A stretch of 64,000 bases of DNA from Dyella amyloliquefaciens (GTDB lineage: Bacteria > Pseudomonadota > Gammaproteobacteria > Xanthomonadales > Rhodanobacteraceae). The position numbers were made by a program, and so were the translations under genes. Location of the stretch: contig NZ_SAYT01000002.1 of assembly GCF_004296575.1 (NCBI RefSeq), positions 186,001 through 250,000 of the forward strand, given 5' to 3'. The notes under the pieces are model-generated. The model worked only from the letters and a program-made list of their open reading frames with translations, did no database searches and had not been told where the DNA came from. How positions within the stretch are numbered: position 1 is the first letter of the stretch; each line of letters begins with the position of its first letter. Shown here piece by piece: positions 1-64,000 of the stretch.

Positions 1-1981
1 GGTGGACTTCAACTTCACCGCCGCCAACTTCGCCAGCAAGGACGTGGGCAACAACAAGCTGGTCACCGTCACCGGCATCAGCGACAGCGGCGCCGACGCG
101 GCGAACTACAGCTTCAACAATATCGCCACCACCACCGCCAACATCACGCCGTTCATCCTGGATCTCACGGGCCGACGCATCTACGACGGCACGGCGACCG
201 CCAATGCCAGTCTGTTCGGCAACCAGGGCGTACTTACCGGCGCCGACGGCGAAACCCTGACCCTCAGCGGCAGCGGCACCCTGGTCGACAAGAATGTGGG
301 TCAGCAGAAGTCGTTTGCGCCGCTGGGCCTCAATGGCTTCAGCCTCACCGGAAACAACGGCGCACTGGCCAGCAACTACACGTTCGCAGGTGGCACTGAC
401 TGGGTCACCATCACGCCCAAGCCTATCCTGGTGACCGCGAGTGTTGCGGACAAGACCTACGACGGGACCACCGCGGCAACGCTGCTTGGCCTGAGCAACG
501 GCGGCATCATTGCCGGCGACGACGTCACCATCAGCTATACGTCCGCCGAGTTCGTCTCTCCCAATGCCGGCGACCGCGTCCCGATCATCGTCGATGGCAT
601 CAGCCTCACCGGCACGGACGCAGGCAACTATATCTACCCGTCCATCGTGCCAACGGCCGCGGACATCTTCCCGTTCGTGCTCAACCTGACCGGCACGCGC
701 ACCTACGATGGCAGCAACATTGCCGCCGCATCGCTGTTTGGCACCCAGGGCGTATTGGCGGGCGTCCATGGCGAAACGCTGACCCTTGGCGGCAGCGGCA
801 CGCTGTCCGACAAGAACGTGGGCTTCCGCAAGTCCTTTGCCTCGAATGGCCTGGCCGGCTTCACGCTCACTGGCAACGGCAGCACCCTGGCCAGCAACTA
901 CACGCTGACAGGCGGCACGGACTGGGTGACCATTACCCGCCTGCCCATCAACGTTGGCGCCAGCGCGAGTGACAAGACCTACGACGGCAACACGACCGCC
1001 ACGGTAAGCCTCGGCAGCAACGGCGTGCTTGCCGGCGACAACGTGAGTTTCAGCGACAGCTCGGCCAACTTCGATAGCAAGGATGCGGGCACCGGCAAGC
1101 AAGTGACGGTGGATGGCATCAGCGCCAGCGGCGCCGATGCAGGCAACTACACGTTCAACAACACCGCCGTCACCCAGGCCAACATCAACCCGGTCATCCT
1201 CAACCTCACCGGCACCCGCGTCTACGATGCCACGACGCTTGCGTCCGCGAGCCTGTTCGGCAACAGCGGCGTGCTGACCGGCGTCAACGGCGAAACGCTC
1301 ACGCTCGGCGGTAGCGGCGTCCTCACCGACAAGAACGTGGGCAACCAAAAGGCGTTCGCGCCCAATGGTCTTGCCGGCTTCACGCTCACCGGCAATGGCA
1401 ACGCCCTTGCGAGTAACTACACGCTGGCCGGCGGATTCGATTGGGTCACGGTGACGCCCGCCACGCTGACCGTCACCGGCACGCAGACCACCGACCGTCC
1501 TTATGACGGCACCACCCTCGACAGCCTTTCCGGTGCGACGCTCGCCGGCATCCTGGGCAGCGACGATGTCGTGCTCGGCAATGACGCGACCGGCCTGTTC
1601 AACGACCCGAATGTCGGCAACGACAAACCCGTGAACACCAGCATGACGATCAGCGGTGCCGACGCGGGCAACTACGTGCTGGTGCAGCCGACCGGCCTGA
1701 CGGCAGACATCACCCAGCCGATCGGACCACCGACGCCTCCGCTTCCCAATCCGTTCCCGTTCGGCTTCCTGGCGGCCCTGCAATCGCCGATGGCCCACAA
1801 CGAGATCGACACGCCTTACGGCACCGCGCGGGACAACGCGACCGGCGCGTACACCGGAAACCAGAAGCTGGAGGCCGATCACCCGCTGGAGCGGAACCGT
1901 ATCCGTTCGGACTTCCATCCGGGCCTGCCTTTGCAGGTGGTTGACGGCGGCGTGCGCCTGCCATCGAACAAGTCGCCATGA
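1..1981 (+). CDS. YDG-repeat filamentous haemagglutinin / TpsA exoprotein, 3' end only
   Basis: C-terminal 660 or so residues of a large secreted adhesin; the frame is open at the left edge, so the real start and the signal and TPS secretion domains lie outside the window. The visible part is built from six MBG/YDG-type beta repeats, with YDG or YDA signatures near visible residues 61, 153, 235, 326, 410 and 500. They come as alternating pairs with a super-period of about 174 residues (about 520 bp). The tail is proline-rich (PPTPPLPNPFPFG) and then charged. Its TGA stop shares ATGA with the next gene, a TpsB transporter, so the two form a two-partner secretion pair: the adhesin crosses the outer membrane through TpsB. 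The near-identical repeats should recombine easily. Family assignment is firm; the ligand is unknown. Confidence 0.85.
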   Translation, partial: VDFNFTAANFASKDVGNNKLVTVTGISDSGADAANYSFNNIATTTANITPFILDLTGRRIYDGTATANASLFGNQGVLTGADGETLTLSGSGTLVDKNVGQQKSFAPLGLNGFSLTGNNGALASNYTFAGGTDWVTITPKPILVTASVADKTYDGTTAATLLGLSNGGIIAGDDVTISYTSAEFVSPNAGDRVPIIVDGISLTGTDAGNYIYPSIVPTAADIFPFVLNLTGTRTYDGSNIAAASLFGTQGVLAGVHGETLTLGGSGTLSDKNVGFRKSFASNGLAGFTLTGNGSTLASNYTLTGGTDWVTITRLPINVGASASDKTYDGNTTATVSLGSNGVLAGDNVSFSDSSANFDSKDAGTGKQVTVDGISASGADAGNYTFNNTAVTQANINPVILNLTGTRVYDATTLASASLFGNSGVLTGVNGETLTLGGSGVLTDKNVGNQKAFAPNGLAGFTLTGNGNALASNYTLAGGFDWVTVTPATLTVTGTQTTDRPYDGTTLDSLSGATLAGILGSDDVVLGNDATGLFNDPNVGNDKPVNTSMTISGADAGNYVLVQPTGLTADITQPIGPPTPPLPNPFPFGFLAALQSPMAHNEIDTPYGTARDNATGAYTGNQKLEADHPLERNRIRSDFHPGLPLQVVDGGVRLPSNKSP

Positions 1982-3744
1982 CCCGCCACACCGCCTCTCA
2001 TCGACGCGCCCCCATGGGCAACCACAGGCTTGCGCTTATGCGATCCATCCGTTTGACCACATCGCGGGGCGTTCGCCTTTGCGCGGCCATTTCCATCGCA
2101 CTGAACGCCCATGCGGCATGGGCACAGACCCAGCCGGTGACGCCGCCGGTCAGTAGCGGTCAGATCCTGCAACAGGTGACACGGCCACCGGTACAACCTC
2201 CGTCATCCAAGCTGGATCTGAACATCCAGCCGCAAACAAACGAGGCCTCGAGGAACACCACCCGATTCATGGTGCGCAGCATCCAGATCACCGGCAATAC
2301 CGAGCTGCCAACCGAACTGCTGCATGCCGAAGTCGCTTCCGGCGAGGGACACGAGCTGACGCTGGGCGACCTGGACGCGCTCGCCCTACGCATCAGCAAC
2401 GTCTATCACAAGCATGGCTACCCGCTGGCAACCGCCTATGTTCCTGCGCAGACGATCAAGGATGGGGTCGTACGCATCGACGTGGCGGAGGCGCGCTATG
2501 GCGCCGTCACCGTCAACAACCAGAGCTACGTGTCCGACCGGGTGCTCAACGCTTCGCTGGCGCCACTGAAAGCCGATCAGGCCGTCACCCAGTACACGCT
2601 CGAACGCAGCCTCCTGCTGCTTTCGGACATTCCCGGTGCGACCGCCAACTCCACGCTTCGCCCCGGCCAGGCCGTCGGCACCTCGGACCTGCAGGTGGAT
2701 GTCACGCCGCAGCCGCGTTACACCGGCGAAGTCGGGCTGGACAACTTCGCCGCCCAATACACCGGCGACATACGCGCTACCGGCAGCTTCGCGATCAACA
2801 GTCCGTTCGGACAAGGCGACCTGCTCGATTTCGATGCCACCACCAGCGGCAGCGGCATGAAATACGGGCGCGGCGAATACCGCTATCGGCTCAACGGCTA
2901 CGGCACGACGATCGGCATCGCCCTGTCCGGCCTCGATTACCGCCTCAAGGGCGATGCGAAGAACCTCGACGCGCACGGCACCGCCACGGTGGGCAGCATC
3001 TTCCTGTCGCAGCCGATCATCCGCAACACGGCGGGCAACGTGTACGCCATGGTCGAGTACGATCACCGCCGACTGGACGACCGGGTGGATGTGATCGGAC
3101 TGGACAACGACCGGCACATCGACCGCTGGAGCGCGACGCTGGCCGGCGACCAGATCGACGCCTCCGGCGTCACCAACGCGCGTCTTTCGGTGGACTACGG
3201 ACGCCTGTTCACCGACAACTTCCAGACCGCCTTCTTCGATTACTTCGGCGCAAGGACCTCCGGCAGCTATACGAAGTTCGAGCTGTCGATCTCCCGCCTG
3301 CAGCAGCTCAACCCGACCAATGCGCTCTACCTCGGCTTCTCTGCCCAGACCGCCAACAAGAATCTCGACAGTTCCGAACAGTTTTTCCTGGGTGGCCCCG
3401 ACAGCGTGCGCGGCTACGACATCGGCGTGATCGCGGGCTCCATAGGAAACCTCGGCACGGTCGAATACCGGCACGACACCGTGTTCTCATCCGTGCCGGG
3501 CGTGTGGCAATTCACTGCCTTCTTCGACACGGGCCGCGTGGAGGTCTACGAAAAACCCTTCCTCAACGGCCTCAACAGCGCGCGACTGGACAGCCTGGGC
3601 GTCGGCGTGAACTGGACAGCCACGCATGGCTGGCATCTTGCGGCCACCGTTGCCAAGCCCATCAGTGGCCCGCCCGACCTGCTCGCCGGTCGCGTCGATA
3701 CCTCCACCCGGTTCTGGGCGCAGGTGCGCAAGGCGTTCTACTGA
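1978..3744 (+). CDS. ShlB/FhaC/HecB-family two-partner secretion transporter (TpsB)
   Basis: Outer-membrane beta-barrel of the Omp85/TpsB superfamily that exports the adhesin encoded just upstream. The 588 residues match the family's usual 550-600. An N-terminal signal region (n-region, hydrophobic stretch ending near AHAAWAQ) is followed by a proline-rich linker, POTRA-like modules (from about residue 90, with TELPTELLHAEV and YVPAQTIKDGVVRIDV), then the barrel, with the conserved segment FFLGGPDSVRGYD near residue 470 (the VRGY motif of loop L6) and an aromatic C-terminal residue (KAFY). The ATG at 1978 overlaps the tpsA stop (ATGA), which implies translational coupling; an in-frame ATG at 2038 would give a more typical signal peptide (MRSIRLTTSRG) and is the alternative start. 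Confidence 0.93.
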   Translation: MTRHTASHRRAPMGNHRLALMRSIRLTTSRGVRLCAAISIALNAHAAWAQTQPVTPPVSSGQILQQVTRPPVQPPSSKLDLNIQPQTNEASRNTTRFMVRSIQITGNTELPTELLHAEVASGEGHELTLGDLDALALRISNVYHKHGYPLATAYVPAQTIKDGVVRIDVAEARYGAVTVNNQSYVSDRVLNASLAPLKADQAVTQYTLERSLLLLSDIPGATANSTLRPGQAVGTSDLQVDVTPQPRYTGEVGLDNFAAQYTGDIRATGSFAINSPFGQGDLLDFDATTSGSGMKYGRGEYRYRLNGYGTTIGIALSGLDYRLKGDAKNLDAHGTATVGSIFLSQPIIRNTAGNVYAMVEYDHRRLDDRVDVIGLDNDRHIDRWSATLAGDQIDASGVTNARLSVDYGRLFTDNFQTAFFDYFGARTSGSYTKFELSISRLQQLNPTNALYLGFSAQTANKNLDSSEQFFLGGPDSVRGYDIGVIAGSIGNLGTVEYRHDTVFSSVPGVWQFTAFFDTGRVEVYEKPFLNGLNSARLDSLGVGVNWTATHGWHLAATVAKPISGPPDLLAGRVDTSTRFWAQVRKAFY

Positions 3745-3785
3745 CGACGGCTCCGCCCATCAAGGGATGCGCAGCAACGGCTTCG

Positions 3786-4715
3786 CTACAGGCGGATGGT
3801 GGTCGACAGGATCACCACGTTGCCATGGAAGTGATCTACCGCGCCAAACTCGCGATAGTAGCGGGCGCCTACCGCGATGCCGTGCCCACCAAGGCGCGTG
3901 CTGTAGTTCACGGCGGGCCCGGCACCAAAAACGCGCCCCTTCAAACTGCCCAGCCTGTCGCCAATGCCGCTGTCAGCGGTCACCTGCCGATAGGCATAAC
4001 CAGCGAGCCCCGCCACCCAGTGCGGCGAGAAGCGCTTTCCGACGGCGAGCTCGAGATGCGCCTCGTCACCGCTGCGATAATGTGTCAGGGGATTGGTGCC
4101 ATTGATGCCGTATCCCAGCGCGGCAGAGAACTCCAGGTGCGATCTTGGCGAGATGTAGGTCATCGCCCAGAGCATGTCGCATGCCCAGCGGTTGTGCCCG
4201 ATGGAGGCGCTGAAACCCTTGCTGTAGTCGCCAGTGGGGGACCATAGCGTCAACGACACGGCATTCGAGAACGCATCGTTGACTTTCCAGCCGAGGCGGC
4301 CGGTGATCGCGGCATCACCAAGGCTGGTGTTGCTCACCGAATGCACGCCCTCGATGCGTCCCGTGGTTTCACCGGTCAGGCGCAGATAGGCATAAGGCAA
4401 CGTGACCGATATCGCGGCCTGCGCACCCAGTATGTGTGTCTTGGGCGCATACAGCAGATTGACGCCAGCGCTGTCGACACGCTTCTTGAGATACAGCAGC
4501 GTCACGCCACCGACGGACGCGCTGCCGACACGTCCGCTGTACTGGGCCATGGCGCTCGATACGTACCAGCCCGGAGCAGGTGCCAATCCGGCGCCCAGTG
4601 CCTGGCTTCCCAGGAGATACAAACCGCCAGCGCCTTCCGTGGCCTGCGCGACGCCCGCCGTGCCGCAGAACATCGACACCACGAGCATCGTGGATAGGCC
4701 TGCTAGACGGCGCAT
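3786..4715 (-). CDS. Outer-membrane transporter-like protein, MetA-pathway phenol degradation family
   Basis: 309 residues. A signal peptide (MRRLAGLSTMLVVSMFCGTAGVAQA) precedes a glycine- and aromatic-rich beta-strand protein ending in STTIRL. The pattern (repeated YxR/GxG strands, SPTGDYSKGFSASIGHNRW) is that of the Phenol_MetA_deg family (PF13557), predicted outer-membrane barrels often near aromatic catabolism genes. The start at 4715 is chosen because the signal peptide begins there; an 18-codon extension upstream to 4769 adds only unlikely sequence. It converges on the TpsB gene with a 41 bp gap and has no operon partner. The substrate cannot be told from sequence. Confidence 0.75.
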   Translation of the reverse strand: MRRLAGLSTMLVVSMFCGTAGVAQATEGAGGLYLLGSQALGAGLAPAPGWYVSSAMAQYSGRVGSASVGGVTLLYLKKRVDSAGVNLLYAPKTHILGAQAAISVTLPYAYLRLTGETTGRIEGVHSVSNTSLGDAAITGRLGWKVNDAFSNAVSLTLWSPTGDYSKGFSASIGHNRWACDMLWAMTYISPRSHLEFSAALGYGINGTNPLTHYRSGDEAHLELAVGKRFSPHWVAGLAGYAYRQVTADSGIGDRLGSLKGRVFGAGPAVNYSTRLGGHGIAVGARYYREFGAVDHFHGNVVILSTTIRL

Positions 4716-5080
4716 GCGGTCCCTCGGCAGTCCAAAGGCAAGCGGCAGCACATCCCACACGCGGAACAAGCTTCACGCAAAGTATGCGTCGATGGTGCGA
4801 AATCCTCGATGCCACTGCCAGCGAAAAACTACCCTGCGCGACTAAGTAGAACTACGAGCTTGGCCACGCAAAGGGCTGACGTGACTGCCCCCCACGCAGA
4901 CACGACGAACGCTTCTGAGCGCAAGAGAACAACGGCCACGCCAACACGGCCTGATTGCCGCCGACGACGCGCTTAGCGGCCACCCGCGCAATCAGGGTGT
5001 CAGCGCAGCTCCTGGCTTCTCCCGATGCCGCCTCGAGCGAGGTCGGCCGGGGCTTGCCTGACTCAACGCACGCTCCAACG
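4716..5080. other. Intergenic region without a convincing gene
   Basis: Open frames here have non-coding composition. It must hold the promoter of the minus-strand outer-membrane gene starting at 4715. A short element, GTAGAACTACG (4847-4857), resembles the CGTAAAACTACG motif found elsewhere in the window but is not identical. Confidence 0.5.
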
Positions 5081-5269
5081 TCAGAACGCTGCCTTGAACA
5101 GCGCAAGGATCACTGCCGATGCGTGCTGCGTATGCGGCAAGACCTCGGCGTCCTTGCCCTGCAAATGGGCGAGGGATTCGCCGATGAAGCGAAGATTGGT
5201 CAAGGCGGAGATCACGGAGTCGAACAGTTCGCGCGAAATCGTCACGGACGAGGGGATGGAATCAGTCAT
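5081..5269 (-). CDS. Small hypothetical protein (62 aa)
   Basis: A 62-residue acidic/amphipathic protein (starts MTDSIPSSVTISRELFD, ends VILALFKAAF) with predicted alpha-helical character and no recognisable domain. Composition is coding-like, unlike the overlapping frames, but the ribosome-binding site is weak. It stands alone between two gene-free stretches. No function is proposed. Confidence 0.4.
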   Translation of the reverse strand: MTDSIPSSVTISRELFDSVISALTNLRFIGESLAHLQGKDAEVLPHTQHASAVILALFKAAF

Positions 5270-5833
5270 GAAGTACTACTCGCAACATAAGCGCCGGTAC
5301 GCATCGAATGCCTGTCAGGCATCAACGCGCCGGTCACCCGCAGATCTATGCACGATCAGGGCACGCGACAAGCTCGTTGCGGCAAAGCGCCCCAGCGAGC
5401 CTTCTCATTCGCAAAGCCGTTGAGACCGGTGCAATCCGCTGGCACCAGGCAAGTGACGCTTGGGTGGCGCCTTACGCGCCCCCGTATCAACTCCTATGGG
5501 CAGGGATGTACGCCGGCAAACCGAAAGGTCGGCATGCACTTTCGACCATGACCGTGCAAGCACGAAGAGGCAAGGAAGACGTGACGAAGGGCGTCCCGCG
5601 AAGGACGAGCGGCCTGCTTCGTGCCATAGCCGGCGCCCGCACCAACCGTTCTTCACCTGACGCTGAATGCACGCAATCGGCGTTACGGCAACCTCCCCTG
5701 CCAACGATGGCAGGCGTAACTGGACAAGCGGTCCGCGCGAATGACAAGGGAGCGACGCGCGCGGTCGCTGCTGGCGAACCATTGCGGCCATTCGCATGGC
5801 CGCAATCATTGACGCTCACATCGGGGAACAATC
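5270..5833. other. Gene-free upstream region
   Basis: The open frames on both strands are short, arginine/proline-rich artefacts of high GC. Only the GGGGA ribosome-binding site at about 5823-5827 for the next gene is recognisable. No repeat or RNA gene is seen. Confidence 0.5.
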
Positions 5834-6880
5834 ATGAACAAGGCAATCTTTGGATCGGCCCTGCTGGGACTGATGGTGACCGGAGCCGTTCACGCACAGC
5901 CTGGCGACGACTGGAACGAGGGCGATCTCATCGCCACCTCATCGAATGCGCCGAACAACGCATTACTGGTCTACAACACCCACGGTGCGCTGGTCGAGCA
6001 AGCCAGAACCGGAGGCACAGGTGGCGTCAGCGGCAATGCCGGAGGCATTGCGCAGAACCGCGACCTGCTCGCCGTCGTCAATTTCGGCTCCGGCAATGTG
6101 TCGATCTTCCGAAAGACCGGCGACGCCACGCCACTGCAACTGGCGAAGCTCGTGCCGGCAATCACCAACCCGGTCAGCGTCGCTTTCGGCCATCATCATT
6201 TGTATATCCTGACCGCGGCGCATATCGAATCCCATCCCATCGATCGATACGGCGTCAGCTCGATCGCCGACGGCAACGCACAGCTGGCGCATGCCGACGG
6301 CTCAGCCGCCCAGGTGGGCGTCATTGGCCCGCAACTCATCATCACGGAAAAGAGCAACGCCATCGAAACGGTGCGCCTGGCGAACAATGGAGCCGTCACC
6401 GGCACGACCAGGCTGGTGGCCAATATTCCGGCGAACGTCAACGCACCCTTCGGACTTGCCACGCGCGGCGACGACGCCTACGTGACCATCGCGCACGCCA
6501 ACGAAATAAGCCTCGTGCGCAACGATGCCGTCCTGACCGTCACGGGCTCCGGCACGCAGATGGCGCCGTGCTGGGTCACGCTGGACGGACCGTTCCTGTT
6601 CTCGGCCAATTCACCCAGTCACTCGGTGTCCCGTTACCTGGTTTCCGGACACTCGATCGTGCAGGAGGAAGCCGTCGTTGCTTCGTTCAACGGCGATCCG
6701 ACCGATATCACCTACCGCGACAATCTCGCCGCCGTTGTCGATGGCACCGGTGCCGTATCGCACGTCTCCATCTTCAAGGTGGATGGCGACGGCAACTTCG
6801 ACCTCGAGGGCAACGTCACACTTAACAGCGGCGCCACCAATGGCATTGCCATCGTGCGGACCGATGATGCCGACGAGTAG
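5834..6880 (+). CDS. Secreted beta-propeller-like protein of unknown function
   Basis: 348 residues with a clear signal peptide (MNKAIFGSALLGLMVTGAVHA, cleavage before QPGDDW). The mature part is rich in short beta-strand repeats of the type VSIFRKTGD, GLATRGDDAYVTIA and AAVVDGTGAVSHVSIF, typical of lactonase/NHL-like propeller proteins; no catalytic residues are assigned. A ribosome-binding site (GGGGA) sits 6-7 bases before the ATG. The mature N-terminus (DDWNEGDL) resembles that of the secreted protein at 12507 (DDSWNRRDF), suggesting a distant relationship. A strong hairpin (6889-6923) follows the stop. Location: periplasm or outside the cell. Confidence 0.75.
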   Translation: MNKAIFGSALLGLMVTGAVHAQPGDDWNEGDLIATSSNAPNNALLVYNTHGALVEQARTGGTGGVSGNAGGIAQNRDLLAVVNFGSGNVSIFRKTGDATPLQLAKLVPAITNPVSVAFGHHHLYILTAAHIESHPIDRYGVSSIADGNAQLAHADGSAAQVGVIGPQLIITEKSNAIETVRLANNGAVTGTTRLVANIPANVNAPFGLATRGDDAYVTIAHANEISLVRNDAVLTVTGSGTQMAPCWVTLDGPFLFSANSPSHSVSRYLVSGHSIVQEEAVVASFNGDPTDITYRDNLAAVVDGTGAVSHVSIFKVDGDGNFDLEGNVTLNSGATNGIAIVRTDDADE

Positions 6881-6888
6881 AGGGCGCA

Positions 6889-6923
6889 GCCGTGCCGGGG
6901 ACGTGGCCACTCCCCGGCACGGC
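6889..6923 (+). terminator. Strong hairpin between convergent genes
   Basis: 13-bp perfect stem (6889-6901 with 6911-6923) and a 9-nt loop, 9 bases after the stop of the plus-strand gene and just beyond the minus-strand gene ending at 6962. There is a T-rich but not uniform tail (ttcgttcttc). It probably stops transcription from both sides. Confidence 0.6.
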
Positions 6924-6961
6924 GACTTCGTTCTTCAGTGGCGTATATCGATCCGTCGACG

Positions 6962-8032
6962 TTACTCGTACGCGTCCGGTTTGACCGTGTGCGTGGGTCG
7001 GCAGCGGCCCGTATCGCACTCGATATACACGCCATGCGAACCACATGGCGCGATATAGCCACCCGTGGCAGTGGCCTTGACCGCACCACAGCCCAGCTGG
7101 TTCGCCACACTCTGTGCCTGCGATTCCCATGGCGAACTGGCCGTGGTGACGGCGGCCACGGTCGAGATGGCAGTGGCCTGATCGGCAACCGGCGCGTCCG
7201 GCATCGAGCCTGCGGGCGCCTGGGCCGCGTCACTCGCATCCGATGATGTCGTCTCGACTTGCGTCGCCGGGGTAGCAGGCGCGGCGACCGGAGCGACCGG
7301 AGCGACCGAACCAGCCGCATGCCCATGAATCGTCATGGCCACCTTCTCTCCTGCCAACGCCTTGATCTTGTCGACGGCAACATCGTCCAGCGGCGGGCCC
7401 GCCACGATCTCTCCAATCTTGCTGTTCTCCATGGCGCCGACGATCAATCCACCGATCAAGCCGCCAACCAGGCCCACTCCCACGGATTGCCCGTAGCTGG
7501 CATGCACCTGCGGATGGATCGCCATGCCCGTGGCGGCACCGATGCCGGTGGCCGCCCCGATGGCCCAGACATTGACCTTGTGGGTTAAGGGGTCAACGGT
7601 ATAGGTGACCGTCGAGCAATCCGTAATGTCGGGCGCGAACCGCGTCGCGCCGGTACTGGTTCCATAGTATTCGTAGATCGTCGGCGCGACGGCAGGATCG
7701 TTGGGGACATAAATGCCACCTTCGAACGTCGAACGATGCCCACCCGCCGAACTGTCACTGAGGTCGGCGCGCCGAAGCGTAATCGCCCCGGCCGGCGCTC
7801 GATAGTAGACACCATCGGCGTCTTGGTGCTCGGAGATATAAGCACCGCGCTCCAGCTTGTAGTCCCAGGGAATGCGGAGCAATCCCCGCTTGAGCGTATA
7901 GGAAATATCCTGCTTCATTTGCAGGCAGGTCATGGTGGTCGGTGCCGGCAACTTGTCAGCACGCACCGTTGAGGCATGCGAGAGCGATGTAAAGGCGGCC
8001 AACAGGCACGCCAGCGGCAACATCCGTTTCAT
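6962..8032 (-). CDS. Secreted/periplasmic hypothetical protein with glycine-zipper segment
   Basis: 356 residues. The start at 8032 follows an AGGGGG ribosome-binding site and opens a signal peptide (MKRMLPLACLLAAFTSLSHA). The middle part carries a glycine-zipper-like hydrophobic stretch (GAATGIGAATGMAI and VGVGLVGGLIGGLIVGAM, about residues 155-205), suggesting membrane association. It is followed by an Ala/Pro/Thr-rich low-complexity linker and a C-terminal cysteine-containing segment (LGCGAVKATATGGYIAPCG, then CDTGRC). Not assigned to a named family; function unknown. Confidence 0.7.
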   Translation of the reverse strand: MKRMLPLACLLAAFTSLSHASTVRADKLPAPTTMTCLQMKQDISYTLKRGLLRIPWDYKLERGAYISEHQDADGVYYRAPAGAITLRRADLSDSSAGGHRSTFEGGIYVPNDPAVAPTIYEYYGTSTGATRFAPDITDCSTVTYTVDPLTHKVNVWAIGAATGIGAATGMAIHPQVHASYGQSVGVGLVGGLIGGLIVGAMENSKIGEIVAGPPLDDVAVDKIKALAGEKVAMTIHGHAAGSVAPVAPVAAPATPATQVETTSSDASDAAQAPAGSMPDAPVADQATAISTVAAVTTASSPWESQAQSVANQLGCGAVKATATGGYIAPCGSHGVYIECDTGRCRPTHTVKPDAYE

Positions 8033-8228
8033 GGTCGACCCCCTGAAGAAGGCTTCCCTGCAACACGCCACGGCTGCTACGGAGACGCTTCCGCGCAGGT
8101 GACGGATCGGCGCCTGTTCTTTGGGCTACTGAGCGCAACATGACCCAGCCGCCATGTAGAAGCCGCGTTCGCGGACCGAACGTGGTCGGCCCGCAAACGC
8201 CTTACGCCTGGTTGCAACGCCAGGTCGA

Positions 8229-8822
8229 TCAGATACCGAAACGGTACTCGAGCGTCCCCGAGAGCAGGCTCAGGGTATTGGTCTTCGTCAGAATGCCGTC
8301 CGCCTTGGCCGAGTAGTGGTCGTAGTTGATGCCCAGGCTCCAGTTCCGATTGAAGTTGTAGCCCGCACCGACGCCAGCGTAGAAATTGGTATCGTGCGCA
8401 TGTTGATCGTACGAAAGCCCAGCCGCATTCGCATCGAGCTTGGTCGTGGAGAAGAAGGCGCCAAGGCGTCCGCTCACAAACCAGTGCTGCGCAAAGTTGT
8501 ACTTGCCATTGGCGCCAACGGTCCAGCCGGTGACCTGCAGGTTCACGTTGTAGCTGTAGCCGCCCGGCACGCTGCCGGAGGCGTTGGGCTTGCCGAGATC
8601 CACATAGCCGACCTCAAGACCCCAGGTATCGTTGTAGCGATAGCCGAAGTTCAAACCGTAGCCGGTGTCGTTCTTGTGGTTCAGTTCGTCGACGTTGGAG
8701 TGCGACTGGCCGACGCTTCCGTTGATGAACAGGTCACCGTTTCCAACTTGTTGTGCGTGACTGGCCAGGGGAGCCACAACCATTGCGGCGCCCAACGACA
8801 CAGTGAGTAGCAACTTGCGCAT
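8229..8822 (-). CDS. OmpA-like/opacity-type outer-membrane beta-barrel protein
   Basis: 197 residues. The signal peptide (MRKLLLTVSLGAAMVVAPLASHA) is followed by an eight-strand barrel pattern (GDLFINGSVGQS, GYGLNFGYRYNDTWGLEVGY, FYAGVGAGYNFNRNWSLGINYD) and a C-terminal strand ending LEYRFGI. This fits the outer-membrane beta-barrel families PF13505/PF01389; there is no peptidoglycan-binding OmpA C-domain, so it is a barrel only. GAGG precedes the ATG. Likely a small surface protein or pore; specific role unknown. Confidence 0.8.
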   Translation of the reverse strand: MRKLLLTVSLGAAMVVAPLASHAQQVGNGDLFINGSVGQSHSNVDELNHKNDTGYGLNFGYRYNDTWGLEVGYVDLGKPNASGSVPGGYSYNVNLQVTGWTVGANGKYNFAQHWFVSGRLGAFFSTTKLDANAAGLSYDQHAHDTNFYAGVGAGYNFNRNWSLGINYDHYSAKADGILTKTNTLSLLSGTLEYRFGI

Positions 8823-10135
8823 GATTTACCTCATCCAAGTAAAAGTCATCGGACATCAACAGTCATTGCCGGACTGCCTGCGTCCCTTCCTGTGAGCTTC
8901 CGCTCGTCTACTTTCACGCGCTTCGGAGCGAGCCGAAGGCTGAAACCGATATCGAACCCTTGCCAGGGGGAGCTGATTCGCCGTCACGCGAACGCGCCGG
9001 CCGCAACCAGGCCGGTGGCGAGAAGTCACGTCGTACGTATGGGTCGCGCTTCAGGCCAGATCCCCCGATCCCTGTCCAAACGAAACGGCAGTTTCGAACT
9101 GCCATGTGTGCTCTCCCTGCGGAATCATCAGCCCCTGTCTGCAAGCATTCGACCAGATGAACAGTGTTCGCCATTCCAGCGCGAACGGATTCAAGCGACT
9201 ACGCCACCAAGCGACCAAAGCTTGCCAACCAGGCACAACCTCGACCGCTAGACCGGGCATCAACGCTGGCAACGGTAACGACCAGGCACCGTCAGCCGAA
9301 CACGACTAGCGCGTGACCGGGAATTCCTTGTGATGCAGACCATGGCTCGCGCTATTTCCAGGGAGCCGCTGGCGATACTGGACCGCTTGCCCTAGCTCGC
9401 GAGGCAGCGGCACGACCGGCTTGCCATAGGCAACGTGGCTGGCGATCGGAAAAGGCAAATGCACGCTCACTCCCCCAAGTGATGTTGCCGCGCGAACGTT
9501 ATCACAGCTGTTTATTTCCTTGCGCAAAATCTCGACGGATTTGCGAGTGATTTAGCGCTTGGTTACAGCAAGAACTTGCGACAACCACGTTACCTGTTCG
9601 CTCTGCGTATAGCGGGACGCCGGCAGTAGCGCACTCCAATCACCGCACGTGGAAGACGGCCATGGGAAGACGATGGCTGATGAACAAAGGCAGCCGCGTG
9701 CGGGCGTATAGACTTCCGCGAAATTCGTCGTAGCCGCGAGCGGATACGCCGTCCACATGACGAACGCCGCTCACATCGTCATGGAGTGTGTCTTCAGCAT
9801 CCACCGCGACAGCGGACCACTGACATGGCGACATCGACATGAACGCCACGCGCGGACAAGGGTCGACCTGCACCAAGGCGGCCAAGTGTGGCCGTGGACT
9901 TCTCTTATCCCCTGGCGCAGCATCTATCGCCAAGCCTGTTCTGTCCCGGCGTGATCGAGTGGGAGGGACGCCATGAATGCCACGCTTCAAATCTTGCAGC
10001 CGCATCCACAGACCACCTTCCTCCTCGTGGATAGTCCGACGCGCTGGCGCGACACGCGCATTCGCTTGCCCGTTCCTGACCATTCATCAGGGCAACACAG
10101 ACTTCCAGCGGATCGCTGATGTCCCTGGCGCGGCG
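8823..10135. other. Long intergenic region, no convincing gene
   Basis: About 1.3 kb. Open frames on the minus strand at 9306-9527, 9552-9758 and 9640-10083 have stretches that look partly coding but no recognisable domain or good start, and may be decayed sequence. A short perfect hairpin (7-bp stem, 3-nt loop) lies at 9087-9103. The promoter of the outer-membrane gene (start 8822) must be at the left end and that of the permease gene at the right end. Confidence 0.45.
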
Positions 10136-11401
10136 ATGAACACACCCTCCACACCCATTTACCACGGCGGCGCGAAAGCGTGGGCTGCCTGGTGCATTGC
10201 GGTTGCGTTCGTCAGCTACTACTTCAGCTTTCAGACCACCTACTCCATCGTCAATGCCAGCGTACAGAAGGACGTTGGGCTATCGATCTCGCAAGTAGGC
10301 CATATCGCGGCGATTTACACCTGGGTCATGGCCGCCTGCCAGTTCGTAAGCGGGCCGCTACTCGACCGTCTTGGAGCACGCCGCGTACTGCTGCCCGCCA
10401 TCGGACTGGTGACGCTGGGCGTGCTCACCTTTGCCAACGCCAGAAGCTACGGGATGCTGCTTTTGGCACAAACCCTGGTCGCTCTCGGCTCATGCTCGGG
10501 GTTTGTGGGTGCGGGCTATATCGGCGGCACCTGGTTCGGCTGGGACAGATTCAGCTTCATGTTCGGACTCGTTCAGTTCACCTCTTCGCTGCTTGCCGTC
10601 CTCAGCCAGAACCTTCTTACCTGGGCCCTGCCCGTTCTTCATTGGCGACCGTTGTTCAATGGCGCGGCGGCGGGAGGCGCACTACTCCTTGGTGTTGCCA
10701 TCCTCTGGCTGCGTGACGCCCAGCCGATACGCACCCCATCCGGACACGCCACGGTCACGCTCCTCCAGGGAGTGTCCCGCTCGCTCGCGCGAGTGGCCAG
10801 AGTGCCTCATGCCTGGGCAGCAGCGATCTTTGGCGCCCTGTGTTTTGGCGTCCTGCTGAGCCTTGGTGTGGTCTGGGGGCCGAAACTCATGACGATCCGG
10901 GGGTTTGGCGGCGAATCGGCCAACCTCGCCTCCTCCCTGCTGTGGCTCGGCAGTGCCGTCGGAAGTTTCATCTTTCCCTGGGTTTCCGACCGCATGCGGC
11001 GACGGAAGCTGCCCATCCTTATCGGTCTTGTCGTGCAGCTGTGCACGCTGGCTCTTCTTCTTTATGTTCCGACAGCCAGCCGCGCCTTCGACATGGTGCT
11101 CTGTTTTGTTTTTGGTCTGGGCAATGCGGTCCATATGCTGGCTTTCAGTACCGCCGCCGACGTCGTTGCCAAGGAATACATCGGCACGTCGGCTGCCTTG
11201 GTCAGCGGCATCATGTCCGTCGTCGCCGGCCTGATGATCAGCAGGCCTGGTATGCGTGCTGCCTCCGGACTTGAACAGGGCGTCGCACCCGCCTCTCTTG
11301 CGCTTGCCCAATTTGCGGCCAGGCCCCTCATGGCTGGCCTTTGCCTCGCGCTGATCATCGCCCTGTTGATGCGGGAGACTTATCCCGCGAGTCGAAACTG
11401 A
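10136..11401 (+). CDS. Major facilitator superfamily (MFS) permease
   Basis: 421 residues, about 12 predicted membrane helices. The ATG at 10136 is preferred because residues before it are hydrophilic and unrelated. The conserved loop 2-3 motif is present as GPLLDRLGARRVLLP (about residues 63-77), and the second-half equivalent as WVSDRMRRRKLPIL. The N-terminal half resembles the oxalate/nitrate/sugar-acid class of MFS_1 (YFSFQTTYSIVNASVQKDVGLS). Inner-membrane transporter driven by an ion gradient; substrate not predictable. It converges on the NAD(P)-binding gene (52 bp apart). Confidence 0.88.
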   Translation: MNTPSTPIYHGGAKAWAAWCIAVAFVSYYFSFQTTYSIVNASVQKDVGLSISQVGHIAAIYTWVMAACQFVSGPLLDRLGARRVLLPAIGLVTLGVLTFANARSYGMLLLAQTLVALGSCSGFVGAGYIGGTWFGWDRFSFMFGLVQFTSSLLAVLSQNLLTWALPVLHWRPLFNGAAAGGALLLGVAILWLRDAQPIRTPSGHATVTLLQGVSRSLARVARVPHAWAAAIFGALCFGVLLSLGVVWGPKLMTIRGFGGESANLASSLLWLGSAVGSFIFPWVSDRMRRRKLPILIGLVVQLCTLALLLYVPTASRAFDMVLCFVFGLGNAVHMLAFSTAADVVAKEYIGTSAALVSGIMSVVAGLMISRPGMRAASGLEQGVAPASLALAQFAARPLMAGLCLALIIALLMRETYPASRN

Positions 11402-11453
11402 GTCGCCAAGCGGAGCGCGGGACAGTGCCCGAAAAACAGAAACCATGGCGCCA

Positions 11454-12122
11454 CTAGGACGATCGCGCCCGACGCCTCATGGCAGCATTTTCCAGCACCG
11501 TCGTTCCGTCAGAGCCGTGGAGAAACTCACCGACAAAAGCGCGCGCGATGACATCCTGGCCGATCGTCCCGAACGAGCCCGGAATGAGGCGCCCGAGAAG
11601 AGCAAGCAGCCCAGGGGTGTGCGCGTTGCCAGCAATGATGCCAGGGCGAAAAATGGCCAGACGCCTGAACCCGAGGTTGCGCACGGCATCTTCCTTTTCA
11701 CCCATGATGCGGGCGTAGCGAATCCGGCTCTTCGCGCTGCTGCCCGCAGCCGAAAGCAAGCCGAATGTGTCGACTCCCGCCTCCAGGCAACCGCGCGCGA
11801 ACGCGCCGACCACGCCAATCTCCAGCTTTCGAATGTCCTGTTCGCTCCATTGCGCACTGCCTTTGCCGATACCGATGCACGATGCGGCATACAAGGGACC
11901 GCCTTGCGCACGAAACTCCCTGGCGAGCTCCGCTATCTCCTCGGAAAAACGGGGGTCACCGGTGTCCATGACGGTCTGGCGAAGACGCGCATCGACCGCC
12001 ACGGGCGCCGCCCGACGATTGACCATGACGATCCCGGCGCATGCTTCGGTAGCGAGCAAGGCTCGCACCAGTGCTGCTCCAACCTGGCCGGTACCTCCAG
12101 CGACAAGGATGCGAAAGCTCAT
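11454..12122 (-). CDS. NAD(P)-binding atypical SDR (HTATIP2/TIP30-like)
   Basis: 222 residues. Starts at 12122 (ribosome-binding site GAGG, 9 nt upstream). The N-terminus has a Rossmann nucleotide-binding motif GGTGQVGAALVRAL (residues 8-21) and the protein ends with a short helical tail. A segment GLLSAAGSSAKSRIRYARIMGEKEDAV has the Ser and Tyr/Lys-like arrangement of the extended, atypical SDR5-type proteins, where Y-x-x-x-K catalysis is altered (YARIMGEKE). Predicted cytosolic oxidoreductase or NAD(P)H sensor; substrate unknown. Confidence 0.8.
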   Translation of the reverse strand: MSFRILVAGGTGQVGAALVRALLATEACAGIVMVNRRAAPVAVDARLRQTVMDTGDPRFSEEIAELAREFRAQGGPLYAASCIGIGKGSAQWSEQDIRKLEIGVVGAFARGCLEAGVDTFGLLSAAGSSAKSRIRYARIMGEKEDAVRNLGFRRLAIFRPGIIAGNAHTPGLLALLGRLIPGSFGTIGQDVIARAFVGEFLHGSDGTTVLENAAMRRRARSS

Positions 12123-12506
12123 GTCATGCCTCGTATTCGTTGCGGACCGTTCTTGTTCGTGGACAGGATTGGCGATTGCGCACGGCGCGACCCAAACGCC
12201 GCCCGGCATGCAACGCAGATAGTTGCGGGCTCGCGAATGACACGATGGACGGATTTGCCATACACGAAACTTGCACCGGACGCCAAATCCACACAATCCG
12301 GACCCGAGTGTATCAAGCCTGTCACGCATCGGGCCACCCTATTTCGCACGCTCTTTCGAAGATCGAAATACGCTTCGTTATATGGCCGTATGGACGTCCA
12401 TTCTTTCGTAACACGCCAGGCCATCCTGTAAAGAATTCTTCATGAGCCAGCACTAGCGTGATCCCGCTCGCCCATCCTGGGCAGGCCCGACCTCCTGGAG
12501 ACCACC

Positions 12507-14183
12507 ATGACAAACCGTTTTGCTCGGCAGCGTATCGGCGCGACCCTTGCGCTCGTTTTGCTCGGCACCGGCGCGCTCGCCCATGCCGATGACTCATGGA
12601 ATCGGCGCGACTTCCGCTTCTATCCGGGCAACCTTGTCCTCAGCCGCAGCGTGTACGACAACAAGGCCAGCAATGTACAGGTTGGCGCGATCCTGCCGGT
12701 GAATTGCGCGAGCACGACGGGCGGCTGCGCCGCCGCCAGTGGCGCGCCGTTCGACGGCACCTACCCGTATGTGTGGAACGACGTCCTGTATGACGGCAGC
12801 TTCGGCATCACGGCACGCATCTACCTTGACGAGCTCACGCCCGACGGCCATCTGGTCGACTCGCTGCAGGTTCCCAACAGCCTGCTTCCGACGGCACCGG
12901 CAGGCGAGCTGGTGACCAGCTTCAGCTCGAAGTCCGAGCTTGCACTGCACCTGTCGCAGGATCACAAGTACCTCACGTTCATGGGTTACGTCGCTCCCGT
13001 GAACGCCATCGACGTGTCCAACTCCAATACGCCCGGCGCCGTGGATCCGACCAACCCGGACGGCCAGAACATCTACCGCGCAGTGGCCACGGTGGATCGC
13101 AAAGGGCATTTCAGCTTCACTGAAACCAATGCCTACAGCGGCAACAACGGCCGCGCCGCCATCCTGCTCAACCGCCATGGAGCCGACTACTTCTTCACGG
13201 CCGGCAACGCGGGGAACGGTGGCAATCCGCAGCCGGCCGGCATCGTCCTTGGCGCCGGCGCGCAGTTCATCACGCCGGCACACCTGCCCGAGATCTCGCA
13301 GCACCCGGGAACGACCACTCCTCTCGCCAGCTTCTCCATCGCCGCGCTTGGCCTGAAGGCCGACAAGATCGGCAAGGACGACAATTTCCGCGGCATGACC
13401 GTGCACAACGACGTGGTGTATTTCACCAAGGGCAGCGGCAGCAATGGCGTGAATACGGTGTACTTCGTGGATACCACCGGCACGGCATGCCCGAACGGCG
13501 TTGGTGTGCCGGTGGCCGGTGCCCCGTTGCCCAGCGCCCCACTGGCTTACGACGCAACCACCCTGCTGAGCAACGGCCTGCCGACCAATATGTGCATCCT
13601 GGCCGGGTTCCCGACCACGCCGGCGAAGACCGCCAAGCCCGTCTCGTATCCGTTCTCGCTGTGGTTCGCCGACGCCAACACGCTGTATGTGGCCGATGAG
13701 GGTGACGGCTATGCAGCCGACGCCAGTCTGTACACGCATGCAGCCGCGCAGACCACAGCGGGCTTGCAAAAGTGGGTGTACGACAGCAACAGCAAGACCT
13801 GGTCACTGGCCTACACGTTGCAGGCGGGCCTCAACCTCGGCCAGGCGTACACGGTGAGCGGCTATCCGACCGGCATCAACACCGCTACGGGCCTGCCCTG
13901 GTCGCCCGCGACCGACGGCCTGCGCAACCTCGTGGGTCGTGTCGATCACGACGGCAAGGTGACGATCTGGGCCACCACATCCACCGTCAGCGGCAACGGC
14001 GATACGGGCGCCGACCCGAACCAGCTGGTGGCGATTCGCGACACGCTGAAGAACAGCGACGCCACCATCGCCGCACAGGAGAAGTTCGTGACGCTACGTT
14101 CGGCCAGGTTTGCCGAGGTGCTTCGCGGCGTCTCGTTTACGCCAGACCAGGACCCGGATGATCGCGATCACGATCACCACTGA
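12507..14183 (+). CDS. Large secreted protein of unknown function, acidic/His-rich tail
   Basis: 558 residues. A signal peptide (residues 1-27, ending ALAHA) and a GGAG ribosome-binding site support the ATG at 12507. The mature protein has beta-strand repeats with sugar-lactonase/propeller flavour (FTAGNAGNGGNPQPAGIV, FRGMTVHNDVVYFTKG, SLWFADANTLYVADEGDGYA). It contains paired cysteines (NCAST..GGCAA and ACPNG..NMCIL) suggesting periplasmic disulphides. The C-terminus DPDDRDHDHH could bind metal. Its mature start (DDSWN) resembles the smaller protein at 5834. Stands alone, followed by a GC-rich hairpin terminator. Confidence 0.75.
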   Translation: MTNRFARQRIGATLALVLLGTGALAHADDSWNRRDFRFYPGNLVLSRSVYDNKASNVQVGAILPVNCASTTGGCAAASGAPFDGTYPYVWNDVLYDGSFGITARIYLDELTPDGHLVDSLQVPNSLLPTAPAGELVTSFSSKSELALHLSQDHKYLTFMGYVAPVNAIDVSNSNTPGAVDPTNPDGQNIYRAVATVDRKGHFSFTETNAYSGNNGRAAILLNRHGADYFFTAGNAGNGGNPQPAGIVLGAGAQFITPAHLPEISQHPGTTTPLASFSIAALGLKADKIGKDDNFRGMTVHNDVVYFTKGSGSNGVNTVYFVDTTGTACPNGVGVPVAGAPLPSAPLAYDATTLLSNGLPTNMCILAGFPTTPAKTAKPVSYPFSLWFADANTLYVADEGDGYAADASLYTHAAAQTTAGLQKWVYDSNSKTWSLAYTLQAGLNLGQAYTVSGYPTGINTATGLPWSPATDGLRNLVGRVDHDGKVTIWATTSTVSGNGDTGADPNQLVAIRDTLKNSDATIAAQEKFVTLRSARFAEVLRGVSFTPDQDPDDRDHDHH

Positions 14184-14216
14184 GGCAGTGGCTGTAACGC
14201 GCTGAGTCAGAACGCG

Positions 14217-14244
14217 AGGCGCCGGCTCGATCAGGCCGGCGCCT
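14217..14244 (+). terminator. GC-rich hairpin after the 12507-14183 gene
   Basis: 10-bp perfect stem (14217-14226 with 14235-14244), 8-nt loop, 34 bases after the stop codon; no T tract follows. Likely terminator or mRNA 3'-end stabiliser. Confidence 0.5.
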
Positions 14245-14445
14245 TGCGGAAAAGTCTACCGGCCTTTGTCCCGGCATCGCTGCGCTGCATGGCGCCGCCC
14301 CTTCCCTCACGACGCGCGAACTCAAGAGAACGTCGCCGCAGCCCAGTCAACGCAGCAACTGACTGCGGCAGCACCCGTAACGAAATTGGCGACGGATCGC
14401 AGTCCGGGAGCATGCAACACCCGGCGCCCTGATGCGCTTGCCTAG

Positions 14446-14460
14446 GTAGTTTTACGCAAC
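14446..14460 (-). promoter_or_regulatory. Copy of a 15-nt motif GTTGCGTAAAACTAC
   Basis: Read on the minus strand the sequence is GTTGCGTAAAACTAC. The same 15 bases occur on the plus strand at 43512-43526, and its 12-nt core CGTAAAACTACG occurs in the minus-strand reading of 19803-19814. It lies about 80-95 bp before the OprB-type gene, a position suited to an activator or repressor site. Candidate operator only. Confidence 0.35.
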
Positions 14461-14540
14461 GCCTCCCCGTACTTTCTCGGAGGCCGCATGGTGCTCGCCC
14501 ATGCTTGTATGGCCACCAGGCAGCACGGAGGTCTTCCCTC

Positions 14541-15977
14541 TTGGCCCACGCGAGCACATCGTTCCATGGACGACGCGGGCATTCCATCAGCTGGCGGTCG
14601 AAAACATTCGCAGGCCTGGTCTGGCTTGGCACTACCTGTGCCACGCAAGCCCAGGAAGCCAGCGCGCCGCCCACCTGGGGCGGCGACCTGGCATCCCGCC
14701 CACGACTGACCGGCGACTGGGGTGAACTCCGGGACGATCTGGCTCGCAAGGGTGTTCAGTTCGACGTGGATGTACTGGCCACCCCGATTGCCGTCGTAAG
14801 CGGCGGGCGAAGCACGGGCAGCAACACATGGAGCAATGTCGACTACACCCTCAACATCGACACGCAGAAACTCGGGCTCTGGAAAGGAGGCTTCATCAAT
14901 GTCCAGGCCGACACCGGCCTTGGATCAATGAACAAAAGATCCGGCGCCATCATCGCGATCAATACCGCCACCCTGGTACCGGGCGCGAACGAGCGAACGA
15001 CCGTGCTCATGAACGCGACCCTCACCCAGTACTTCACCGACGCGTTCGCCGTAGCCATCGGCAAGTTCAATACGTTTGACCAGGGTGCGCAGGAGTTCTA
15101 CGGCGACTACAGCAGCCAGTTCTTGAACGGCGCCTTCAATTTCCCCGTGACAACCGAACAGGTGCCCCAGTCCGCCTTCGGCGCGGGCGTGATCTTCCAG
15201 GCGACCAAGGATCTCAACCTGTCGGTCTACGCGCTCGATCCCAGCGGGACGCCGGACAGCAACGACCTGGGCGAAGCATTTGATGATGGCGTCATAGTCA
15301 CGGGCGGCGCCCAATGGACGATCCATCCGTTCCAGCGAGCCGGCCATCAGGGGCTCAGCTTTGCGTGGAGCGACAAGCGTCGTCTCTCGCTGAATCAAAC
15401 GCCGTCGGACCTGGATGAGCTCCTGCTGCAGAACGATTTTCCGCGTCTTGGCGATATCGGGCCCACGCTCGCGCAATACCTGTCCCAGTACTTCCCCAAC
15501 CTGACGCCGGGTGCTCAAGCCGCGAACACAAAAGCCGAGAGCTGGTCGGTGAACTACGCGTTCGATCAATACCTGTGGCAACCGAACGGCGACCAGACAC
15601 ACGGCGTCGGACTGTTCTTCTCGTTCGGGGCATCCGATGGAAACCCCAACCCCATCCGGTACGCCTATCTCGCCGGTATCGGCGGCAAGGGAGTCGGCCC
15701 TTCCCGCCCCGACGACAATTTCGGTATCGGCGTGGCAAGCACCAGGTTCAGCGGCACGTTCATTCCGTTGCTGCGTCAACAACTGGGGCTGGGCCTGGAT
15801 CGCGAGGATGCCATCGAGGCTTACTACAACGTGGCGGTCACCCACTGGCTCAACGTCACTGCAGACGTGCAATTCGTGAGCCCCGCGCTGAAGAAATCAC
15901 TGAACCGGACAGGAGATGGGCTGACCAGCGTCGGCAACGCCACGATCGTTGGCCTGCGACTGCGTGCACGGCTATAG
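14541..15977 (+). CDS. OprB-family carbohydrate-selective porin
   Basis: About 478 residues. After a signal peptide (core FAGLVWLGTTCATQAQ), the mature start WGGDLASRPRLTGDWGELRDDLARKGV is the hallmark of the OprB family (PF04966). Later come KFNTFDQGAQEFYGDYSSQF and the C-terminal strand NATIVGLRLRARL. Outer-membrane pore for sugars or small solutes. The start is uncertain: no ATG is available in this frame. TTG at 14541 has GGAGG 9 nt upstream, TTG at 14505 has none, and the best-placed ATG (14488, after CGGAGG) is in another frame. The 15-nt motif at 14446 lies upstream. Confidence 0.8.
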   Translation: MAHASTSFHGRRGHSISWRSKTFAGLVWLGTTCATQAQEASAPPTWGGDLASRPRLTGDWGELRDDLARKGVQFDVDVLATPIAVVSGGRSTGSNTWSNVDYTLNIDTQKLGLWKGGFINVQADTGLGSMNKRSGAIIAINTATLVPGANERTTVLMNATLTQYFTDAFAVAIGKFNTFDQGAQEFYGDYSSQFLNGAFNFPVTTEQVPQSAFGAGVIFQATKDLNLSVYALDPSGTPDSNDLGEAFDDGVIVTGGAQWTIHPFQRAGHQGLSFAWSDKRRLSLNQTPSDLDELLLQNDFPRLGDIGPTLAQYLSQYFPNLTPGAQAANTKAESWSVNYAFDQYLWQPNGDQTHGVGLFFSFGASDGNPNPIRYAYLAGIGGKGVGPSRPDDNFGIGVASTRFSGTFIPLLRQQLGLGLDREDAIEAYYNVAVTHWLNVTADVQFVSPALKKSLNRTGDGLTSVGNATIVGLRLRARL

Positions 15978-16155
15978 CCACGCCGGTCCAGCATGCCACG
16001 CTCCATGATCTCGTCCTCCCAGGGCGCGATCACCCTGCGCCACAGCGACCGCCTTGAACAATGCAGATCGGCACACGACGACGAACTGCTACTCTCGGAC
16101 AGCGAGCGCGCGGAGCGCCTGCGCATCAAATTGCCGTAACCAGGGGTCACCATCC

Positions 16156-18168
16156 ATGTTCCTGCGCACCCTGAGGTATGTTCTGCCTCTGCTGTTCACG
16201 CTCGCGGCCCACGCCGAAGTCACCCGGGTCGATATCGTCTCCCGCAGCGACATCCTTGGCGGCCAGGTATTCGGGACGAGCGGTGCGTACGAACGCCTTG
16301 CCGGCAAAGTGTATTTTTCCGTCGCCGTTGCGAATGCACACAACCGCGCCATCGTCGACCTCGGCAACGCGGTCAATCTGAAGGACGGAAAGGTCGAGTT
16401 TTCGGCAGACTTCATCGCGATCCAGCCCAAGGACGCGAGCAAGGGAAACGATTCGGTGCTGTTCGAGAACCCCAATCGCGGCGGCAACCACATTGTTGCG
16501 CTGGTCGATGGTGGCGACGCGGACATCAACAAGGACGCGGGCGACGGCTGGCTGCTTCGCAACGGCTACAGCATCGTGTCGCTGGGCTGGCAATGGGACG
16601 CGGGCAGCGAGGCGGCACTGCGCCTGTATGCACCTGTCGCGCGCGATCACGGCAAGACCATCACCGGACTGTTGCGCGGCGACGTCATGCCCTCGCAAGC
16701 GCGTGACGACATCCCGCTTGGCCACCTCATCGTCGGCAAGATCGGCGGCCAGGAGTATCCGGTAGCCGCACCCGACGATCCGCGCAACACGCTGACCGTT
16801 CGCGACTCGCGCGACGCGCCACGCACGATCATTCCGCGCTCGCGCTGGCGTTTCGCACACGAGGTCAACGGAGCGCTCGTGCCGAGCGATCGCCATATCC
16901 ATCTCGACGGTGGCTTTCAACCCGGCAAGATCTACGAATACGTCTACGTAGTGGCCGACCCGGTGGTAGCCGGCCTGGGCTTCGCCGCCGTACGCGACGT
17001 CGCCTCCTACCTCAAGCACGCGCCGGATGCGTTCGTTCACGCACAGCGCGTCTACGGCGAGGGCATTTCGCAGAACGGCCGCTTCCTGCGCGACTTTCTC
17101 TATCAAGGCTTCAATGCCGACGAACAGGGTCGCATCGCGCTTGATGGCGTGCTTGCCCACGTCGCCGGCGCGGGTCGCGGCAACTTCAACTATCGCTTCG
17201 CCCAACCATCGCGAGACGCCACTCCAACGGCATCGGTCAATTTCGCCACCGATATCTTCCCGTTCACCGACATGCCCGAGGTCGACCCGCAGACCGGCGC
17301 AAAGGCCGGCCTGCTCGATCGCGCCAACGCCGACCATGTCGTACCCAAGATCTTCCTGTCGAACACGTCCTACGAGTACTGGGGCCGCGTCGCATCGCTT
17401 GTCACCATGACGGCGGATGGAAAGCGCGATGCCACTCTCTCGCCGAACGTTCGCGTCTATCACTTCACCGGACTCCAGCACTACTCCGTGCCATTCCCGC
17501 CGGAGCGCGGCACGGGCGACCTGGTCGGCCAGCAGCCGCAATCACCGTTGCCGATACGTTATTTCTGGCGCGCGATGATCTCGAACATGGATGCATGGGT
17601 GCGCAGCGGCATCGAGCCGCCGGCCAGCAGCTATCCGAGAATCGCCGACCACACGCTCGTCCCACTGAGCGCCTACGCCTTCCCCAAGCTGCCCGGCGTC
17701 AACCTGCCGCACGAAGCCAGCCATGCCAAGCACATCGATTTCGGGCCGAACTGGTCGCGCGGCATCGTCGAGTACCAACCCCCGCGGGTCGGCGCACCTT
17801 TCGCCGTACTCGTGCCGCAGGTCGATGCCGACGGCAACGAACTCGATGGCGTGCGCCTGCCTCAGGTCAGCGTGCCGCTGGCGACCTATACCCCCTGGAA
17901 CCTGCGTGACCCGTCCATCGGCGCGCCCGGTGAGCGTGTCGCCTTCGAGGGCTCGTTCCTGCCCTTCCCCAGGACTCCCGCAGAGCGCGAGGCAAAGCAC
18001 GATCCTCGCCCATCGATCAGCGAACGCTATGCAGGCCGCCAGGACTACCTGGACCGTTATGCAGCCGCGCTCGACGAACTCATCAAGCAGCGCTGGATAC
18101 TCACCGAAGATCGCCCCGCACTGCTTGAACGCGGAGCGCAGGAGTGGGATGCGTTGACGAAGCCGTAA
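16156..18168 (+). CDS. Secreted alpha/beta-hydrolase-domain protein (Abhydrolase_10 type)
   Basis: 670 residues. The start at 16156 is supported by AGGGG and opens a signal peptide (MFLRTLRYVLPLLFTLAAHA). The family signature is clear: VTRVDIVSRSDILGGQ...FGTSGAYERLAGKVYF at the mature N-terminus, FENPNRGGNH, GYSIVSLGWQWD, the nucleophile-region segment VYGEGISQNGRFLRDFLYQGFNADE and IFPFTD. It matches the alpha/beta hydrolase domain family PF20091. Probably an esterase- or lipase-like enzyme in the periplasm or exported; substrate unknown. The classical GxSxG elbow is replaced by GEGISQNGR, so serine catalysis is plausible but not proven. Confidence 0.85.
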   Translation: MFLRTLRYVLPLLFTLAAHAEVTRVDIVSRSDILGGQVFGTSGAYERLAGKVYFSVAVANAHNRAIVDLGNAVNLKDGKVEFSADFIAIQPKDASKGNDSVLFENPNRGGNHIVALVDGGDADINKDAGDGWLLRNGYSIVSLGWQWDAGSEAALRLYAPVARDHGKTITGLLRGDVMPSQARDDIPLGHLIVGKIGGQEYPVAAPDDPRNTLTVRDSRDAPRTIIPRSRWRFAHEVNGALVPSDRHIHLDGGFQPGKIYEYVYVVADPVVAGLGFAAVRDVASYLKHAPDAFVHAQRVYGEGISQNGRFLRDFLYQGFNADEQGRIALDGVLAHVAGAGRGNFNYRFAQPSRDATPTASVNFATDIFPFTDMPEVDPQTGAKAGLLDRANADHVVPKIFLSNTSYEYWGRVASLVTMTADGKRDATLSPNVRVYHFTGLQHYSVPFPPERGTGDLVGQQPQSPLPIRYFWRAMISNMDAWVRSGIEPPASSYPRIADHTLVPLSAYAFPKLPGVNLPHEASHAKHIDFGPNWSRGIVEYQPPRVGAPFAVLVPQVDADGNELDGVRLPQVSVPLATYTPWNLRDPSIGAPGERVAFEGSFLPFPRTPAEREAKHDPRPSISERYAGRQDYLDRYAAALDELIKQRWILTEDRPALLERGAQEWDALTKP

Positions 18169-18323
18169 GAGACTGCCGACCCAAAAGGGGGCCGGGCACC
18201 TTCCCGGCACCCTGACGCGGCAGAGCGCTCGACGGCCATCACCTTCAGGCCCGCATAGGGCCGAACGCGGACTCCAGGTCTTCACCCGGGAGGATGACCA
18301 CGCTGCGATCGTGACTCGACGCC

Positions 18324-18992
18324 CTAGCGTTCGAAGAGCTTCCAGTGCCCCTCGGAGACGACCTCGACGCCGCCGCTTACCACCTTGATGGCCGTCTCGT
18401 CGTCGATCGCATATCCCGGCACCGGCATGCGCGCGGCCCACCTCTCGGCGTGGGCCATGGTGTTCTCCGGGCACATGACGTTATCCAGATGCGGAAAGAT
18501 CGAGAAGCCGACCAGGCCCAGCGCACCGTCTCCGCCAGCGGCCGGTTTCCAGCCCACGAACCTCTCGCCAACGCACGGGGCCATCACCATGCTGCCGGCG
18601 CTCAGCCCCACATAGACCGTCTCGCGTAGCGACGGAAACAGATCCGCCAGGCCGGACTCACGCATCCAGTGATGCAGGTACAGGACGTCTCCGCCGCATA
18701 CCAGCAGCACATCGGCCTCCCGGACCAGGGGGATCCAGTTCTCCGCGGCGATGCTGGGCAACGCAGTCAACTCAAGCATTCCCACGGACTTCCATCCCAG
18801 CTCGACCATGGGCGTGGACGTCTGCCCGGCTATCTGCCGCCACGTCATGACCGCGGTGCCGGGCAGCATGCCGTACATCGCGGTAGGGATACACAGGGCG
18901 GTGGATTCCGCGATGGGTTTGCCCAACATGCCGACGAGGGCGTCGCGGATGCTCTGGTTGCTGACGCCGCCGGAAGTGAGCAGCAGCTTCAT
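18324..18992 (-). CDS. Peptidase S51 (dipeptidase E / class I amidotransferase-like)
   Basis: 222 residues, the family's usual length. It starts MKLLLTSGGVSNQSI and contains the oxyanion motif CGGDVLYLHHWM (residues 99-110) and the nucleophile elbow GLSAGSMVM (catalytic Ser about 131), followed by FPHLDN around the catalytic His. This is the layout of PepE-type serine peptidases (aspartyl dipeptidase) and cyanophycinase relatives. Cytosolic. The substrate may be alpha-aspartyl dipeptides, but the C-terminal half differs from classical PepE, so the gene symbol is withheld. Confidence 0.85.
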   Translation of the reverse strand: MKLLLTSGGVSNQSIRDALVGMLGKPIAESTALCIPTAMYGMLPGTAVMTWRQIAGQTSTPMVELGWKSVGMLELTALPSIAAENWIPLVREADVLLVCGGDVLYLHHWMRESGLADLFPSLRETVYVGLSAGSMVMAPCVGERFVGWKPAAGGDGALGLVGFSIFPHLDNVMCPENTMAHAERWAARMPVPGYAIDDETAIKVVSGGVEVVSEGHWKLFER

Positions 18993-19083
18993 CGCACCAT
19001 GGCCGCTTCGCCCCCCAGGGCTGACAAAGAGCGTGGGTCGGTTTGATCTTCAGTGATTCGCATACTTCATTAGCCCCCAACCC

Positions 19084-19115
19084 TCAGGTCCGCTTCGGGT
19101 CGGAAGCGGACCTGA
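19084..19115 (-). terminator. Long perfect inverted repeat downstream of the 19197-19637 gene
   Basis: 13-bp perfect stem (19084-19096 with 19103-19115) around a 6-nt loop, between the end of the secreted-protein gene and the start of the S51 peptidase gene. No T run. Probably a terminator or RNA-stabilising hairpin; a half copy (agcggacctt) recurs at about 19142. Confidence 0.45.
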
Positions 19116-19196
19116 GCAGCATGCTCGGCCTCGGGATTGAAGCGGACCTTCCCGGAGCATCTGCTCGAGGACGACGAGCTTTCAGAAAAGCTCAAC

Positions 19197-19637
19197 CTAC
19201 TTGTCTTCCGAAATCGTCAGGCCACCTACGCTCACACCAAGCTCGACACCCTGGCCCGCGCCTGATAACGCAAGCGAGACCTCGCCCTTGGTGAGCACCT
19301 GTGCCGTACCGGCCTTCACGGCACCTGCGCTCGCATCCGCCTGCGCGTAAGTACCCAGCACGTCGCTTATCTTGGTGATATCGCTGAAATTGCCGACGCC
19401 ATTGTCAATTCGCGATTTACCGGCCGTCAGTCCACCGCCATGACTTTCGATCTTGACCTTCATGGTCTGGCCGTTTTTGCAGGTAACCACACCGGTACCG
19501 CTCATGTGCTTGTAGATCACCGACCAGCCGGACAGGTTGAAGCGCATGGTGCATTCCAGGCTGGCGGCACTGGCGATGTGGGAGAGGGACAGCGCGCACA
19601 GCACCATGGACATCTGGACGAAGCGTCGACCTTTCAT
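19197..19637 (-). CDS. Secreted conserved hypothetical protein
   Basis: 146 residues. Signal peptide (MKGRRFVQMSMVLCALSLSHIASA) and then a compact beta-rich domain: LECTMRFNLSGWSVIYKHMSGTGVVTC with two cysteines likely bridged, KVKIESHGGGLTAGKSRIDNG, and a C-terminal glycine-rich strand pair. Known to me only as a conserved uncharacterised periplasmic protein in this order; the strand pattern recalls small lipid-binding folds such as SYLF/DUF1134, but I cannot assign it. Confidence 0.7.
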   Translation of the reverse strand: MKGRRFVQMSMVLCALSLSHIASAASLECTMRFNLSGWSVIYKHMSGTGVVTCKNGQTMKVKIESHGGGLTAGKSRIDNGVGNFSDITKISDVLGTYAQADASAGAVKAGTAQVLTKGEVSLALSGAGQGVELGVSVGGLTISEDK

Positions 19638-20398
19638 AGGATGCCTCCATGACTGAGGGTGAAGGTTCGGGTTACCAATCGCATGGCGGGTGATGTGAGA
19701 CCTTGGGCCCGATGACGATGACCGGAGTGACGATCATCGATTTCCCGCGCAACCAGGCGGCCGCCACGCCCCATCGTCCCGCAAAGGCGTGCTTCAGCAA
19801 ACCGTAGTTTTACGGAGAGCCCGGTTTACCGGCCGGTCCACACTGCGCCGCGCCGAAGAGCCGCCCGGAGTCGAAAGCGCCGCCCTGCTTGTGCCGACCG
19901 ATCCTCACCGCCGCCGTAACACCATGGCGGCGCCATATGAAAAGGCATGAGCGAGGACCCTCCGTGCTTGGCGACACCCTCGTCACTTCCGGCACCCCAT
20001 CGGGCCGCCCGACGGTGGGCGTAATGACCCGTCCGCACGGACCGTCGCCTCGCGCCGTGGCTGAGACCGTAGTCGCGTAGAATGCAAACCTGCATGCATC
20101 GCCTGCCAACGATGCCCATCCTGCCGCACGCCGGAACACCGATAGATCACATCGAAGTCTTTGTCGCGATCACTGAGCCTGGACTTGCAGTTGTGCTCGC
20201 CGAGATCACCAGGCGGCAGGTCCATCCTTTGACTACGGTGATGGCCGACTCAACCGGCCCTGCCATAGCTTTCTCGCCAGCCTGCCATGGACGGAACAAC
20301 CTTTCGGGCCCGCAGAAAAGACTGCCCAGGGATGGTTGCCCGCTCGCCGCACTACGGCAACCGGCTACGCTACACCGAAGCCCGGAGGCTTCTTTCGC
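19638..20398. other. Intergenic region, no convincing gene
   Basis: Short GC-rich frames on both strands, none with a domain or good start. It holds the CCGTA-N4-TACGG palindrome at 19802-19815 and the GGAGG ribosome-binding site (about 20384-20388) for the cysteine-cluster gene. Confidence 0.45.
19802..19815. promoter_or_regulatory. Perfect palindrome CCGTA-N4-TACGG, possible operator
   Basis: CCGTAGTTTTACGG. Its minus-strand reading contains CGTAAAACTACG, the core of the motif at 14446-14460 and 43512-43526. It lies about 165 bp upstream of the minus-strand secreted-protein gene starting at 19637. Confidence 0.35.
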
Positions 20399-20953
20399 AT
20401 GAACTCTCCAACCAGTCCTGCCAAGGGTGCCGCGCATTGCTCAACGTGTGAGGCGATTTGCTGTCGTCTCACGGTTATCCTGCAGCCGGAGGAGTCCATC
20501 CCGGACCACCTGACCACCTACTCGCCCGAAGGCCTGCGCATCATGAAGCGCGGCAAGGACGGCTGGTGCGTGGCCTTGAGCAGCACGCGCATGAACTGCA
20601 GCATCTATGAGACCCGACCTTCGGTGTGTCGCCGGTTTGTGATGAACGGGGCCTATTGCAAAGCTGTTCGCGCCGACTATCGTGAGTCCATCGCCACTGG
20701 TACGCGACCCGAGCCAGTTGCACAGGGATTACTCGCTCACGACCATGCCGGCGAATACACTTCGCATACCCAGCCCCTCACCATCCTGCCCAGGAGTACT
20801 CCATTGGCAAAGACAAACTATTCGTTCGAAAAGCGCCAGCGCGAGATCGCAAAGAAGAAGAAGCAGGACGAAAAGCAGGCCAAGAAACTAGCGACGCGCG
20901 AAGACACCAAGACGGAGTCCCCCGCAAAGGCATCCACCGCCACCGATGCGTAA
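20399..20953 (+). CDS. YkgJ-family cysteine-cluster protein read in frame into a basic tail
   Basis: 184 residues if translated through. ATG at 20399 follows GGAGG. Residues 1-95 are the zinc/iron-chelating cysteine-cluster domain: C14, C17, C21, C22, then C57, C67, C77 and C87, with ETRPSVCRRF typical of the YkgJ family. From residue 136 the sequence changes to a highly charged helix (AKTNYSFEKRQREIAKKKKQ) that in many proteobacteria is an independent small protein. That segment has its own AGGAG and TTG start in the same frame (see 20804-20953). So this is either a fusion or a cysteine-cluster gene without its own stop that shares its 3' end with the second gene. Ends at a strong bidirectional terminator. 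Confidence 0.75.
   Translation: MNSPTSPAKGAAHCSTCEAICCRLTVILQPEESIPDHLTTYSPEGLRIMKRGKDGWCVALSSTRMNCSIYETRPSVCRRFVMNGAYCKAVRADYRESIATGTRPEPVAQGLLAHDHAGEYTSHTQPLTILPRSTPLAKTNYSFEKRQREIAKKKKQDEKQAKKLATREDTKTESPAKASTATDA
20804..20953 (+). CDS. Small basic helical protein from an internal TTG start
   Basis: 49 residues from TTG 20804: (M)AKTNYSFEKRQREIAKKK, then an acidic, low-complexity C-terminus. AGGAG lies 7 bases before the TTG. The sequence closely resembles a widespread stand-alone small protein of proteobacteria that begins MAKTNY(Q/S)FEKRQ (from memory). Its frame is contained in the longer cysteine-cluster reading frame, so it may be made both as a C-terminal extension and as a separate polypeptide. 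Function unknown; the charge pattern suggests nucleic-acid or ribosome binding (speculative). Confidence 0.6.
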   Translation: MAKTNYSFEKRQREIAKKKKQDEKQAKKLATREDTKTESPAKASTATDA

Positions 20954-21010
20954 GCTGTCGCGACGCCTTCGGCGCGCGCCAACCAGCCGTCCGCGGTAAA
21001 CCTTCGACGC

Positions 21011-21045
21011 AAAAAAAAGCCCGGCACAAGGCCGGGCTTTTTTTT
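21011..21045. terminator. Bidirectional rho-independent terminator
   Basis: A8 tract, 8-bp GC stem (21018-21025 with 21031-21038), 5-nt loop and a T8 tract. It lies between the convergent cysteine-cluster gene and the cold-shock gene and has the right tail on both strands. Confidence 0.92.
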
Positions 21046-21063
21046 CAACCTGACAGGGATCTG

Positions 21064-21276
21064 TTAGATCACCTGCACCTGGTCTGCCTGCAGGCCCTTC
21101 TGGCCCTGGGTCACGACGAAGGACACCTTCTGACCCTCGACGAGGCTCTTGAAGCCCGAGGACTGGATCGCGCGGAAGTGCACGAACACGTCATCGCCGC
21201 CCTTGTCGCGGCTGATGAAGCCGAAGCCCTTGGCGTCGTTGAACCACTTGACGGTACCGGTTTCTGCTTGGGACAT
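21064..21276 (-). CDS. Cold-shock protein, CspA family
   Basis: 70 residues, the standard single cold-shock domain. RNP1 is KGFGFI (residues 16-21) and RNP2 is VFVHF (30-34), with the start [20 protein letters not shown] and the end ADQVQVI. Binds single-stranded RNA/DNA as an RNA chaperone in the cytosol. AAGGAG stands 8 nt before the ATG at 21276; the longer upstream frame is not protein-like and probably reflects a long 5' UTR. Followed by the bidirectional terminator at 21011-21045. Confidence 0.96.
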
Positions 21277-21468
21277 TTTATTTCTCCTTGGAACAAGTAA
21301 GGCCGCAAAGCGGCGAAAAAGCTGGTTGCAAGGAGGAAGGGGGGTTAACGGTGTAGTTGAATCGCAATCTACAGCATCCGGCCACAATTCACGGTGACCC
21401 TTGAAACTCAGCCGGCACACAATAGAGGATCGCCGGCCCAAAGTCCAAATATCTGACAAAGTCCTCGC

Positions 21469-21744
21469 TCAAGTGGCCCTCTGGCGGCCTTCCCGAACAG
21501 CGGCAGGCCCGCTCTGGACCGCAAGCAGGGACTTCAAGCCCCCTTGCCCTCCCCTTACGCCCCCCTTTCGCTCGCCATGGAATACGGCAAAAGTCCCTAG
21601 GCCGATGGCGCCAAGCGATAGCCAGTAAGGAACGAGCGCGGGCTGATGCCACGCCGCGAAGTACGCCGGTGCATAGGCGACCACCAAGGCCACCAAGGCG
21701 GCGTGGCCAAGCATGGGCCTCACCCGAAACTGAATGACCGTCAT
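21469..21744 (-). CDS. Possible small membrane protein
   Basis: About 91 residues from ATG 21744 (an in-frame start at 21807 is also possible). Two hydrophobic segments (HAALVALVVAYAPAYFAAW and YWLSLGAIGLGTFAVF) could span the membrane, followed by a Gly/Arg-rich tail that looks like random high-GC sequence. No family or clear ribosome-binding site; it may be a chance frame upstream of the cold-shock gene. Confidence 0.3.
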   Translation of the reverse strand: MTVIQFRVRPMLGHAALVALVVAYAPAYFAAWHQPALVPYWLSLGAIGLGTFAVFHGERKGGVRGGQGGLKSLLAVQSGPAAVREGRQRAT

Positions 21745-21877
21745 GACGGCGAGAACGCCGCGTGCGATCCATGCTGCCTTCAGGTGCCCGCTCCGGATCG
21801 AATGCAAATATTCTGAAGCCAGCCAGCTACCGGTTCATATGGGATGGTCTCCCTGATCCGGCAGCCAAGCTCAGTCG

Positions 21878-24571
21878 TTACTGGCTTTGTCGCTGGATGG
21901 ACGCCTGAAGGCGGTCTGCGTACAGCCGGTAGAAGTGGGCCGATGGCAATGACTCAATCCGATTCAGCAGTTCAACCATCGCCAGGCGCTGGGCCTTGTC
22001 GAGGTCACCGCCATCCAATGAAACGAGACCTTGCCACGCCCCGGAGCGCGTATCCAGATCATCCCTGTCGGCCAGCCTGATGGCTTCCGAATACGCGCGC
22101 ATGGCGCCGGTGGAATCACCGGACACCGACATGATGTCGCCGCGCCTGCGCCAAACCGGCGCCATGCGTGCGTAATCGGTGGGCCAATTGGCAGCCACCG
22201 TCGCGGCGGCATCGGACACCAGTTGTTGAGCAATCGATGTCCTGCCGGCAGTCAGTGCAACGTGGGAGCAAACAAGATCCAGCCTGATGTGCACAGGCGC
22301 CTGCATCGCGGGCACGCCCTGAAAGTAGGGCTCGCATGTCGCCAGCGCATGGCCTTGATCACCCCACTTATCGTCCAGCTCCGCATTGGCGTCGTCGATG
22401 AAGCCCGTCAACACCACCTTGTTGCCTTTCCACTGATCGGCATGAATCTCCGCTGATGCTTCACGCAACAGCACGTTGGCTTCCTCGTGTCGGTCAGAGG
22501 CTGCCAGCAGGTTGCCCAGATACATCTTCGACCGGGCGACCAGGAAGTGGCCGTCGCCCCACACTTCTTGCTGTGTGGCAAGGGCCTGGCGTAGCAATGG
22601 TTCGCCCTCTGCCGGCCGCAAAAGGGTACTCAACGCCAGCCCTGTCTGCTCCTCAGCCGCCGCAGTCTTCCAGCTGCGCTCTCCAAACTGGATGCGATTG
22701 TTGACCATGCCCGATCGCGCGGCTTCATAGGCCTCCTGCGGGCGATCGGCCAGCAGATAGAACTGGACGAGCCGCTCCATCACGGAGCCGTACTCACTTT
22801 TGCCATAGCGGCCGCGCCAGAGATCCGCCGCCGCCAGAAGATGCTTGAGGTCCTCGGGATCTCCGGCAGCATGCGAGTGCATGCCGAAGGCGGCCACCTG
22901 GTAGTGGGCGCGAGCCAAACGGTCCGGCGAGGAAATGCCCGCGGCCGTGTAGATGGCGAGCGCCTTCTGCGCATCCTGGTAGGCCTGCGGGTATTTCCCC
23001 TGCCCCTCCAGCTCCGACGTCCGATCAAGCAGTGCGTCGGCATACTCCGGGCTGTCCTCTCCCATCTGCGCCAATGATTGAGCAAGCCGCGCCGCATGCA
23101 GTTTGGACGACGCATCGGCCATACCCAGACTGGTGGTCAGTGCCGCGAGGTCCTGCATCAACTGGAATCGAGCCTCGGGCTGATCGGGCATGCTGTCGGC
23201 GACATGCGCCGCTGCCATTGCCACCAGCTCGTGTGCCGGCATGTTCCGGGTGCTGGTGTCGGGAATGGGCTGGTTCTTGGGATTGAAGATTCCCAGGACG
23301 AACTGATTGACGGCCTCCGTGCGCGCCACTTGTGCGCGAGCCACCCGGGCCTGCTGCAAGGCGATAGCGGTGACCGCAACCAACGCTGCGATCGCTGCCA
23401 CCGCAGCCGGCACGGCCACTTTGTGGCGGCCAATGAAACGAGCCACCTGGTAGTGAACACTCGGGCGACGGGCGATGACAGGCTCACGTCGAAGATGGCG
23501 CCTGATGTCGCCGGCCAGGTCTCGCACGGTGGCGTAGCGATCACCCGGACGCTTCTCCAGCGCCTTCAGAATGATGGTATCCAGATCGCCCTTCAGGGCG
23601 CGCCGAAGTGCAGGACTGTTTGCCCGCTCGCTCGGCCGCCGTGGTACTTGGTCAAGAATGGCCTGCGTGAGTGCCCGCCGGCCGGCCAGAACCGGCTCAT
23701 AAGGGCTTTCGTCGCTGAGCAGCCTGTAGAGGAGCCCCCCAAGTGCGTAAACGTCCGCCGCAATGCCGAGACGTTCACCGAGAACCTGCTCAGGCGCCGC
23801 ACCGTCCAGTGAAAGCGGCACACCATCGGCAAGCGACAAAGAGGAAGACTCCTCGTCCGCATCGAGGAGCTGCGCTATCCCGAAGTCGAGCAAGCGCACC
23901 TGCCCCTCTTCGTTGACTCTTACATTGCCCGCCTTCAGGTCTCGATGAAGCACCAGCCGACCATGGGCGTACTGCACCGCATCGCACACCTGCAGAAAAA
24001 GTTCGAGGCGCCGCGCTGTGCTCGCCTCATGCTGACGGCACCACCCCACGATATCGTCGCCCGCCACATGTTCCAGCGCCAACCAGGCCTGACCGTTGGC
24101 ATCGATACCCGCATCGTAGAGACGGGCGATGTGCGGATGATTCAGCCCAGCCAGGATCGATCGCTCCTTGGCGAAACGCGCACCCAGACGCCCCGTGCCG
24201 TATCCGGGCAATGGCAGCTTGAGGGCCACATCCCGATCAATCAGCTGGTCCTCACGGTGCGCAAGCCATACCTCAGCCATGCCGCCGCGCCCGATTTGCG
24301 TGCGCAGTCTCCACGGGCCCACCCCGTCTCCGGGTTGATGCGTAGAAAGATGGGAAGGATCTGCACCGGTCACGACCGGCAGCGTTTCCAGAAAACTGGA
24401 TGCATCCGCGTGACTGGCCGAAGCCAGCAGCTCGCGCAGCCGCGCCGCGACGGCGGGAGTGCTTTCCTCCCACGCTACCAGCTGCCGCTCCTGCTCGCTC
24501 GGTGGCAGGTCGAAAAGTACGTCCAGCAAGGGCGAGAGCTGGGACCAGGAGATCGCATTGGGTTGCGTCAC
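21878..24571 (-). CDS. Transmembrane serine/threonine protein kinase with TPR-like sensor region
   Basis: 897 residues from GTG 24571. The kinase domain (about 85-360) has the P-loop GRGGMAEVW, the ATP-binding Lys in ALKLPLPG (about 118), the catalytic loop HRDLKAGN (Asp about 211), DFG (about 229-231) and APEQ. A single hydrophobic helix (about 380-405) precedes roughly 480 residues of helical, TPR-like repeats outside the kinase. The GTG overlaps the stop of the sigma gene (GTGA) with GGAGG 7 nt upstream, so the two are translationally coupled. The membrane kinase probably passes a signal to the co-encoded sigma factor by phosphorylation, as known for ECF43-type pairs. Confidence 0.92.
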   Translation of the reverse strand: MTQPNAISWSQLSPLLDVLFDLPPSEQERQLVAWEESTPAVAARLRELLASASHADASSFLETLPVVTGADPSHLSTHQPGDGVGPWRLRTQIGRGGMAEVWLAHREDQLIDRDVALKLPLPGYGTGRLGARFAKERSILAGLNHPHIARLYDAGIDANGQAWLALEHVAGDDIVGWCRQHEASTARRLELFLQVCDAVQYAHGRLVLHRDLKAGNVRVNEEGQVRLLDFGIAQLLDADEESSSLSLADGVPLSLDGAAPEQVLGERLGIAADVYALGGLLYRLLSDESPYEPVLAGRRALTQAILDQVPRRPSERANSPALRRALKGDLDTIILKALEKRPGDRYATVRDLAGDIRRHLRREPVIARRPSVHYQVARFIGRHKVAVPAAVAAIAALVAVTAIALQQARVARAQVARTEAVNQFVLGIFNPKNQPIPDTSTRNMPAHELVAMAAAHVADSMPDQPEARFQLMQDLAALTTSLGMADASSKLHAARLAQSLAQMGEDSPEYADALLDRTSELEGQGKYPQAYQDAQKALAIYTAAGISSPDRLARAHYQVAAFGMHSHAAGDPEDLKHLLAAADLWRGRYGKSEYGSVMERLVQFYLLADRPQEAYEAARSGMVNNRIQFGERSWKTAAAEEQTGLALSTLLRPAEGEPLLRQALATQQEVWGDGHFLVARSKMYLGNLLAASDRHEEANVLLREASAEIHADQWKGNKVVLTGFIDDANAELDDKWGDQGHALATCEPYFQGVPAMQAPVHIRLDLVCSHVALTAGRTSIAQQLVSDAAATVAANWPTDYARMAPVWRRRGDIMSVSGDSTGAMRAYSEAIRLADRDDLDTRSGAWQGLVSLDGGDLDKAQRLAMVELLNRIESLPSAHFYRLYADRLQASIQRQSQ

Positions 24572-25083
24572 GCCATGGCCTCCCACAACAGGGCGCGCGC
24601 TTTCATCCAGTCCCGCTGCACCGTGCGGCGGGAGACATTCAAGGCCTCTGCCGCCTCCGATTCATCCAGGCCGACGAAGTAGCGCAATTCGACCACGCGA
24701 GCGAGACGCTCATCGAGCTTTTCGAGATCCTGCAGTGCCTCGTGGACACGAAGGATCTCCGCATCGCCCGGGGCAGCCGGCAGTTCGGTCGCCAGGGTGA
24801 CCTGCTGCAGGTCACCGCCGCGACGCAAAGCCGATCGTTCACGCGCCGCATCCACCACCACCGATCGCATGGCCTGCGCGGCATAGCCGAAGAAATGGGC
24901 GCGACTCTCCCATGGGCCGTTCCGGCTGGACATGCGAACCCAGGCCTCATGCACGAGGGACGTCGTATTGAGCAGGGTCAAGGCTTCGCCTTTGCGCAAA
25001 CGCGAATGAGCCATGCGCTTGAGTTCGTCGTAGGACGTGGCGAGCAGTTCGGCGGACAGGGGGCGAGTGGAGTTATTCGTCAT
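24568..25083 (-). CDS. ECF sigma factor (SigECF/TIGR02999 type) paired with a kinase
   Basis: 171 residues from ATG 25083 (an alternative ATG at 25113 adds 10 residues). Region 2 includes SLVHEAWVRM and SRAHFFGYAAQAMRSVVVDAARER; region 4 is LEKLDERLARVVELRYFVGLDESEAAEALNVSRRTVQRDW with an HTH. This is the sigma-70 ECF-like family (PF07638) usually encoded beside Ser/Thr kinases and without an anti-sigma factor. It directs RNA polymerase to unknown promoters, probably after phosphorylation by the downstream kinase, with which it shares a GTGA overlap. Confidence 0.93.
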   Translation of the reverse strand: MTNNSTRPLSAELLATSYDELKRMAHSRLRKGEALTLLNTTSLVHEAWVRMSSRNGPWESRAHFFGYAAQAMRSVVVDAARERSALRRGGDLQQVTLATELPAAPGDAEILRVHEALQDLEKLDERLARVVELRYFVGLDESEAAEALNVSRRTVQRDWMKARALLWEAMA

Positions 25084-25271
25084 GAGCAAGGCTTGGGGAA
25101 AATGCCTGGGCATGACTTGGCTCGCCGCCGCACAGCGGTGACCGGCCGCGTCATGCGCCGCGGAGCCATGGTGCCAGATTCATTTCACGGCATGGCGCTT
25201 TTGAGGCCGGAAGTCCGTATGGGGTGGTAAGGCGACTCGATTGCCTTCCCTTTCGCCACCCGAGGACCACC

Positions 25272-26195
25272 ATGAACCGCCCTTCGCTCCTTTGCGGCCT
25301 GCTCGCGGCCACGCTGCTCGCCGGCTGCGGCCAGCACGAATCCTCTACCGCCCAGCCAGATGCCTCCAGCGCGAGCACGCCCAGCCACAGCCAGAGCGGC
25401 CCGGAACGACGCGCCGCCAAGCCGATGGATGCCTATGAGGTCATCGACCTTTCGCCGGCGAGTTTCCCCGAGCCGACCTACCTGGAACTGATCAGGCAGG
25501 TCCGGGCGGCCTACTGGTCAGCGACGCCGAAGGATACGGCCGCGCTCGCCTTCGACTACCTGGCCGATTACCGCGCCGAAACCGACAGCTTCAAGCGCGC
25601 CGACATTGCCAAGGCCCATGCGTCCGAGCTCGACCAGGCCTATGGCGATGCCCAGCAGCGACATGACTATGCGGTGCGCACCCGAAGCCTGATGCAGGTC
25701 TTTCCGTACGACGCATCGACGGGCGGCTTCAAGGTGCTCTTTTCCAGTGACGACGAGCGCTCCGCCGTGGGGGTGTTCAAGAGCGTAGGCAATCGTCATC
25801 CCTACGGTGCGTGGAGCTTCCGTTTTGTGGGTATCCCGCGCGTGGCGAGCGGGCATGAGGCGATCTACAAGCCCAAGGACGAAGCCGAGGCCCGAGCGAT
25901 CGAGGCTGCCCTGGCAGCCCAGCGCGACGCCAGCGGAGGCTCGATCAATGTCTACGCCCAGTACGAAGGTCATCCGCTCGCCACGATCTCGAGCCCCGCT
26001 CACGATGACACCATCATCTTTGGCATCGATGCCATCACGGCAGTCGACCGCAAGACGGGCAAGCCGCTGCTGACGATCAACGGCAAAGACCTCGGCCCCA
26101 TCGACATCAAGTGCTCCACCACGCGGAAGGCCCTGAACCTCCCCGAGCCCGCGCAGTCCGGCGGCATCGAAATGTCGAGCGAATCGCCGTGCTGA
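25272..26195 (+). CDS. Lipoprotein of unknown function
   Basis: 307 residues. ATG 25272 has GAGGA upstream and starts a lipoprotein signal (MNRPSLLCGLLAATLLAGC, lipobox LAGC, Cys 19). A Ser/Thr-rich spacer is followed by a mixed alpha/beta domain (YEVIDLSPASFPEPTYLELI, LMQVFPYDASTGGFKVLFSS, GAWSFRFVGIPRVASGHEAIY). No recognised catalytic motif; family not identified. It is followed 32 bp later by a second lipoprotein gene, probably co-transcribed. Periplasmic face of a membrane. Confidence 0.75.
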   Translation: MNRPSLLCGLLAATLLAGCGQHESSTAQPDASSASTPSHSQSGPERRAAKPMDAYEVIDLSPASFPEPTYLELIRQVRAAYWSATPKDTAALAFDYLADYRAETDSFKRADIAKAHASELDQAYGDAQQRHDYAVRTRSLMQVFPYDASTGGFKVLFSSDDERSAVGVFKSVGNRHPYGAWSFRFVGIPRVASGHEAIYKPKDEAEARAIEAALAAQRDASGGSINVYAQYEGHPLATISSPAHDDTIIFGIDAITAVDRKTGKPLLTINGKDLGPIDIKCSTTRKALNLPEPAQSGGIEMSSESPC

Positions 26196-26227
26196 CGCGC
26201 AGCCTCCCTTCCTGCTTTTACATCCCC

Positions 26228-26503
26228 ATGAAACGTCTGATCGCCGTAGCATTGGCCACACTGACCCTCGCCGCCTGTTCGTCGGGCCCAAGCGCGGATG
26301 ACGTGAAGATCGCCGTGCGCAAACAGATGACCTCCATCGGAGGCACCCAGGCCGCAGACCTGTACGCCAAGGAGATCGACGCCATCAAGGTGCTCGGCTG
26401 CAAGTCCGCCGACCACGGTTACGAGTGCGACGTTCAAGGCCCGGCTGGCGTGCAGCGCCAGAGATTCATCAAGACCGATGACGGGTGGGTCCTCGCGCAG
26501 TAG
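26228..26503 (+). CDS. Small lipoprotein
   Basis: 91 residues: lipoprotein signal MKRLIAVALATLTLAAC (lipobox LAAC), then a small domain with two cysteines (LGCKSADHGYECDVQGP) likely forming a disulphide, ending RFIKTDDGWVLAQ. The tail pattern (VQRQRFIKTDDGW) resembles small immunity/inhibitor-like lipoproteins, but no family is assigned. In an apparent operon with the lipoprotein just upstream. Confidence 0.7.
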   Translation: MKRLIAVALATLTLAACSSGPSADDVKIAVRKQMTSIGGTQAADLYAKEIDAIKVLGCKSADHGYECDVQGPAGVQRQRFIKTDDGWVLAQ

Positions 26504-26978
26504 CTCGGGGCGCTGGCTCCGACGGGAGCAAATCCATCCAGAACTGTGCCGCCCTGCACCCTCATTCCGCGGATACGTCCAGGTGGGGAACGGGGCGGCC
26601 GAATAGCCTCCTGCAAGCCAGGCAGCGACAAGACCGCGAACTCCGCTGGCATGGGCAAGCTGGACTTCGGTCATTGCCGCACGCTTCCTCGGAGACGAGC
26701 GCTCACGCCCGGCGCTTCGATGCACTTCGATTTGTACTTTCCCTAACAGAACCGGCATCAGCCATCGCCCTATATTCCGCGTCGATCGTGGCTGGAGCGA
26801 CATCACGCATCTGCGTGAATCGTGCTCTTGCCAAGCGTAGCGGCGCTTTCTTGCCCGCGCGGAGACCGCAAGGTTGTCGGCCTTCCGGATACGCGTCGTC
26901 AATCGAAAGCAGGCGATGAACCCGGCCACCGCGCCGTCATCGTCGTGGGTCAGTAGATGTCTGCAAGTGAGGAAGGAA
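26504..26978. other. Gene-free stretch
   Basis: No coding-like frame, RNA gene or repeat recognised. The right end carries the purine-rich ribosome-binding site (GAGGAAGGA) of the next gene. Confidence 0.5.
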
Positions 26979-27383
26979 ATGAGTGTGTCGGAGAGCGTGC
27001 GGACCAGGCTCGACTGCGAAGAACTGCTGGGCGAACTGGATTGCCAGTACCGTAACGCGACAAGGCCCAGTAGCCACCTGGACCAGCTCACGGAGTGGGT
27101 CCTGCATGCACAGGAGGTGGTGGACTCAGCTGCATTCGGCTTGAGCCCGGGCGAAGCCAGCGAGCTGCTGGCATGCTACGCGGCGCAACTGCATAGCGCG
27201 CTTTGCGCCATACCCAGCTTGGGCGCACCGGGAAACGGTGCAGCTCCCATCAAGCCCCTGCATCTGGACACGGACACCGAGCAGGCGATCCGTCGCGTTG
27301 GCGAGAGCCACGGCAAGCAATTGCGGACGCAGTGGCTGGCGGACATGCACTCAAAGGCCGCGCAAGCAGCCCGCGTCCATTGA
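26979..27383 (+). CDS. Small soluble hypothetical protein
   Basis: 134 residues from ATG 26979, chosen because GAGGAAGGA lies just upstream. Helical throughout (ELLGELDCQYRNATRPSSHLDQLTEWVLHAQEVVD), ending KAAQAARVH. No recognisable domain or partner gene. Cytosolic; function unknown. Confidence 0.6.
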   Translation: MSVSESVRTRLDCEELLGELDCQYRNATRPSSHLDQLTEWVLHAQEVVDSAAFGLSPGEASELLACYAAQLHSALCAIPSLGAPGNGAAPIKPLHLDTDTEQAIRRVGESHGKQLRTQWLADMHSKAAQAARVH

Positions 27384-27725
27384 ATCCCGTCATTCCTGTT
27401 TAGTCGCTCAAAAGTCGAACGCGAGGGCACGGCCCGTATCCCGCGCCTGGGTTCAGCAAGGCTTATCGGCCCTGTCCATGCAGGCTATCGAGCATCGGTG
27501 AGCGGTATTCGCCGGGATTTGACCGTGCGGGCTCCACGCCGGGGCCAACCTTGCCGATACAAGCCTCGGTTGCACCAGCATCACCCTTGGCAGACCAGCC
27601 CCCTGCGGGCGACGGAAAGCGTTGCGTACGAATTCTGGATGCCGGCGCGCCTTCCCTCCAACCAGGGCCAGCGTTCGCGCGGAAAAGCGTGAGCAGGGCG
27701 TAAGGCGAAGCGCACCGATACTGCC
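27384..27725. other. Gene-free stretch
   Basis: No convincing open frame, RNA gene or repeat between a plus-strand and a minus-strand gene. Confidence 0.5.
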
Positions 27726-28373
27726 TTACCAGGCGCTGCGGATCGTCTCATTTCCTTCAGCATTGCTGGAGAACGCTGCAGTCGGGGACGTGATGGGCTG
27801 CAGCGACAGGCGTGTCCGCCGGAACAGCACTTCGTCAAACGCTTCGGTAATGCCCCGGGCGTTGACGGGCCCCATCGTCTCGATGTCCTGAAGGAACGCA
27901 TCGAGGAATCGCCGATCGCCGTCCTGTAGCGCCCTGACAAAACTGCGCCAGCGGGAAGCGTCCAGTGCATCCGTCTCGGTGGCGTAGGGCGAGGCATACA
28001 GCCGGGTGCCTGCAGGCCACCGTGAGCCATCAGAACGCCCGCGGAGAAACTCCACATCGAACTCGGAGACCAGTGCCACGGGCTGGTCGTCCAGCGTTGG
28101 AGCGAGCTGGCTCTTCAGCCAGCCGTAGCCGCGGAAGAATCCCGCCTTGAACGGCCAAAATTCATCCGGGGTTGGCTTGGGGAGGGATTCTCTCCTGAAG
28201 CTTTTCCACGACTCGTAACACTGACCCACCACCTCGGCAACCACGTGCGTTCCTCGAGCGTTCGGATACACGGCTTGTTCCGTGGCGACGTGCACACGGC
28301 ATGCATTCGTGATCCGGCAGGAGTTTGACGTACCTGGCCACCTGCGTTCTGTTCTGTACGAGACAAATGGCAA
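27726..28373 (-). CDS. Hypothetical soluble protein downstream of a Crp/Fnr regulator
   Basis: Up to 215 residues; codon choice is clearly coding at least from residue 27 on, so the true start may be GTG 28295 rather than TTG 28373. Aromatic- and acid-rich (DEFWPFKAGFFRGYGWLKSQ, TRLYASPYATETDALDASRWRSFVRALQDGDRRF), suggesting a small enzyme or ligand-binding protein; no family recognised. TTG 28373 lies 3 nt after the stop of the Crp/Fnr gene, so the two are probably one transcript. Confidence 0.6.
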   Translation of the reverse strand: MPFVSYRTERRWPGTSNSCRITNACRVHVATEQAVYPNARGTHVVAEVVGQCYESWKSFRRESLPKPTPDEFWPFKAGFFRGYGWLKSQLAPTLDDQPVALVSEFDVEFLRGRSDGSRWPAGTRLYASPYATETDALDASRWRSFVRALQDGDRRFLDAFLQDIETMGPVNARGITEAFDEVLFRRTRLSLQPITSPTAAFSSNAEGNETIRSAW

Positions 28374-28376
28374 GGT

Positions 28377-29147
28377 CTAAAGGTGATGACGACAAGCAAC
28401 GGCGCCCAGCCCTGGCAGGTCGGTGATGGTGATGTTGCAGTTGGCGATGGCGATAAAGCCAAGCTTCTCCAGCGCCTTGAGTTCCTTGTTGAGGATCGGC
28501 CGCGAGCATCCAACCATGTCGGCAAGCGCTTGCTGCGCCAGACGAAAGGACGGGGTCGCAGCATCCGTCGTCGATATGCCGAACTGCTCGGCCAGTTCGA
28601 TGATCGACAAGGCGCAGCGCTCTCTCAGGGGCAGCAAGCAGACCTTGATCAGATCTCGGTGATGCCGGCGTGCGCGAGCGCAGAGCGAGCGTGCCATCAC
28701 CAGGCTGAAGTTGGCGTCCCTCCCCATCAGCTGGAAAATGGACGATCTATCAAAGTAGGCGATGGCCAGGTCCGTCTTCGCGTCATAGTCGTACGCGGAT
28801 CCACCGCCGTCGAAAACGGGCAGCTGATTGAACAGGTCACCTGCACGCATGTATCCCGCGATATGCCGGCTGCCTTTGCAGCACGTGGCACTGAGCTTCA
28901 GGATGCCGGAAAGAACGAGGCCGAGTTGATCGGTCTTTCTACCACGGGCAATCACGCTTTCACCCTGCGTCAAGGCCACCACCCGGCCGAGGGCTGCGAG
29001 TTCACCAAGGGTGAATTCATCGCAATCGCGCGCCCACACCATGTTCTTCAGCAAGGCGGCGCTCAGCTCGGGCCCACTCGGATGCACTGCCTGCCTGTTC
29101 CGGTGGCTGTTGCTCGATCGGCTGATATGTGAGGCGCTGAAGACCAT
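28377..29147 (-). CDS. Crp/Fnr-family transcriptional regulator
   Basis: 256 residues. The N-terminal cyclic-nucleotide-binding-like barrel runs from about residue 45 to 135 (LGRVVALTQGESVIARGRKT, LVLSGILKLSATC); the typical PRExxARSA phosphate cassette is absent, so cAMP binding is doubtful. A C-terminal winged helix follows (about 175-245; SFRLAQQALADMVGCSRPILNKELKALEKLGFI). Two adjacent cysteines (TCCKG) might bind a metal or sense redox. Regulates unknown genes, perhaps the adjoining 27726 gene. Confidence 0.85.
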   Translation of the reverse strand: MVFSASHISRSSNSHRNRQAVHPSGPELSAALLKNMVWARDCDEFTLGELAALGRVVALTQGESVIARGRKTDQLGLVLSGILKLSATCCKGSRHIAGYMRAGDLFNQLPVFDGGGSAYDYDAKTDLAIAYFDRSSIFQLMGRDANFSLVMARSLCARARRHHRDLIKVCLLPLRERCALSIIELAEQFGISTTDAATPSFRLAQQALADMVGCSRPILNKELKALEKLGFIAIANCNITITDLPGLGAVACRHHL

Positions 29148-29662
29148 GAGATGAAATGAGCATTGCGTTGAATGTCATGTTAGGAACACTCATCGCGGTC
29201 GGCTGTAAGACAGATGACAGTTGTACTGGCGTGTAACCCACTATCGCGGCCAGTTGTTCGCAAACGGCTGATGGCTCGATAGTGCGATCAGCGCAGCGTG
29301 ATGGATGGGTGATGACCACCCCGCTACGGAACCCCCGCAAAACCGTGCATCGCGACTCCATCGCCCTCCGGAAGAGCTGTGTTTTGCACGCCGAAGGGTA
29401 AGTGTTCCGTGCACCCGGAACGAGGGCGATGGCCGGTCTTTCCCGGCTGCCAGCGAAGTCATCTTGGGGGTATGCGGTTAACGAAACTTCAAACCGCCGC
29501 AATGCGGATGGCCAAAACCTGCGCTGCCGGGGTTATGAAGGCACTCACCGGCTTGCCTTTTGAAACGTCACCACAGATGTCGTCGACCGGGGCAATACAG
29601 TTCGCGAGGCCAAGTGGAACTGCCTCCCGCCGCATCCTGGCCAACGATATGCGGGCGCAATC

Positions 29663-29848
29663 CTAAGGAATGCGCAGGCAGGGATCTGTTCGATTCCAGA
29701 CATGCGGCGGATTGCTGCAGCAGGCCCGGATAGAGCGCAGCTTGAATACCGCACGCAGTCGAAGCGTAATGGAAGCGAAGGCCAGCGCCATCAATGGCAA
29801 CGCGAACCCGACAAGTGCGAGAACGCATTCAACGACAGTCATCGGCAT
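29663..29848 (-). CDS. Possible small membrane protein
   Basis: 61 residues with one strong hydrophobic stretch (VVECVLALVGFALPLMALAFA) and a basic Cys-containing tail. AGGA lies just upstream of ATG 29848. No family; could be a chance frame. Confidence 0.28.
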   Translation of the reverse strand: MPMTVVECVLALVGFALPLMALAFASITLRLRAVFKLRSIRACCSNPPHVWNRTDPCLRIP

Positions 29849-30066
29849 GCAGTCCTGTCTCGCTCGATCACCCTTGGTTAGTGGCAGGCGACGGTGCTTT
29901 TTTTGCCACCCTCCGGTGGAGTCGGGCCGACATGTCGAGACAGGTCCGCTCCTTCGGCAACAGATCGGGTGGACTTCGTTCGCATATAGCGATCACGTCG
30001 CTGCGAACCCACCTCCTTGTGAGCCGCGTCGCGAGGATCACGACATCCATCCGTCGCGCGACAAGC

Positions 30067-30102
30067 GAGCGGCCGATCACCCTGGACGGGTGTCGGCCGC
30101 TC
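30067..30102 (-). terminator. Hairpin after the autotransporter gene
   Basis: 10-bp perfect stem (30067-30076 with 30093-30102) and a 16-nt loop, starting 11 bases after the minus-strand stop codon. The T tail is weak. Likely transcription end of the autotransporter gene. Confidence 0.5.
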
Positions 30103-30112
30103 ATTACCTTCA

Positions 30113-33100
30113 TCAGAACGACAAGCGCGCTCCTGCCTCCACCGTAGCCACATGGCCACCGGATGCACCGCCCGGCACATAGCGGGCATAGTCCAGCTTG
30201 CTGTACAGACTCCAGCGGTCGCTCAGCTGTGCCGTCAAGCCGGCACCGACTTCCACGCTGTTGCTGCCGAACTGGCTGTCGAGCGAAGTGCGGCTGACGG
30301 GCGTGAGGTAGCTCGCGGTGAAATCGGTCGCCGCCTGGTGGACCAGGTAGAGTTCGACGAACGGCTTGACCAACGCATGGTTGGCGCCAGTGAGATCCCA
30401 GGAGGCACGGGCGCCCAGCTTCGCGCTGGCGCCGGAGGCGTGGTCGAAGTCGACCTGGGTGCCTTCCGGCAGCGCGGTTCCATCGAAATGGCCGTACTGA
30501 TAGCTGACCTGCGCAAGCGGGGCGATGGAGAAGTGATCGTTGACTGCAAACACGTCGCCGACCTCTACCGCGGCCGTCAGGCTCGTGCCGTTGACGCGAC
30601 CATCGATCACCGAGGTGCGATCCTGCAGGCGTGCGCCCTGCAGCAGGCCGTTGACGTACGCGCCATGGGCGCCCTGCCAGGTGACATAGGCGTCGAGCGT
30701 ATAGGCACGTGTCTTCAAGGCGCCCGCCGCTGCATTCTGCACGCCGTCTACGGTGCCCTGCGCATCACCTCGACCATCCAGCGCCGAACCGAATACGCCG
30801 ACCTCGAGCGAGGAGCCGTCACGCGCCGTTGCGTGCCACACCGGCGTACCGACCTGCACGCCCGTGATGCTGCCCGAATAGGCGGCCGACAGATTGCCAG
30901 CGCTGCTGTCAGCAACATTGGACACAATCATGCGGGCCCACGGGGACGGATTGCCGTCGCTGGTCGCGGGAACATCACCCTCGCGGTCATGGCGAGTTGC
31001 CAGCGCCAGACTGGTCATCTGGTTCATCATGCTCATCGTTGCCGGGAGGCGTGAAGTCTCCGGGCGATAGGCCGGCGTGACAGCCACCAGCGGTTCCGTG
31101 GGTGGCATCGGCGCGACGGCTGCTGCCGGCTCTGATGGCGCCACCGGCGCGACGGGTGCCACCGGATCGCTCGGTGCAACCGGCTGAGCCGGTGCAGTGC
31201 TGGTCAGGTACCAGTTCTGGCCCTGGCCGCTGCTGTCGCCTGCCTGCAAGTGATAGTCGAAGGCACCTGCCCGCACCGGTCCGGCCAGGGCGAAGCCGTC
31301 CTTGCTGCCTTGTGCCGTGGTGTCGGCGCCATTCAACGACTGCACGACCAGGATGCCGTTGCCCGTGGTGGCAGCGCCCAGGCCACCCACGTTGTTGATG
31401 CCGAGGTTGGTGTGGCCGCTGACGCTGCCGCCGTTGACCGCCAGCACATCGCCCGCGGTCGCGCCGTTGCTCAGCACTTCATTGAGCGTGACGGTACCGC
31501 CCTGCCCAACCAGCGACTGCACGGTCAGGGTCTTCGGCGCAAAGGCGCCAGCCTGGGCTGCAAAAGCCACATTGCCGGCCAGCGTCAGCGTGTTGACCTG
31601 CGAGCTGCCGGTCATGTTCCAGCTGCTGCCCGCATCGATGGCGATATCCGCCGGATCGATTCTGCCGGACAACCGGCTGCCATGCGTCAGGCTGATGCTG
31701 CCTTGGCTGCTGTCTGCGAAGACGATGTTGCCGGCCAACTGGGCGTTGTCGGCGACCAGGGATACCTGGCTGCCATTCCTGGCGTCGAACAGGTCCTGCC
31801 CTGCGGCGGACAACGAGGTGTTGCTCACCGTGAGCGTCGCAGCGGCGGCATTGTCCGCTGCGAGCAACGCGCCTGCACCGCTCGTCAGCGTAGCGCCGTC
31901 CACCGATAGCGCAACCGGATCGGTGCCGCGCAGGGTCACCACAGGTGCAGACTGGGAGGCATGCGTACCGCCTTGCAGGACGAGCGTACCGCCAGCGACC
32001 AGGGTGCCCTGATCGAGCGAGGAACCACCCGCCAGGACCAGTGTGCCGTTGCCGACCTTAATTAGCTCGCCTGCGCCGGTGACCGCGGCTGACGTGGCCC
32101 ACGTGGTGCCGTCATCGGTAAGCACAACGCCATCGTTGATGCCGATCGTCATCGCTCGCGAGGTCGTGATCGAGGCCGTGTTTTCCAGCGCGCCACCATT
32201 CAAGGTGATCGCGCCGGTAGCTGCACCCAGGTTCGCATCCGCACCGACCTGCAGCATGCCGCCCGTAACGGTCGTGCCGCCGGCATAGGTATTGGCGCCG
32301 GTGAGCGTCAGCACGCCCCCGCCCATCTTGTTCAGGCCACCGCCACCCGACAGCGTTCCGGACCATGTTGCGCCGATGCCGTTGGTGTCGATGTTGGACG
32401 TTGTGCCATCGACCAGAGTGGCATCGACGTCGGCGTTCAGCGCAGAGCCCGTGACCTGGATCGTGCCGCCACCCAGGTTGAAGGCATAGGACGCCGGGTA
32501 GCTGTTGTAAGAGCCGTGAAGCGACGAACCGCCGATCTGCAGGGTGCCACCATACAAATTGTAGGTGCCACTACCGACTGCGGCGAGGTAAAGCTGCGCA
32601 CTGTTGAAAACGGTTAGCGTGCCACCCGTCTGATTGATGGTGCCGCTGCCCTCGTTGCCGCCCTCGCCCCACGTCGATACAGCGTTCGATCCCAGGAACA
32701 TGGAGCCGCTATTCAGAATGAACGACCCACCACTGAGGTTGAGCGTACCGCTTCCGAACTCGTAGTTGCCGGAGGTTCTTCCCAGCACCACAAAGTCGGA
32801 CTGTCCGCTGCCGAACGTTACCGAGCCACCGCTGAGATTGTAGGTACCGTTGCCGCCCTGGTTTCCGATGTTGAGCGATTGCGCACCGCTGCCGCCATTG
32901 AAGACCACCTGTCCTGCACTCTGAGTCACGGTGCCCGTGCCGCCGAAGTCGCCCACCTGGAGCTGGCCGAGCGATAGCGTTCCGCCACTGACCTTCAACG
33001 TGCCCGAATCGGTTGACCCTGGGAGTCCATTGCCCAGTTCGCCGAGGCCGAGATAATCGATGGACGCCGTGCCGGAAGTGACCGCGAATCCGCCACCGGT

Positions 33101-33427
33101 TACATAGGTCGAGCCGCCATTGAAAGTCGCGCCGTCAATGGTGACCGTACCGGTTCCGGTCTTCACCACAGCTCCTTGATTGGCATTCGAATCGCTGGCG
33201 CTACCGGCATTGTTGATGACGCCAGCGAAACTGGTGTCCGTGTTATCCGTGCCAAAGACCAGGACGTTGTTGCCGGGAACACCGTAGTTGGCGCTGCCCG
33301 ACAGATTGTCCTGGTAGATCACGGCCGGGGATGCGGCATGCGCGTAACCCGTGATGCCGAGACAGGCGGAAATCGCCAGGGTCAGGCTGGCGCGTCGAAT
33401 GGAGGGGCGAACGATGGATGGGGACAT
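30113..33427 (-). CDS. Type V autotransporter adhesin-like protein
   Basis: 1104 residues. A signal peptide (about 1-31, ending GYAHA) is followed by a long Gly/Ser/Thr-rich beta-helix passenger (about 32-760). It carries autotransporter-associated repeats such as GGGLNKMGGGVLTLTGANTY and AGGTTVTGGMLQVG, and many strands of the form GSGTLNLSGG and GSGTINQTGGTL. A proline/valine-rich linker (PVAPSDPVAPVAPVAP) leads to a C-terminal autotransporter barrel (about 835-1104), with the last strand ending VEAGARLSF. The passenger is exported to the cell surface through the barrel. No protease triad or RGD is evident, so an adhesin/biofilm role is inferred. A single gene, ending in a hairpin. Confidence 0.93.
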   Translation of the reverse strand: MSPSIVRPSIRRASLTLAISACLGITGYAHAASPAVIYQDNLSGSANYGVPGNNVLVFGTDNTDTSFAGVINNAGSASDSNANQGAVVKTGTGTVTIDGATFNGGSTYVTGGGFAVTSGTASIDYLGLGELGNGLPGSTDSGTLKVSGGTLSLGQLQVGDFGGTGTVTQSAGQVVFNGGSGAQSLNIGNQGGNGTYNLSGGSVTFGSGQSDFVVLGRTSGNYEFGSGTLNLSGGSFILNSGSMFLGSNAVSTWGEGGNEGSGTINQTGGTLTVFNSAQLYLAAVGSGTYNLYGGTLQIGGSSLHGSYNSYPASYAFNLGGGTIQVTGSALNADVDATLVDGTTSNIDTNGIGATWSGTLSGGGGLNKMGGGVLTLTGANTYAGGTTVTGGMLQVGADANLGAATGAITLNGGALENTASITTSRAMTIGINDGVVLTDDGTTWATSAAVTGAGELIKVGNGTLVLAGGSSLDQGTLVAGGTLVLQGGTHASQSAPVVTLRGTDPVALSVDGATLTSGAGALLAADNAAAATLTVSNTSLSAAGQDLFDARNGSQVSLVADNAQLAGNIVFADSSQGSISLTHGSRLSGRIDPADIAIDAGSSWNMTGSSQVNTLTLAGNVAFAAQAGAFAPKTLTVQSLVGQGGTVTLNEVLSNGATAGDVLAVNGGSVSGHTNLGINNVGGLGAATTGNGILVVQSLNGADTTAQGSKDGFALAGPVRAGAFDYHLQAGDSSGQGQNWYLTSTAPAQPVAPSDPVAPVAPVAPSEPAAAVAPMPPTEPLVAVTPAYRPETSRLPATMSMMNQMTSLALATRHDREGDVPATSDGNPSPWARMIVSNVADSSAGNLSAAYSGSITGVQVGTPVWHATARDGSSLEVGVFGSALDGRGDAQGTVDGVQNAAAGALKTRAYTLDAYVTWQGAHGAYVNGLLQGARLQDRTSVIDGRVNGTSLTAAVEVGDVFAVNDHFSIAPLAQVSYQYGHFDGTALPEGTQVDFDHASGASAKLGARASWDLTGANHALVKPFVELYLVHQAATDFTASYLTPVSRTSLDSQFGSNSVEVGAGLTAQLSDRWSLYSKLDYARYVPGGASGGHVATVEAGARLSF

Positions 33428-33859
33428 GGTGAGGCTCTACTGATACTTAGATAGACGATTCTTTTCGTCCCCAGCATCGATGACCTTCCCGCCCGCTTCT
33501 GTTCGATCGATAACAAATGGTTAAGACCGGGGCGAAATGTCGCGCCGTGCGTACCGTGCAAGCGGCAACGCGGCGATGGATCACCCGGCGTGAGATGAAA
33601 GCTGTCAAACCCACGACTACGTGGGCAGTCTCTCAGTGAAGGCATCGGTCGGGCAGATAGATACCCGCAGGGGCAAGCATTGCAGTCGATTCAATGGACG
33701 GTCATTGCCGTGGCCACCCTGGCTTCTACGCGCCACCACTGACCGACTTAGGATGAACCCTGCGACCAACGCCCGCGCGTTGCTGCATCGCTGATGATGC
33801 TTGCTGTGCTCCAGCGCCGCGGCGAGGCCCTGCCCCCAACCCTCATCGCCAAACCATCT

Positions 33860-33873
33860 ACTAAAGATATAGT
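33860..33873. promoter_or_regulatory. Operator 1, ACTA-N6-TAGT palindrome
   Basis: ACTAAAGATATAGT, with perfect 4-bp arms and overlapping the first base of the TTGACA -35 box. It is one of two matching sites flanking the promoter of the BlaI/BlaR1-like operon. The pattern is that of BlaI/MecI/CopY repressor sites. Confidence 0.7.
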
Positions 33874-33901
33874 TGACAAGCATGGCCCGCGTGAGTTTTA
33901 T
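33873..33901 (+). promoter_or_regulatory. Predicted sigma-70 promoter of the blaI-like operon
   Basis: -35 TTGACA (33873-33878), a 17-bp spacer and -10 TTTTAT (33896-33901); the -10 is weak but the -35 is consensus. It is bracketed by two ACTA-N6-TAGT palindromes, as expected for an autoregulated repressor. Confidence 0.65.
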
Positions 33902-33903
33902 TA

Positions 33904-33917
33904 ACTATAAGACTAGT
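33904..33917. promoter_or_regulatory. Operator 2, ACTA-N6-TAGT palindrome
   Basis: ACTATAAGACTAGT. It begins just after the -10 box, in the start-site region, where a bound repressor would block transcription. Same arms and spacing as operator 1, centre-to-centre distance 44 bp. Confidence 0.7.
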
Positions 33918-33935
33918 AGATGAGCAGGCATGCCC

Positions 33936-34310
33936 ATGAAGATCTCGTTGACGGACCGGGAGGCGGACGTCATTCAAGTGCTGTGGGACAACGGTCCATC
34001 GCTGGTGGCCGAAGTCCGCGAGCGCCTGAAGGATGACCTGGCCTATACGACCGTGCTCACGGTGCTCCGCACCCTTGAAGCCAAGGGGTACGTCAATCAC
34101 GACGAGGAAGGCCGGGGGCATCGCTACTTCGCCAGCATCAAGCAGCAGACGGCACAGAAGAGCGCGCTTCAGCACCTGACCGAGAAATTCTTCAGTGGGT
34201 CCACCGAACTGCTGCTGACACATCTGGTGTCCGACCAGAAGCTCAGCCCCGAACAGATGGCGCGCATGCGAAAGCTGCTGGCCGAGCGGCTGGACAAGGA
34301 GAAGCCCTGA
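33936..34310 (+). CDS. BlaI/MecI/CopY-family repressor
   Basis: 124 residues (MKISLTDREADVIQVLWDNGPSLV). The winged-helix N-terminal domain covers about 1-70 (recognition helix AYTTVLTVLRTLEAKGYV, with the wing DEEGRGHRYFA), followed by a helical dimerisation and cleavage region. ATG 33936 is preferred over ATG 33930 because AGG is spaced 7 nt from it. The stop overlaps the start of the M56 peptidase gene (TGATG). Expected to bind the two ACTA-N6-TAGT operators and repress its own operon until cleaved by the BlaR1-like sensor. Confidence 0.93.
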   Translation: MKISLTDREADVIQVLWDNGPSLVAEVRERLKDDLAYTTVLTVLRTLEAKGYVNHDEEGRGHRYFASIKQQTAQKSALQHLTEKFFSGSTELLLTHLVSDQKLSPEQMARMRKLLAERLDKEKP

Positions 34311-35884
34311 TGCTCCCCTGGATGACCTACGCGACACTGGTTGCCGTGCTTCTCAGCATGGCCGCACTGATCGGTGAGCACGCGGCGAAGCAACGCCAGG
34401 TGGCAACGCGCGGCATCTGGTTGAGCACCATGCTCCTCTCCCTGCTCCTGCCCGTGATGATCGCTTTTGCCTCGATCCGGATTCCGCTGACCTTCCACGC
34501 CAACGCCCCGGCGACCACGCTTGTGCTGCGCGGAACAACGTCGATACCCATGCCTGCTGGCATGTTCGACTGGGTCGTCACTGAACAGCATGCGACAACG
34601 GCACACAGGGTGAACACGGCCGTAGGCGGTTTATGGCTGGCCCTTTCCGCGCTATTGCTTGGCGTCTTCGCCTTCGCCACAGCTTCGTTGCACCGACAGA
34701 AGCGAAGCTGGAAAGAAGGACATCTCTGCGGGACCAAGGTGCTCTTTTCGCCCAAGATCGGCCCGGCTGTCATCGGCATCCTGCAGCCCCACATTGTCGT
34801 GCCGGGCTGGCTTGCCGAGGCTCCCAAGGCCCAGCAAAAGCATGTCATTGCGCATGAAAGCTCGCATCTTCGAGCGCGTGATCCGCAACTGCTTGCACTC
34901 GTGCTCGCACTCGTCGTGCTCTTCCCGTGGAATATCGCGCTGTGGTGGCAATTCCACCGGCTGCGGCGCGCGGTGGAAGTGGATTGCGATGCCCGTGTTC
35001 TTCAGAGCGGCGGCGATCTGCACGAATACTGCGAAACCTTAATTGAAGTTGGGCAGTACCGCTCGACGACCATCGGCGTCGCCGCTGGCATGTCGGAATC
35101 CGTGTCGTTCCTTGAACAGAGGATCAAGCTCATGCTCCTGAAACCAAAGAAGTGGGCGCGTGCAACAGCCATCGGCCTCGCTTGTTTTTCGCTAGGCGTA
35201 GCGGCGGTTGCTGCCCAGGTCACACCACCGGACACAAACACCAAGGCCACCGATAACGCGGTGACACTCAGCCCGGATGTGCTGAATAAGTACGTGGGTT
35301 ACTACAAGGTCAGCGATCTGTCTGCCATCACGGTTACGCGCAGTGACAACCATCTTGTGCTCCGCCTCAGCGGACAGGTCGCGTTCAAGGGGCCCATGGA
35401 CCTCTACCCTCGCAACAACACCCAATTCTTCGTGCCAGGCATGGATGCCACGGTCGACTTCATCCAGGACGTGCAGGGCAACACGAAAGCACTGACGGGC
35501 AGTATCAAAGGACACGTTGCCGTCAATGCCGCCCGCGTGAACGAGGCGGCAGTGGACCAGATCAACAAGGCCCTGGCCAAGAGGATTGCCGACCAGAAGC
35601 CTTTCCCCGGCAGCGAGAAGGCGCTTCAGCTTCTGCTGAGCGACCCTGACGGCAGCGCCGGCATCAGCCCGGAACTTGCAAGGGTGCGGCAGGAGCAAAA
35701 GGCAGGACGTGAAAAGTACCTGGCCGGCCTCGGCCCCGTCACTTCCTACAAGTTCGGCGGCGTTACCGACTTCGGTTGGGACCGCTATGTTGTCGAGCGC
35801 AGCAACGGCGCGGAAACGATCTACCTGCTTCTCGACAGCAGCGGCTTGATCGTCAGTGCGTATCGGCACCCGGTGAACGGTTGA
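34310..35884 (+). CDS. BlaR1/MecR1-like M56 zinc metallopeptidase with DUF3471 sensor region
   Basis: 524 residues. Membrane helices at about 4-25, 36-56, 104-126 and 194-212 surround the zinc protease motif HESSH (182-186), with the distal Glu in AVEVDCDARV (about 223). After another helix (about 285-306) the extracytoplasmic part is not a penicillin-binding domain. It matches DUF3471 (YVGYYKVSDLSAITVTRSDNHLVLRLSGQ, about 330-410), and a second beta-domain follows to the end. Translationally coupled to the BlaI-like repressor, which it presumably cleaves on sensing a periplasmic signal. The absence of the beta-lactam-binding serine domain means the signal is unlikely to be a beta-lactam. Confidence 0.9.
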   Translation: MLPWMTYATLVAVLLSMAALIGEHAAKQRQVATRGIWLSTMLLSLLLPVMIAFASIRIPLTFHANAPATTLVLRGTTSIPMPAGMFDWVVTEQHATTAHRVNTAVGGLWLALSALLLGVFAFATASLHRQKRSWKEGHLCGTKVLFSPKIGPAVIGILQPHIVVPGWLAEAPKAQQKHVIAHESSHLRARDPQLLALVLALVVLFPWNIALWWQFHRLRRAVEVDCDARVLQSGGDLHEYCETLIEVGQYRSTTIGVAAGMSESVSFLEQRIKLMLLKPKKWARATAIGLACFSLGVAAVAAQVTPPDTNTKATDNAVTLSPDVLNKYVGYYKVSDLSAITVTRSDNHLVLRLSGQVAFKGPMDLYPRNNTQFFVPGMDATVDFIQDVQGNTKALTGSIKGHVAVNAARVNEAAVDQINKALAKRIADQKPFPGSEKALQLLLSDPDGSAGISPELARVRQEQKAGREKYLAGLGPVTSYKFGGVTDFGWDRYVVERSNGAETIYLLLDSSGLIVSAYRHPVNG

Positions 35885-35939
35885 GCGAACTTGTTGCGGC
35901 GAGGGATCGGCCAACGCCCTGACACGGCGGCCTCCCAGT

Positions 35940-35968
35940 GGAATGTCCGCTTCAGCTGCGGACATTCC
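35940..35968 (+). terminator. Hairpin after the blaR1-like gene
   Basis: 11-bp perfect stem (35940-35950 with 35958-35968) with a 7-nt loop, 55 bases after the stop; moderate terminator. Confidence 0.55.
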
Positions 35969-36074
35969 TGCTCCAGGAAAGAGTTCCCTGCCCTTTGCCG
36001 GCGATGCTCAGGGATAAGCGACTGGCCGCCATGGCTGCTTTTGTGGTCCGAAGCAGACCGTGGCTGGCGTGAAG

Positions 36075-36653
36075 CTAAAGCAACCCAGGTATGAGCGCGC
36101 TGGTCCGGGCTGCGTATTGGCGGTATGCGTCGCCAAAAAGTTCGGACAGCCAGCGTTCTTCGAGACGAAGCTTCCGCCAGAACGACAAAAACACGATGGC
36201 AACCGCCACGAGTCCGCGCCAGTCGCCCACCAGCACGGCATTGCCAAGGAACAGCAGCAGGAACCCGGTGTAGATGGGGTGCCGAATCAGGCCGTAGGGC
36301 CCACGCGTAATCAACCGGTGGTCGCTCTTCAATTGAACGGTGGCGCTCCAGTTCCCTCCAAGAACATGCCGCGACCAGCACGCGATGGCGGCACCCGCAA
36401 AGCACAGGAAAATCCCCGCTGACTGGAAGGCGATGGAGTGCGGCACGAACTGCTCCCTGAGCGGGCAACCGGCAAACCATTCCCCTGGCCCCAGCAGCAA
36501 GAAAGCCAGGATCAACGGCAGCCAATAAGCAACGAAGCGCTTGGCCAAGGATTCGCTTTGTACCGGCGCCTTTACGCGACGAGCGCTCCAGAGCCAGTAA
36601 ACAAGAACGGTCAACCAGGCCAAGTTCAAGGCGGGGCCAAATCGGGGGTCCAT
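36075..36653 (-). CDS. Isoprenylcysteine carboxyl methyltransferase-family membrane protein
   Basis: 192 residues with about five membrane helices. The C-terminal half carries the PEMT/ICMT signature GPYGLIRHPIYTGFLLLFLG (about 118-137) and EERWLSELFGDAYRQYAART (about 166-185), residues that bind S-adenosylmethionine and the headgroup. Predicted to methylate a small lipid or isoprenoid carboxyl group at the inner membrane. No neighbour suggests a pathway. Confidence 0.85.
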   Translation of the reverse strand: MDPRFGPALNLAWLTVLVYWLWSARRVKAPVQSESLAKRFVAYWLPLILAFLLLGPGEWFAGCPLREQFVPHSIAFQSAGIFLCFAGAAIACWSRHVLGGNWSATVQLKSDHRLITRGPYGLIRHPIYTGFLLLFLGNAVLVGDWRGLVAVAIVFLSFWRKLRLEERWLSELFGDAYRQYAARTSALIPGLL

Positions 36654-36982
36654 GCGCTTCCTTTCGGTGGAGTCACGTTTGCTGGCCGACTTTGCTGCAC
36701 GTCAGCGCGGACCCCGATATTCGCCGGCCAGCGGCGACCGGACCAGATGGATTGGGTCGGATTGACGCGATGCGGGGACGAAAAGTGGGCAACCAGGGAC
36801 AAGCGGTGGCCCTAAGCACTGGCTCCGGATGCACAGGTGCAATCCCGGCGACCGCGACCGCCATGCCAGCGACATCAAACAGCGTACTGAGTGGCCGAAG
36901 CCGACCTTTCCACGGAGCCGGCTTTGCGTCGAGGCATACGACATCGTGGCCGGATAAGCAGCCCAGGCCCCTGCCGGCAGGA
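36654..36982. other. Gene-free stretch
   Basis: No coding-like frame or repeat recognised; it contains the upstream region of the methyltransferase gene at its left end. Confidence 0.45.
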
Positions 36983-37669
36983 CTAGAAGTGCTGCCCCAG
37001 CGGCTCGTTGCACTGGTACTTCTCGGCCTGCTTGTCGAGGTCCTCCTGCGTCAGGTGGCGCGCGGCCAACTCCTCCGGCGAGAGCTGGTGCAGGGCGTCG
37101 ACATCCATGCAGGCGTGCTGGGTGATACCGAAAAGGCGCTGCACGTTGCGCAACACCGATCCGACGCCCTGCTTCCGAGGGTCGATCAGCACGATGCCGG
37201 GAACGATGCGCCGATCCGACCCGGGTATCCCTCGGACGTCCCGCGAGTGCTGGGCGTCGTGTACGCGGTTGTGGAATCCGGCATCGGCCGTGGTGCTCGA
37301 AGCTCCAGCGGGCTGCACGGGCAGCGCCAGTGGGTTCGGCAACACCAGCCGGGACGGGACATCGGGTGCGGTGCCGGGTGTCGTGGGCCGTGCCGCCTTC
37401 GACTCGGTCGCGTGCGATGACGAAGGTCTCGCGCGGGAGATCGGGGTGGGTGCCGCCGATGGCACCGTCGCCGGTGCCGCGGCGGCGCGTGATCGTGATG
37501 GAATCCAACGCACCTTGATCTGCGCGTCGTGCATCTGCGCGATGACGCGCGGTGGGTCGTCAGGTGAGGCGGGCATCAGCAGCACCACCAGCACAACGCC
37601 ATGGCATCCCATGGCCACGGCCAAAGCCAGGATTCGGCGAGCAGACACACGACGGTATGCGGGTTCCAT
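36983..37669 (-). CDS. Membrane-anchored periplasmic hypothetical protein
   Basis: 228 residues. One N-terminal transmembrane anchor (ILALAVAMGCHGVVLVVLLMP, about 13-33), then an Ala/Pro/Ser-rich linker (about 55-120) and a C-terminal domain with HACMDVDALHQLSPEELAARHLTQEDLDKQAEKYQCNEPLGQHF, including two cysteines. The anchor-linker-domain layout resembles TonB/energy-transducing anchors but no TonB domain is present. Conserved role unknown. Confidence 0.65.
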   Translation of the reverse strand: MEPAYRRVSARRILALAVAMGCHGVVLVVLLMPASPDDPPRVIAQMHDAQIKVRWIPSRSRAAAAPATVPSAAPTPISRARPSSSHATESKAARPTTPGTAPDVPSRLVLPNPLALPVQPAGASSTTADAGFHNRVHDAQHSRDVRGIPGSDRRIVPGIVLIDPRKQGVGSVLRNVQRLFGITQHACMDVDALHQLSPEELAARHLTQEDLDKQAEKYQCNEPLGQHF

Positions 37670-37849
37670 CCCTTCCCTCTCCCCATGACGCTTTCACCCC
37701 GCCCGGACTGACCGTCTTTGGGCGATCAGCTGCAGCTAGGAGACCTTGGCGTCCGGCCAAAGTTCTTATGCGCGAAAAGCGACGGGCCCTCGCCATGGAA
37801 ACCACGGGCAGGTTTCGCTCATGCGTGGGAAGCGCATCACTATCAACGG

Positions 37850-37999
37850 CTACCAGGTAAGCCGGAGTGAAAACAGTATCGCAAGGGCAATGGCCAACGA
37901 GACCAGGTCCAACGCCACCAGGAATAACCAACGCACGGCACGAGCAAGCCTCGCCAAAAACACCCAGAGGCCCTTTCCCGCTCGAGTTGATGTGTCCAT
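37850..37999 (-). CDS. 49-residue hydrophobic membrane protein
   Basis: MDTSTRAGKGLWVFLARL, then a long hydrophobic region (WLFLVALDLVSLAIALAILFSL) ending LRLTW. One or two membrane helices and a basic N-terminus. AAGGG lies 11-15 bases before the ATG. Codon use is coding-like and the competing longer frame on the same strand is not. Function unknown. Confidence 0.55.
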   Translation of the reverse strand: MDTSTRAGKGLWVFLARLARAVRWLFLVALDLVSLAIALAILFSLRLTW

Positions 38000-38084
38000 G
38001 CGACAACCACCCTTTCGATGAGAAGACCTTGGACGGCTCAGTGCGCCAGAGGTCGAAAGCAGACTTTTACAGTGGCCCGAATGG

Positions 38085-38426
38085 TTAACTTTCGGACTTC
38101 GCGCCGCGGGTCGGCACCATCAAATCAACCACCGGCTCCAGAACTATCTCCGGGAGAGATTCGGCAATGGCCTCTCGCATCAGCTCCCCGGCTTCCTTGT
38201 CGAGCGAATCCGCCGAGAACGCCCTCACCCGCGCGGCCTCATCCGGCCACTGTGCGTAGCTGTACCAGATGTCGTCCGGACCACGATGCAGCCGTGAACC
38301 AAGCGATCCGTGCCGATCCAGATAAAGCTCGGAGATACGCGTCCAAGCCTCGACGAACTGAGCCTCCATGCCCGGACGCACCCGCCACCGATAGATTGCA
38401 GCAAAGCCGGGGATGGAATCGCTCAT
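38085..38426 (-). CDS. ABM-like (antibiotic biosynthesis monooxygenase fold) small protein
   Basis: 113 residues from ATG 38426, which has GGAGAGG 6 nt upstream. The first half (AAIYRWRVRPGMEAQFVEAWTRISELY and HRGPDDIWYSYAQWPD) has the beta-alpha-beta pattern of dimeric ferredoxin-like ABM proteins, which act as monooxygenases or small-molecule binders. A five-codon extension (start 38441) is possible. Substrate unknown. Confidence 0.75.
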   Translation of the reverse strand: MSDSIPGFAAIYRWRVRPGMEAQFVEAWTRISELYLDRHGSLGSRLHRGPDDIWYSYAQWPDEAARVRAFSADSLDKEAGELMREAIAESLPEIVLEPVVDLMVPTRGAKSES

Positions 38427-38503
38427 TGCTTGCCTCTCCATTGCCCATGTCCGTTACCGAGCGGACCATCGGAAGTCCATAGTCGTCCCTGGATCACGGC
38501 ATG

Positions 38504-38830
38504 TCATGTGCCCAGCTCGCTGGATACATGTTCGCTCAACTCCCTGGTGTTCTTGACGAACTCCGCTTCCAGATCGATGCCGCACTTGTTGGCAAGCACG
38601 ATGATCGACCACAAGCAGTCCGACAATTCATGGCCAAGCTTGGCTTTGCAGTCATCCATATTCCGGATACCCGCGTTTGCCTGGATCAGCTTCGCCAGAT
38701 CGCCGACGTCACCCACGAAACCAAGCGCAAGCTCTCCCGTGCTCCAAACACGTCCCCATCGCTTGATCTCAAGCTGTTCGTAGAGATCGTTTAGCTGCAG
38801 GGCTGATTTTTCGATATCGCTGAACTTCAT
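38504..38830 (-). CDS. MazG-like NTP pyrophosphohydrolase
   Basis: 108 residues. All-alpha MazG-like fold: MKFSDIEKSALQLNDLYEQLE, then a metal-binding EExx-type helix partly changed (GELALGFVGDVGDLAKLI) and HELSDCLWSIIVLANKCGIDLEAEF, in which the E-x-x-D pair of motif 2 is present. Predicted house-cleaning hydrolysis of non-canonical NTPs. AGGTG precedes ATG 38830; a GTG at 38848 is less likely. Confidence 0.8.
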   Translation of the reverse strand: MKFSDIEKSALQLNDLYEQLEIKRWGRVWSTGELALGFVGDVGDLAKLIQANAGIRNMDDCKAKLGHELSDCLWSIIVLANKCGIDLEAEFVKNTRELSEHVSSELGT

Positions 38831-39077
38831 GTTGTGGGCACCTGACACGGGTTATACGGCGCGGTGACGATGAGGCTCCCGGGCACACGGAATCAAACTG
38901 GTCGAGCAGCCTGGCCGCGACCTCACGAATGCCGCGGCCACGCACGTCGTTGGCTACGCCTTGGGCTTGCAGCATAGCCGCTACCTGCCGGAGAACGATC
39001 CCATGGGGCTTGACTATGTGAACGCCCTCTCCCGCCAGGACATAGCGACCGACCCGAACTGGATAGCGCGCCTTCAT
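38769..39077 (-). CDS. Doubtful hypothetical frame overlapping the MazG-like gene
   Basis: About 102 residues; the N-terminal part (MKARYPVRVGRYVLAGEGVH, then LDQFDSVCPG) looks coding, while the C-terminal 40 residues overlap the MazG-like gene and look random. It may be a real gene with a frameshift or a chance frame. Confidence 0.3.
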   Translation of the reverse strand: MKARYPVRVGRYVLAGEGVHIVKPHGIVLRQVAAMLQAQGVANDVRGRGIREVAARLLDQFDSVCPGASSSPRRITRVRCPQHEVQRYRKISPAAKRSLRTA

Positions 39078-39208
39078 TGCCCATCGATATGCCAATGTGC
39101 ATAGCAATCATAGTCGATAGCCCCGCCGAACCTGGGCCGTAGTATCACGCTCGAAATGCACCATTCTCACCACAGGGCCCGCCTTGACCGATTCGCCAAG
39201 GAGTGTTC

Positions 39209-39790
39209 ATGCACCCCTCCACAACTGGCCCACACGCCCCGCTGTTCGCGAATGCCGCCATCGCCTGTTTCGCCGTCTTTACATTCGGCCTGGCGGTCAT
39301 GCATCTATTGCGTCCCGACTACGCGCCTTCGACCCACATGATTAGCGACTACGCAGTCGGCCGATGGGGCAGCGTCATGACAGCCGCCTTTGCCTGCATA
39401 AGCCTTGGGAGTTTGATGCTCAGCGTGGCCTTTGCGGGCAGCGTCCCTGGCTCGATGGCGACCTGGCTTGTAACAGCGCTGTTTGCGATCACGGCAATGG
39501 GATCCGCAATCACTGCGGTATTTCCAACCGACCTGCCAGGAGCGCCATCGACAACATCCGGCAACATCCATGCCATGAGCTTCTACGTCAACGTGGCAAG
39601 TCTTGTACTTGCCGCAGTGACAATAGCCGTAGTTTCGTTGCACAACTCTCGCTGGCGAACCCATCGGTCGGGTTGCGTCGGCTTCGCGCTGCTACTGATC
39701 CTCGCGCTGTTTTTGCAGTTCAAGACATTGCACCCAGGCATGCCCTACGGACTCGCCAATCGACTGTTTGTCGTCATCATGATGTTCTAG
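39209..39790 (+). CDS. DUF998 membrane protein ending early at an amber codon
   Basis: 193 residues with about six membrane helices; MISDYAVGRWGSVMTAAFAC and HPGMPYGLANRLFVVIMMF are typical of DUF998. AAGGAG precedes ATG 39209. The frame ends at TAG (39788-39790) exactly where homologues carry a Trp (MMFxLFFIATRLRQMA). Translation continues in frame for 23 more codons (LFFIATRLRQMALPATS) to TGA at 39860-39862. So the last helix is cut off by a TGG to TAG change, or the codon is read through. Function of the family is unknown. Confidence 0.75.
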   Translation: MHPSTTGPHAPLFANAAIACFAVFTFGLAVMHLLRPDYAPSTHMISDYAVGRWGSVMTAAFACISLGSLMLSVAFAGSVPGSMATWLVTALFAITAMGSAITAVFPTDLPGAPSTTSGNIHAMSFYVNVASLVLAAVTIAVVSLHNSRWRTHRSGCVGFALLLILALFLQFKTLHPGMPYGLANRLFVVIMMF

Positions 39791-39974
39791 CTGTTCTTCA
39801 TCGCGACACGTCTTCGCCAGATGGCCCTCCCAGCCACGTCATCTCACATCGACGGCGCCTGACCAGGAACGCTCAGCCGGCGCGGGCCATGGGAGGCATG
39901 ATTCGTTGCGGCACGCACCGCTGGGCTCAACTAACTTTGGCCAAAAGCCCAAGCAAAACCATAAGGATTTGCAA

Positions 39975-40454
39975 ATGAACATGTCATTGCGTCACGTATT
40001 TACCCTGCTATTGGCGGCGATCACTACGCTCGGCGCGCCAATCTGCCATGCAGAGAATAGCCAGGATGCGGAGGCGGCACGTTCGACCATCGCCGCCATG
40101 GAGCGCGCCTGGAACACGCACGATATGGATGCCTTCGCCAACCTGTTTGCCGAAGATGCCGACTTCGTCAACATCGAAGGAACGCGTTGGCGTAGCCGCT
40201 CGGCCATCAAGGAGGCCCACACCTTCGTGCACACAACCATATTCAAGCAGAGCCACCTGACCGTTGACGACACGACCATCAGGCAACTTAGCCCGGATGT
40301 CATCGTGACCAGATCCACCTGGCACCTTGCAGGCCAAACCACGATGAAAGGCGAGCCCGTACCCGGCCGGTCCGGCATCCTTACCAACGTTCTTGTGCGC
40401 TCCGGCCCGAGATGGATGATCGCCGTTGCCCAGAACACGGACATAGTTCAATGA
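39975..40454 (+). CDS. Secreted SnoaL-like (SgcJ/EcaC family) protein
   Basis: 159 residues: signal peptide (MNMSLRHVFTLLLAAITTLGAPICHA), then a SnoaL-like cone fold (IAAMERAWNTHDMDAFANLFAEDADFVNIEGTRWRS and NVLVRSGPRWMIAVAQNTDI). Matches the SgcJ/EcaC family (DUF4440-like), a ligand-binding fold without fixed catalytic residues. AAGGA precedes the ATG. Precedes another small secreted gene on the same strand but with a 178 bp gap. Confidence 0.82.
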   Translation: MNMSLRHVFTLLLAAITTLGAPICHAENSQDAEAARSTIAAMERAWNTHDMDAFANLFAEDADFVNIEGTRWRSRSAIKEAHTFVHTTIFKQSHLTVDDTTIRQLSPDVIVTRSTWHLAGQTTMKGEPVPGRSGILTNVLVRSGPRWMIAVAQNTDIVQ

Positions 40455-40632
40455 ATACGCTTCTTCAAAAAGCCAGCACGCGCCACTTGCTGGGTGGTTC
40501 GGCCGCTTTTGAGTGGAGGAGTTACGGTGATTAACCGACGACAGTCGATTCCTGCCGGCGGCATCGCTGGACCGGCGCAGGGCCCGCCGCCAGACGAGGC
40601 CTGGGTCGGTCCAATCGCCAGGGGGTAATGCC

Positions 40633-41151
40633 ATGAAAACTGCACAGCCCGCCTTATGGGTGCGTTCGCTATCACTGCCTCTTTTGGCAGCCTTCGCTTT
40701 CGTTGCCTCCGGGTCGACCGTAGGTGCGCAGAACGCAATGAGCGCGCAGTCTCTCGAGGGCGTCTGGATGGTGACGAGAATCGTCAGGACGGGAACTGAC
40801 GCAGGCACGGATACTCATCCGCAGCCGAGCATCGCGCTGCTCTACAAGGGCTATTACAGCGTCATCAGGGACAACAGCAACGGGCCACGCAAACAGGCAC
40901 CGGCACCCAAAGACCCGGAGCACCCGACCGACGCCGAAAAGATCGCCAAGTATGACGAATGGGCTCCCTTCATCGCTTCCGGCGGAACCTATGAGGTCGA
41001 AGGCAACACGGTCATCACGCATAACGTCGTCGCGAAGCAGGTGAAGGGCATGACGCAGACGGAAGAAGTGGTCGTCACCTTCTACGGCGACTCATTTGTC
41101 ACGGGCACCCCGAATGACAAACTGCAGGTGACGTATACGCGCGTTCGCTGA
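40633..41151 (+). CDS. Secreted lipocalin-like domain protein
   Basis: 172 residues: signal peptide (about 1-33, ending TVGAQ), then LEGVWMVTRIVRTGTDAGTDTHPQPSIALLYKGYYSVIRD and ASGGTYEVEGNTVITHNVVAK, the lipocalin-like beta-barrel family (PF13924). GGGGG lies before the ATG. Probably binds a small hydrophobic ligand in the periplasm. Confidence 0.8.
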   Translation: MKTAQPALWVRSLSLPLLAAFAFVASGSTVGAQNAMSAQSLEGVWMVTRIVRTGTDAGTDTHPQPSIALLYKGYYSVIRDNSNGPRKQAPAPKDPEHPTDAEKIAKYDEWAPFIASGGTYEVEGNTVITHNVVAKQVKGMTQTEEVVVTFYGDSFVTGTPNDKLQVTYTRVR

Positions 41152-41778
41152 CGCGCTGGCACGCTTGCAGCGCAGGGCACCTGCAAAGGCCTGCCCTGCC
41201 TTCGCATCGCTATACGCAAGTTGGACATCTGCGTATCGCGCGCCACCACTCGGCCACCTCATCAGCGTGCCAGTACTTCGCCGATGGAAGGTGCGCCCGA
41301 CTTCGCTTATCCGCACATCTCCGGCGACGTTCAGCAGGTTTGATACACCCCACATGCCAAGGCAGTTGCCTCCCAGGCAGCTGACGTCCTCGTCCACATA
41401 ACGACCATGCAGCCTCGGCCATCCGGTCAATAGACGCTTACCGTGGGCCATGGTCGGCTAACGCGGCGTTGCATGCTGCGCGAGCACAGGGAATGTCAGG
41501 CCAGCATCGGGGGCAGCGAAACGGGGAATGGTGTCGTGCAGTCCGCACTCGACGCATGGGCGATGCTCACGCCCATGCCGAGGATCGGGCGCAGCGAGGC
41601 AGAGAGACGCAGCACGCCACTCATTGAGCCATGGGTGACGCTCGGCTGGCGCATCACCAAAAAGGCGTGCCGCCCTGATTGACGAATACCCGGCGATAGC
41701 GCGGGTGATAGCGAACAAGACTGGAACATCACGGCTATCCCGTGCCCCTGACAAACCCTTACAAATGAGGAGAACGTC
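41152..41778. other. Gene-free or decayed stretch
   Basis: Several frames on the minus strand look partly coding (for example near 41210-41422 and 41496-41804), but none has a domain or good start. Possibly degenerate remnants; no repeat found. Confidence 0.4.
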
Positions 41779-42171
41779 ATGACCGATAACCCGCACAGCC
41801 GCACGTGGTTCCGCGTGGCCGTCGTCTACTTTGCCATCGCCGTGACACTGGGCATTGTCATGGGCGGCTCGGGCGATCACTCGCTGATGGCCGTGCATGC
41901 CCACCTCAATCTGCTCGGCTGGGTGTCGATGTCGTTGTTCGGCCTGATCGGCCTGGCCTATCCCGCCATTACCGAGGGGCGCCTCGCCCGCTGCCAGTTC
42001 TGGCTATACAACATCGGCCTGCCGGCGATGCTGATCGCGCTCGCCGCGCAGCTCAAAGGCGTGCCCAGGCTTGATCCGGTGCTGGGCATCGGTTCGCTCG
42101 TCACCGGTATCGGCGTCGCACTGTTCGCGTGGCTGGTGATCACGCGCGTGGCGACACGGGTTCGGCTCTGA
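41779..42171 (+). CDS. Short four-helix cytochrome c oxidase-like membrane protein
   Basis: 130 residues, four membrane helices (about 10-28, 37-60, 71-92, 103-125). MAVHAHLNLLGWVSMSLFGLIGLAYPAI resembles the first haem-ligand region of haem-copper oxidase subunit I/NorB, hence the frequent annotation as cytochrome-c oxidase, but the protein is far too short to hold a catalytic centre. GAGGAG precedes the ATG. Likely a haem-binding or assembly relative; function unproven. Confidence 0.75.
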   Translation: MTDNPHSRTWFRVAVVYFAIAVTLGIVMGGSGDHSLMAVHAHLNLLGWVSMSLFGLIGLAYPAITEGRLARCQFWLYNIGLPAMLIALAAQLKGVPRLDPVLGIGSLVTGIGVALFAWLVITRVATRVRL

Positions 42172-42289
42172 TGCGCGCAAAGATCGGAACAGGAGTCGGG
42201 GTTCCATTTCAGCGGCGTCAGAGTCCAGTTCGCTGAAGTCCCACTCCGACCAAAGTGCTTGCCGGGGCGCCGCCCGATGCACCAGGCCC

Positions 42290-42481
42290 TTAGAACGACA
42301 CCTGCGCCCGCACTTCAAAGATGCGCGGATTCACCTGCAGTTTGCCGCGGTCGCTGAAGGCCCAGATGCAGTTCGCCTGCATCTTCAGATGCTCGCCGGG
42401 GTACCCGTTGGCTCCCAGCGTCCAGTCGTGCTCCTTGCCGCCCATGATGGTGTTGCAGTCGGGTGGCTCGTCATGCGCCCG
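42290..42481 (-). pseudogene. C-terminal remnant of an outer-membrane porin
   Basis: The minus-strand frame ends DWTLGANGYPGEHLKMQANC and then NPRIFEVRAQVSF followed by stop, a typical last-strand pattern of OprO/OprP-like phosphate-selective porins. No barrel or signal peptide precedes it; the upstream sequence belongs to the 3' end of another reading frame (42471-42848). A decayed porin tail. Confidence 0.6.
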
Positions 42482-42848
42482 CCCCTGCCCGCATGACACC
42501 CGCGCCGACTGACACCTCTCTCTGGGCAATGGGAGATTCCAGGTCCGAACCATGAGTCAGCCGCTTCACGCTGCCAAAAGCGTGCGACCCATCCTCCCAG
42601 ATGGCAAAGCTCGCCCCCTGCCCGAACATCGGAAGCGCCACGTCAGCCAGCAGCAACCAGACCTCGGCTTCGAACAGCTCGCCCGGCAAGTGCTCGCCAT
42701 CGAAATGCATGGTCGCCGACCAGAACTCGTGGTTGATCTCCAAGACAGTCTGCCACTCACCGCCGGAGAGGTGGCTGTGGAAGTCGCCGAGTTCTCCCGG
42801 AAGGAGACAGATCTCGGCAACAAAATCTGGCACCGCGTGTGTAGCCAT
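42471..42848 (-). CDS. EF-Tu domain-3-like beta-barrel hypothetical protein
   Basis: 125 residues from ATG 42848. PDFVAEICLLPGELGDFHSH, then PGELFEAEVWLLLADVALPMF and QGASFAIWEDGSHAFGSVKRL track the domain-3 beta-barrel of translation factor EF-Tu (RFAIREGGxTVGxGxV region), but with no GTPase domain. Small free-standing proteins of this kind are known in proteobacteria; role unknown. The extreme C-terminus overlaps the porin remnant by 11 bp and is low-complexity (GAGVMRAGAGA), so the native stop may have been changed. Confidence 0.55.
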   Translation of the reverse strand: MATHAVPDFVAEICLLPGELGDFHSHLSGGEWQTVLEINHEFWSATMHFDGEHLPGELFEAEVWLLLADVALPMFGQGASFAIWEDGSHAFGSVKRLTHGSDLESPIAQREVSVGAGVMRAGAGA

Positions 42849-42942
42849 TTCAGTTACCCGCCTACGACAACACCCCTGCCCGATCATCTACGTCGCAAGT
42901 GACGGCCACTCTTCAAGCCGCCACTGGTCGCAAGCCACTGCC

Positions 42943-43227
42943 CTATGAGCGCTGGTCCTGAACCTCCCACTCTGCCAAGGCAGTGAGGAGGCGCGACACC
43001 TGGAATTCTCCGTAAGCGGGCGACTTGTGGCGAATGTCGGCATCCGAGAGAAACTGCCACACAACATCGGGCATATCAGCGCCGAGACCGTAACGCTGTA
43101 TGTGCAGCGTCAACCACATCGACCCTTGCTGCACCTGTTCCAACTCGTCCATGGTGGCCGTCTTCCTTTTAGCCATTTCTCTCAACACCTCACGGACCTG
43201 CCCGCTCGTGCATGGCTCTGTCTCCAT
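42943..43227 (-). CDS. Small soluble hypothetical protein
   Basis: 94 residues from ATG 43227 (METEPCTSGQVREVLREMAK; AGGG upstream). Helical, with KRKTATMDELEQVQQGSMWL and MPDVVWQFLSDADIRHKSPA. No family recognised. The upstream part of the same frame is random high-GC sequence. Same strand and just upstream of the EF-Tu-like gene (95 bp), possibly one transcript. Confidence 0.5.
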   Translation of the reverse strand: METEPCTSGQVREVLREMAKRKTATMDELEQVQQGSMWLTLHIQRYGLGADMPDVVWQFLSDADIRHKSPAYGEFQVSRLLTALAEWEVQDQRS

Positions 43228-43676
43228 CGCACCCTCTACGCCTACCTTCGGCCTCTTTGCATGGCCTGATGCCCCCTGAGCATGTGAACAACATCCGGCT
43301 CGGCATCTCGCACCTGAAAGGCCAGCCAGCACCGTGCAACGACACCGTCCTCGCCTTGCGCGTATCCGCCATCCATCGGAATGACATGCAACGACGGCCC
43401 GCCACCCGCGTTGCCTCTTGGCGCCCTGGTCGTCAGCACGTTTGCGTGGCACGCAGGGAAAGCATGCGCGCCGACCTCAGCCGGGCGCGACGGGAAATCT
43501 ACGGGGTGCCGGTTGCGTAAAACTACGTAACTGCGGGAGTGCTTCAGCCACGCGCCGTAGCCTCGGCCTGGTCGCGAAAGTGGGCATCTCACAGTCTGGT
43601 GCGCCACCTTTCATCGCCGCAGCACCTCGCCCGGGCACGCATTCTCTCAGCGCCTGGGTGCTGATAAGTTTCCCGC
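43228..43676. other. Intergenic region with a shared 15-nt motif
   Basis: No convincing gene. Contains GTTGCGTAAAACTAC at 43512-43526, identical to the minus-strand site at 14446-14460, about 150 bp upstream of the gene starting at 43677. Confidence 0.45.
43512..43526 (+). promoter_or_regulatory. Copy of motif GTTGCGTAAAACTAC, followed by G
   Basis: Identical over 15 nt to the copy upstream of the OprB-type gene; the core CGTAAAACTACG is also found at 19803-19814. A second partial element (CTACGTAAC) follows directly. Candidate regulator site for the gene at 43677. Confidence 0.35.
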
Positions 43677-44612
43677 ATGAATGGAACTCGCCTCGCCGTG
43701 ACATGCGCTGGAAGCCTGATCGTCGCCACTGCGGCCTGGATGTTTTGGAGGTCATCGCCCCGGACGCCAGGCACGCCAAACATCGCGGCACCCACAAGCC
43801 AGACGCCTACCGCCCGATCCAAGGGGGACAAGGCTGAACTGCGCGCCACGCCGCCAGACCCAGACCCTGCCAGTCCTCGCGCGGATGCACAGGCCATCAA
43901 GGCGACATTCGAAGCGAGCCGCGATTGCTACTTCCTGCGGAACAATGCCTTTGCCGCAAAGTCGATCATCAATGCGTGTCTAACCCTGCCCCAAACTCCT
44001 GAAACGGAGGGCCGGCGCGCGGCGTGCGCAAACAGCATCGAAATGAACCGAGCGCGGACCGACAAACTGAGCGAGGCGGCCGAAGCGTGCCCCAAGGAAA
44101 CGGCCACTGCCAAATTCTTCTACGAGGCAACCAAGGCAGCAGCAGCACAGGGCGACACCGACGCACAGGCCTGCTACGTCCAGTCGCTCTATCAAAGTGA
44201 GGGCGTTGACCTGACCTATTCTCAGCAGGACATCGACGACTATCTACGCGATGCGCCCAACTACATTGCCCATGGTCTTTCGCGAGGCGACTGGCGCATC
44301 GTTGCCCTTCTCGCACGTGGCGGCCACGGCGACCAGTACAATCCGCTTGAACTCGTCACCAAAAATGACATCTATACGCAGTACGTCATGAATCGCCTTC
44401 TTCAGCTGGGAGCAGATAGCACCTATGCCAACCAGCTGAACGGGTTGATTCAGGCCATTTACCTGGCGCCCCGCCTCATGCAAGGCCCGCCACTTACCCA
44501 GGAACAGATTGCACGCGGCAACAAGGACGCCCTCGCGCTCTTCCACCGGTCATTTGATCACCAGGCCTTGCTCCAAGACACGCCGGTCGTTTGTCGCGGG
44601 GGCGCACTGTAA
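43677..44612 (+). CDS. Membrane-anchored periplasmic hypothetical protein
   Basis: 311 residues. N-terminal anchor (RLAVTCAGSLIVATAAWMFW), Pro/Thr-rich spacer (about 27-65), then an all-helical domain (SRDCYFLRNNAFAAKSIINA, KFFYEATKAAAAQGDTDAQACYVQSLYQSEG, LVTKNDIYTQYVMNRLL) with several cysteines; the Ala-rich helix-turn-helix pairs resemble Sel1/TPR-type repeats. Not assigned to a family. Its stop directly abuts, in the same frame, the AraC-type pseudogene. Confidence 0.65.
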   Translation: MNGTRLAVTCAGSLIVATAAWMFWRSSPRTPGTPNIAAPTSQTPTARSKGDKAELRATPPDPDPASPRADAQAIKATFEASRDCYFLRNNAFAAKSIINACLTLPQTPETEGRRAACANSIEMNRARTDKLSEAAEACPKETATAKFFYEATKAAAAQGDTDAQACYVQSLYQSEGVDLTYSQQDIDDYLRDAPNYIAHGLSRGDWRIVALLARGGHGDQYNPLELVTKNDIYTQYVMNRLLQLGADSTYANQLNGLIQAIYLAPRLMQGPPLTQEQIARGNKDALALFHRSFDHQALLQDTPVVCRGGAL

Positions 44613-44858
44613 AGATGGAGCAACCGGCAACGCCGCCTGAAAGAAGGAGGCGACAACTTTCGAAGCGTCATCAATAAACCCCGGAAAGACCTGGCGACGC
44701 ATTACCTGACGCAGATAAAACTTTCGGCCAGCCAGATCGACCTCCTCCGCGGCACCGAGTATCCGAGTTCGTCCTTTCGGGCATTCAATGACTAGATTGG
44801 GAAGACGCCAGAGGCGCTGCGAGTCGACCGCGCATCGCGCCATGGCGACTGGGCATGA
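44613..44858 (+). pseudogene. Remnant of an AraC-family regulator (C-terminal HTH only)
   Basis: In frame after the preceding stop: RQRRLKEGGDNFRSVINKPR, then DLATHYLTQIKLSASQIDLL, then SSSFRAFND, stop TAG, IGKTPEALRVDRAS. This is the standard second helix-turn-helix of AraC regulators (LATHYLTxxKLSASQIALLLGYxxxSSFxRAFxDWTGKTPEALR). The conserved Trp is a TAG (44793-44795), a helix residue pattern is damaged (LLRGTEYPSS) and the N-terminal domain is missing. A decayed gene. Confidence 0.75.
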
Positions 44859-44960
44859 GGATGGCGGCTTTGTCGCGCCCGTCTCCGCTCCGCAGATCAC
44901 CGATTTACTGGGCCGGTGCCGTCTCCATATTTGAGATGCGGCGCCTATAGGGTGCCCACC

Positions 44961-45170
44961 ATGACCCCTCGCGCCCATCTGCAGAAAGCCCTGAACCTCA
45001 TCGAGGGCCACCTCCCGAGGTTGCTCGACGAGTACCCGGACCCGGCGGACTTCTGGCCAGCCTTCGCCGGCGAGGCGGATTCGCTCCTGGAAGAAGCCGG
45101 GCAAGAGCACGAGTGGGTCGCCGATAAGCTCGAGAGTATGCTGACCTTCCATGGGGCGCCTGCCCCATAG
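44961..45170 (+). CDS. Small hypothetical protein preceding an SRAP gene
   Basis: 69 residues from ATG 44961 (MTPRAHLQKALNLIEGHLPR), helical and acidic, with DEYPDPADFWPAFAGEADSLLEEAG. The stop is 10 bp before the SRAP start. I have the impression that it accompanies SRAP proteins of this subtype in related genomes, but this is from memory. Function unknown, perhaps a partner of the SRAP protein. Confidence 0.6.
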   Translation: MTPRAHLQKALNLIEGHLPRLLDEYPDPADFWPAFAGEADSLLEEAGQEHEWVADKLESMLTFHGAPAP

Positions 45171-45180
45171 GGAGCGTGCC

Positions 45181-46173
45181 GTGTGCTACTCCGCCCAGGT
45201 CTACGCCGACTACCGCAAGTACGAACGCTACGGCGGCAAGCTCGACTTCAAGTCGTTCGTGCAGGTCTTCTGGGAGCGCAAGAAGAACGGCGACCTCATG
45301 AAGGTCATGCCGAAGGCCATGGCCGACGCCTTCATGCTCCCTCGCAACGAAGGCGAGCAGGAGGTCAAGAACGCGGTAATCGAGGCATACCGCAGCGTGT
45401 CTCTCGTACTGGAGAAGGAACTGGCCGAACAGACGGAGCGCTTGGTCAAAGCTGAGGCCGTGTTGGCGTCCGCCAAGCCCACGAAAAAAGCGGCCAACGA
45501 CCAGCGCATCGCAAAGACCAAGATTGATGCTGCGCGAGCGAAGCTGGAAGAACTCGCGACGCTTGCCAAGGGCGAAGGCTACGGCCGCATCTGGCCCGGG
45601 CACTACGCGCCTGTCCTGATCCGTGACCCGGCGACCGGAGAACGCCTGATCGTGCCCATGAGATATCGCGCGCGACCGATCGGGTGGACCGAAGCCGATG
45701 AAAAAGCGAAGCCAGGCTGCTACAACGCGCGCAAGGACAGCCTGCGAACCGTCTGGAAGGGATTGTTCGGCTACCAGCACGGCGTCGTGGTCGCGAGCCG
45801 CTTCTACGAAAGCGTCAGCCTCCACAACAACCAGCATCGGCAACTGGCACCGGGAGAGCGCGAGCAGACAGTGGAGATTGCGTTCACGCTGGAACCGCAT
45901 CAGGACATGATCCTGGCGTGCCTGTGGCGGTACGTCGAACCGGAGGGCGACCGACCAGGCTTCCATGGCTTCGCGGCCATCACACGCGACCCGCCGCCCG
46001 AAGTGCAGCAGGCAGGCCACGACCGCTGCATCATTGCCTTGAAGCCCGAAAACATCGACACATGGCTTGAGCCCGACCCGCACAACCTGTCGTCGTCGTA
46101 CGCGATCCTCGATGACCCGCTCGATACGTACTACCAGCATGAGCTGGTGAAGAAGCCGGGCGAAGAGGAATAG
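45181..46173 (+). CDS. SRAP (HMCES/YedK-type) protein with a helical insertion
   Basis: 330 residues from GTG 45181; the start is fixed because the catalytic cysteine must be residue 2 (MCYSAQ), and GGGAG lies 7-8 nt upstream. The active-site set is visible: Cys2, Asn182 in YNARKD, Glu210 in RFYES and His280 in GHDRCIIAL. SRAP proteins crosslink to abasic sites in single-stranded DNA through Cys2 and so protect them. Here about 100 residues (roughly 20-130), including a coiled-coil-like stretch (EQTERLVKAEAVLASAKPTK), are inserted near the N-terminus, making it longer than the usual ~220 residues. Plausible role in replication-linked DNA repair. Confidence 0.85.
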   Translation: MCYSAQVYADYRKYERYGGKLDFKSFVQVFWERKKNGDLMKVMPKAMADAFMLPRNEGEQEVKNAVIEAYRSVSLVLEKELAEQTERLVKAEAVLASAKPTKKAANDQRIAKTKIDAARAKLEELATLAKGEGYGRIWPGHYAPVLIRDPATGERLIVPMRYRARPIGWTEADEKAKPGCYNARKDSLRTVWKGLFGYQHGVVVASRFYESVSLHNNQHRQLAPGEREQTVEIAFTLEPHQDMILACLWRYVEPEGDRPGFHGFAAITRDPPPEVQQAGHDRCIIALKPENIDTWLEPDPHNLSSSYAILDDPLDTYYQHELVKKPGEEE

Positions 46174-46439
46174 CCGCCGTGGACGAGTTGCGGCCTTGCA
46201 GTAGCTGGCTTGGAACCATGCCAATCACTCGCTAAAGCGCGCATTGCGTAGCACCCATTAGCGACAAGGTCCGGCCCACTCACTTGTACCCTATGACGAA
46301 AAAGGGTCGTGATCTTATCCATCAAGGTCAGCAGGCCGCCGCCGTGCAGAAAAAACACTCCTCGCCTATATCTGTTTGAGCAACCAGGCAGCCCTGATCG
46401 CCTCCCTGTCTGCACGCGGCGGTTGCAAGGCGCTGACAC

Positions 46440-46742
46440 CTAACGATCGACTGAGGGCCTTTGAGCTTCGCGGGCCAGGTCGTAACGGGCCTGCAGCACC
46501 AGCCAATAGAGCGCAGATGTGTCCAGCACGAGGGCGAGCCGCATGGCTTGCCGGGGCGTCATGGGGCGGGCGTCGGTGATGAACTCCCTGAGATGTGGTG
46601 CCCGGATACCTGTGCGACGGGCGAGCTGCTGGTGATTCAGCGTTGCCGGAAGCATGTAGTCGAGCAGCAGCACCTCGCCTGGGCTGCGCAAGAGCATGGA
46701 TGGGTCAAAGTCCATCAGCGGATCGATATGAATCAGGCTCAT
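46440..46742 (-). CDS. HigA-like antitoxin (XRE family), apparently without its toxin
   Basis: 100 residues from ATG 46742 with AAGGAAG upstream. MSLIHIDPLMDFDPSMLLRSPGEVLLLDYM, then LNHQQLARRTGIRAPHLREFIT and RPMTPRQAMRLALVLDTSALYWLVLQARYDLA give the HigA (VapI-like) helix-turn-helix pattern. In typical loci the HigB toxin gene lies just upstream; here the sequence upstream (46767-46900) shows no HigB-like frame, so this is an orphan or solitary regulator. Confidence 0.75.
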   Translation of the reverse strand: MSLIHIDPLMDFDPSMLLRSPGEVLLLDYMLPATLNHQQLARRTGIRAPHLREFITDARPMTPRQAMRLALVLDTSALYWLVLQARYDLAREAQRPSVDR

Positions 46743-47733
46743 GAGGCTTCCTTTCTTGTCAGGCACGGCTCAACGACGGATCAAGCCCTACAGGCTTCCG
46801 TGTCGGCGTATGCCGGGGACGATGTAAGTGATCGCTGAGGGGCCGTGCGGCAACTGACAAGCCAAAGAGCCGCGGAAGCGATCAACGGATGCGGGAAATG
46901 CTCACTTAGGACTTCGTATCAAGCGCCGCAGCGCGGGGCGTGGGATATATCCGTAGCCAATGATTGCTGTCGGCGAAAGCTGACACGTGCAGCCGTGAAC
47001 TGCGCTACCCGCCGCATGTGGGGCGACAGAACAGGAAGTGAGGATGCCATCGAGGGGGATGGACGGACGAATGCGTCCCGTATGATCGCGTGCAGCCATG
47101 ATCAACTCCGTTCCAGTTGGTGATGGTCAGCGGGTCGTATGGGTTGCCGCTCATGCGGCCCGCGCTTCACGACATTGGTGTCGAGGCCACCAGCGATGCG
47201 TTTCTATCGACGTCGAAGTGGCTTGTCGAAAGTAGCAAACGACACTGGCATAGCCTGTCGGGGATCACTACGTTACGACCTAGCTTAGTGCCGATACGTA
47301 TGTCGGCACTCAATGACCTATTGAGCCATGAACTCTCGCCAAAGCGTCCGCTTCGGACCGGGCTCGCACATCACTCCACGTTGCCTTTCGCGATGTGTCT
47401 GTAACGACTTCAAGCTTGGATAGTAGTAATCCAGCCAATAAGGTCGATACGCCCTCATATTCTGACACGACCACTCAAAGAAGGATGCCGGCACATCAAG
47501 CTTGGCGATAAAGGCTGGGCCTGTAACCTTCATGTTCACAGTCGAGCCATGCTTGCGTCTACTGTTAGCCCTTCCGCCATAGGCACATAGTCGAACAGCG
47601 CGATTCGAAGCCCGCTAAAGCGATCCAGATGGAAGATGCGTTGAAGGACATCCGGATTTGCAAGGCACCACAATAGGCGAAGACCCGCCAATCCCACAGT
47701 AGAATTCGCGAACATCATTGACAAGTTGAGCTC
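46743..47733. other. Gene-poor, A+T-richer region left of the SIR2 gene
   Basis: No confident gene. It contains two overlapping minus-strand frames at 47318-47745 (listed separately). The composition changes here toward lower GC, which continues through the SIR2 gene. No integrase, transposase or tRNA fragment seen. Confidence 0.45.
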
Positions 47734-47745
47734 ATGAGATTCCAT
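47318..47745 (-). pseudogene. Two coding-like minus-strand frames joined by GTGA, possible remnant
   Basis: Frame 1 (47745-47536; MESHELNLSMMFANSTVGLA, IALFDYVPMAEGLTVDASM) stops at 47536. Frame 2 (47539-47318; VNMKVTGPAFIAKLDVPASF, FEWSCQNMRAYRPYWLDYYY) starts at the overlapping GTG, so the two overlap as GTGA. Codon use is coding-like and low-GC. Frame 1 overlaps the first bases of the SIR2 gene on the other strand. They may be two small genes or one gene split by a frameshift or truncated by the SIR2 gene's arrival. No family recognised. Confidence 0.35.
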
Positions 47746-50700
47746 CCCGACGGCCCCTCTATACCGGATATCCTTCTGGAACGCTGTGATGCTGGACGCG
47801 TCGTGTTTCTGTGCGGCGCTGGGGTTTCATTGCCATCTGGAATGCCGACCTTTGTCGGCCTCACTCAGTACGTCATCAACTCCTTTGACCCACCAGCCGA
47901 TTCGGAAATTATGATCGCTTTTCGGCCATGGCTGGATGGTCAATCTGCAACGAATGTTCCGCTCGACCAGATCTTCAACCTCCTTCACCTTGAATATGGC
48001 AAGGATGAAGTTAACTCCCTTGTCACGGAGCGGCTGAGCTCCTCCCTGAAAATGAGAGATTTTGGACGCGAGCACGAACTAATTAAGCGGATTTCTTCGA
48101 ACCAGAGCGGCGTACCGCAAATCGTCACGACAAACTTCGATCGGTTGTTTGAGGTAGGCCAGAAAGCGGAGCACCTGATTCAGCATGTAGCTCCAGCTCT
48201 TCCCGACCTGAACTTCGGATCAAAGATCGAGGGGATCACGTATCTACATGGGCGACTGGTAGACGCAACCGCCGAAACTCATCCTTACGTACTGAGCAGC
48301 GCAGACTTCGGACGTGCCTACCTGTCAGAAGGATGGGCGACCAACTTCATTCGGCATCTCCTAGAACGATATACCGTCGTTTTAGTCGGCTACCAGGCGG
48401 AAGACCCGCCAGTCAAATATCTTCTTCAAGGCCTCAATCACGATGGCCAGTTTGACCGATCTAGACTTTATGCATTCGATCGTGGACTTCCCGAGGAAAT
48501 CGAAGCCAAGTGGCGTGACCGAGGCGTCACAGCTATAGCCTATTCCGATCATCCAGACCTGTGGAAAACCATGGAAGCGTGGGCAGATCGGGCCGACGAT
48601 CCGCGCAAGTGGCGTGCATCTGTAATCGCCAAAAGCCGGCGAGACCCAAAGGGTCTGACCGCTCACGAACGCGGCCAACTTGCCCATGTTCTGCGCACAG
48701 CACAAGGGGCGAGGTTGTTCTCAGAGGCCGATCCATCACCTCATCCGGAATGGGTATGCGTGATGGATGCGAACGTTCGGTCAGTGAAACAGACTCGAGG
48801 CTACGGCGACAACGCAGAAGCCTTCGACCCTGGAGCCGTCTACGGTTTGGATGACGATCGAGGCGATATCTCCGAGGAAGATCGCAAGCAGGGAGTCACC
48901 AATGACAATCTCTTAGTTTGGCGTGAAGGAGACGACAATCCGCATGAATTTCATCGACTGAGCGGGCGCCAGTCCGAAGGTTTTGAAGCAGTACCGGTTA
49001 GGCTTGGCCACCTCATCAACTGGGTAAGCAAGTCCATTGATAGTCCCGTGCTTGCTTGGTGGGCGGTTCGACAAAATGGGCTTCATCCGCGACTCCTGAA
49101 GCAACTGGAGTGGCAAGTAGCGCAGTCGAAAACGCTCAGTGAGCGTGCTCGTCATATCTGGAATCTCATCCTCGAACACCATCGAGATCCTCGTAATCGT
49201 CAGTGGGATGGCGAGTGGTTCGATTTGAAGACGCGGGTCAATGCGGAAGGTTGGACTTCGAGTGTACTAAGAGCTTTTCAGAGAATCGCGACACCGCGAT
49301 TGGAAATCAAGCCGCCGTCTGGCTTCAAGCAGTCCAGGCCGCCGTTGGCAACATGGGAAGAAACTGATCTCAGCGACCTGGGCCAGTGCGATGTCATCAT
49401 CCTTGAACGGCACAACGAAGAAGTCGACGTTCCTGACAATGTTTTGCCACAGGTATTCGGCATCCTGGAAGAACAGCTAACCGTCGCTTCGGGGCTATTG
49501 CGGGACATCGAGCCCGTCTACTTCCATGCACCAACCTGCTATCCAAACCGTGAGGTTAATGGGAGGGAGCACGTCACCAAAGCCGCGGAGGCGATGGCTT
49601 GGTTCGTCCAACTCATTGACCGAATGGCTGTTACGCGGCCAGAACTGGCAAATGCGCATGCAACGACCTGGCCTGCAACGGACCGGTTCTTCTTCCGAAA
49701 GGCCAAGCTTTATGCGTTCAACAAAGCAGATGCCTTCGAGGCCGACCAAGTTGCCAAGGAAGTCTTGTCCTTAGATCAAGAGGCATTCTGGGACGTCGCC
49801 GTGGGCCGAGAGCTCCTTTTTCTCTTGGTGGATCGATGGAGAGAGTTCTCCGAGGAGAACCGGAATCGGATCGCCGACCGAATCTTGACGGGCCCCGATC
49901 AGCTTTCCCACTGGTCTAGCGAGGAATTCCAAGAATTGCGGGTTTATTTCGCCGCCAAGTACGCTCGATATCTCGAACTACAAGGTTGTGAACTGACGGC
50001 GGGCCACAGTGAGCAACTTGCCGAGTCGATCAGCGGCATTCAGGGATGGAGTGACACTTGGGCGACCTCAACAGTGATCGAAGGAGGCTCCCATACGGGC
50101 TGGGTCGGCACGGACGAAAGACCAGATGCAGTCCTGAACCTTCCTGCAAACGAGATAGTTTCCAGAGCAAAGGAAGATCTGAAGCTTGACGTTGGAACCT
50201 TAACCGAGAAGCGACCGTTCACTGGCCTGGTAAAAGCCAACCCACGAAAGGCGCTGTCTGCGCTAACGATTGCAGGAAAGGCTGGCGACTATCCAGAGGC
50301 ATTCTGGTCGTCCATGATCAACAACCTTCCCGCAGACATCAGTCCTAGGCTGAGGCGAGTATTCCTGAATCGCGTAGCACGCCTTCCATATGCGGCCATT
50401 GTGGAACTACGCCATACGCTGGGCCGATGGCTCCAACAGAATTTAGTCGCTGCCCTCGAGTTTGATGGCGACCTCGGCTGGGCAGTCTACGATCACATCG
50501 TCGATGGCATCCTGAGCGGTGGAGTAGATGCATCAAAGAGCGGCTTGGGCGAAATCCACCAAGGCGGAAAAGTCATTCAACGGTCCCGGCGCACGTTCGA
50601 TCATGCAATCAATGGCCCCATTGGCATGTGTGCTGAAGCCTTATTCCATGCAGTGCCTGGAGAGAAACAAGAGGCGCTCTCACTGATTCCAGATCACATC

Positions 50701-51543
50701 AAGTCTCGCGTCGAGCGCCTCTTCTCCGCATCGGGTGAGAGCTCAGATCATGCTGTGTCGATAGCGTGCGCAAAGCTGAACTGGCTTATGTTTGTTGATC
50801 CCGCCTGGACAAAAGAGCGTCTTATTCCGATGTTAGCGTTCGAGCATTCGGCTTCGGAGCCCGCGTGGAACGGGTTTCTTCATAGCGGGCGAATACCTTG
50901 GTCGCCGTTGGCAGAGATAATAAAACCGCTGCTGATCGACCTCTTTCCTTGGGTCGAAGAATTCTCCTGGAATCGCGACCTCTCAACGGTAGCCGCCCAA
51001 TGGCTAGGCCTCATGCGGATGTCTCACCCGGATGAGCCGACTGGTCTTTCACGAAGCGAAATGCGCTCAGTCTTCCGCGCCATGTCCGATGATACTCGGA
51101 ACCGATTCATTTCCTGGTTGAGCCAAGTTGGACAGAAAAACGAGAGCGGCTGGGCCAAACACGTCGCCCCCTTAATCAACAAAGACTGGCCGAGAGAGCG
51201 CCGATACCGAACCTCAGCATCGGTGCGGGCGTGGATCGGTCTACTTGGTGACACCGGAGATCGGTTCCCAATTGTGTATGAAGCAGTGAAGAAGTTCTTG
51301 GTGCCCGTGGAGGCAAATGACCATCCGTTCTACCGGTTCACCAAAGAATTCAGCGGAGAAGGGCCGATTACCACCCGGTTCCCTGAAGCAACGCTAGACT
51401 TGATGAACAGAGCCACCCCTCGAGCCCTCACCCATTCGCCGTATGAGTTACCCAAGGTGCTAGCACTGATTGCGGAAGCCGAACCTGATCTGATATCAGA
51501 TCCACGCTATTTGCGTCTTATCGATCTTGTTGAACGAAGCTAG
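47734..51543 (+). CDS. SIR2-domain anti-phage defence protein, defence-associated sirtuin (DSR)-like
   Basis: 1269 residues. The SIR2 NADase domain covers about 1-275: FLCGAGVSLPSGMPTF (26-41, NAD-binding GAGxS), QIVTTNFDRLFE (TNFD 133-136), ITYLHGRLVD (LHG 171-173, His catalytic), VVLVGYQAEDPPVKYLL (215-231). The remaining about 990 residues are helical, with no P-loop NTPase motif, so STAND-type ATPase is not supported; they probably form the sensor. Single long SIR2 genes of this kind (DSR1/DSR2) deplete NAD+ on recognising a phage protein and abort infection. The gene is richer in A+T and has different codon use from its neighbours. It sits alone between gene-poor sequence and the tRNA-Ser locus, consistent with horizontal acquisition. 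The ribosome-binding site is weak. Confidence 0.8.
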   Translation: MRFHPDGPSIPDILLERCDAGRVVFLCGAGVSLPSGMPTFVGLTQYVINSFDPPADSEIMIAFRPWLDGQSATNVPLDQIFNLLHLEYGKDEVNSLVTERLSSSLKMRDFGREHELIKRISSNQSGVPQIVTTNFDRLFEVGQKAEHLIQHVAPALPDLNFGSKIEGITYLHGRLVDATAETHPYVLSSADFGRAYLSEGWATNFIRHLLERYTVVLVGYQAEDPPVKYLLQGLNHDGQFDRSRLYAFDRGLPEEIEAKWRDRGVTAIAYSDHPDLWKTMEAWADRADDPRKWRASVIAKSRRDPKGLTAHERGQLAHVLRTAQGARLFSEADPSPHPEWVCVMDANVRSVKQTRGYGDNAEAFDPGAVYGLDDDRGDISEEDRKQGVTNDNLLVWREGDDNPHEFHRLSGRQSEGFEAVPVRLGHLINWVSKSIDSPVLAWWAVRQNGLHPRLLKQLEWQVAQSKTLSERARHIWNLILEHHRDPRNRQWDGEWFDLKTRVNAEGWTSSVLRAFQRIATPRLEIKPPSGFKQSRPPLATWEETDLSDLGQCDVIILERHNEEVDVPDNVLPQVFGILEEQLTVASGLLRDIEPVYFHAPTCYPNREVNGREHVTKAAEAMAWFVQLIDRMAVTRPELANAHATTWPATDRFFFRKAKLYAFNKADAFEADQVAKEVLSLDQEAFWDVAVGRELLFLLVDRWREFSEENRNRIADRILTGPDQLSHWSSEEFQELRVYFAAKYARYLELQGCELTAGHSEQLAESISGIQGWSDTWATSTVIEGGSHTGWVGTDERPDAVLNLPANEIVSRAKEDLKLDVGTLTEKRPFTGLVKANPRKALSALTIAGKAGDYPEAFWSSMINNLPADISPRLRRVFLNRVARLPYAAIVELRHTLGRWLQQNLVAALEFDGDLGWAVYDHIVDGILSGGVDASKSGLGEIHQGGKVIQRSRRTFDHAINGPIGMCAEALFHAVPGEKQEALSLIPDHIKSRVERLFSASGESSDHAVSIACAKLNWLMFVDPAWTKERLIPMLAFEHSASEPAWNGFLHSGRIPWSPLAEIIKPLLIDLFPWVEEFSWNRDLSTVAAQWLGLMRMSHPDEPTGLSRSEMRSVFRAMSDDTRNRFISWLSQVGQKNESGWAKHVAPLINKDWPRERRYRTSASVRAWIGLLGDTGDRFPIVYEAVKKFLVPVEANDHPFYRFTKEFSGEGPITTRFPEATLDLMNRATPRALTHSPYELPKVLALIAEAEPDLISDPRYLRLIDLVERS

Positions 51544-51710
51544 ATTTCTGTTCTCATAACTGACTACCCAGTAATTTGCTCTCGGATTCTCGGACACTCA
51601 ACGACTGCCTCTGACCGTTCTCCGAACAAGAGAAGCAGAGTCCTTTTGAGAATGTTCGGTAGCCAGTGCCGGCTGCCTCAGCGGGGACGCACGTCACGGC
51701 CGTGGGATTG

Positions 51711-51732
51711 TTGGGTGCATCCATGCACCCAA
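51711..51732. repeat. Perfect inverted repeat, copy A
   Basis: 10-bp arms TTGGGTGCAT/ATGCACCCAA around CC; an identical 22-nt element is at 51889-51910. Confidence 0.9.
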
Positions 51733-51829
51733 CCCCTCCGCGCTTTGCGCTGCGGGGCCGGCCTTCGGCCGTCCAACAAGTTCCAGACAAATTTGTCGAA
51801 CCGGTGGGTTCTCACCCAGTCGCTCAGTC

Positions 51830-51869
51830 AGAAACGAAAACGCCCCCAAGCGGGGGCGATTTCGTTTCT
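51830..51869 (-). terminator. GC-rich hairpin, repeat copy A
   Basis: Imperfect long stem between AGAAACGAAA-type and TTTCGTTTCT-type arms with CGCCCCC/GGGGGCG at the core; counterpart of the perfect hairpin at 52012-52047. Confidence 0.55.
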
Positions 51870-51887
51870 GGCGGAGAGAGCGGGATT
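51869..51887 (-). repeat. Duplicated 3' end of tRNA-Ser (relic)
   Basis: 19 nt matching the 3' terminal part of the tRNA-Ser gene, including the CCA end, with one mismatch (compare 52050-52068). Tail-only copy; no other tRNA parts remain. Confidence 0.85.
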
Positions 51888-51888
51888 G

Positions 51889-51910
51889 TTGGGTGCATCC
51901 ATGCACCCAA
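51889..51910. repeat. Perfect inverted repeat, copy B
   Basis: Same 22-nt element as 51711-51732, 178 bp further right. Confidence 0.9.
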
Positions 51911-52011
51911 CCCTTCCGCGCTGCGCACTCCAGGGCCAGCCTGCGGCTGTCCAAATTTGTTCCAGACAAATTTGTCGAACCAATGGGTTCTCATCCCCGT
52001 CTGTCCATCAG

Positions 52012-52047
52012 ATACGCAAACGCCCCCAGTTGGGGGCGTTTGCGTAT
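52012..52047 (-). terminator. Very strong perfect hairpin downstream of tRNA-Ser
   Basis: 17-bp perfect stem with a 2-nt loop (52012-52028 with 52031-52047), three bases past the tRNA 3' end on the minus strand. Likely processing or termination signal for the tRNA transcript. Confidence 0.75.
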
Positions 52048-52049
52048 CT

Positions 52050-52138
52050 GGCGGAGAGAGTGGGATTCGAACCCACGGTAGGCTTACACCTACGGCAGTT
52101 TTCAAGACTGCTGCCTTAAACCGCTCGGCCATCTCTCC
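52050..52138 (-). tRNA. tRNA-Ser, anticodon UGA
   Basis: 89 nt including an encoded CCA. The acceptor stem GGAGAGA pairs with TCTCTCC; the anticodon loop CTTGAAA gives anticodon TGA (reads UCA and wobble partners). The long variable arm (CCGTAGGTGTAAGCCTACC) is typical of class II tRNA-Ser, and the T-arm GGGTTCGAATCCC is intact. serS lies a short distance upstream on the same strand. The 3' end is the junction of the 178-bp repeats. Confidence 0.97.
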
Positions 52139-52165
52139 GGGCTTGGTTGTGTCCAGTGCAAGGCA

Positions 52166-52250
52166 CTGGATGACTCGCTGCGCTCGCCCCTACGGGGCCG
52201 CCCTCCGGGCGTTCTGCTCTTCGCTTGTCCCGCTTTCGCGGGAATGACGA
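52166..52250. repeat. Dispersed repeat of rRNA-free type, copy 1
   Basis: Shares a long, nearly identical stretch with 55408-55495: CTGGATGACTCGCTGCGCTC and CGGGCGTTCTGC, ending GGAATGACG. Contains small inverted repeats (GCCCCTACGGGGC). Intergenic REP-like element. Confidence 0.7.
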
Positions 52251-52291
52251 GCAAGGGTCGCCCAGGCTCGCCATCGCGGGTCGCCATCCTA

Positions 52292-52651
52292 TCAGGAATG
52301 GGCTCTGCCCTGCCCCTTTTTCGACAACGCGAACATCGCCCACAGCATGATGCCGACCGGAACGGCGGCGCCGATCAGAGGCAGCAGCAGCACCGGCTGA
52401 CGGATGACCATCGGCACCAGCTGGGTAGCTGAGGCGAAGGCGATTACGGCGAAGCGCAGCTTGCGGCTATGGCGGGCGAACCAGAAGGCGCCGAGTACCA
52501 GCACGGTGGCGATGATGCTCAGCACCAGGTCCACCGTGGGGATCTCGAACATGCTGACCAGTCCGAGGCGGGTCAGCAGTTCGGTGGCCAGGATGGTCAG
52601 CAGCGTGTAGCTGGCTGCGAGTTCCACCTTGTCCCAGCGTTGGCTACTCAT
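52292..52651 (-). CDS. Hypothetical inner-membrane protein
   Basis: 119 residues with three or four membrane helices (YTLLTILATELLTRLGLVSMF, LVLSIIATVLVLGAFWFA, LPLIGAAVPVGIMLWAMFA) and a basic C-terminus. Stop-to-start gap to serS is 10 bp, so it is probably co-transcribed with serS. Function unknown. Confidence 0.75.
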   Translation of the reverse strand: MSSQRWDKVELAASYTLLTILATELLTRLGLVSMFEIPTVDLVLSIIATVLVLGAFWFARHSRKLRFAVIAFASATQLVPMVIRQPVLLLPLIGAAVPVGIMLWAMFALSKKGQGRAHS

Positions 52652-52661
52652 GGCGTCGGGC

Positions 52662-53954
<1,293 letters not shown>

Positions 53955-54104
53955 TCAGGGCATCGGAACCGGGGATTATCGCTGCCGGGCGGCGAGGGTC
54001 GCAATGTCGGGGCCGAAACGGGCCGGGATGGCCCGTTCGACGCCCGTCACTACCCGCCTGCGAGCGGATTCTCGGTCGACGTGCAGCCCTGCCGCCGGAT
54101 GGGA

Positions 54105-54749
54105 CTAGGGCTGGCTGGCGGGCCGGTAGACGTGCGCGGCAATGCCGGAGCGAAAGAGCGTCGCCGAACAAAGCTCCAGGTCCATCGGCTTGGCCACCTG
54201 ACTGAAGAGCGGCAAGCCCTTGCCCAGTACGACCGGGTGTATGACGAGCCGGTATTCATCGATGAGGCCCGCCGCCGCCAGGCTTTGCGCGAAATTGGCG
54301 CCGCCATGGGCCAGGATGAAATTGCCCGGCTGCTGTTTGAGCCTATTGACCTCGGCCACCAGGTCGCCATGGGCCACTTCGGCCTCGGCCCAGCTTCTCA
54401 GGCTTTCCAAGTGGGCCGGCACTTCAGCCGCCCCTTCCTGCGCCTGGGCGTCGCGCAGGGCGGCCGTGGTGTGGCCTGCATGGAGATCCAGGGCTTTCTG
54501 CCGCGTGAAGACGGCCTTGGGAATCTCGTTCATGGGCGCGGCCATGGGGTGGTTTGCCGTTGGCCAGAAGCGCGCCATGTCGAAATACGTCCGGCTGCCC
54601 ATCGCATGCAGCCCCGCCTGCCAAAGCGTCTCTTCCACCCAGCGGCGACTGCCTTCATCGCTGCTGCGGAACAGCCAATCGATCTCACCGTTCGGGCCGG
54701 CCACGAAGCCGTCGAGCGATATGGACATCTTCAGGATGAGCTGGCGCAT
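54105..54749 (-). CDS. Dihydrofolate reductase-like (RibD C-terminal family) oxidoreductase
   Basis: 214 residues. MRQLILKMSISLDGFVAGPN at the start, IPKAVFTRQKALDL, LAHGGANFAQSLAAAGLIDE and HPVVLGKGLPLF are typical of the RibD_C/DHFR family (PF01872). Uses NADPH; the true substrate in this branch is unknown. Gene stands alone. Confidence 0.88.
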   Translation of the reverse strand: MRQLILKMSISLDGFVAGPNGEIDWLFRSSDEGSRRWVEETLWQAGLHAMGSRTYFDMARFWPTANHPMAAPMNEIPKAVFTRQKALDLHAGHTTAALRDAQAQEGAAEVPAHLESLRSWAEAEVAHGDLVAEVNRLKQQPGNFILAHGGANFAQSLAAAGLIDEYRLVIHPVVLGKGLPLFSQVAKPMDLELCSATLFRSGIAAHVYRPASQP

Positions 54750-54929
54750 TTGCGGATTTCCTTGGTTGTGGGGCCTTCTCTATGGCGACGTTTGGGTAGA
54801 GGGGGTTTCGACATGGAGCGGGGAAATTTTTGCTGGCTAGCGCAGGCAGGAGGCGGGCCTGGTTGGGTGCCTTGCTTGCCTCACGAACGCGGGGCCGCGG
54901 GAATGATGATGGGGACCGGGGCGAGAGGC

Positions 54930-54960
54930 TGTCGCGCACAGGGTGCGCTCCCACAAGGGA
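54930..54960. repeat. TCGCGCACAGGGTGCGCTCC repeat, copy 1
   Basis: Contains the inverted pair GCGCAC/GTGCGC. Differs from copies 2 and 3 at two or three bases. Confidence 0.75.
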
Positions 54961-54997
54961 GAGGTGGCTACCTGCGATGGCGACTGAGGCGAAAGGC

Positions 54998-55030
54998 GAT
55001 CGCGCACTGGGTGCGCTCCTACAAAAGAGC
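54998..55030. repeat. GATCGCGCACTGGGTGCGCT repeat, copy 2
   Basis: Preceded by GACTGAGGCG, also found before copy 3, so the repeat unit is longer than the core. Confidence 0.75.
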
Positions 55031-55407
55031 GGAGGTCATTGCCAGAACAGAGGCCACCATCAGGACAGAGGCCTGAATCTCCGCATCGCAATGTGCCGCG
55101 CAGCGGCACGAGCCTTCACGTGGCCCCTGTGTGGCGGTGAGGGGTGGTCGATCAGGCCCCGCAGGGGTGCCCGACAGGGATGTCGGGCACTTTTCGTCCG
55201 GGCAGGAGCCCGGTCGAAAAGCCCGGCCGCCCCTCACGGACTGGCTGGGCGCAGCCCGGCCAGCGCCACGCGGGGTGCCCTTCTCTTTGGTTCCTTTCTC
55301 TTGGGCAAGCAAGAGAAAGTGACCCGGGCCGCGGCAGCGGCTCGGAAGCCCGCGGCAGGCGGGCAAGCTGGCGGAGACGTCGCGGCCGAAGGCCAAGAGC
55401 CAAGTCG

Positions 55408-55495
55408 CTGGATGACTCGCTGCGCTCGCCCCTTCGGGGCCGCCCTACGGGCGTTCTGCGCGCTTCGCGCTTGTCCTGCCTCCGCAGGAATGACG
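55408..55495. repeat. REP-like repeat, copy 2 (partner of 52166-52250)
   Basis: Long stretch shared with 52166-52250, with TTCGGGGC in place of TACGGGGC and a variable internal hairpin. Confidence 0.7.
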
Positions 55496-55520
55496 GATAG
55501 GGAGAACTGAGGCGTAAGGC

Positions 55521-55552
55521 AATCGCGCACTGGGTGCGCTCCTACAAGGGAG
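55521..55552. repeat. AATCGCGCACTGGGTGCGCT repeat, copy 3
   Basis: Near-identical to copy 2, preceded by AACTGAGGCG. Confidence 0.75.
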
Positions 55553-55613
55553 CACCCGGCCAGGCCCATCCAGTCTCGGCAAGAAGGACGGGCATGAGAA
55601 CCTGAAGCACCGC

Positions 55614-56189
55614 TCAGCCAGTTCGGCGGTGATTGCGCCCCAGCCACCAGGCCATGACCGCACCCGCCAGCAGCCAGCCGATCACCTGCTCGATCAGCGC
55701 AGCGACGGTGAAATTGGTGGGGAAGCGGTACCAGTTCCAGTACGGCACCATGGTGCTGAGCCACGCGAACACCGACGCCGCCAGCGCAATGCTCAGCCGG
55801 GTCACGAAGCTGAAGGTCGCCAGCCCCATCACGAAGGCCAGCGCCAGCGCCGACAGCGTGTCCGAAGCCCATTGGCGCGGTAACTGGGCGCTCATGTCGG
55901 ACAGGTCCTCGCCCTGTGGCAAATACACCATGAAGGCATACGGCGACACCTTGGACTTGGCCGAGTAGGCGTCCATCGTGGCCTTGTCACGCATCTTGTC
56001 CGGGTCGACGGAAGGCAGGATGTAGACACCGGGACGATTGCCCAGGCCCGGCTGCAGCGCGGCCAGCACCGTGTCCTCGCTGACCGGCTGCCGCATGCCC
56101 ACGTTACCCAGGCCCAGCGCCATGTGTGCAATGGCGCCCCACAGGAACATCACAATCCCACCCATCAGGGCTGCTACGAGTACCCGCAT
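55614..56189 (-). CDS. Conserved hypothetical membrane protein
   Basis: 191 residues: N-terminal membrane helix (LVAALMGGIVMFLWGAIAHMAL), a periplasmic middle domain (about 30-110; LPSVDPDKMRDKATMDAYSA), then two or three helices (ALALAFVMGLATFSFVT, WLLAGAVMAWWLG). Ends in a basic tail. Family known to me only as conserved uncharacterised in this order. Confidence 0.7.
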   Translation of the reverse strand: MRVLVAALMGGIVMFLWGAIAHMALGLGNVGMRQPVSEDTVLAALQPGLGNRPGVYILPSVDPDKMRDKATMDAYSAKSKVSPYAFMVYLPQGEDLSDMSAQLPRQWASDTLSALALAFVMGLATFSFVTRLSIALAASVFAWLSTMVPYWNWYRFPTNFTVAALIEQVIGWLLAGAVMAWWLGRNHRRTG

Positions 56190-56266
56190 GACGGTGCTCC
56201 CCGCGTGACTGTTGGTCAGTTCAATCTATGTCCGCCGCGACGGCCGCTGCAAGTCTGCGCCCCGGG

Positions 56267-56896
56267 TCAGGCCTGGCGCGCCGCACCGATGGGCAGCGCT
56301 GCGACCCGCTGCATCTCCGGCTCGTTCCACAACGACGGATCGCGCAGGCAGGCCAGTGCGAACTCATGCGCGTCATCGCCCCAGAACAGGCGACCATCGA
56401 TCGACAGCGTCGGCACGCCGAACACGCCCTCCGCCACGGCGGCATCGAAGTTCTCGCGCAGCTGGGCTTTCACCGCCGGATCGGCAATGGCCGCGACGGG
56501 GTCGTCGATACCCAGCGCAGCAGCAACCGGCGCCAGCGCCTCGATGCTGTCGCCTGCCCGGCCATGCCCCCATATCCAGTCAAAGATGGCTTCGGTGGCG
56601 GCACCGCTGCTGCCGGCCGCAATGCACAGCCGCAATGCGGCCAGCGGGTTGAACGGGTGCGACGGCGGAAAGTTCAGCGTTACGCCGGCCTGGCGAGCGC
56701 GCCACAGCGTGTAGCGATAGGTGAACTCGCGCTTGGCCGGAATCTCGGCGGGGCCCTTCTGGCCACACAGGTCAAGGATGCCGGCGAGCAGGATCGGCCG
56801 CAACGTGATCGGATGCTCCGCGGCCAACGCCTTGATCTTGGGCCACTGCAGCCAGGCGAACGGCGAAATGAAGTCGTAGTACCAGACGATCGACAT
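56267..56896 (-). CDS. DsbA-like 2-hydroxychromene-2-carboxylate isomerase-type protein
   Basis: 209 residues. MSIVWYYDFISPFAWLQWPK begins the thioredoxin-like fold, with SPFAW where thioredoxins have CxxC, as in HCCA isomerases and kappa-class GSTs; then GVFGVPTLSIDGRLFWGDDA near residues 157-176 with the cis-Pro (GVPT). A glutathione-dependent isomerase of aromatic catabolites is the family role; the natural substrate here is unknown. The stop-codon-to-rarA distance upstream (25 bp) suggests co-transcription with rarA. Confidence 0.85.
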   Translation of the reverse strand: MSIVWYYDFISPFAWLQWPKIKALAAEHPITLRPILLAGILDLCGQKGPAEIPAKREFTYRYTLWRARQAGVTLNFPPSHPFNPLAALRLCIAAGSSGAATEAIFDWIWGHGRAGDSIEALAPVAAALGIDDPVAAIADPAVKAQLRENFDAAVAEGVFGVPTLSIDGRLFWGDDAHEFALACLRDPSLWNEPEMQRVAALPIGAARQA

Positions 56897-56921
56897 GGCG
56901 AATCCTCGAGAACAACGGGGC

Positions 56922-58268
56922 TTACTTCTTGCGGGCCTGCTCGCGGGCTTCGCGCAGGCTGAGCAGTTTCTCGCGCAGCTTCAGTTCCAGGCCGCGCTCG
57001 ACCGGCTCGTAGAACACCGTGCCAGCGAGCGCATCGGGCAGGCATTGCTGGTCCAGCGCGATGCCGCCTGCGGCGTCGTGGTCGTACTGATAGCCCTTGC
57101 CGTAACCCAAGCCCTTCATCAGCTTGGTCGGCGCATTGCGCAGGTGCATCGGCACTTCGAGCGTGCCGGTTTCGCGCACCACGGCGCGCGCCTGGTTGTA
57201 GGCCATGTAGGCGGCATTGCTCTTGGGCGCGATGGCGAGCCAGATCGCCAGCTGCGCGAGTCCCAGTTCGCCTTCGGGGCTGCCGAGCCGCTCGTAGGTG
57301 TCCCACGCGTCCAGCGCCATGCGCCATGCGCGCGGCTCGGCGAGACCCACGTCTTCCACCGCCATGCGCGTCATGCGGCGCGCGAGGTACAGCGGATCGA
57401 CGCCACCATCGAGCATGCGGGTCAGCCAGTACACCGCCGCATCGGGATCGGAGGAGCGCACCGATTTGTGCAGCGCCGAGATCTGGTCGTAGAACTGCTC
57501 GCCGCCCTTGTCGAAGCGGCGCGTGCGATCGGCCAGTACCTGGGTCAGCGTGGCTTCGTCGATGCGGTGGTCTTCGGCGAGTTCCGAGGCGATTTCCAGC
57601 AGGGTCAGGCCACGGCGCACATCGCCATCGGCGGCCTGCGCGATCAGGCGCAGCGAGTCATCGGCAACTTCGAGTTGCATTGTGCCGAGGCCGCGCTCGC
57701 TGTCTTCCAGCGCACGCCGCAGCGCCATCACGATGTCGTCCGGCGTCACCGCTTCCAGCACGTGCACACGGCAGCGCGAGAGCAACGCGGAGTTGAGTTC
57801 GAACGAGGGGTTTTCGGTGGTGGCGCCCACGAAGATGATCACGCCGCGCTCGATGTGCGGCAGGAAGGCATCCTGCTGGGCCTTGTTGAAGCGGTGCACC
57901 TCGTCCACGAACAGCACGGTGCGCCGCCCCTGCGCGAAGTTCGCCTCGGCCTCGGCCAGCGCCTTGCGCACTTCGGGCAAGCCGGAGAGTACGGCCGAGA
58001 TCGCGCGGAAATCGGCGTCGGCGTAGCGCGCCACCAGCAGGGCCAGCGTGGTCTTGCCGCAGCCGGGAGGGCCCCACAGGATCATGGAATGCACGCGCCC
58101 CGCTTCCAGCGCACGGCGCAACGCCTTGCCCGGCGCCAGCACGCGCTGCTGGCCCACGATTTCATCGAGAGTGCGCGGCCGCATGCGTTCGGCCAGGGGC
58201 TTGAGATCGTCGGGCTCGGCAAACAGGCCCGGCGCGTCGTACATATCGCTGCGTGACATGCCCCGCAT
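56922..58268 (-). CDS. rarA: Replication-associated recombination protein A, AAA+ ATPase
   Basis: 448 residues. Walker A GPPGCGKTTLA (about 66-76) and Walker B VLFVDEVHRF follow the characteristic opening PLAERMRPRTLDEIVGQQRV. Also present are GATTENPSFELNSALLSRCR (sensor 1/arginine finger), a SSB/tetramer region, and GYQYDHDAAGGIALDQQCLP with EREKLLSLREAREQARKK-like C-terminal helices. Acts at stalled forks with SSB and polymerase. The start could be ATG 58268 or ATG 58259. Confidence 0.96.
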   Translation of the reverse strand: MRGMSRSDMYDAPGLFAEPDDLKPLAERMRPRTLDEIVGQQRVLAPGKALRRALEAGRVHSMILWGPPGCGKTTLALLVARYADADFRAISAVLSGLPEVRKALAEAEANFAQGRRTVLFVDEVHRFNKAQQDAFLPHIERGVIIFVGATTENPSFELNSALLSRCRVHVLEAVTPDDIVMALRRALEDSERGLGTMQLEVADDSLRLIAQAADGDVRRGLTLLEIASELAEDHRIDEATLTQVLADRTRRFDKGGEQFYDQISALHKSVRSSDPDAAVYWLTRMLDGGVDPLYLARRMTRMAVEDVGLAEPRAWRMALDAWDTYERLGSPEGELGLAQLAIWLAIAPKSNAAYMAYNQARAVVRETGTLEVPMHLRNAPTKLMKGLGYGKGYQYDHDAAGGIALDQQCLPDALAGTVFYEPVERGLELKLREKLLSLREAREQARKK

Positions 58269-58284
58269 GATAGGGCATCGGCGC

Positions 58285-58312
58285 GACGCGGACGCCGAAT
58301 GGCGTCCGCGTC
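58285..58312 (-). terminator. Hairpin between the DUF3999 gene and rarA
   Basis: 12-bp perfect stem (58285-58296 with 58301-58312), 4-nt loop, 27 bases after the DUF3999 stop; no T run. Likely end of the DUF2339-DUF3999 transcript. Confidence 0.55.
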
Positions 58313-58339
58313 GGCCATGAGACGGTGATCAGCGCCCGC

Positions 58340-59704
58340 TCAGGAGCCCGCCTCGTCCCGCTTCGCCTGGCGCAGCAGGCTCAGCGCCATGCCTGCGACT
58401 GCGAGCGCACCGACCACCAGCACGCCCCACAGCAAGGGACGAGTCCAGTCGTAGGGCACCTTGGGCGCGCTCAGCGCTTCGGCGCCCATGTCGTCCACAC
58501 GAGCGCCAAGCGTTGCTGCGGGCGGCGTCCACGACTCGCCGTACCTGGCGCGCAGCCGGTCCCAGGCTTCGGCCACCGGATATTCGCCTCGGCGCGAGGC
58601 ATAGCTGCCTGCCAGCAGCCGATACGGACCTGCACCTTCGGCCATGAAGAAGTACTGCGGCGGCAGCCAGCCAATCGCCAGCACCGGCGCATCGGCCAGC
58701 GGTGTTTCGCTGTGCAGGCGCAGGTGCTGCACCCGGCGTGGCGCGAATTGCGCATCCGCCTCACCCACCTTGCCGGCAGCGCGCACCAGATCGAGCGTGG
58801 CGAGATCGAACCACGACGACGTACCCTCGTCTTGCGGCAACTGCACGTGCACACGGGCAACGGTGTTCGGCGCAGGCAACAGGACCTTCACCGCTTCCAG
58901 CGGCAGCGACGCGGGCAGCGTGTAGTCGTAATCGTTGCCGTTGCTGCCGGTGTTCGCGGCCTGCAGCCATTGCAGCTGGGACAGGCGATCGGCGACGGCA
59001 TCGGCATAGCTGCCCATGAGCTGGACGGAGGGTACATGGTCGTCACTCCAGTCCACATCGCCGTCGACCAGTCGGATGCGGTAGTAGCGACCCGCCACGG
59101 AACCGCTCAATGGCAGTGACAGTTGCTCGACCTGATCGCTCTCGCCATGAACACGCGTGGCGCCGACATCGCCGGACAGCGCAGTCCACTCGCGCAGATC
59201 GTCGCTGACATCGACCGCCAGGCGCACCTGGAAATCCTGCTGCAGCGTGGACGCATCGAACACGATGTGATCAAGACTGACTGCGCGCCCTGCATCCACC
59301 AGCCACTGACGCGGGCGCTGCGGCGACGGCACATTCGGCGGCTGACTGATGACGATGCCGCCAGTGGTGCTGCGTTCGATCTGCACGCCATCGTGCGTGG
59401 CGGCATTGACGGGCACCGGGAGCAACCGCGCATCGAGCAAGAAGTCATGCCTGAGCGGCGACGGCAACGGCAGTTCGCCGAACGGCACCGGACGGTTCAG
59501 CGCATTCACCACCACCAGGTCACGCAAACCGGCGGACGGATTGACCGAGGCATACACCTCGGGGCTGAGCACGACCCGATAGGCCTCGGCCGTTTCCTTC
59601 GTGTCGAGCGGAAATGCATAGGCGTAATCGGTATCCGTGCCGGCATGGGCCACGGCCAGTGGCAGGCACAGGGTCAGTGCCACCCAGCGAACATCAAGAC
59701 GCAT
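58340..59704 (-). CDS. DUF3999 periplasmic/membrane protein
   Basis: 454 residues from ATG 59704 (GGAGG upstream). Signal peptide (MRLDVRWVALTLCLPLAVAHA), long beta-rich periplasmic domain (YAYAFPLDTKETAEAYRVVL, VVVNALNRPVPFGELPL), and a C-terminal membrane helix (LLWGVLVVGALAVAGMALSLL) with a basic tail. DUF3999 regularly occurs beside DUF2339, as here; the two frames overlap by 11 nt. Likely a membrane complex of unknown role. Confidence 0.88.
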   Translation of the reverse strand: MRLDVRWVALTLCLPLAVAHAGTDTDYAYAFPLDTKETAEAYRVVLSPEVYASVNPSAGLRDLVVVNALNRPVPFGELPLPSPLRHDFLLDARLLPVPVNAATHDGVQIERSTTGGIVISQPPNVPSPQRPRQWLVDAGRAVSLDHIVFDASTLQQDFQVRLAVDVSDDLREWTALSGDVGATRVHGESDQVEQLSLPLSGSVAGRYYRIRLVDGDVDWSDDHVPSVQLMGSYADAVADRLSQLQWLQAANTGSNGNDYDYTLPASLPLEAVKVLLPAPNTVARVHVQLPQDEGTSSWFDLATLDLVRAAGKVGEADAQFAPRRVQHLRLHSETPLADAPVLAIGWLPPQYFFMAEGAGPYRLLAGSYASRRGEYPVAEAWDRLRARYGESWTPPAATLGARVDDMGAEALSAPKVPYDWTRPLLWGVLVVGALAVAGMALSLLRQAKRDEAGS

Positions 59705-62405
59705 GCCTGGTTTCCTCCATAGACGACGAGCGGCGCGGCGGCGCCGGCGCCAGATATCCGATAACGCTGCACAGCAGGCCGAACGCGATGAACGAGGCGA
59801 TGCCAAACAGGTTCCCCAGATGGCGTCGGTCGACCACGACCAGCTTCACCAGCACCACACCCAGGATGACCGCGCCGGCCAGCCATGCGAGGCGTTGCCC
59901 GTGCCGCGAACCCCACACCCACGCAAACAGGCCGAGCACGCTCCAAACAACGGTGAGCGACATCTGCGCGAGGCTCGAACTGGCCAAGGCATCGTCCCAG
60001 GGAACGCCGGCCAGCTGATGCACGGCGCGCAGGGTGAAGTCGGTCGCCAGCACCAGCACGATGCCGCCGAGCACCGGACCTCGACATGGCTTCCACATCG
60101 ACGGCAATGCGGGATCGGTCAGCCAGACCGCATAACTGCCGGCGATAAGCAGCATCAGCAGCTCCACCGGGTTGAACAACGGAATGAAGCGCAACGGCGA
60201 CGCATTGCCGCCCTGGAGCAGCGCCATCAGTCCGAGCAGGCCCAGCACCACCAGTAGCGAGTAGCGCAACGGCGGCAGCCATAGCGGCATACGCTCGATC
60301 TGCGGCAGCGCCAGCAGACGCGGATGCCACTGCGTGCAGGCAAAGGCAAGCAGCAGCGGTGCGACGCTCAGCAGCATCACCCAGTTGTCGGACAGCCAGC
60401 GCGTGCGATCCAGCGAAACGTAGATGGCGACAGCGGCGATCAGCACCCAGCGCCACAGCCATGCCAGATGTGCCAGGGCCGCGGGCAAGCCGAAGTCACG
60501 CAGGCAGACCAGGCTGCGCCAGCCGAGCACGGCGGCGGCGGCGACGGCAAGCAGGTTCCAGCGGTGCAACGGCTGCTGCGCCACGAAGCCGGCGCCGAAC
60601 AACAGCGGCACCATCACCAGCATCCACGCGAACGGGCTCCAGGAAAGCACGATGCCAAGCTCGTGCGGCGGCTTGCGTCGCGCAGCTTCCGCAGCACCCC
60701 ATGCCGTCAACGCCAGCCAGCCAAGCCACGCCGCGAACTGCCAGGTGACGGGCACGAAGCGATCGATCTCCTGCCCGCACGCACCAAGCCACCAGATCAG
60801 CCCCCATGCATAGAGCGCCACCGCCAACAGGCGGGGTGTCGCACCATCGCCACCCAGGCGTGCGTAGACACGACTGCTGGCGAACCCCGCCGCAACCAGC
60901 AGCAAGGCGCTGATGAAGGCGCGATTGAGCAGCGGCATCCAGTCGCCACTGCCGTGGTGGTAGCGATCCAGCAACAACGCGCCAGCCGCGAATACCTGCA
61001 GTGCGAGACCACCCCAGCATGCCAGGCGGCGCTGCTGGCGCAGCCCCAGCCAGATCAGTCCCGCGCCTTCCAGCGCGAAGATGCTACCGGTGACGTCGGC
61101 ACGCAACGCCAGTGGCACCGCCAGCGTGGCGAAGGCCACCGCAAGCACGGCCCAGGTGTCGCGCAGCAGGCGCATCGCGGGGTGTCGGCGCACGACATAG
61201 GCGATTGCCACGTAGGTGGTCGCCGTCACCAGCGTCGAGATGGCGAGCCCGGTGCCGTCCCAGCGAAGCAACGCGCCCTGCAGCAACAAGCTGACCAGCG
61301 GGTTGCCGAACATCAGGCAGCCGTCGATCACCAGCTTGCGATCCACCGGCGCGCGCAGCACGTGCAGCCCGGGAATCACGAGGTAAAACAGGAAATTGAG
61401 CGCCAGGAACGGCTCGGTACTGCCGAACAGCGCAGGCTCGTAGCGCAACACGCCCCACGCGGAACCGATGGCGAACGTAGCGATGAAGCCCAGCAGGTTC
61501 AGCACGCGCCACGAGCGCTTCCACGCGATGCCGAGAATGGCGAAGTTCAGCACTGCGTAGTAGCTGAAGAGCGCGATGTGGCTGCCCTGCCCGGTCGACA
61601 CCAGGATGGGCGCAGCAAAACCGGCAAGCAGCCCGAGCACCGCCAGGGCCAGCGCGTCCTGCATCACGGCCAGCACTCCGATGCCAGCCACCAGCACGAT
61701 CAACAGGGCAAAGGCCGGACCTGCCGGCATCAGGTCATACAGGCGGAACGCGGCGAACACCGTCATGATCAGCACGCCAATCGCGCCGCCCTGCACGGAC
61801 AAGGCGAACACGCGCTGCTCACGACGCCGGCGCCAGCCGAAGGCCAGGCCCGCGATGGCCGCGAGGGCGATCAGGGAAACGCGCAGCGCCGGCGGCGTGT
61901 GCAACAGGCCGGCATCCGAGGCGTACTTCAGCAGGGCCGCCACGCCCGCAAACAGCACGAGCATGCCGATCTTCACCGGCACGTTGCCTTCGGTGAACCA
62001 CCGCCAAACGCGCTGAAGCAGGCGATCCAGCCCGGATGGCTGGTTTGGCGCTACCGGCGCGGGCCTCGGTGGCGTGGCTGCCGTACGGGCTACAGGAACG
62101 GGCCGCTCACTGCGCGGCGGCACGGGTGGCGCCGGTGACGGGATGGCCGGCGGTTCGGACTCGCGCATCGCGTCGCGCACTTCGGCCGCGGTCGTCCATG
62201 GGCGCTCGTCGGCGTCCTTGCCGTGCGCAGGAGCAACCGTCGACAAGGCAGCCAGCCGCGTGCGGACCTCCTTCAGCTCACGCGACAACTGCCCCTGCCG
62301 ACCCCATAGCAGGCCGAGCGCTGCCCCGAACACGAAGCCGGAGACGCTGCCCTCCGTAACGAGGGCCCCCAGCACCGTGCCAATAACCATCCATAGAAGC
62401 ATCAT
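59694..62405 (-). CDS. DUF2339 large polytopic membrane protein
   Basis: 903 residues with about 25 membrane helices, starting MMLLWMVIGTVLGALVTEGS. A Pro-rich soluble segment (about 60-135) precedes the conserved block LLQRVWRWFTEGNVPVKIGM, which defines DUF2339 (PF10101), followed by LFAGVAALLKYASDAGLLHT. Overlaps the DUF3999 gene; both are read from one transcript. Function unknown, perhaps linked to the envelope or surface polysaccharide. Confidence 0.92.
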   Translation of the reverse strand: MMLLWMVIGTVLGALVTEGSVSGFVFGAALGLLWGRQGQLSRELKEVRTRLAALSTVAPAHGKDADERPWTTAAEVRDAMRESEPPAIPSPAPPVPPRSERPVPVARTAATPPRPAPVAPNQPSGLDRLLQRVWRWFTEGNVPVKIGMLVLFAGVAALLKYASDAGLLHTPPALRVSLIALAAIAGLAFGWRRRREQRVFALSVQGGAIGVLIMTVFAAFRLYDLMPAGPAFALLIVLVAGIGVLAVMQDALALAVLGLLAGFAAPILVSTGQGSHIALFSYYAVLNFAILGIAWKRSWRVLNLLGFIATFAIGSAWGVLRYEPALFGSTEPFLALNFLFYLVIPGLHVLRAPVDRKLVIDGCLMFGNPLVSLLLQGALLRWDGTGLAISTLVTATTYVAIAYVVRRHPAMRLLRDTWAVLAVAFATLAVPLALRADVTGSIFALEGAGLIWLGLRQQRRLACWGGLALQVFAAGALLLDRYHHGSGDWMPLLNRAFISALLLVAAGFASSRVYARLGGDGATPRLLAVALYAWGLIWWLGACGQEIDRFVPVTWQFAAWLGWLALTAWGAAEAARRKPPHELGIVLSWSPFAWMLVMVPLLFGAGFVAQQPLHRWNLLAVAAAAVLGWRSLVCLRDFGLPAALAHLAWLWRWVLIAAVAIYVSLDRTRWLSDNWVMLLSVAPLLLAFACTQWHPRLLALPQIERMPLWLPPLRYSLLVVLGLLGLMALLQGGNASPLRFIPLFNPVELLMLLIAGSYAVWLTDPALPSMWKPCRGPVLGGIVLVLATDFTLRAVHQLAGVPWDDALASSSLAQMSLTVVWSVLGLFAWVWGSRHGQRLAWLAGAVILGVVLVKLVVVDRRHLGNLFGIASFIAFGLLCSVIGYLAPAPPRRSSSMEETRHAS

Positions 62406-62482
62406 GACCTATCTGTCCCTACCCGCCCGGGTTGTCATGGGGCAGTGTGCCATGCGGGGTGCAGCGATAGCCGGGAGGTCGA

Positions 62483-63778
62483 TCAACCCTCGATGTCAGG
62501 CAATGCCGACAGGCCGGAAGCGGAGGGTCGGTCATCGTCGGCATCGTGGCGATGCCAGATCGCATGGGCATCCACCTGCACGCGCGCAAGCGCTTCCAGT
62601 GCATCGATGGCGGACTGGCGCTCGGCAAGCATCGCTTCCTGCTCGGTGCGCCGGACAGCCAGCAGCTCCGCGATGCCGGCCTCGCCAAGGGCGTAGGCAC
62701 GCGCCACCTTGGCAGCACTGGCACTCGCAGCCTGCAAGGCGTCGCGCTGACTCTGCCAGATGGCATGACCTGCGCGCGCCGACGCGACCACCGTACGCGC
62801 ACCCTGCTCGATGTCACGCCTTACCCCAGCCAGATCCGCTTCCGCCGCGAGTGCGTCGGCACTCGCCCTGGCGGCTTCCGCGCTGCGATAACTGCCGCCC
62901 AACGGAATGCCAAGCACTACGCCATAGGCGCGCTCGCGTCCGCCAAGGTCATTGAGCATGCGGATGCCTACGGTGGGATCCGGCACGCGGTCGGCGCGTG
63001 CGCGGCGCGCCTCGGCGTCTTTCTGGCGCGCAAGGGCTTCACTCGCCCCCACCTCATGGCTGCGCACCATGATCAGCCTCACCCACGCCTCATCGCTCCC
63101 GGTGAGCGCGGGTGGCGCATAGGCGTTGGCAGCCTCACGCTCGGGTAATGGCAAGGAGGGAAATACGCTGCGCCAGGCCAGCTCCGCCTGGGCCTGGGCC
63201 GATCGTGCGCGCAACAACGACGCTTGCGATTGCGCCAGCGCCGACTCGGTGGCGAGGCGCTCACGCTCGGCGGCATCACCCAGAGCGACACGACGGGCCA
63301 CTGCATCCCGGTCGCGCCGGGCAATGTCGACCAGTTGCTGCCATTGCTCGCGCGCCACCCTCGCCCGCTGCCAGTCCGACCATGCGGCAAGCAGGCGCCG
63401 GGCGGCGGCGTGATGGGCATCTTCGAGTGACAGCTGTGCGGCCTGCAGCCCCCTGGCCCCGATTTCACGATCGAGCCGCGCCTTGCCCGGCAGACGGATC
63501 GGGCGCGTCACGTCCAGCTCCCACTCGTTGTAGTCGCGATCGCCTTCGACGCGGCGACGCTGGGGAATCACCGTCACCTGCCCTTCGTAGCTGCCGGACG
63601 CACGCATGCGCGCCAGGGCATCGGCCGTGGACACGCCCGCTTCGGCGCGACGTACCTCAGGCGTGCTGCTGATGGCGCGCAGCACCAGCTCCGACGGCGG
63701 CAGCATCGGATCATCCGCGTCGCCCGCGTTTGCCGCCGCACAACCCGCGAGCAGCAACCATCCCAACCATCGCTTCAT
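62483..63778 (-). CDS. TolC-family outer-membrane efflux protein
   Basis: 431 residues. Signal peptide (MKRWLGWLLLAGCAAANAG) followed by the long helical hairpins of outer membrane efflux proteins: LVLRAISSTPEVRRAEAGVS, ARRLLAAWSDWQRARVAREQ, SALAQSQASLLRARSAQAQ, and a second repeat LRNAxDALxAAS-like segment ending EALARVQVDAHAIW. The weakly conserved lipobox LAGC suggests possible lipoprotein acylation (CusC-type). The start (ATGA) overlaps the stop of the DUF3240 gene. Probably the outer-membrane channel of a metal-efflux RND pump whose other parts lie to the right of the window. Confidence 0.85.
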   Translation of the reverse strand: MKRWLGWLLLAGCAAANAGDADDPMLPPSELVLRAISSTPEVRRAEAGVSTADALARMRASGSYEGQVTVIPQRRRVEGDRDYNEWELDVTRPIRLPGKARLDREIGARGLQAAQLSLEDAHHAAARRLLAAWSDWQRARVAREQWQQLVDIARRDRDAVARRVALGDAAERERLATESALAQSQASLLRARSAQAQAELAWRSVFPSLPLPEREAANAYAPPALTGSDEAWVRLIMVRSHEVGASEALARQKDAEARRARADRVPDPTVGIRMLNDLGGRERAYGVVLGIPLGGSYRSAEAARASADALAAEADLAGVRRDIEQGARTVVASARAGHAIWQSQRDALQAASASAAKVARAYALGEAGIAELLAVRRTEQEAMLAERQSAIDALEALARVQVDAHAIWHRHDADDDRPSASGLSALPDIEG

Positions 63779-64000
63779 GCCAGACGCCCCATCTTTTCCA
63801 CCGGCTCGATCCACCACACCACCTCGCTTTGCGGCAACGCCTCGCACAGGTGCGCCAGTACCCGATCCACCGAGGACTCGGGCAGCACCAGCCACAGCAG
63901 CACGCGATCGATGCGCCCCTGCACGCACTCAACCACCCGCGACCGCGCGAAGCCCTCGCCATGGCCGGCGACGTGCGCCGTGGTGAAGCCCGGCAAGGCC
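63775..64000 (-). CDS. DUF3240 protein, 5' end beyond the window
   Basis: At least 75 C-terminal residues: GFTTAHVAGHGEGFARSRVV, then GRIDRVLLWLVLPESSVDRVLAH and VVWWIEPVEKMGRLA at the end, the pattern of DUF3240 (a PII-like small protein found in CusA/CzcA metal-efflux operons). The true start lies to the right of position 64000. Four-nucleotide overlap (ATGA) with the TolC-family gene shows operon organisation. Confidence 0.8.
   Translation of the reverse strand, partial: ALPGFTTAHVAGHGEGFARSRVVECVQGRIDRVLLWLVLPESSVDRVLAHLCEALPQSEVVWWIEPVEKMGRLA

Follow-up and report, generated by a model that had tools for sequence, protein, structure and literature searches.

The window analyzed here, a 64,000-nucleotide stretch of the Dyella amyloliquefaciens genome, contains a Dsr1-like defense-sirtuin gene at 47734–51543 on the forward strand, assigned from its open reading frame, PADLOC and NCBIfam Dsr1 models, relatives, and a profile-profile match. 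The reading frame opens with an ATG, which is backed by relatives whose alignment begins at residue 1, and runs for 1269 codons uninterrupted by stops; an own-genome search gave no second match. Its GC content is visibly lower than that of its surroundings, as a preliminary description made from the sequence had remarked (54.5% vs. 62.6% for the window), and its third-position GC of 0.573 is the lowest among 33 script-picked ORFs of at least 200 amino acids. Compared with five close relatives, dN/dS is 0.13–0.16, a value that speaks for the lineage as a whole rather than for this genome by itself. A leader of about 50 nt (47684–47733, forward strand) is common to close relatives, with z of at least 3 in 7 of 12; the 50 nt next to it reach that level in 0 of 12. 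Scans of the upstream sequence for promoters and terminators found nothing, the promoter scan being a consensus search for sigma-70 sites only.

The tRNA-Ser Slot

Comparison with 19 congeners places the gene alone in a variable slot (47340–51700, no strand assigned), bordered on the right by tRNA-Ser(TGA) at 52049–52138 on the reverse strand. The left border was placed by inference, the left flank being common to L085 and L086. The gene had been described as inserted between gene-poor sequence and tRNA-Ser; the tRNA is as described, but the left stretch (approximately 46389–47337) is largely a genus-dispersed repeat with a small antitoxin-like gene inside. On the other side, a repeat of about 180 bp is present twice (51702–52067, no strand assigned), its second copy overlapping the 3′ end of the tRNA. 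A 19-nt stretch duplicating that tRNA end (51869–51887) was considered as an attachment site and rejected, as it is part of this repeat, which also occurs in several congeners (tandem in L101, dispersed in L084 and L086).

In congeners the same slot collects integrases and other defense genes (the family scans covered 10 proteins chosen by eye), which bears out the earlier reading of a tRNA-Ser locus. Two congener proteins used as probes gave no integrase remnant in the window (best E 0.55). The gene was probably brought in by mobile DNA.

Domain Architecture and the Dsr1 Relationship

The SIR2 domain occupies residues 1–285 (47734–48588, forward strand), a boundary that we chose from conservation. 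The sole domain recognized by Pfam is SIR2_2 at residues 129–268, and in a Foldseek search with a model of residues 1–1200 the SIR2 part matches those of DSR2 and KomC. The SIR2 NADase signatures claimed at the outset were located at residues 28–32 (GAGVS), 132–136 (TTNFD), and 171–173 (LHG). G28, A29, G30, S32, N134, and H172 are identical across all 110 proteins aligned, each 1150 amino acids or longer; part of this set was recruited with patterns holding TTNFD or GxVVFxCGA, which biases those columns, whereas H172 is in no pattern. The codons of N134 (48133–48135) and H172 (48247–48249), both on the forward strand, encode the counterparts by motif, in an alignment, of DSR2 N133 and H171, whose role is described in PMC10981675 and PMC10973363. 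The N-terminal SIR2 domain with catalytic Asn and His that marks Dsr1 is present. Residues 1–300 hold only two cysteines and no zinc-type CxxC pairs.

The remainder of the protein (residues 286–1269; 48589–51543, forward strand) is predicted to be an alpha-solenoid and is presumed to act as the sensor, based on a Dsr1 profile match, AlphaFold, and Foldseek. Pfam recognized no family in these approximately 985 residues. The earlier statement that some 990 residues lack a P-loop or other domain thus holds for Pfam, but Dsr1 models cover them. The AlphaFold model of residues 271–1269 has a pLDDT of 87.7. The 50 Foldseek matches listed for the C-terminal model alone did not include DSR2; HEAT-type solenoids came up, with low TM. 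A search of a viral structure library returned no match with E of 0.001 or less.

The preliminary description had suggested a search with PADLOC DSR models, and two Dsr1 models, PDLC02183 and PDLC04167, match the protein at 2e-88 and 4.4e-80. Its view that the C-terminal region is unlike any known DSR is contradicted by these matches and by a profile-profile alignment in which this region is homologous along its whole length to the C-terminal part of Dsr1 (probability 100, E 5.8e-68, 930 columns), the C-terminal homology expected of a Dsr1 relative. The layout it had proposed, that of a defense sirtuin, agrees with an N-terminal SIR2 domain followed by a Dsr1-homologous part. The NCBIfam Dsr1 model (NF041818) matches at 3.9e-113 in two stretches; because its score of 379 bits lies below the equivalog cut-off of 1400 bits, we file the protein as Dsr1-like and not as a Dsr1 equivalog. 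Four other members of the lineage score 336–360 bits, and two canonical Dsr1 proteins 2016 and 2061.

Identity to Dsr1 is about 23% over the length, and a tree places the window lineage as sister of canonical Dsr1 (SH-aLRT 100). This was a quick tree (LG+G4, SH-aLRT only, no bootstrap) built from the 110 proteins minus 15, mostly near-copies, with L214 dropped by choice. Canonical Dsr1 rows were chosen by NF041818 score or at least 45% identity to L011, and the window lineage comprises all rows apart from the canonical ones and six outliers. On this sequence evidence the protein is a member of a deep, widespread sister lineage of Dsr1, a depth and divergence that make a specificity different from that of Dsr1 possible.

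Relatives occur in many proteobacteria, in a patchy and mobile distribution: on 59 plasmid records, with 75% identity (L192) between the V and S tail genes in a P2-like prophage, and in two other viral contigs. None were found among 50,697 phage records. An integrase lies near 14 of 80 genome loci, these loci being the best 80 of 517 relatives. Integrases were sought with HMMs built from visually recognized proteins, of which four had been checked at least in part against family libraries or closely resembled ones that had, and many loci offered less than 8 kb of flank on a side. A tRNA lies within the available flank at 6 of 36 relatives' loci scanned, so a tRNA neighbor is no rule of the lineage. 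Proteins of at least 1150 amino acids came from 67 of the 80 loci; left out were the 13 with shorter proteins (contig ends, interruptions, or stops), as well as L014, L206, L211, L215, and a further six loci with truncated stretches. As for Dsr1, the protein is encoded by one gene that has no conserved partner: the commonest non-integrase neighbor family, among ORFs picked by a simple script, occurs at 7 of the genome loci.

Proposed Function and Alternative Readings

We consider it very probable, by analogy with characterized systems, that we are dealing with a Dsr1-superfamily protein that is mobile, encoded by one gene, and directed against phages, in which the solenoid senses a phage protein and the SIR2 domain then hydrolyzes NAD+. 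The N-terminal domain would be an NAD+ hydrolase kept off in healthy cells. The solenoid would bind a protein produced while a phage infects the cell, perhaps a structural protein of the tail, as DSR2 does, and this contact would free the SIR2 domain, probably in an oligomeric assembly, with a drop in NAD+ and a halt to phage multiplication. The NADase activity, oligomer, and phage trigger are what we infer from DSR1 and DSR2. In favor of this reading stand the Dsr1 model and profile matches, DSR2 as the best structural and PDB sequence match, the retained catalytic residues, the low dN/dS, the relatives on mobile elements, and the defense genes in the congener slots. Counting against it are the NCBIfam score far below the cut-off, the low whole-chain TM to DSR2 and the missing C-terminal sequence match to it, the lack of relatives among the phage records, and the empty sigma-70 promoter scan.

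The same NADase chemistry might instead serve mainly in conflict between mobile elements, a possible if rather unlikely reading that overlaps with the anti-phage one. The gene would then serve prophages, islands, and plasmids for superinfection exclusion or competition, the copy on this chromosome being a leftover, and what triggers the protein may belong to a competing prophage or plasmid instead of to lytic phages. The copies on plasmids, in the P2-like prophage and other viral contigs, and near integrases are consistent with such a role, although phage neighbors are expected in contigs drawn from a viral collection; no element genes surround the window copy, and the congener slots carry general defense genes. 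It is improbable that what the window carries is a silent or inactive remnant of an earlier island. While the empty sigma-70 and integrase-probe searches agree with inactivity, as do relatives broken by insertion sequences, the intact 1269 codons and retained catalytic residues argue for a working gene, as does the low dN/dS, with the qualification given above that it is a measure of the lineage. That the protein is a deacylase or metabolic SIR2 enzyme without a defense role seems highly improbable: its first 53 residues weakly match NAD-dependent deacylases in NCBIfam (E 0.038 and 0.083), against which stand the strong full-length Dsr1 match, the missing CxxC zinc motifs, and the patchy, mobile distribution.

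The protein may represent a second major Dsr1-type lineage, spread by mobile elements and having its own phage trigger, whose prophage copy, as cargo between V and S, would need to spare the tail proteins of its carrier and react to those of rivals. We offer this as speculation, more doubtful than not. If true, self/non-self discrimination by a defense sirtuin becomes directly testable. With the P2-like prophage copy one could examine how a prophage keeps from triggering the sirtuin that it carries. The 67 proteins of at least 1150 amino acids from the best 80 of 517 relatives form a deep set of natural variants, and since NADase residues are kept across the alignment while the solenoid varies more, they would allow a recognition surface to be mapped. 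A defense-rich integration site in one genus, the tRNA-Ser slot, is a further gain. Dsr1 appears to be less studied than DSR2, because solved structures of DSR2 were present in a PDB sequence search that returned no Dsr1 chain, and no Dsr1 trigger is named in the portions of the defense-sirtuin literature covered.

Comparison with Known Systems

SIR2-HerA likewise has a SIR2 effector, and congener L100 carries a pair matching SIR2-HerA models in its version of the slot. SIR2-HerA consists of two genes; no HerA-like ORF was recognized by eye among the ORFs next to the window gene, some of which were scanned against families. PHROG 15208, with a profile length of 1275, matches the protein at 2.6e-54 and has no function assigned in PHROGs.

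DSR2 (e.g., 8w56, 8wkx) shares a long helical C-terminal part and a SIR2 domain whose catalytic residues are the same by motif. DSR2 is the best solved-structure match of the 1–1200 model (Foldseek E 1e-9), with a low TM of about 0.2 over the whole chain. DSR2 is also the best PDB sequence match (E 2.3e-4), confined to the SIR2 part, and a profile of 67 C-terminal parts retrieved no chain of DSR2 even with an E limit of 10, in contrast to the C-terminal homology with Dsr1; DSR2 has 1005 residues compared to 1269 here. Together with the Dsr1 models, these matches uphold the original identification of a one-gene, DSR-type protein with a SIR2 effector. Dsr1 (NF041818; PDLC02183, PDLC04167) resembles the protein in length, N-terminal SIR2 domain, single-gene organization, and a C-terminal part homologous throughout, and differs in its low identity, the sub-cut-off score, and the separate, fully supported lineage.

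The sirtuin gene and its relation to Dsr1

The gene runs from 47734 to 51543 on the plus strand, with an ATG start and 1269 codons uninterrupted by a stop, as the preliminary description had read it, and it is the sole match in its own genome. The SIR2 motifs named in that description were located at residues 28–32 (GAGVS), 132–136 (TTNFD), and 171–173 (LHG); the only Pfam domain in the protein is SIR2_2 (residues 129–268). The low GC content was also borne out (54.5% vs. 62.6% for the window), with a third-position GC of 0.573, the lowest among 33 ORFs ≥200 aa long, and the neighboring tRNA-Ser proved to be a tRNA-Ser(TGA) at 52049–52138 on the minus strand. A chance origin of the ORF is excluded by its length, its motifs, and its conservation among relatives.

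HMM searches, as the preliminary description had proposed, matched the protein to two PADLOC Dsr1 models (PDLC04167, E = 2e-88; PDLC02183, 4.4e-80), and the NCBIfam Dsr1 model NF041818 matches it in two stretches (3.9e-113). Its NF041818 score is far below the cut-off (379 bits vs. 1400); four further members of its lineage (relatives other than canonical Dsr1 and six outlying rows) score 336–360 bits, and two canonical proteins run against NCBIfam score 2016 and 2061 bits. Among 398 genomes of the phylum, 25 have an NF041818 match at E ≤1e-30 and 9 are above the cut-off, with none in 14 control genomes. The C-terminal part (residues 286–1269) had been thought to resemble no known DSR subtype, a claim that fails: when 67 C-terminal parts from the window's lineage were compared, profile to profile, with those of 10 canonical Dsr1 proteins, they matched with probability 100 and E = 5.8e-68 over 930 aligned columns, at 20% identity. 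By this profile comparison, the long region is a diverged Dsr1 C-terminal part and no unknown domain.

Distribution of the lineage

Proteins with 72–78% identity to the window protein come from Pseudomonas, Alcanivorax, Halothiobacillus, and Gemmobacter, and from three viral contigs. Many alpha-, beta-, and gammaproteobacterial proteins follow at 60–69%, and from there the range is unbroken down to 27%; canonical Dsr1 is separate at 22–33%, the upper values being for the SIR2 part alone. In a tree of 95 rows made by a quick method, a branch with SH-aLRT 100 separates the 76 rows of the window's lineage from all others, and the 13 canonical Dsr1 rows are likewise set off by a branch (SH-aLRT 100). 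Alcanivorax, viral contigs, Halothiobacillus, and Pseudomonas supply the rows closest to the window. The Dyella lutea copy, from the window's own family, is a 68% relative that stands in the tree beside a Rhodobacteraceae copy, a grouping that indicates transfer of the gene between distant bacteria.

Matches at E ≤1e-20 are present in 10 of 233 genomes of the window's family, the window's included, and three extend over most of the length. Within the genus (20 genomes), a search for the protein at E 1e-20 hits nothing outside the window genome and G059, and the G059 match is partial and on a different contig from its tRNA-Ser locus. The window protein belongs to a widespread and mobile sister lineage of Dsr1, and it is this lineage, with its slot in a P2-like prophage, that is of interest more than the window copy itself. 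Literature searches brought up no test of the lineage, and excerpts of PMC10973363, PMC10952713, PMC10981675, PMC12700824, PMC12931631, PMC9122126, and PMC9519451 neither describe it nor give a trigger for Dsr1.

Prophages, plasmids, and the tRNA-Ser slot

The relatives in the three viral contigs are full-length and 75–78% identical; phage neighbors are expected there because the contigs were drawn from a viral collection. Relative L043 is encoded on contig L192, a P2-like prophage that has genes for terminase, capsid, tail sheath, and FII tail tube, the last assigned to tail tube FII by Pfam and to head closure by PHROGs. Here the sirtuin gene, on the opposite strand, separates V (Pfam Phage_base_V) from S (Phage_tail_S), with R next. 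In a second contig (L191) an integrase adjoins the relative and Gam-like and exonuclease genes are also present, and the third (L190) carries DNA methyltransferase, spanin, and endolysin genes. The fun locus of P2 presumably lies elsewhere than the V–S slot. The V–S slot is distinct from the gpA–gpQ hot spot described in an excerpt of PMC9122126; an excerpt of PMC9519451 gives that of fun as a second locus.

At 80 genome loci (the best 80 of 517 relatives), a tyrosine integrase is found in the flank (up to 8 kb) in 14 cases, and P2-like tail genes, for the probes tried, in one only (L184). Relatives occur in 59 of 72,556 plasmid records, and none was found in the 50,697 phage records searched. 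The 50 nt 5' of the start codon are similar in 7 of 12 close relatives (z ≥3) and the next 50 nt in 0 of 12; 3' of the stop codon, similarity is seen in 5/12 for the first 50 nt and in 4/12 for the next 50. Because flank similarity fades in this way, the unit common to relatives hardly exceeds, on this comparison, the ORF plus a short leader and a short trailer.

Two relatives are interrupted: one on an Enterobacter plasmid (L106) has an IS3-family transposase gene inside it, and the other (L139) is spread over ~5 kb by an insertion sequence, with a transposase-like ORF inside. Separately, in a group of prophages or islands that resemble one another (L197–L205, L215, L216), canonical-type Dsr1 genes lie directly 3' of an integrase; these are ~68% identical to the canonical reference L011, except for L215, from which a short piece only was obtained.

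The slot beside the tRNA was compared in 19 congeners at the tRNA-Ser and the serine tRNA ligase gene (the gene named by eye). A left flank (window 46656–47339) is common to two congener loci (L085, L086) at 80% identity, and from it to the tRNA is ~5.5 kb there vs. 4.7 kb in the window. With this shared flank taken as the left border, the slot in the window spans ~47340–51700, with the sirtuin gene as sole content; because the flank is also a dispersed repeat, its synteny with these loci is something we infer. For 10 congener slot proteins, chosen by eye, PADLOC matched SIR2 and HerA (L100), Old (L098), Old/GajA (L086), and HEC-07 (L095), with weak matches to caspase (L091) and PDC-M28B (L085); three (L084, L089, L096) had no PADLOC match. 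Pfam places an integrase domain in L084 and an N-terminal DUF6538 in L084 and L096. The slot resembles an integration site in which defence genes accumulate.

Several other features were observed here. The SIR2 and HerA genes form a pair at 7539–10630 of L100. A genus-dispersed repeat at 46389–47337, with many copies (70–82% identity) in the window's genome and in congeners, includes a small minus-strand gene (46440–46766) matching a PHROG of plasmid antitoxins with an HTH domain, and left of the slot lies a gene (45151–46173) whose 340-aa product carries the Pfam domain SRAP (SOS response associated peptidase). A ~180 bp repeat with hairpins (51702–52067), whose second copy overlaps the tRNA-Ser 3' end, forms a tandem array by the same tRNA in L101 and has copies elsewhere in L084 and L086. 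Just beyond the tRNA, a short element (~52160–52250) has many further copies, both in congeners and in the window's genome.

Structure, conservation, and comparison with DSR2

AlphaFold models based on 67 sequences gave a mean pLDDT of 87.7 for residues 271–1269, which are mainly helical, and 86.9 for residues 1–1200. The C-terminal model retrieved HEAT-type solenoids in Foldseek (such as importins, CAND1, and SF3b; query TM 0.07–0.26 among the matches listed). For the 1–1200 model, DSR2 chains take ranks 1–34 (E from 1e-9), with alignments running along the chain but a TM of only ~0.2; the SIR2 part alone fits DSR2 and KomC at target TM 0.67–0.74. The sequence profile of the C-terminal part did not find DSR2.

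Among 28 close relatives, mean pairwise identity is 0.775 for residues 1–285, 0.620 for the rest, and 0.567 for residues 451–700. Against five close relatives, dN of the C-terminal part is 1.4 to 2.2 times that of SIR2, and dN/dS of the gene is 0.13–0.16. This pattern would be expected of an effector joined to a diverging sensor, though it is not proof of sensing.

N134 and H172 match, by motif, N133 and H171 of DSR2, mutation of which lowers NADase activity (PMC10981675, PMC10973363). A zinc insertion is absent from DSR2 according to an excerpt of PMC10981675, and there are two cysteines in the SIR2 domain of the window protein, which form no CxxC pair. DSR1 is reported to inhibit phage replication without cell death (PMC10952713), and in DSR2 the NADase is switched on when a tail tube protein binds to the C-terminal part (PMC10973363, PMC10981675). 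The feature in the window is real, and its product most likely a defence NADase; by analogy with DSR2, the most probable mechanism would be that the protein recognizes a phage protein and then hydrolyses NAD+.
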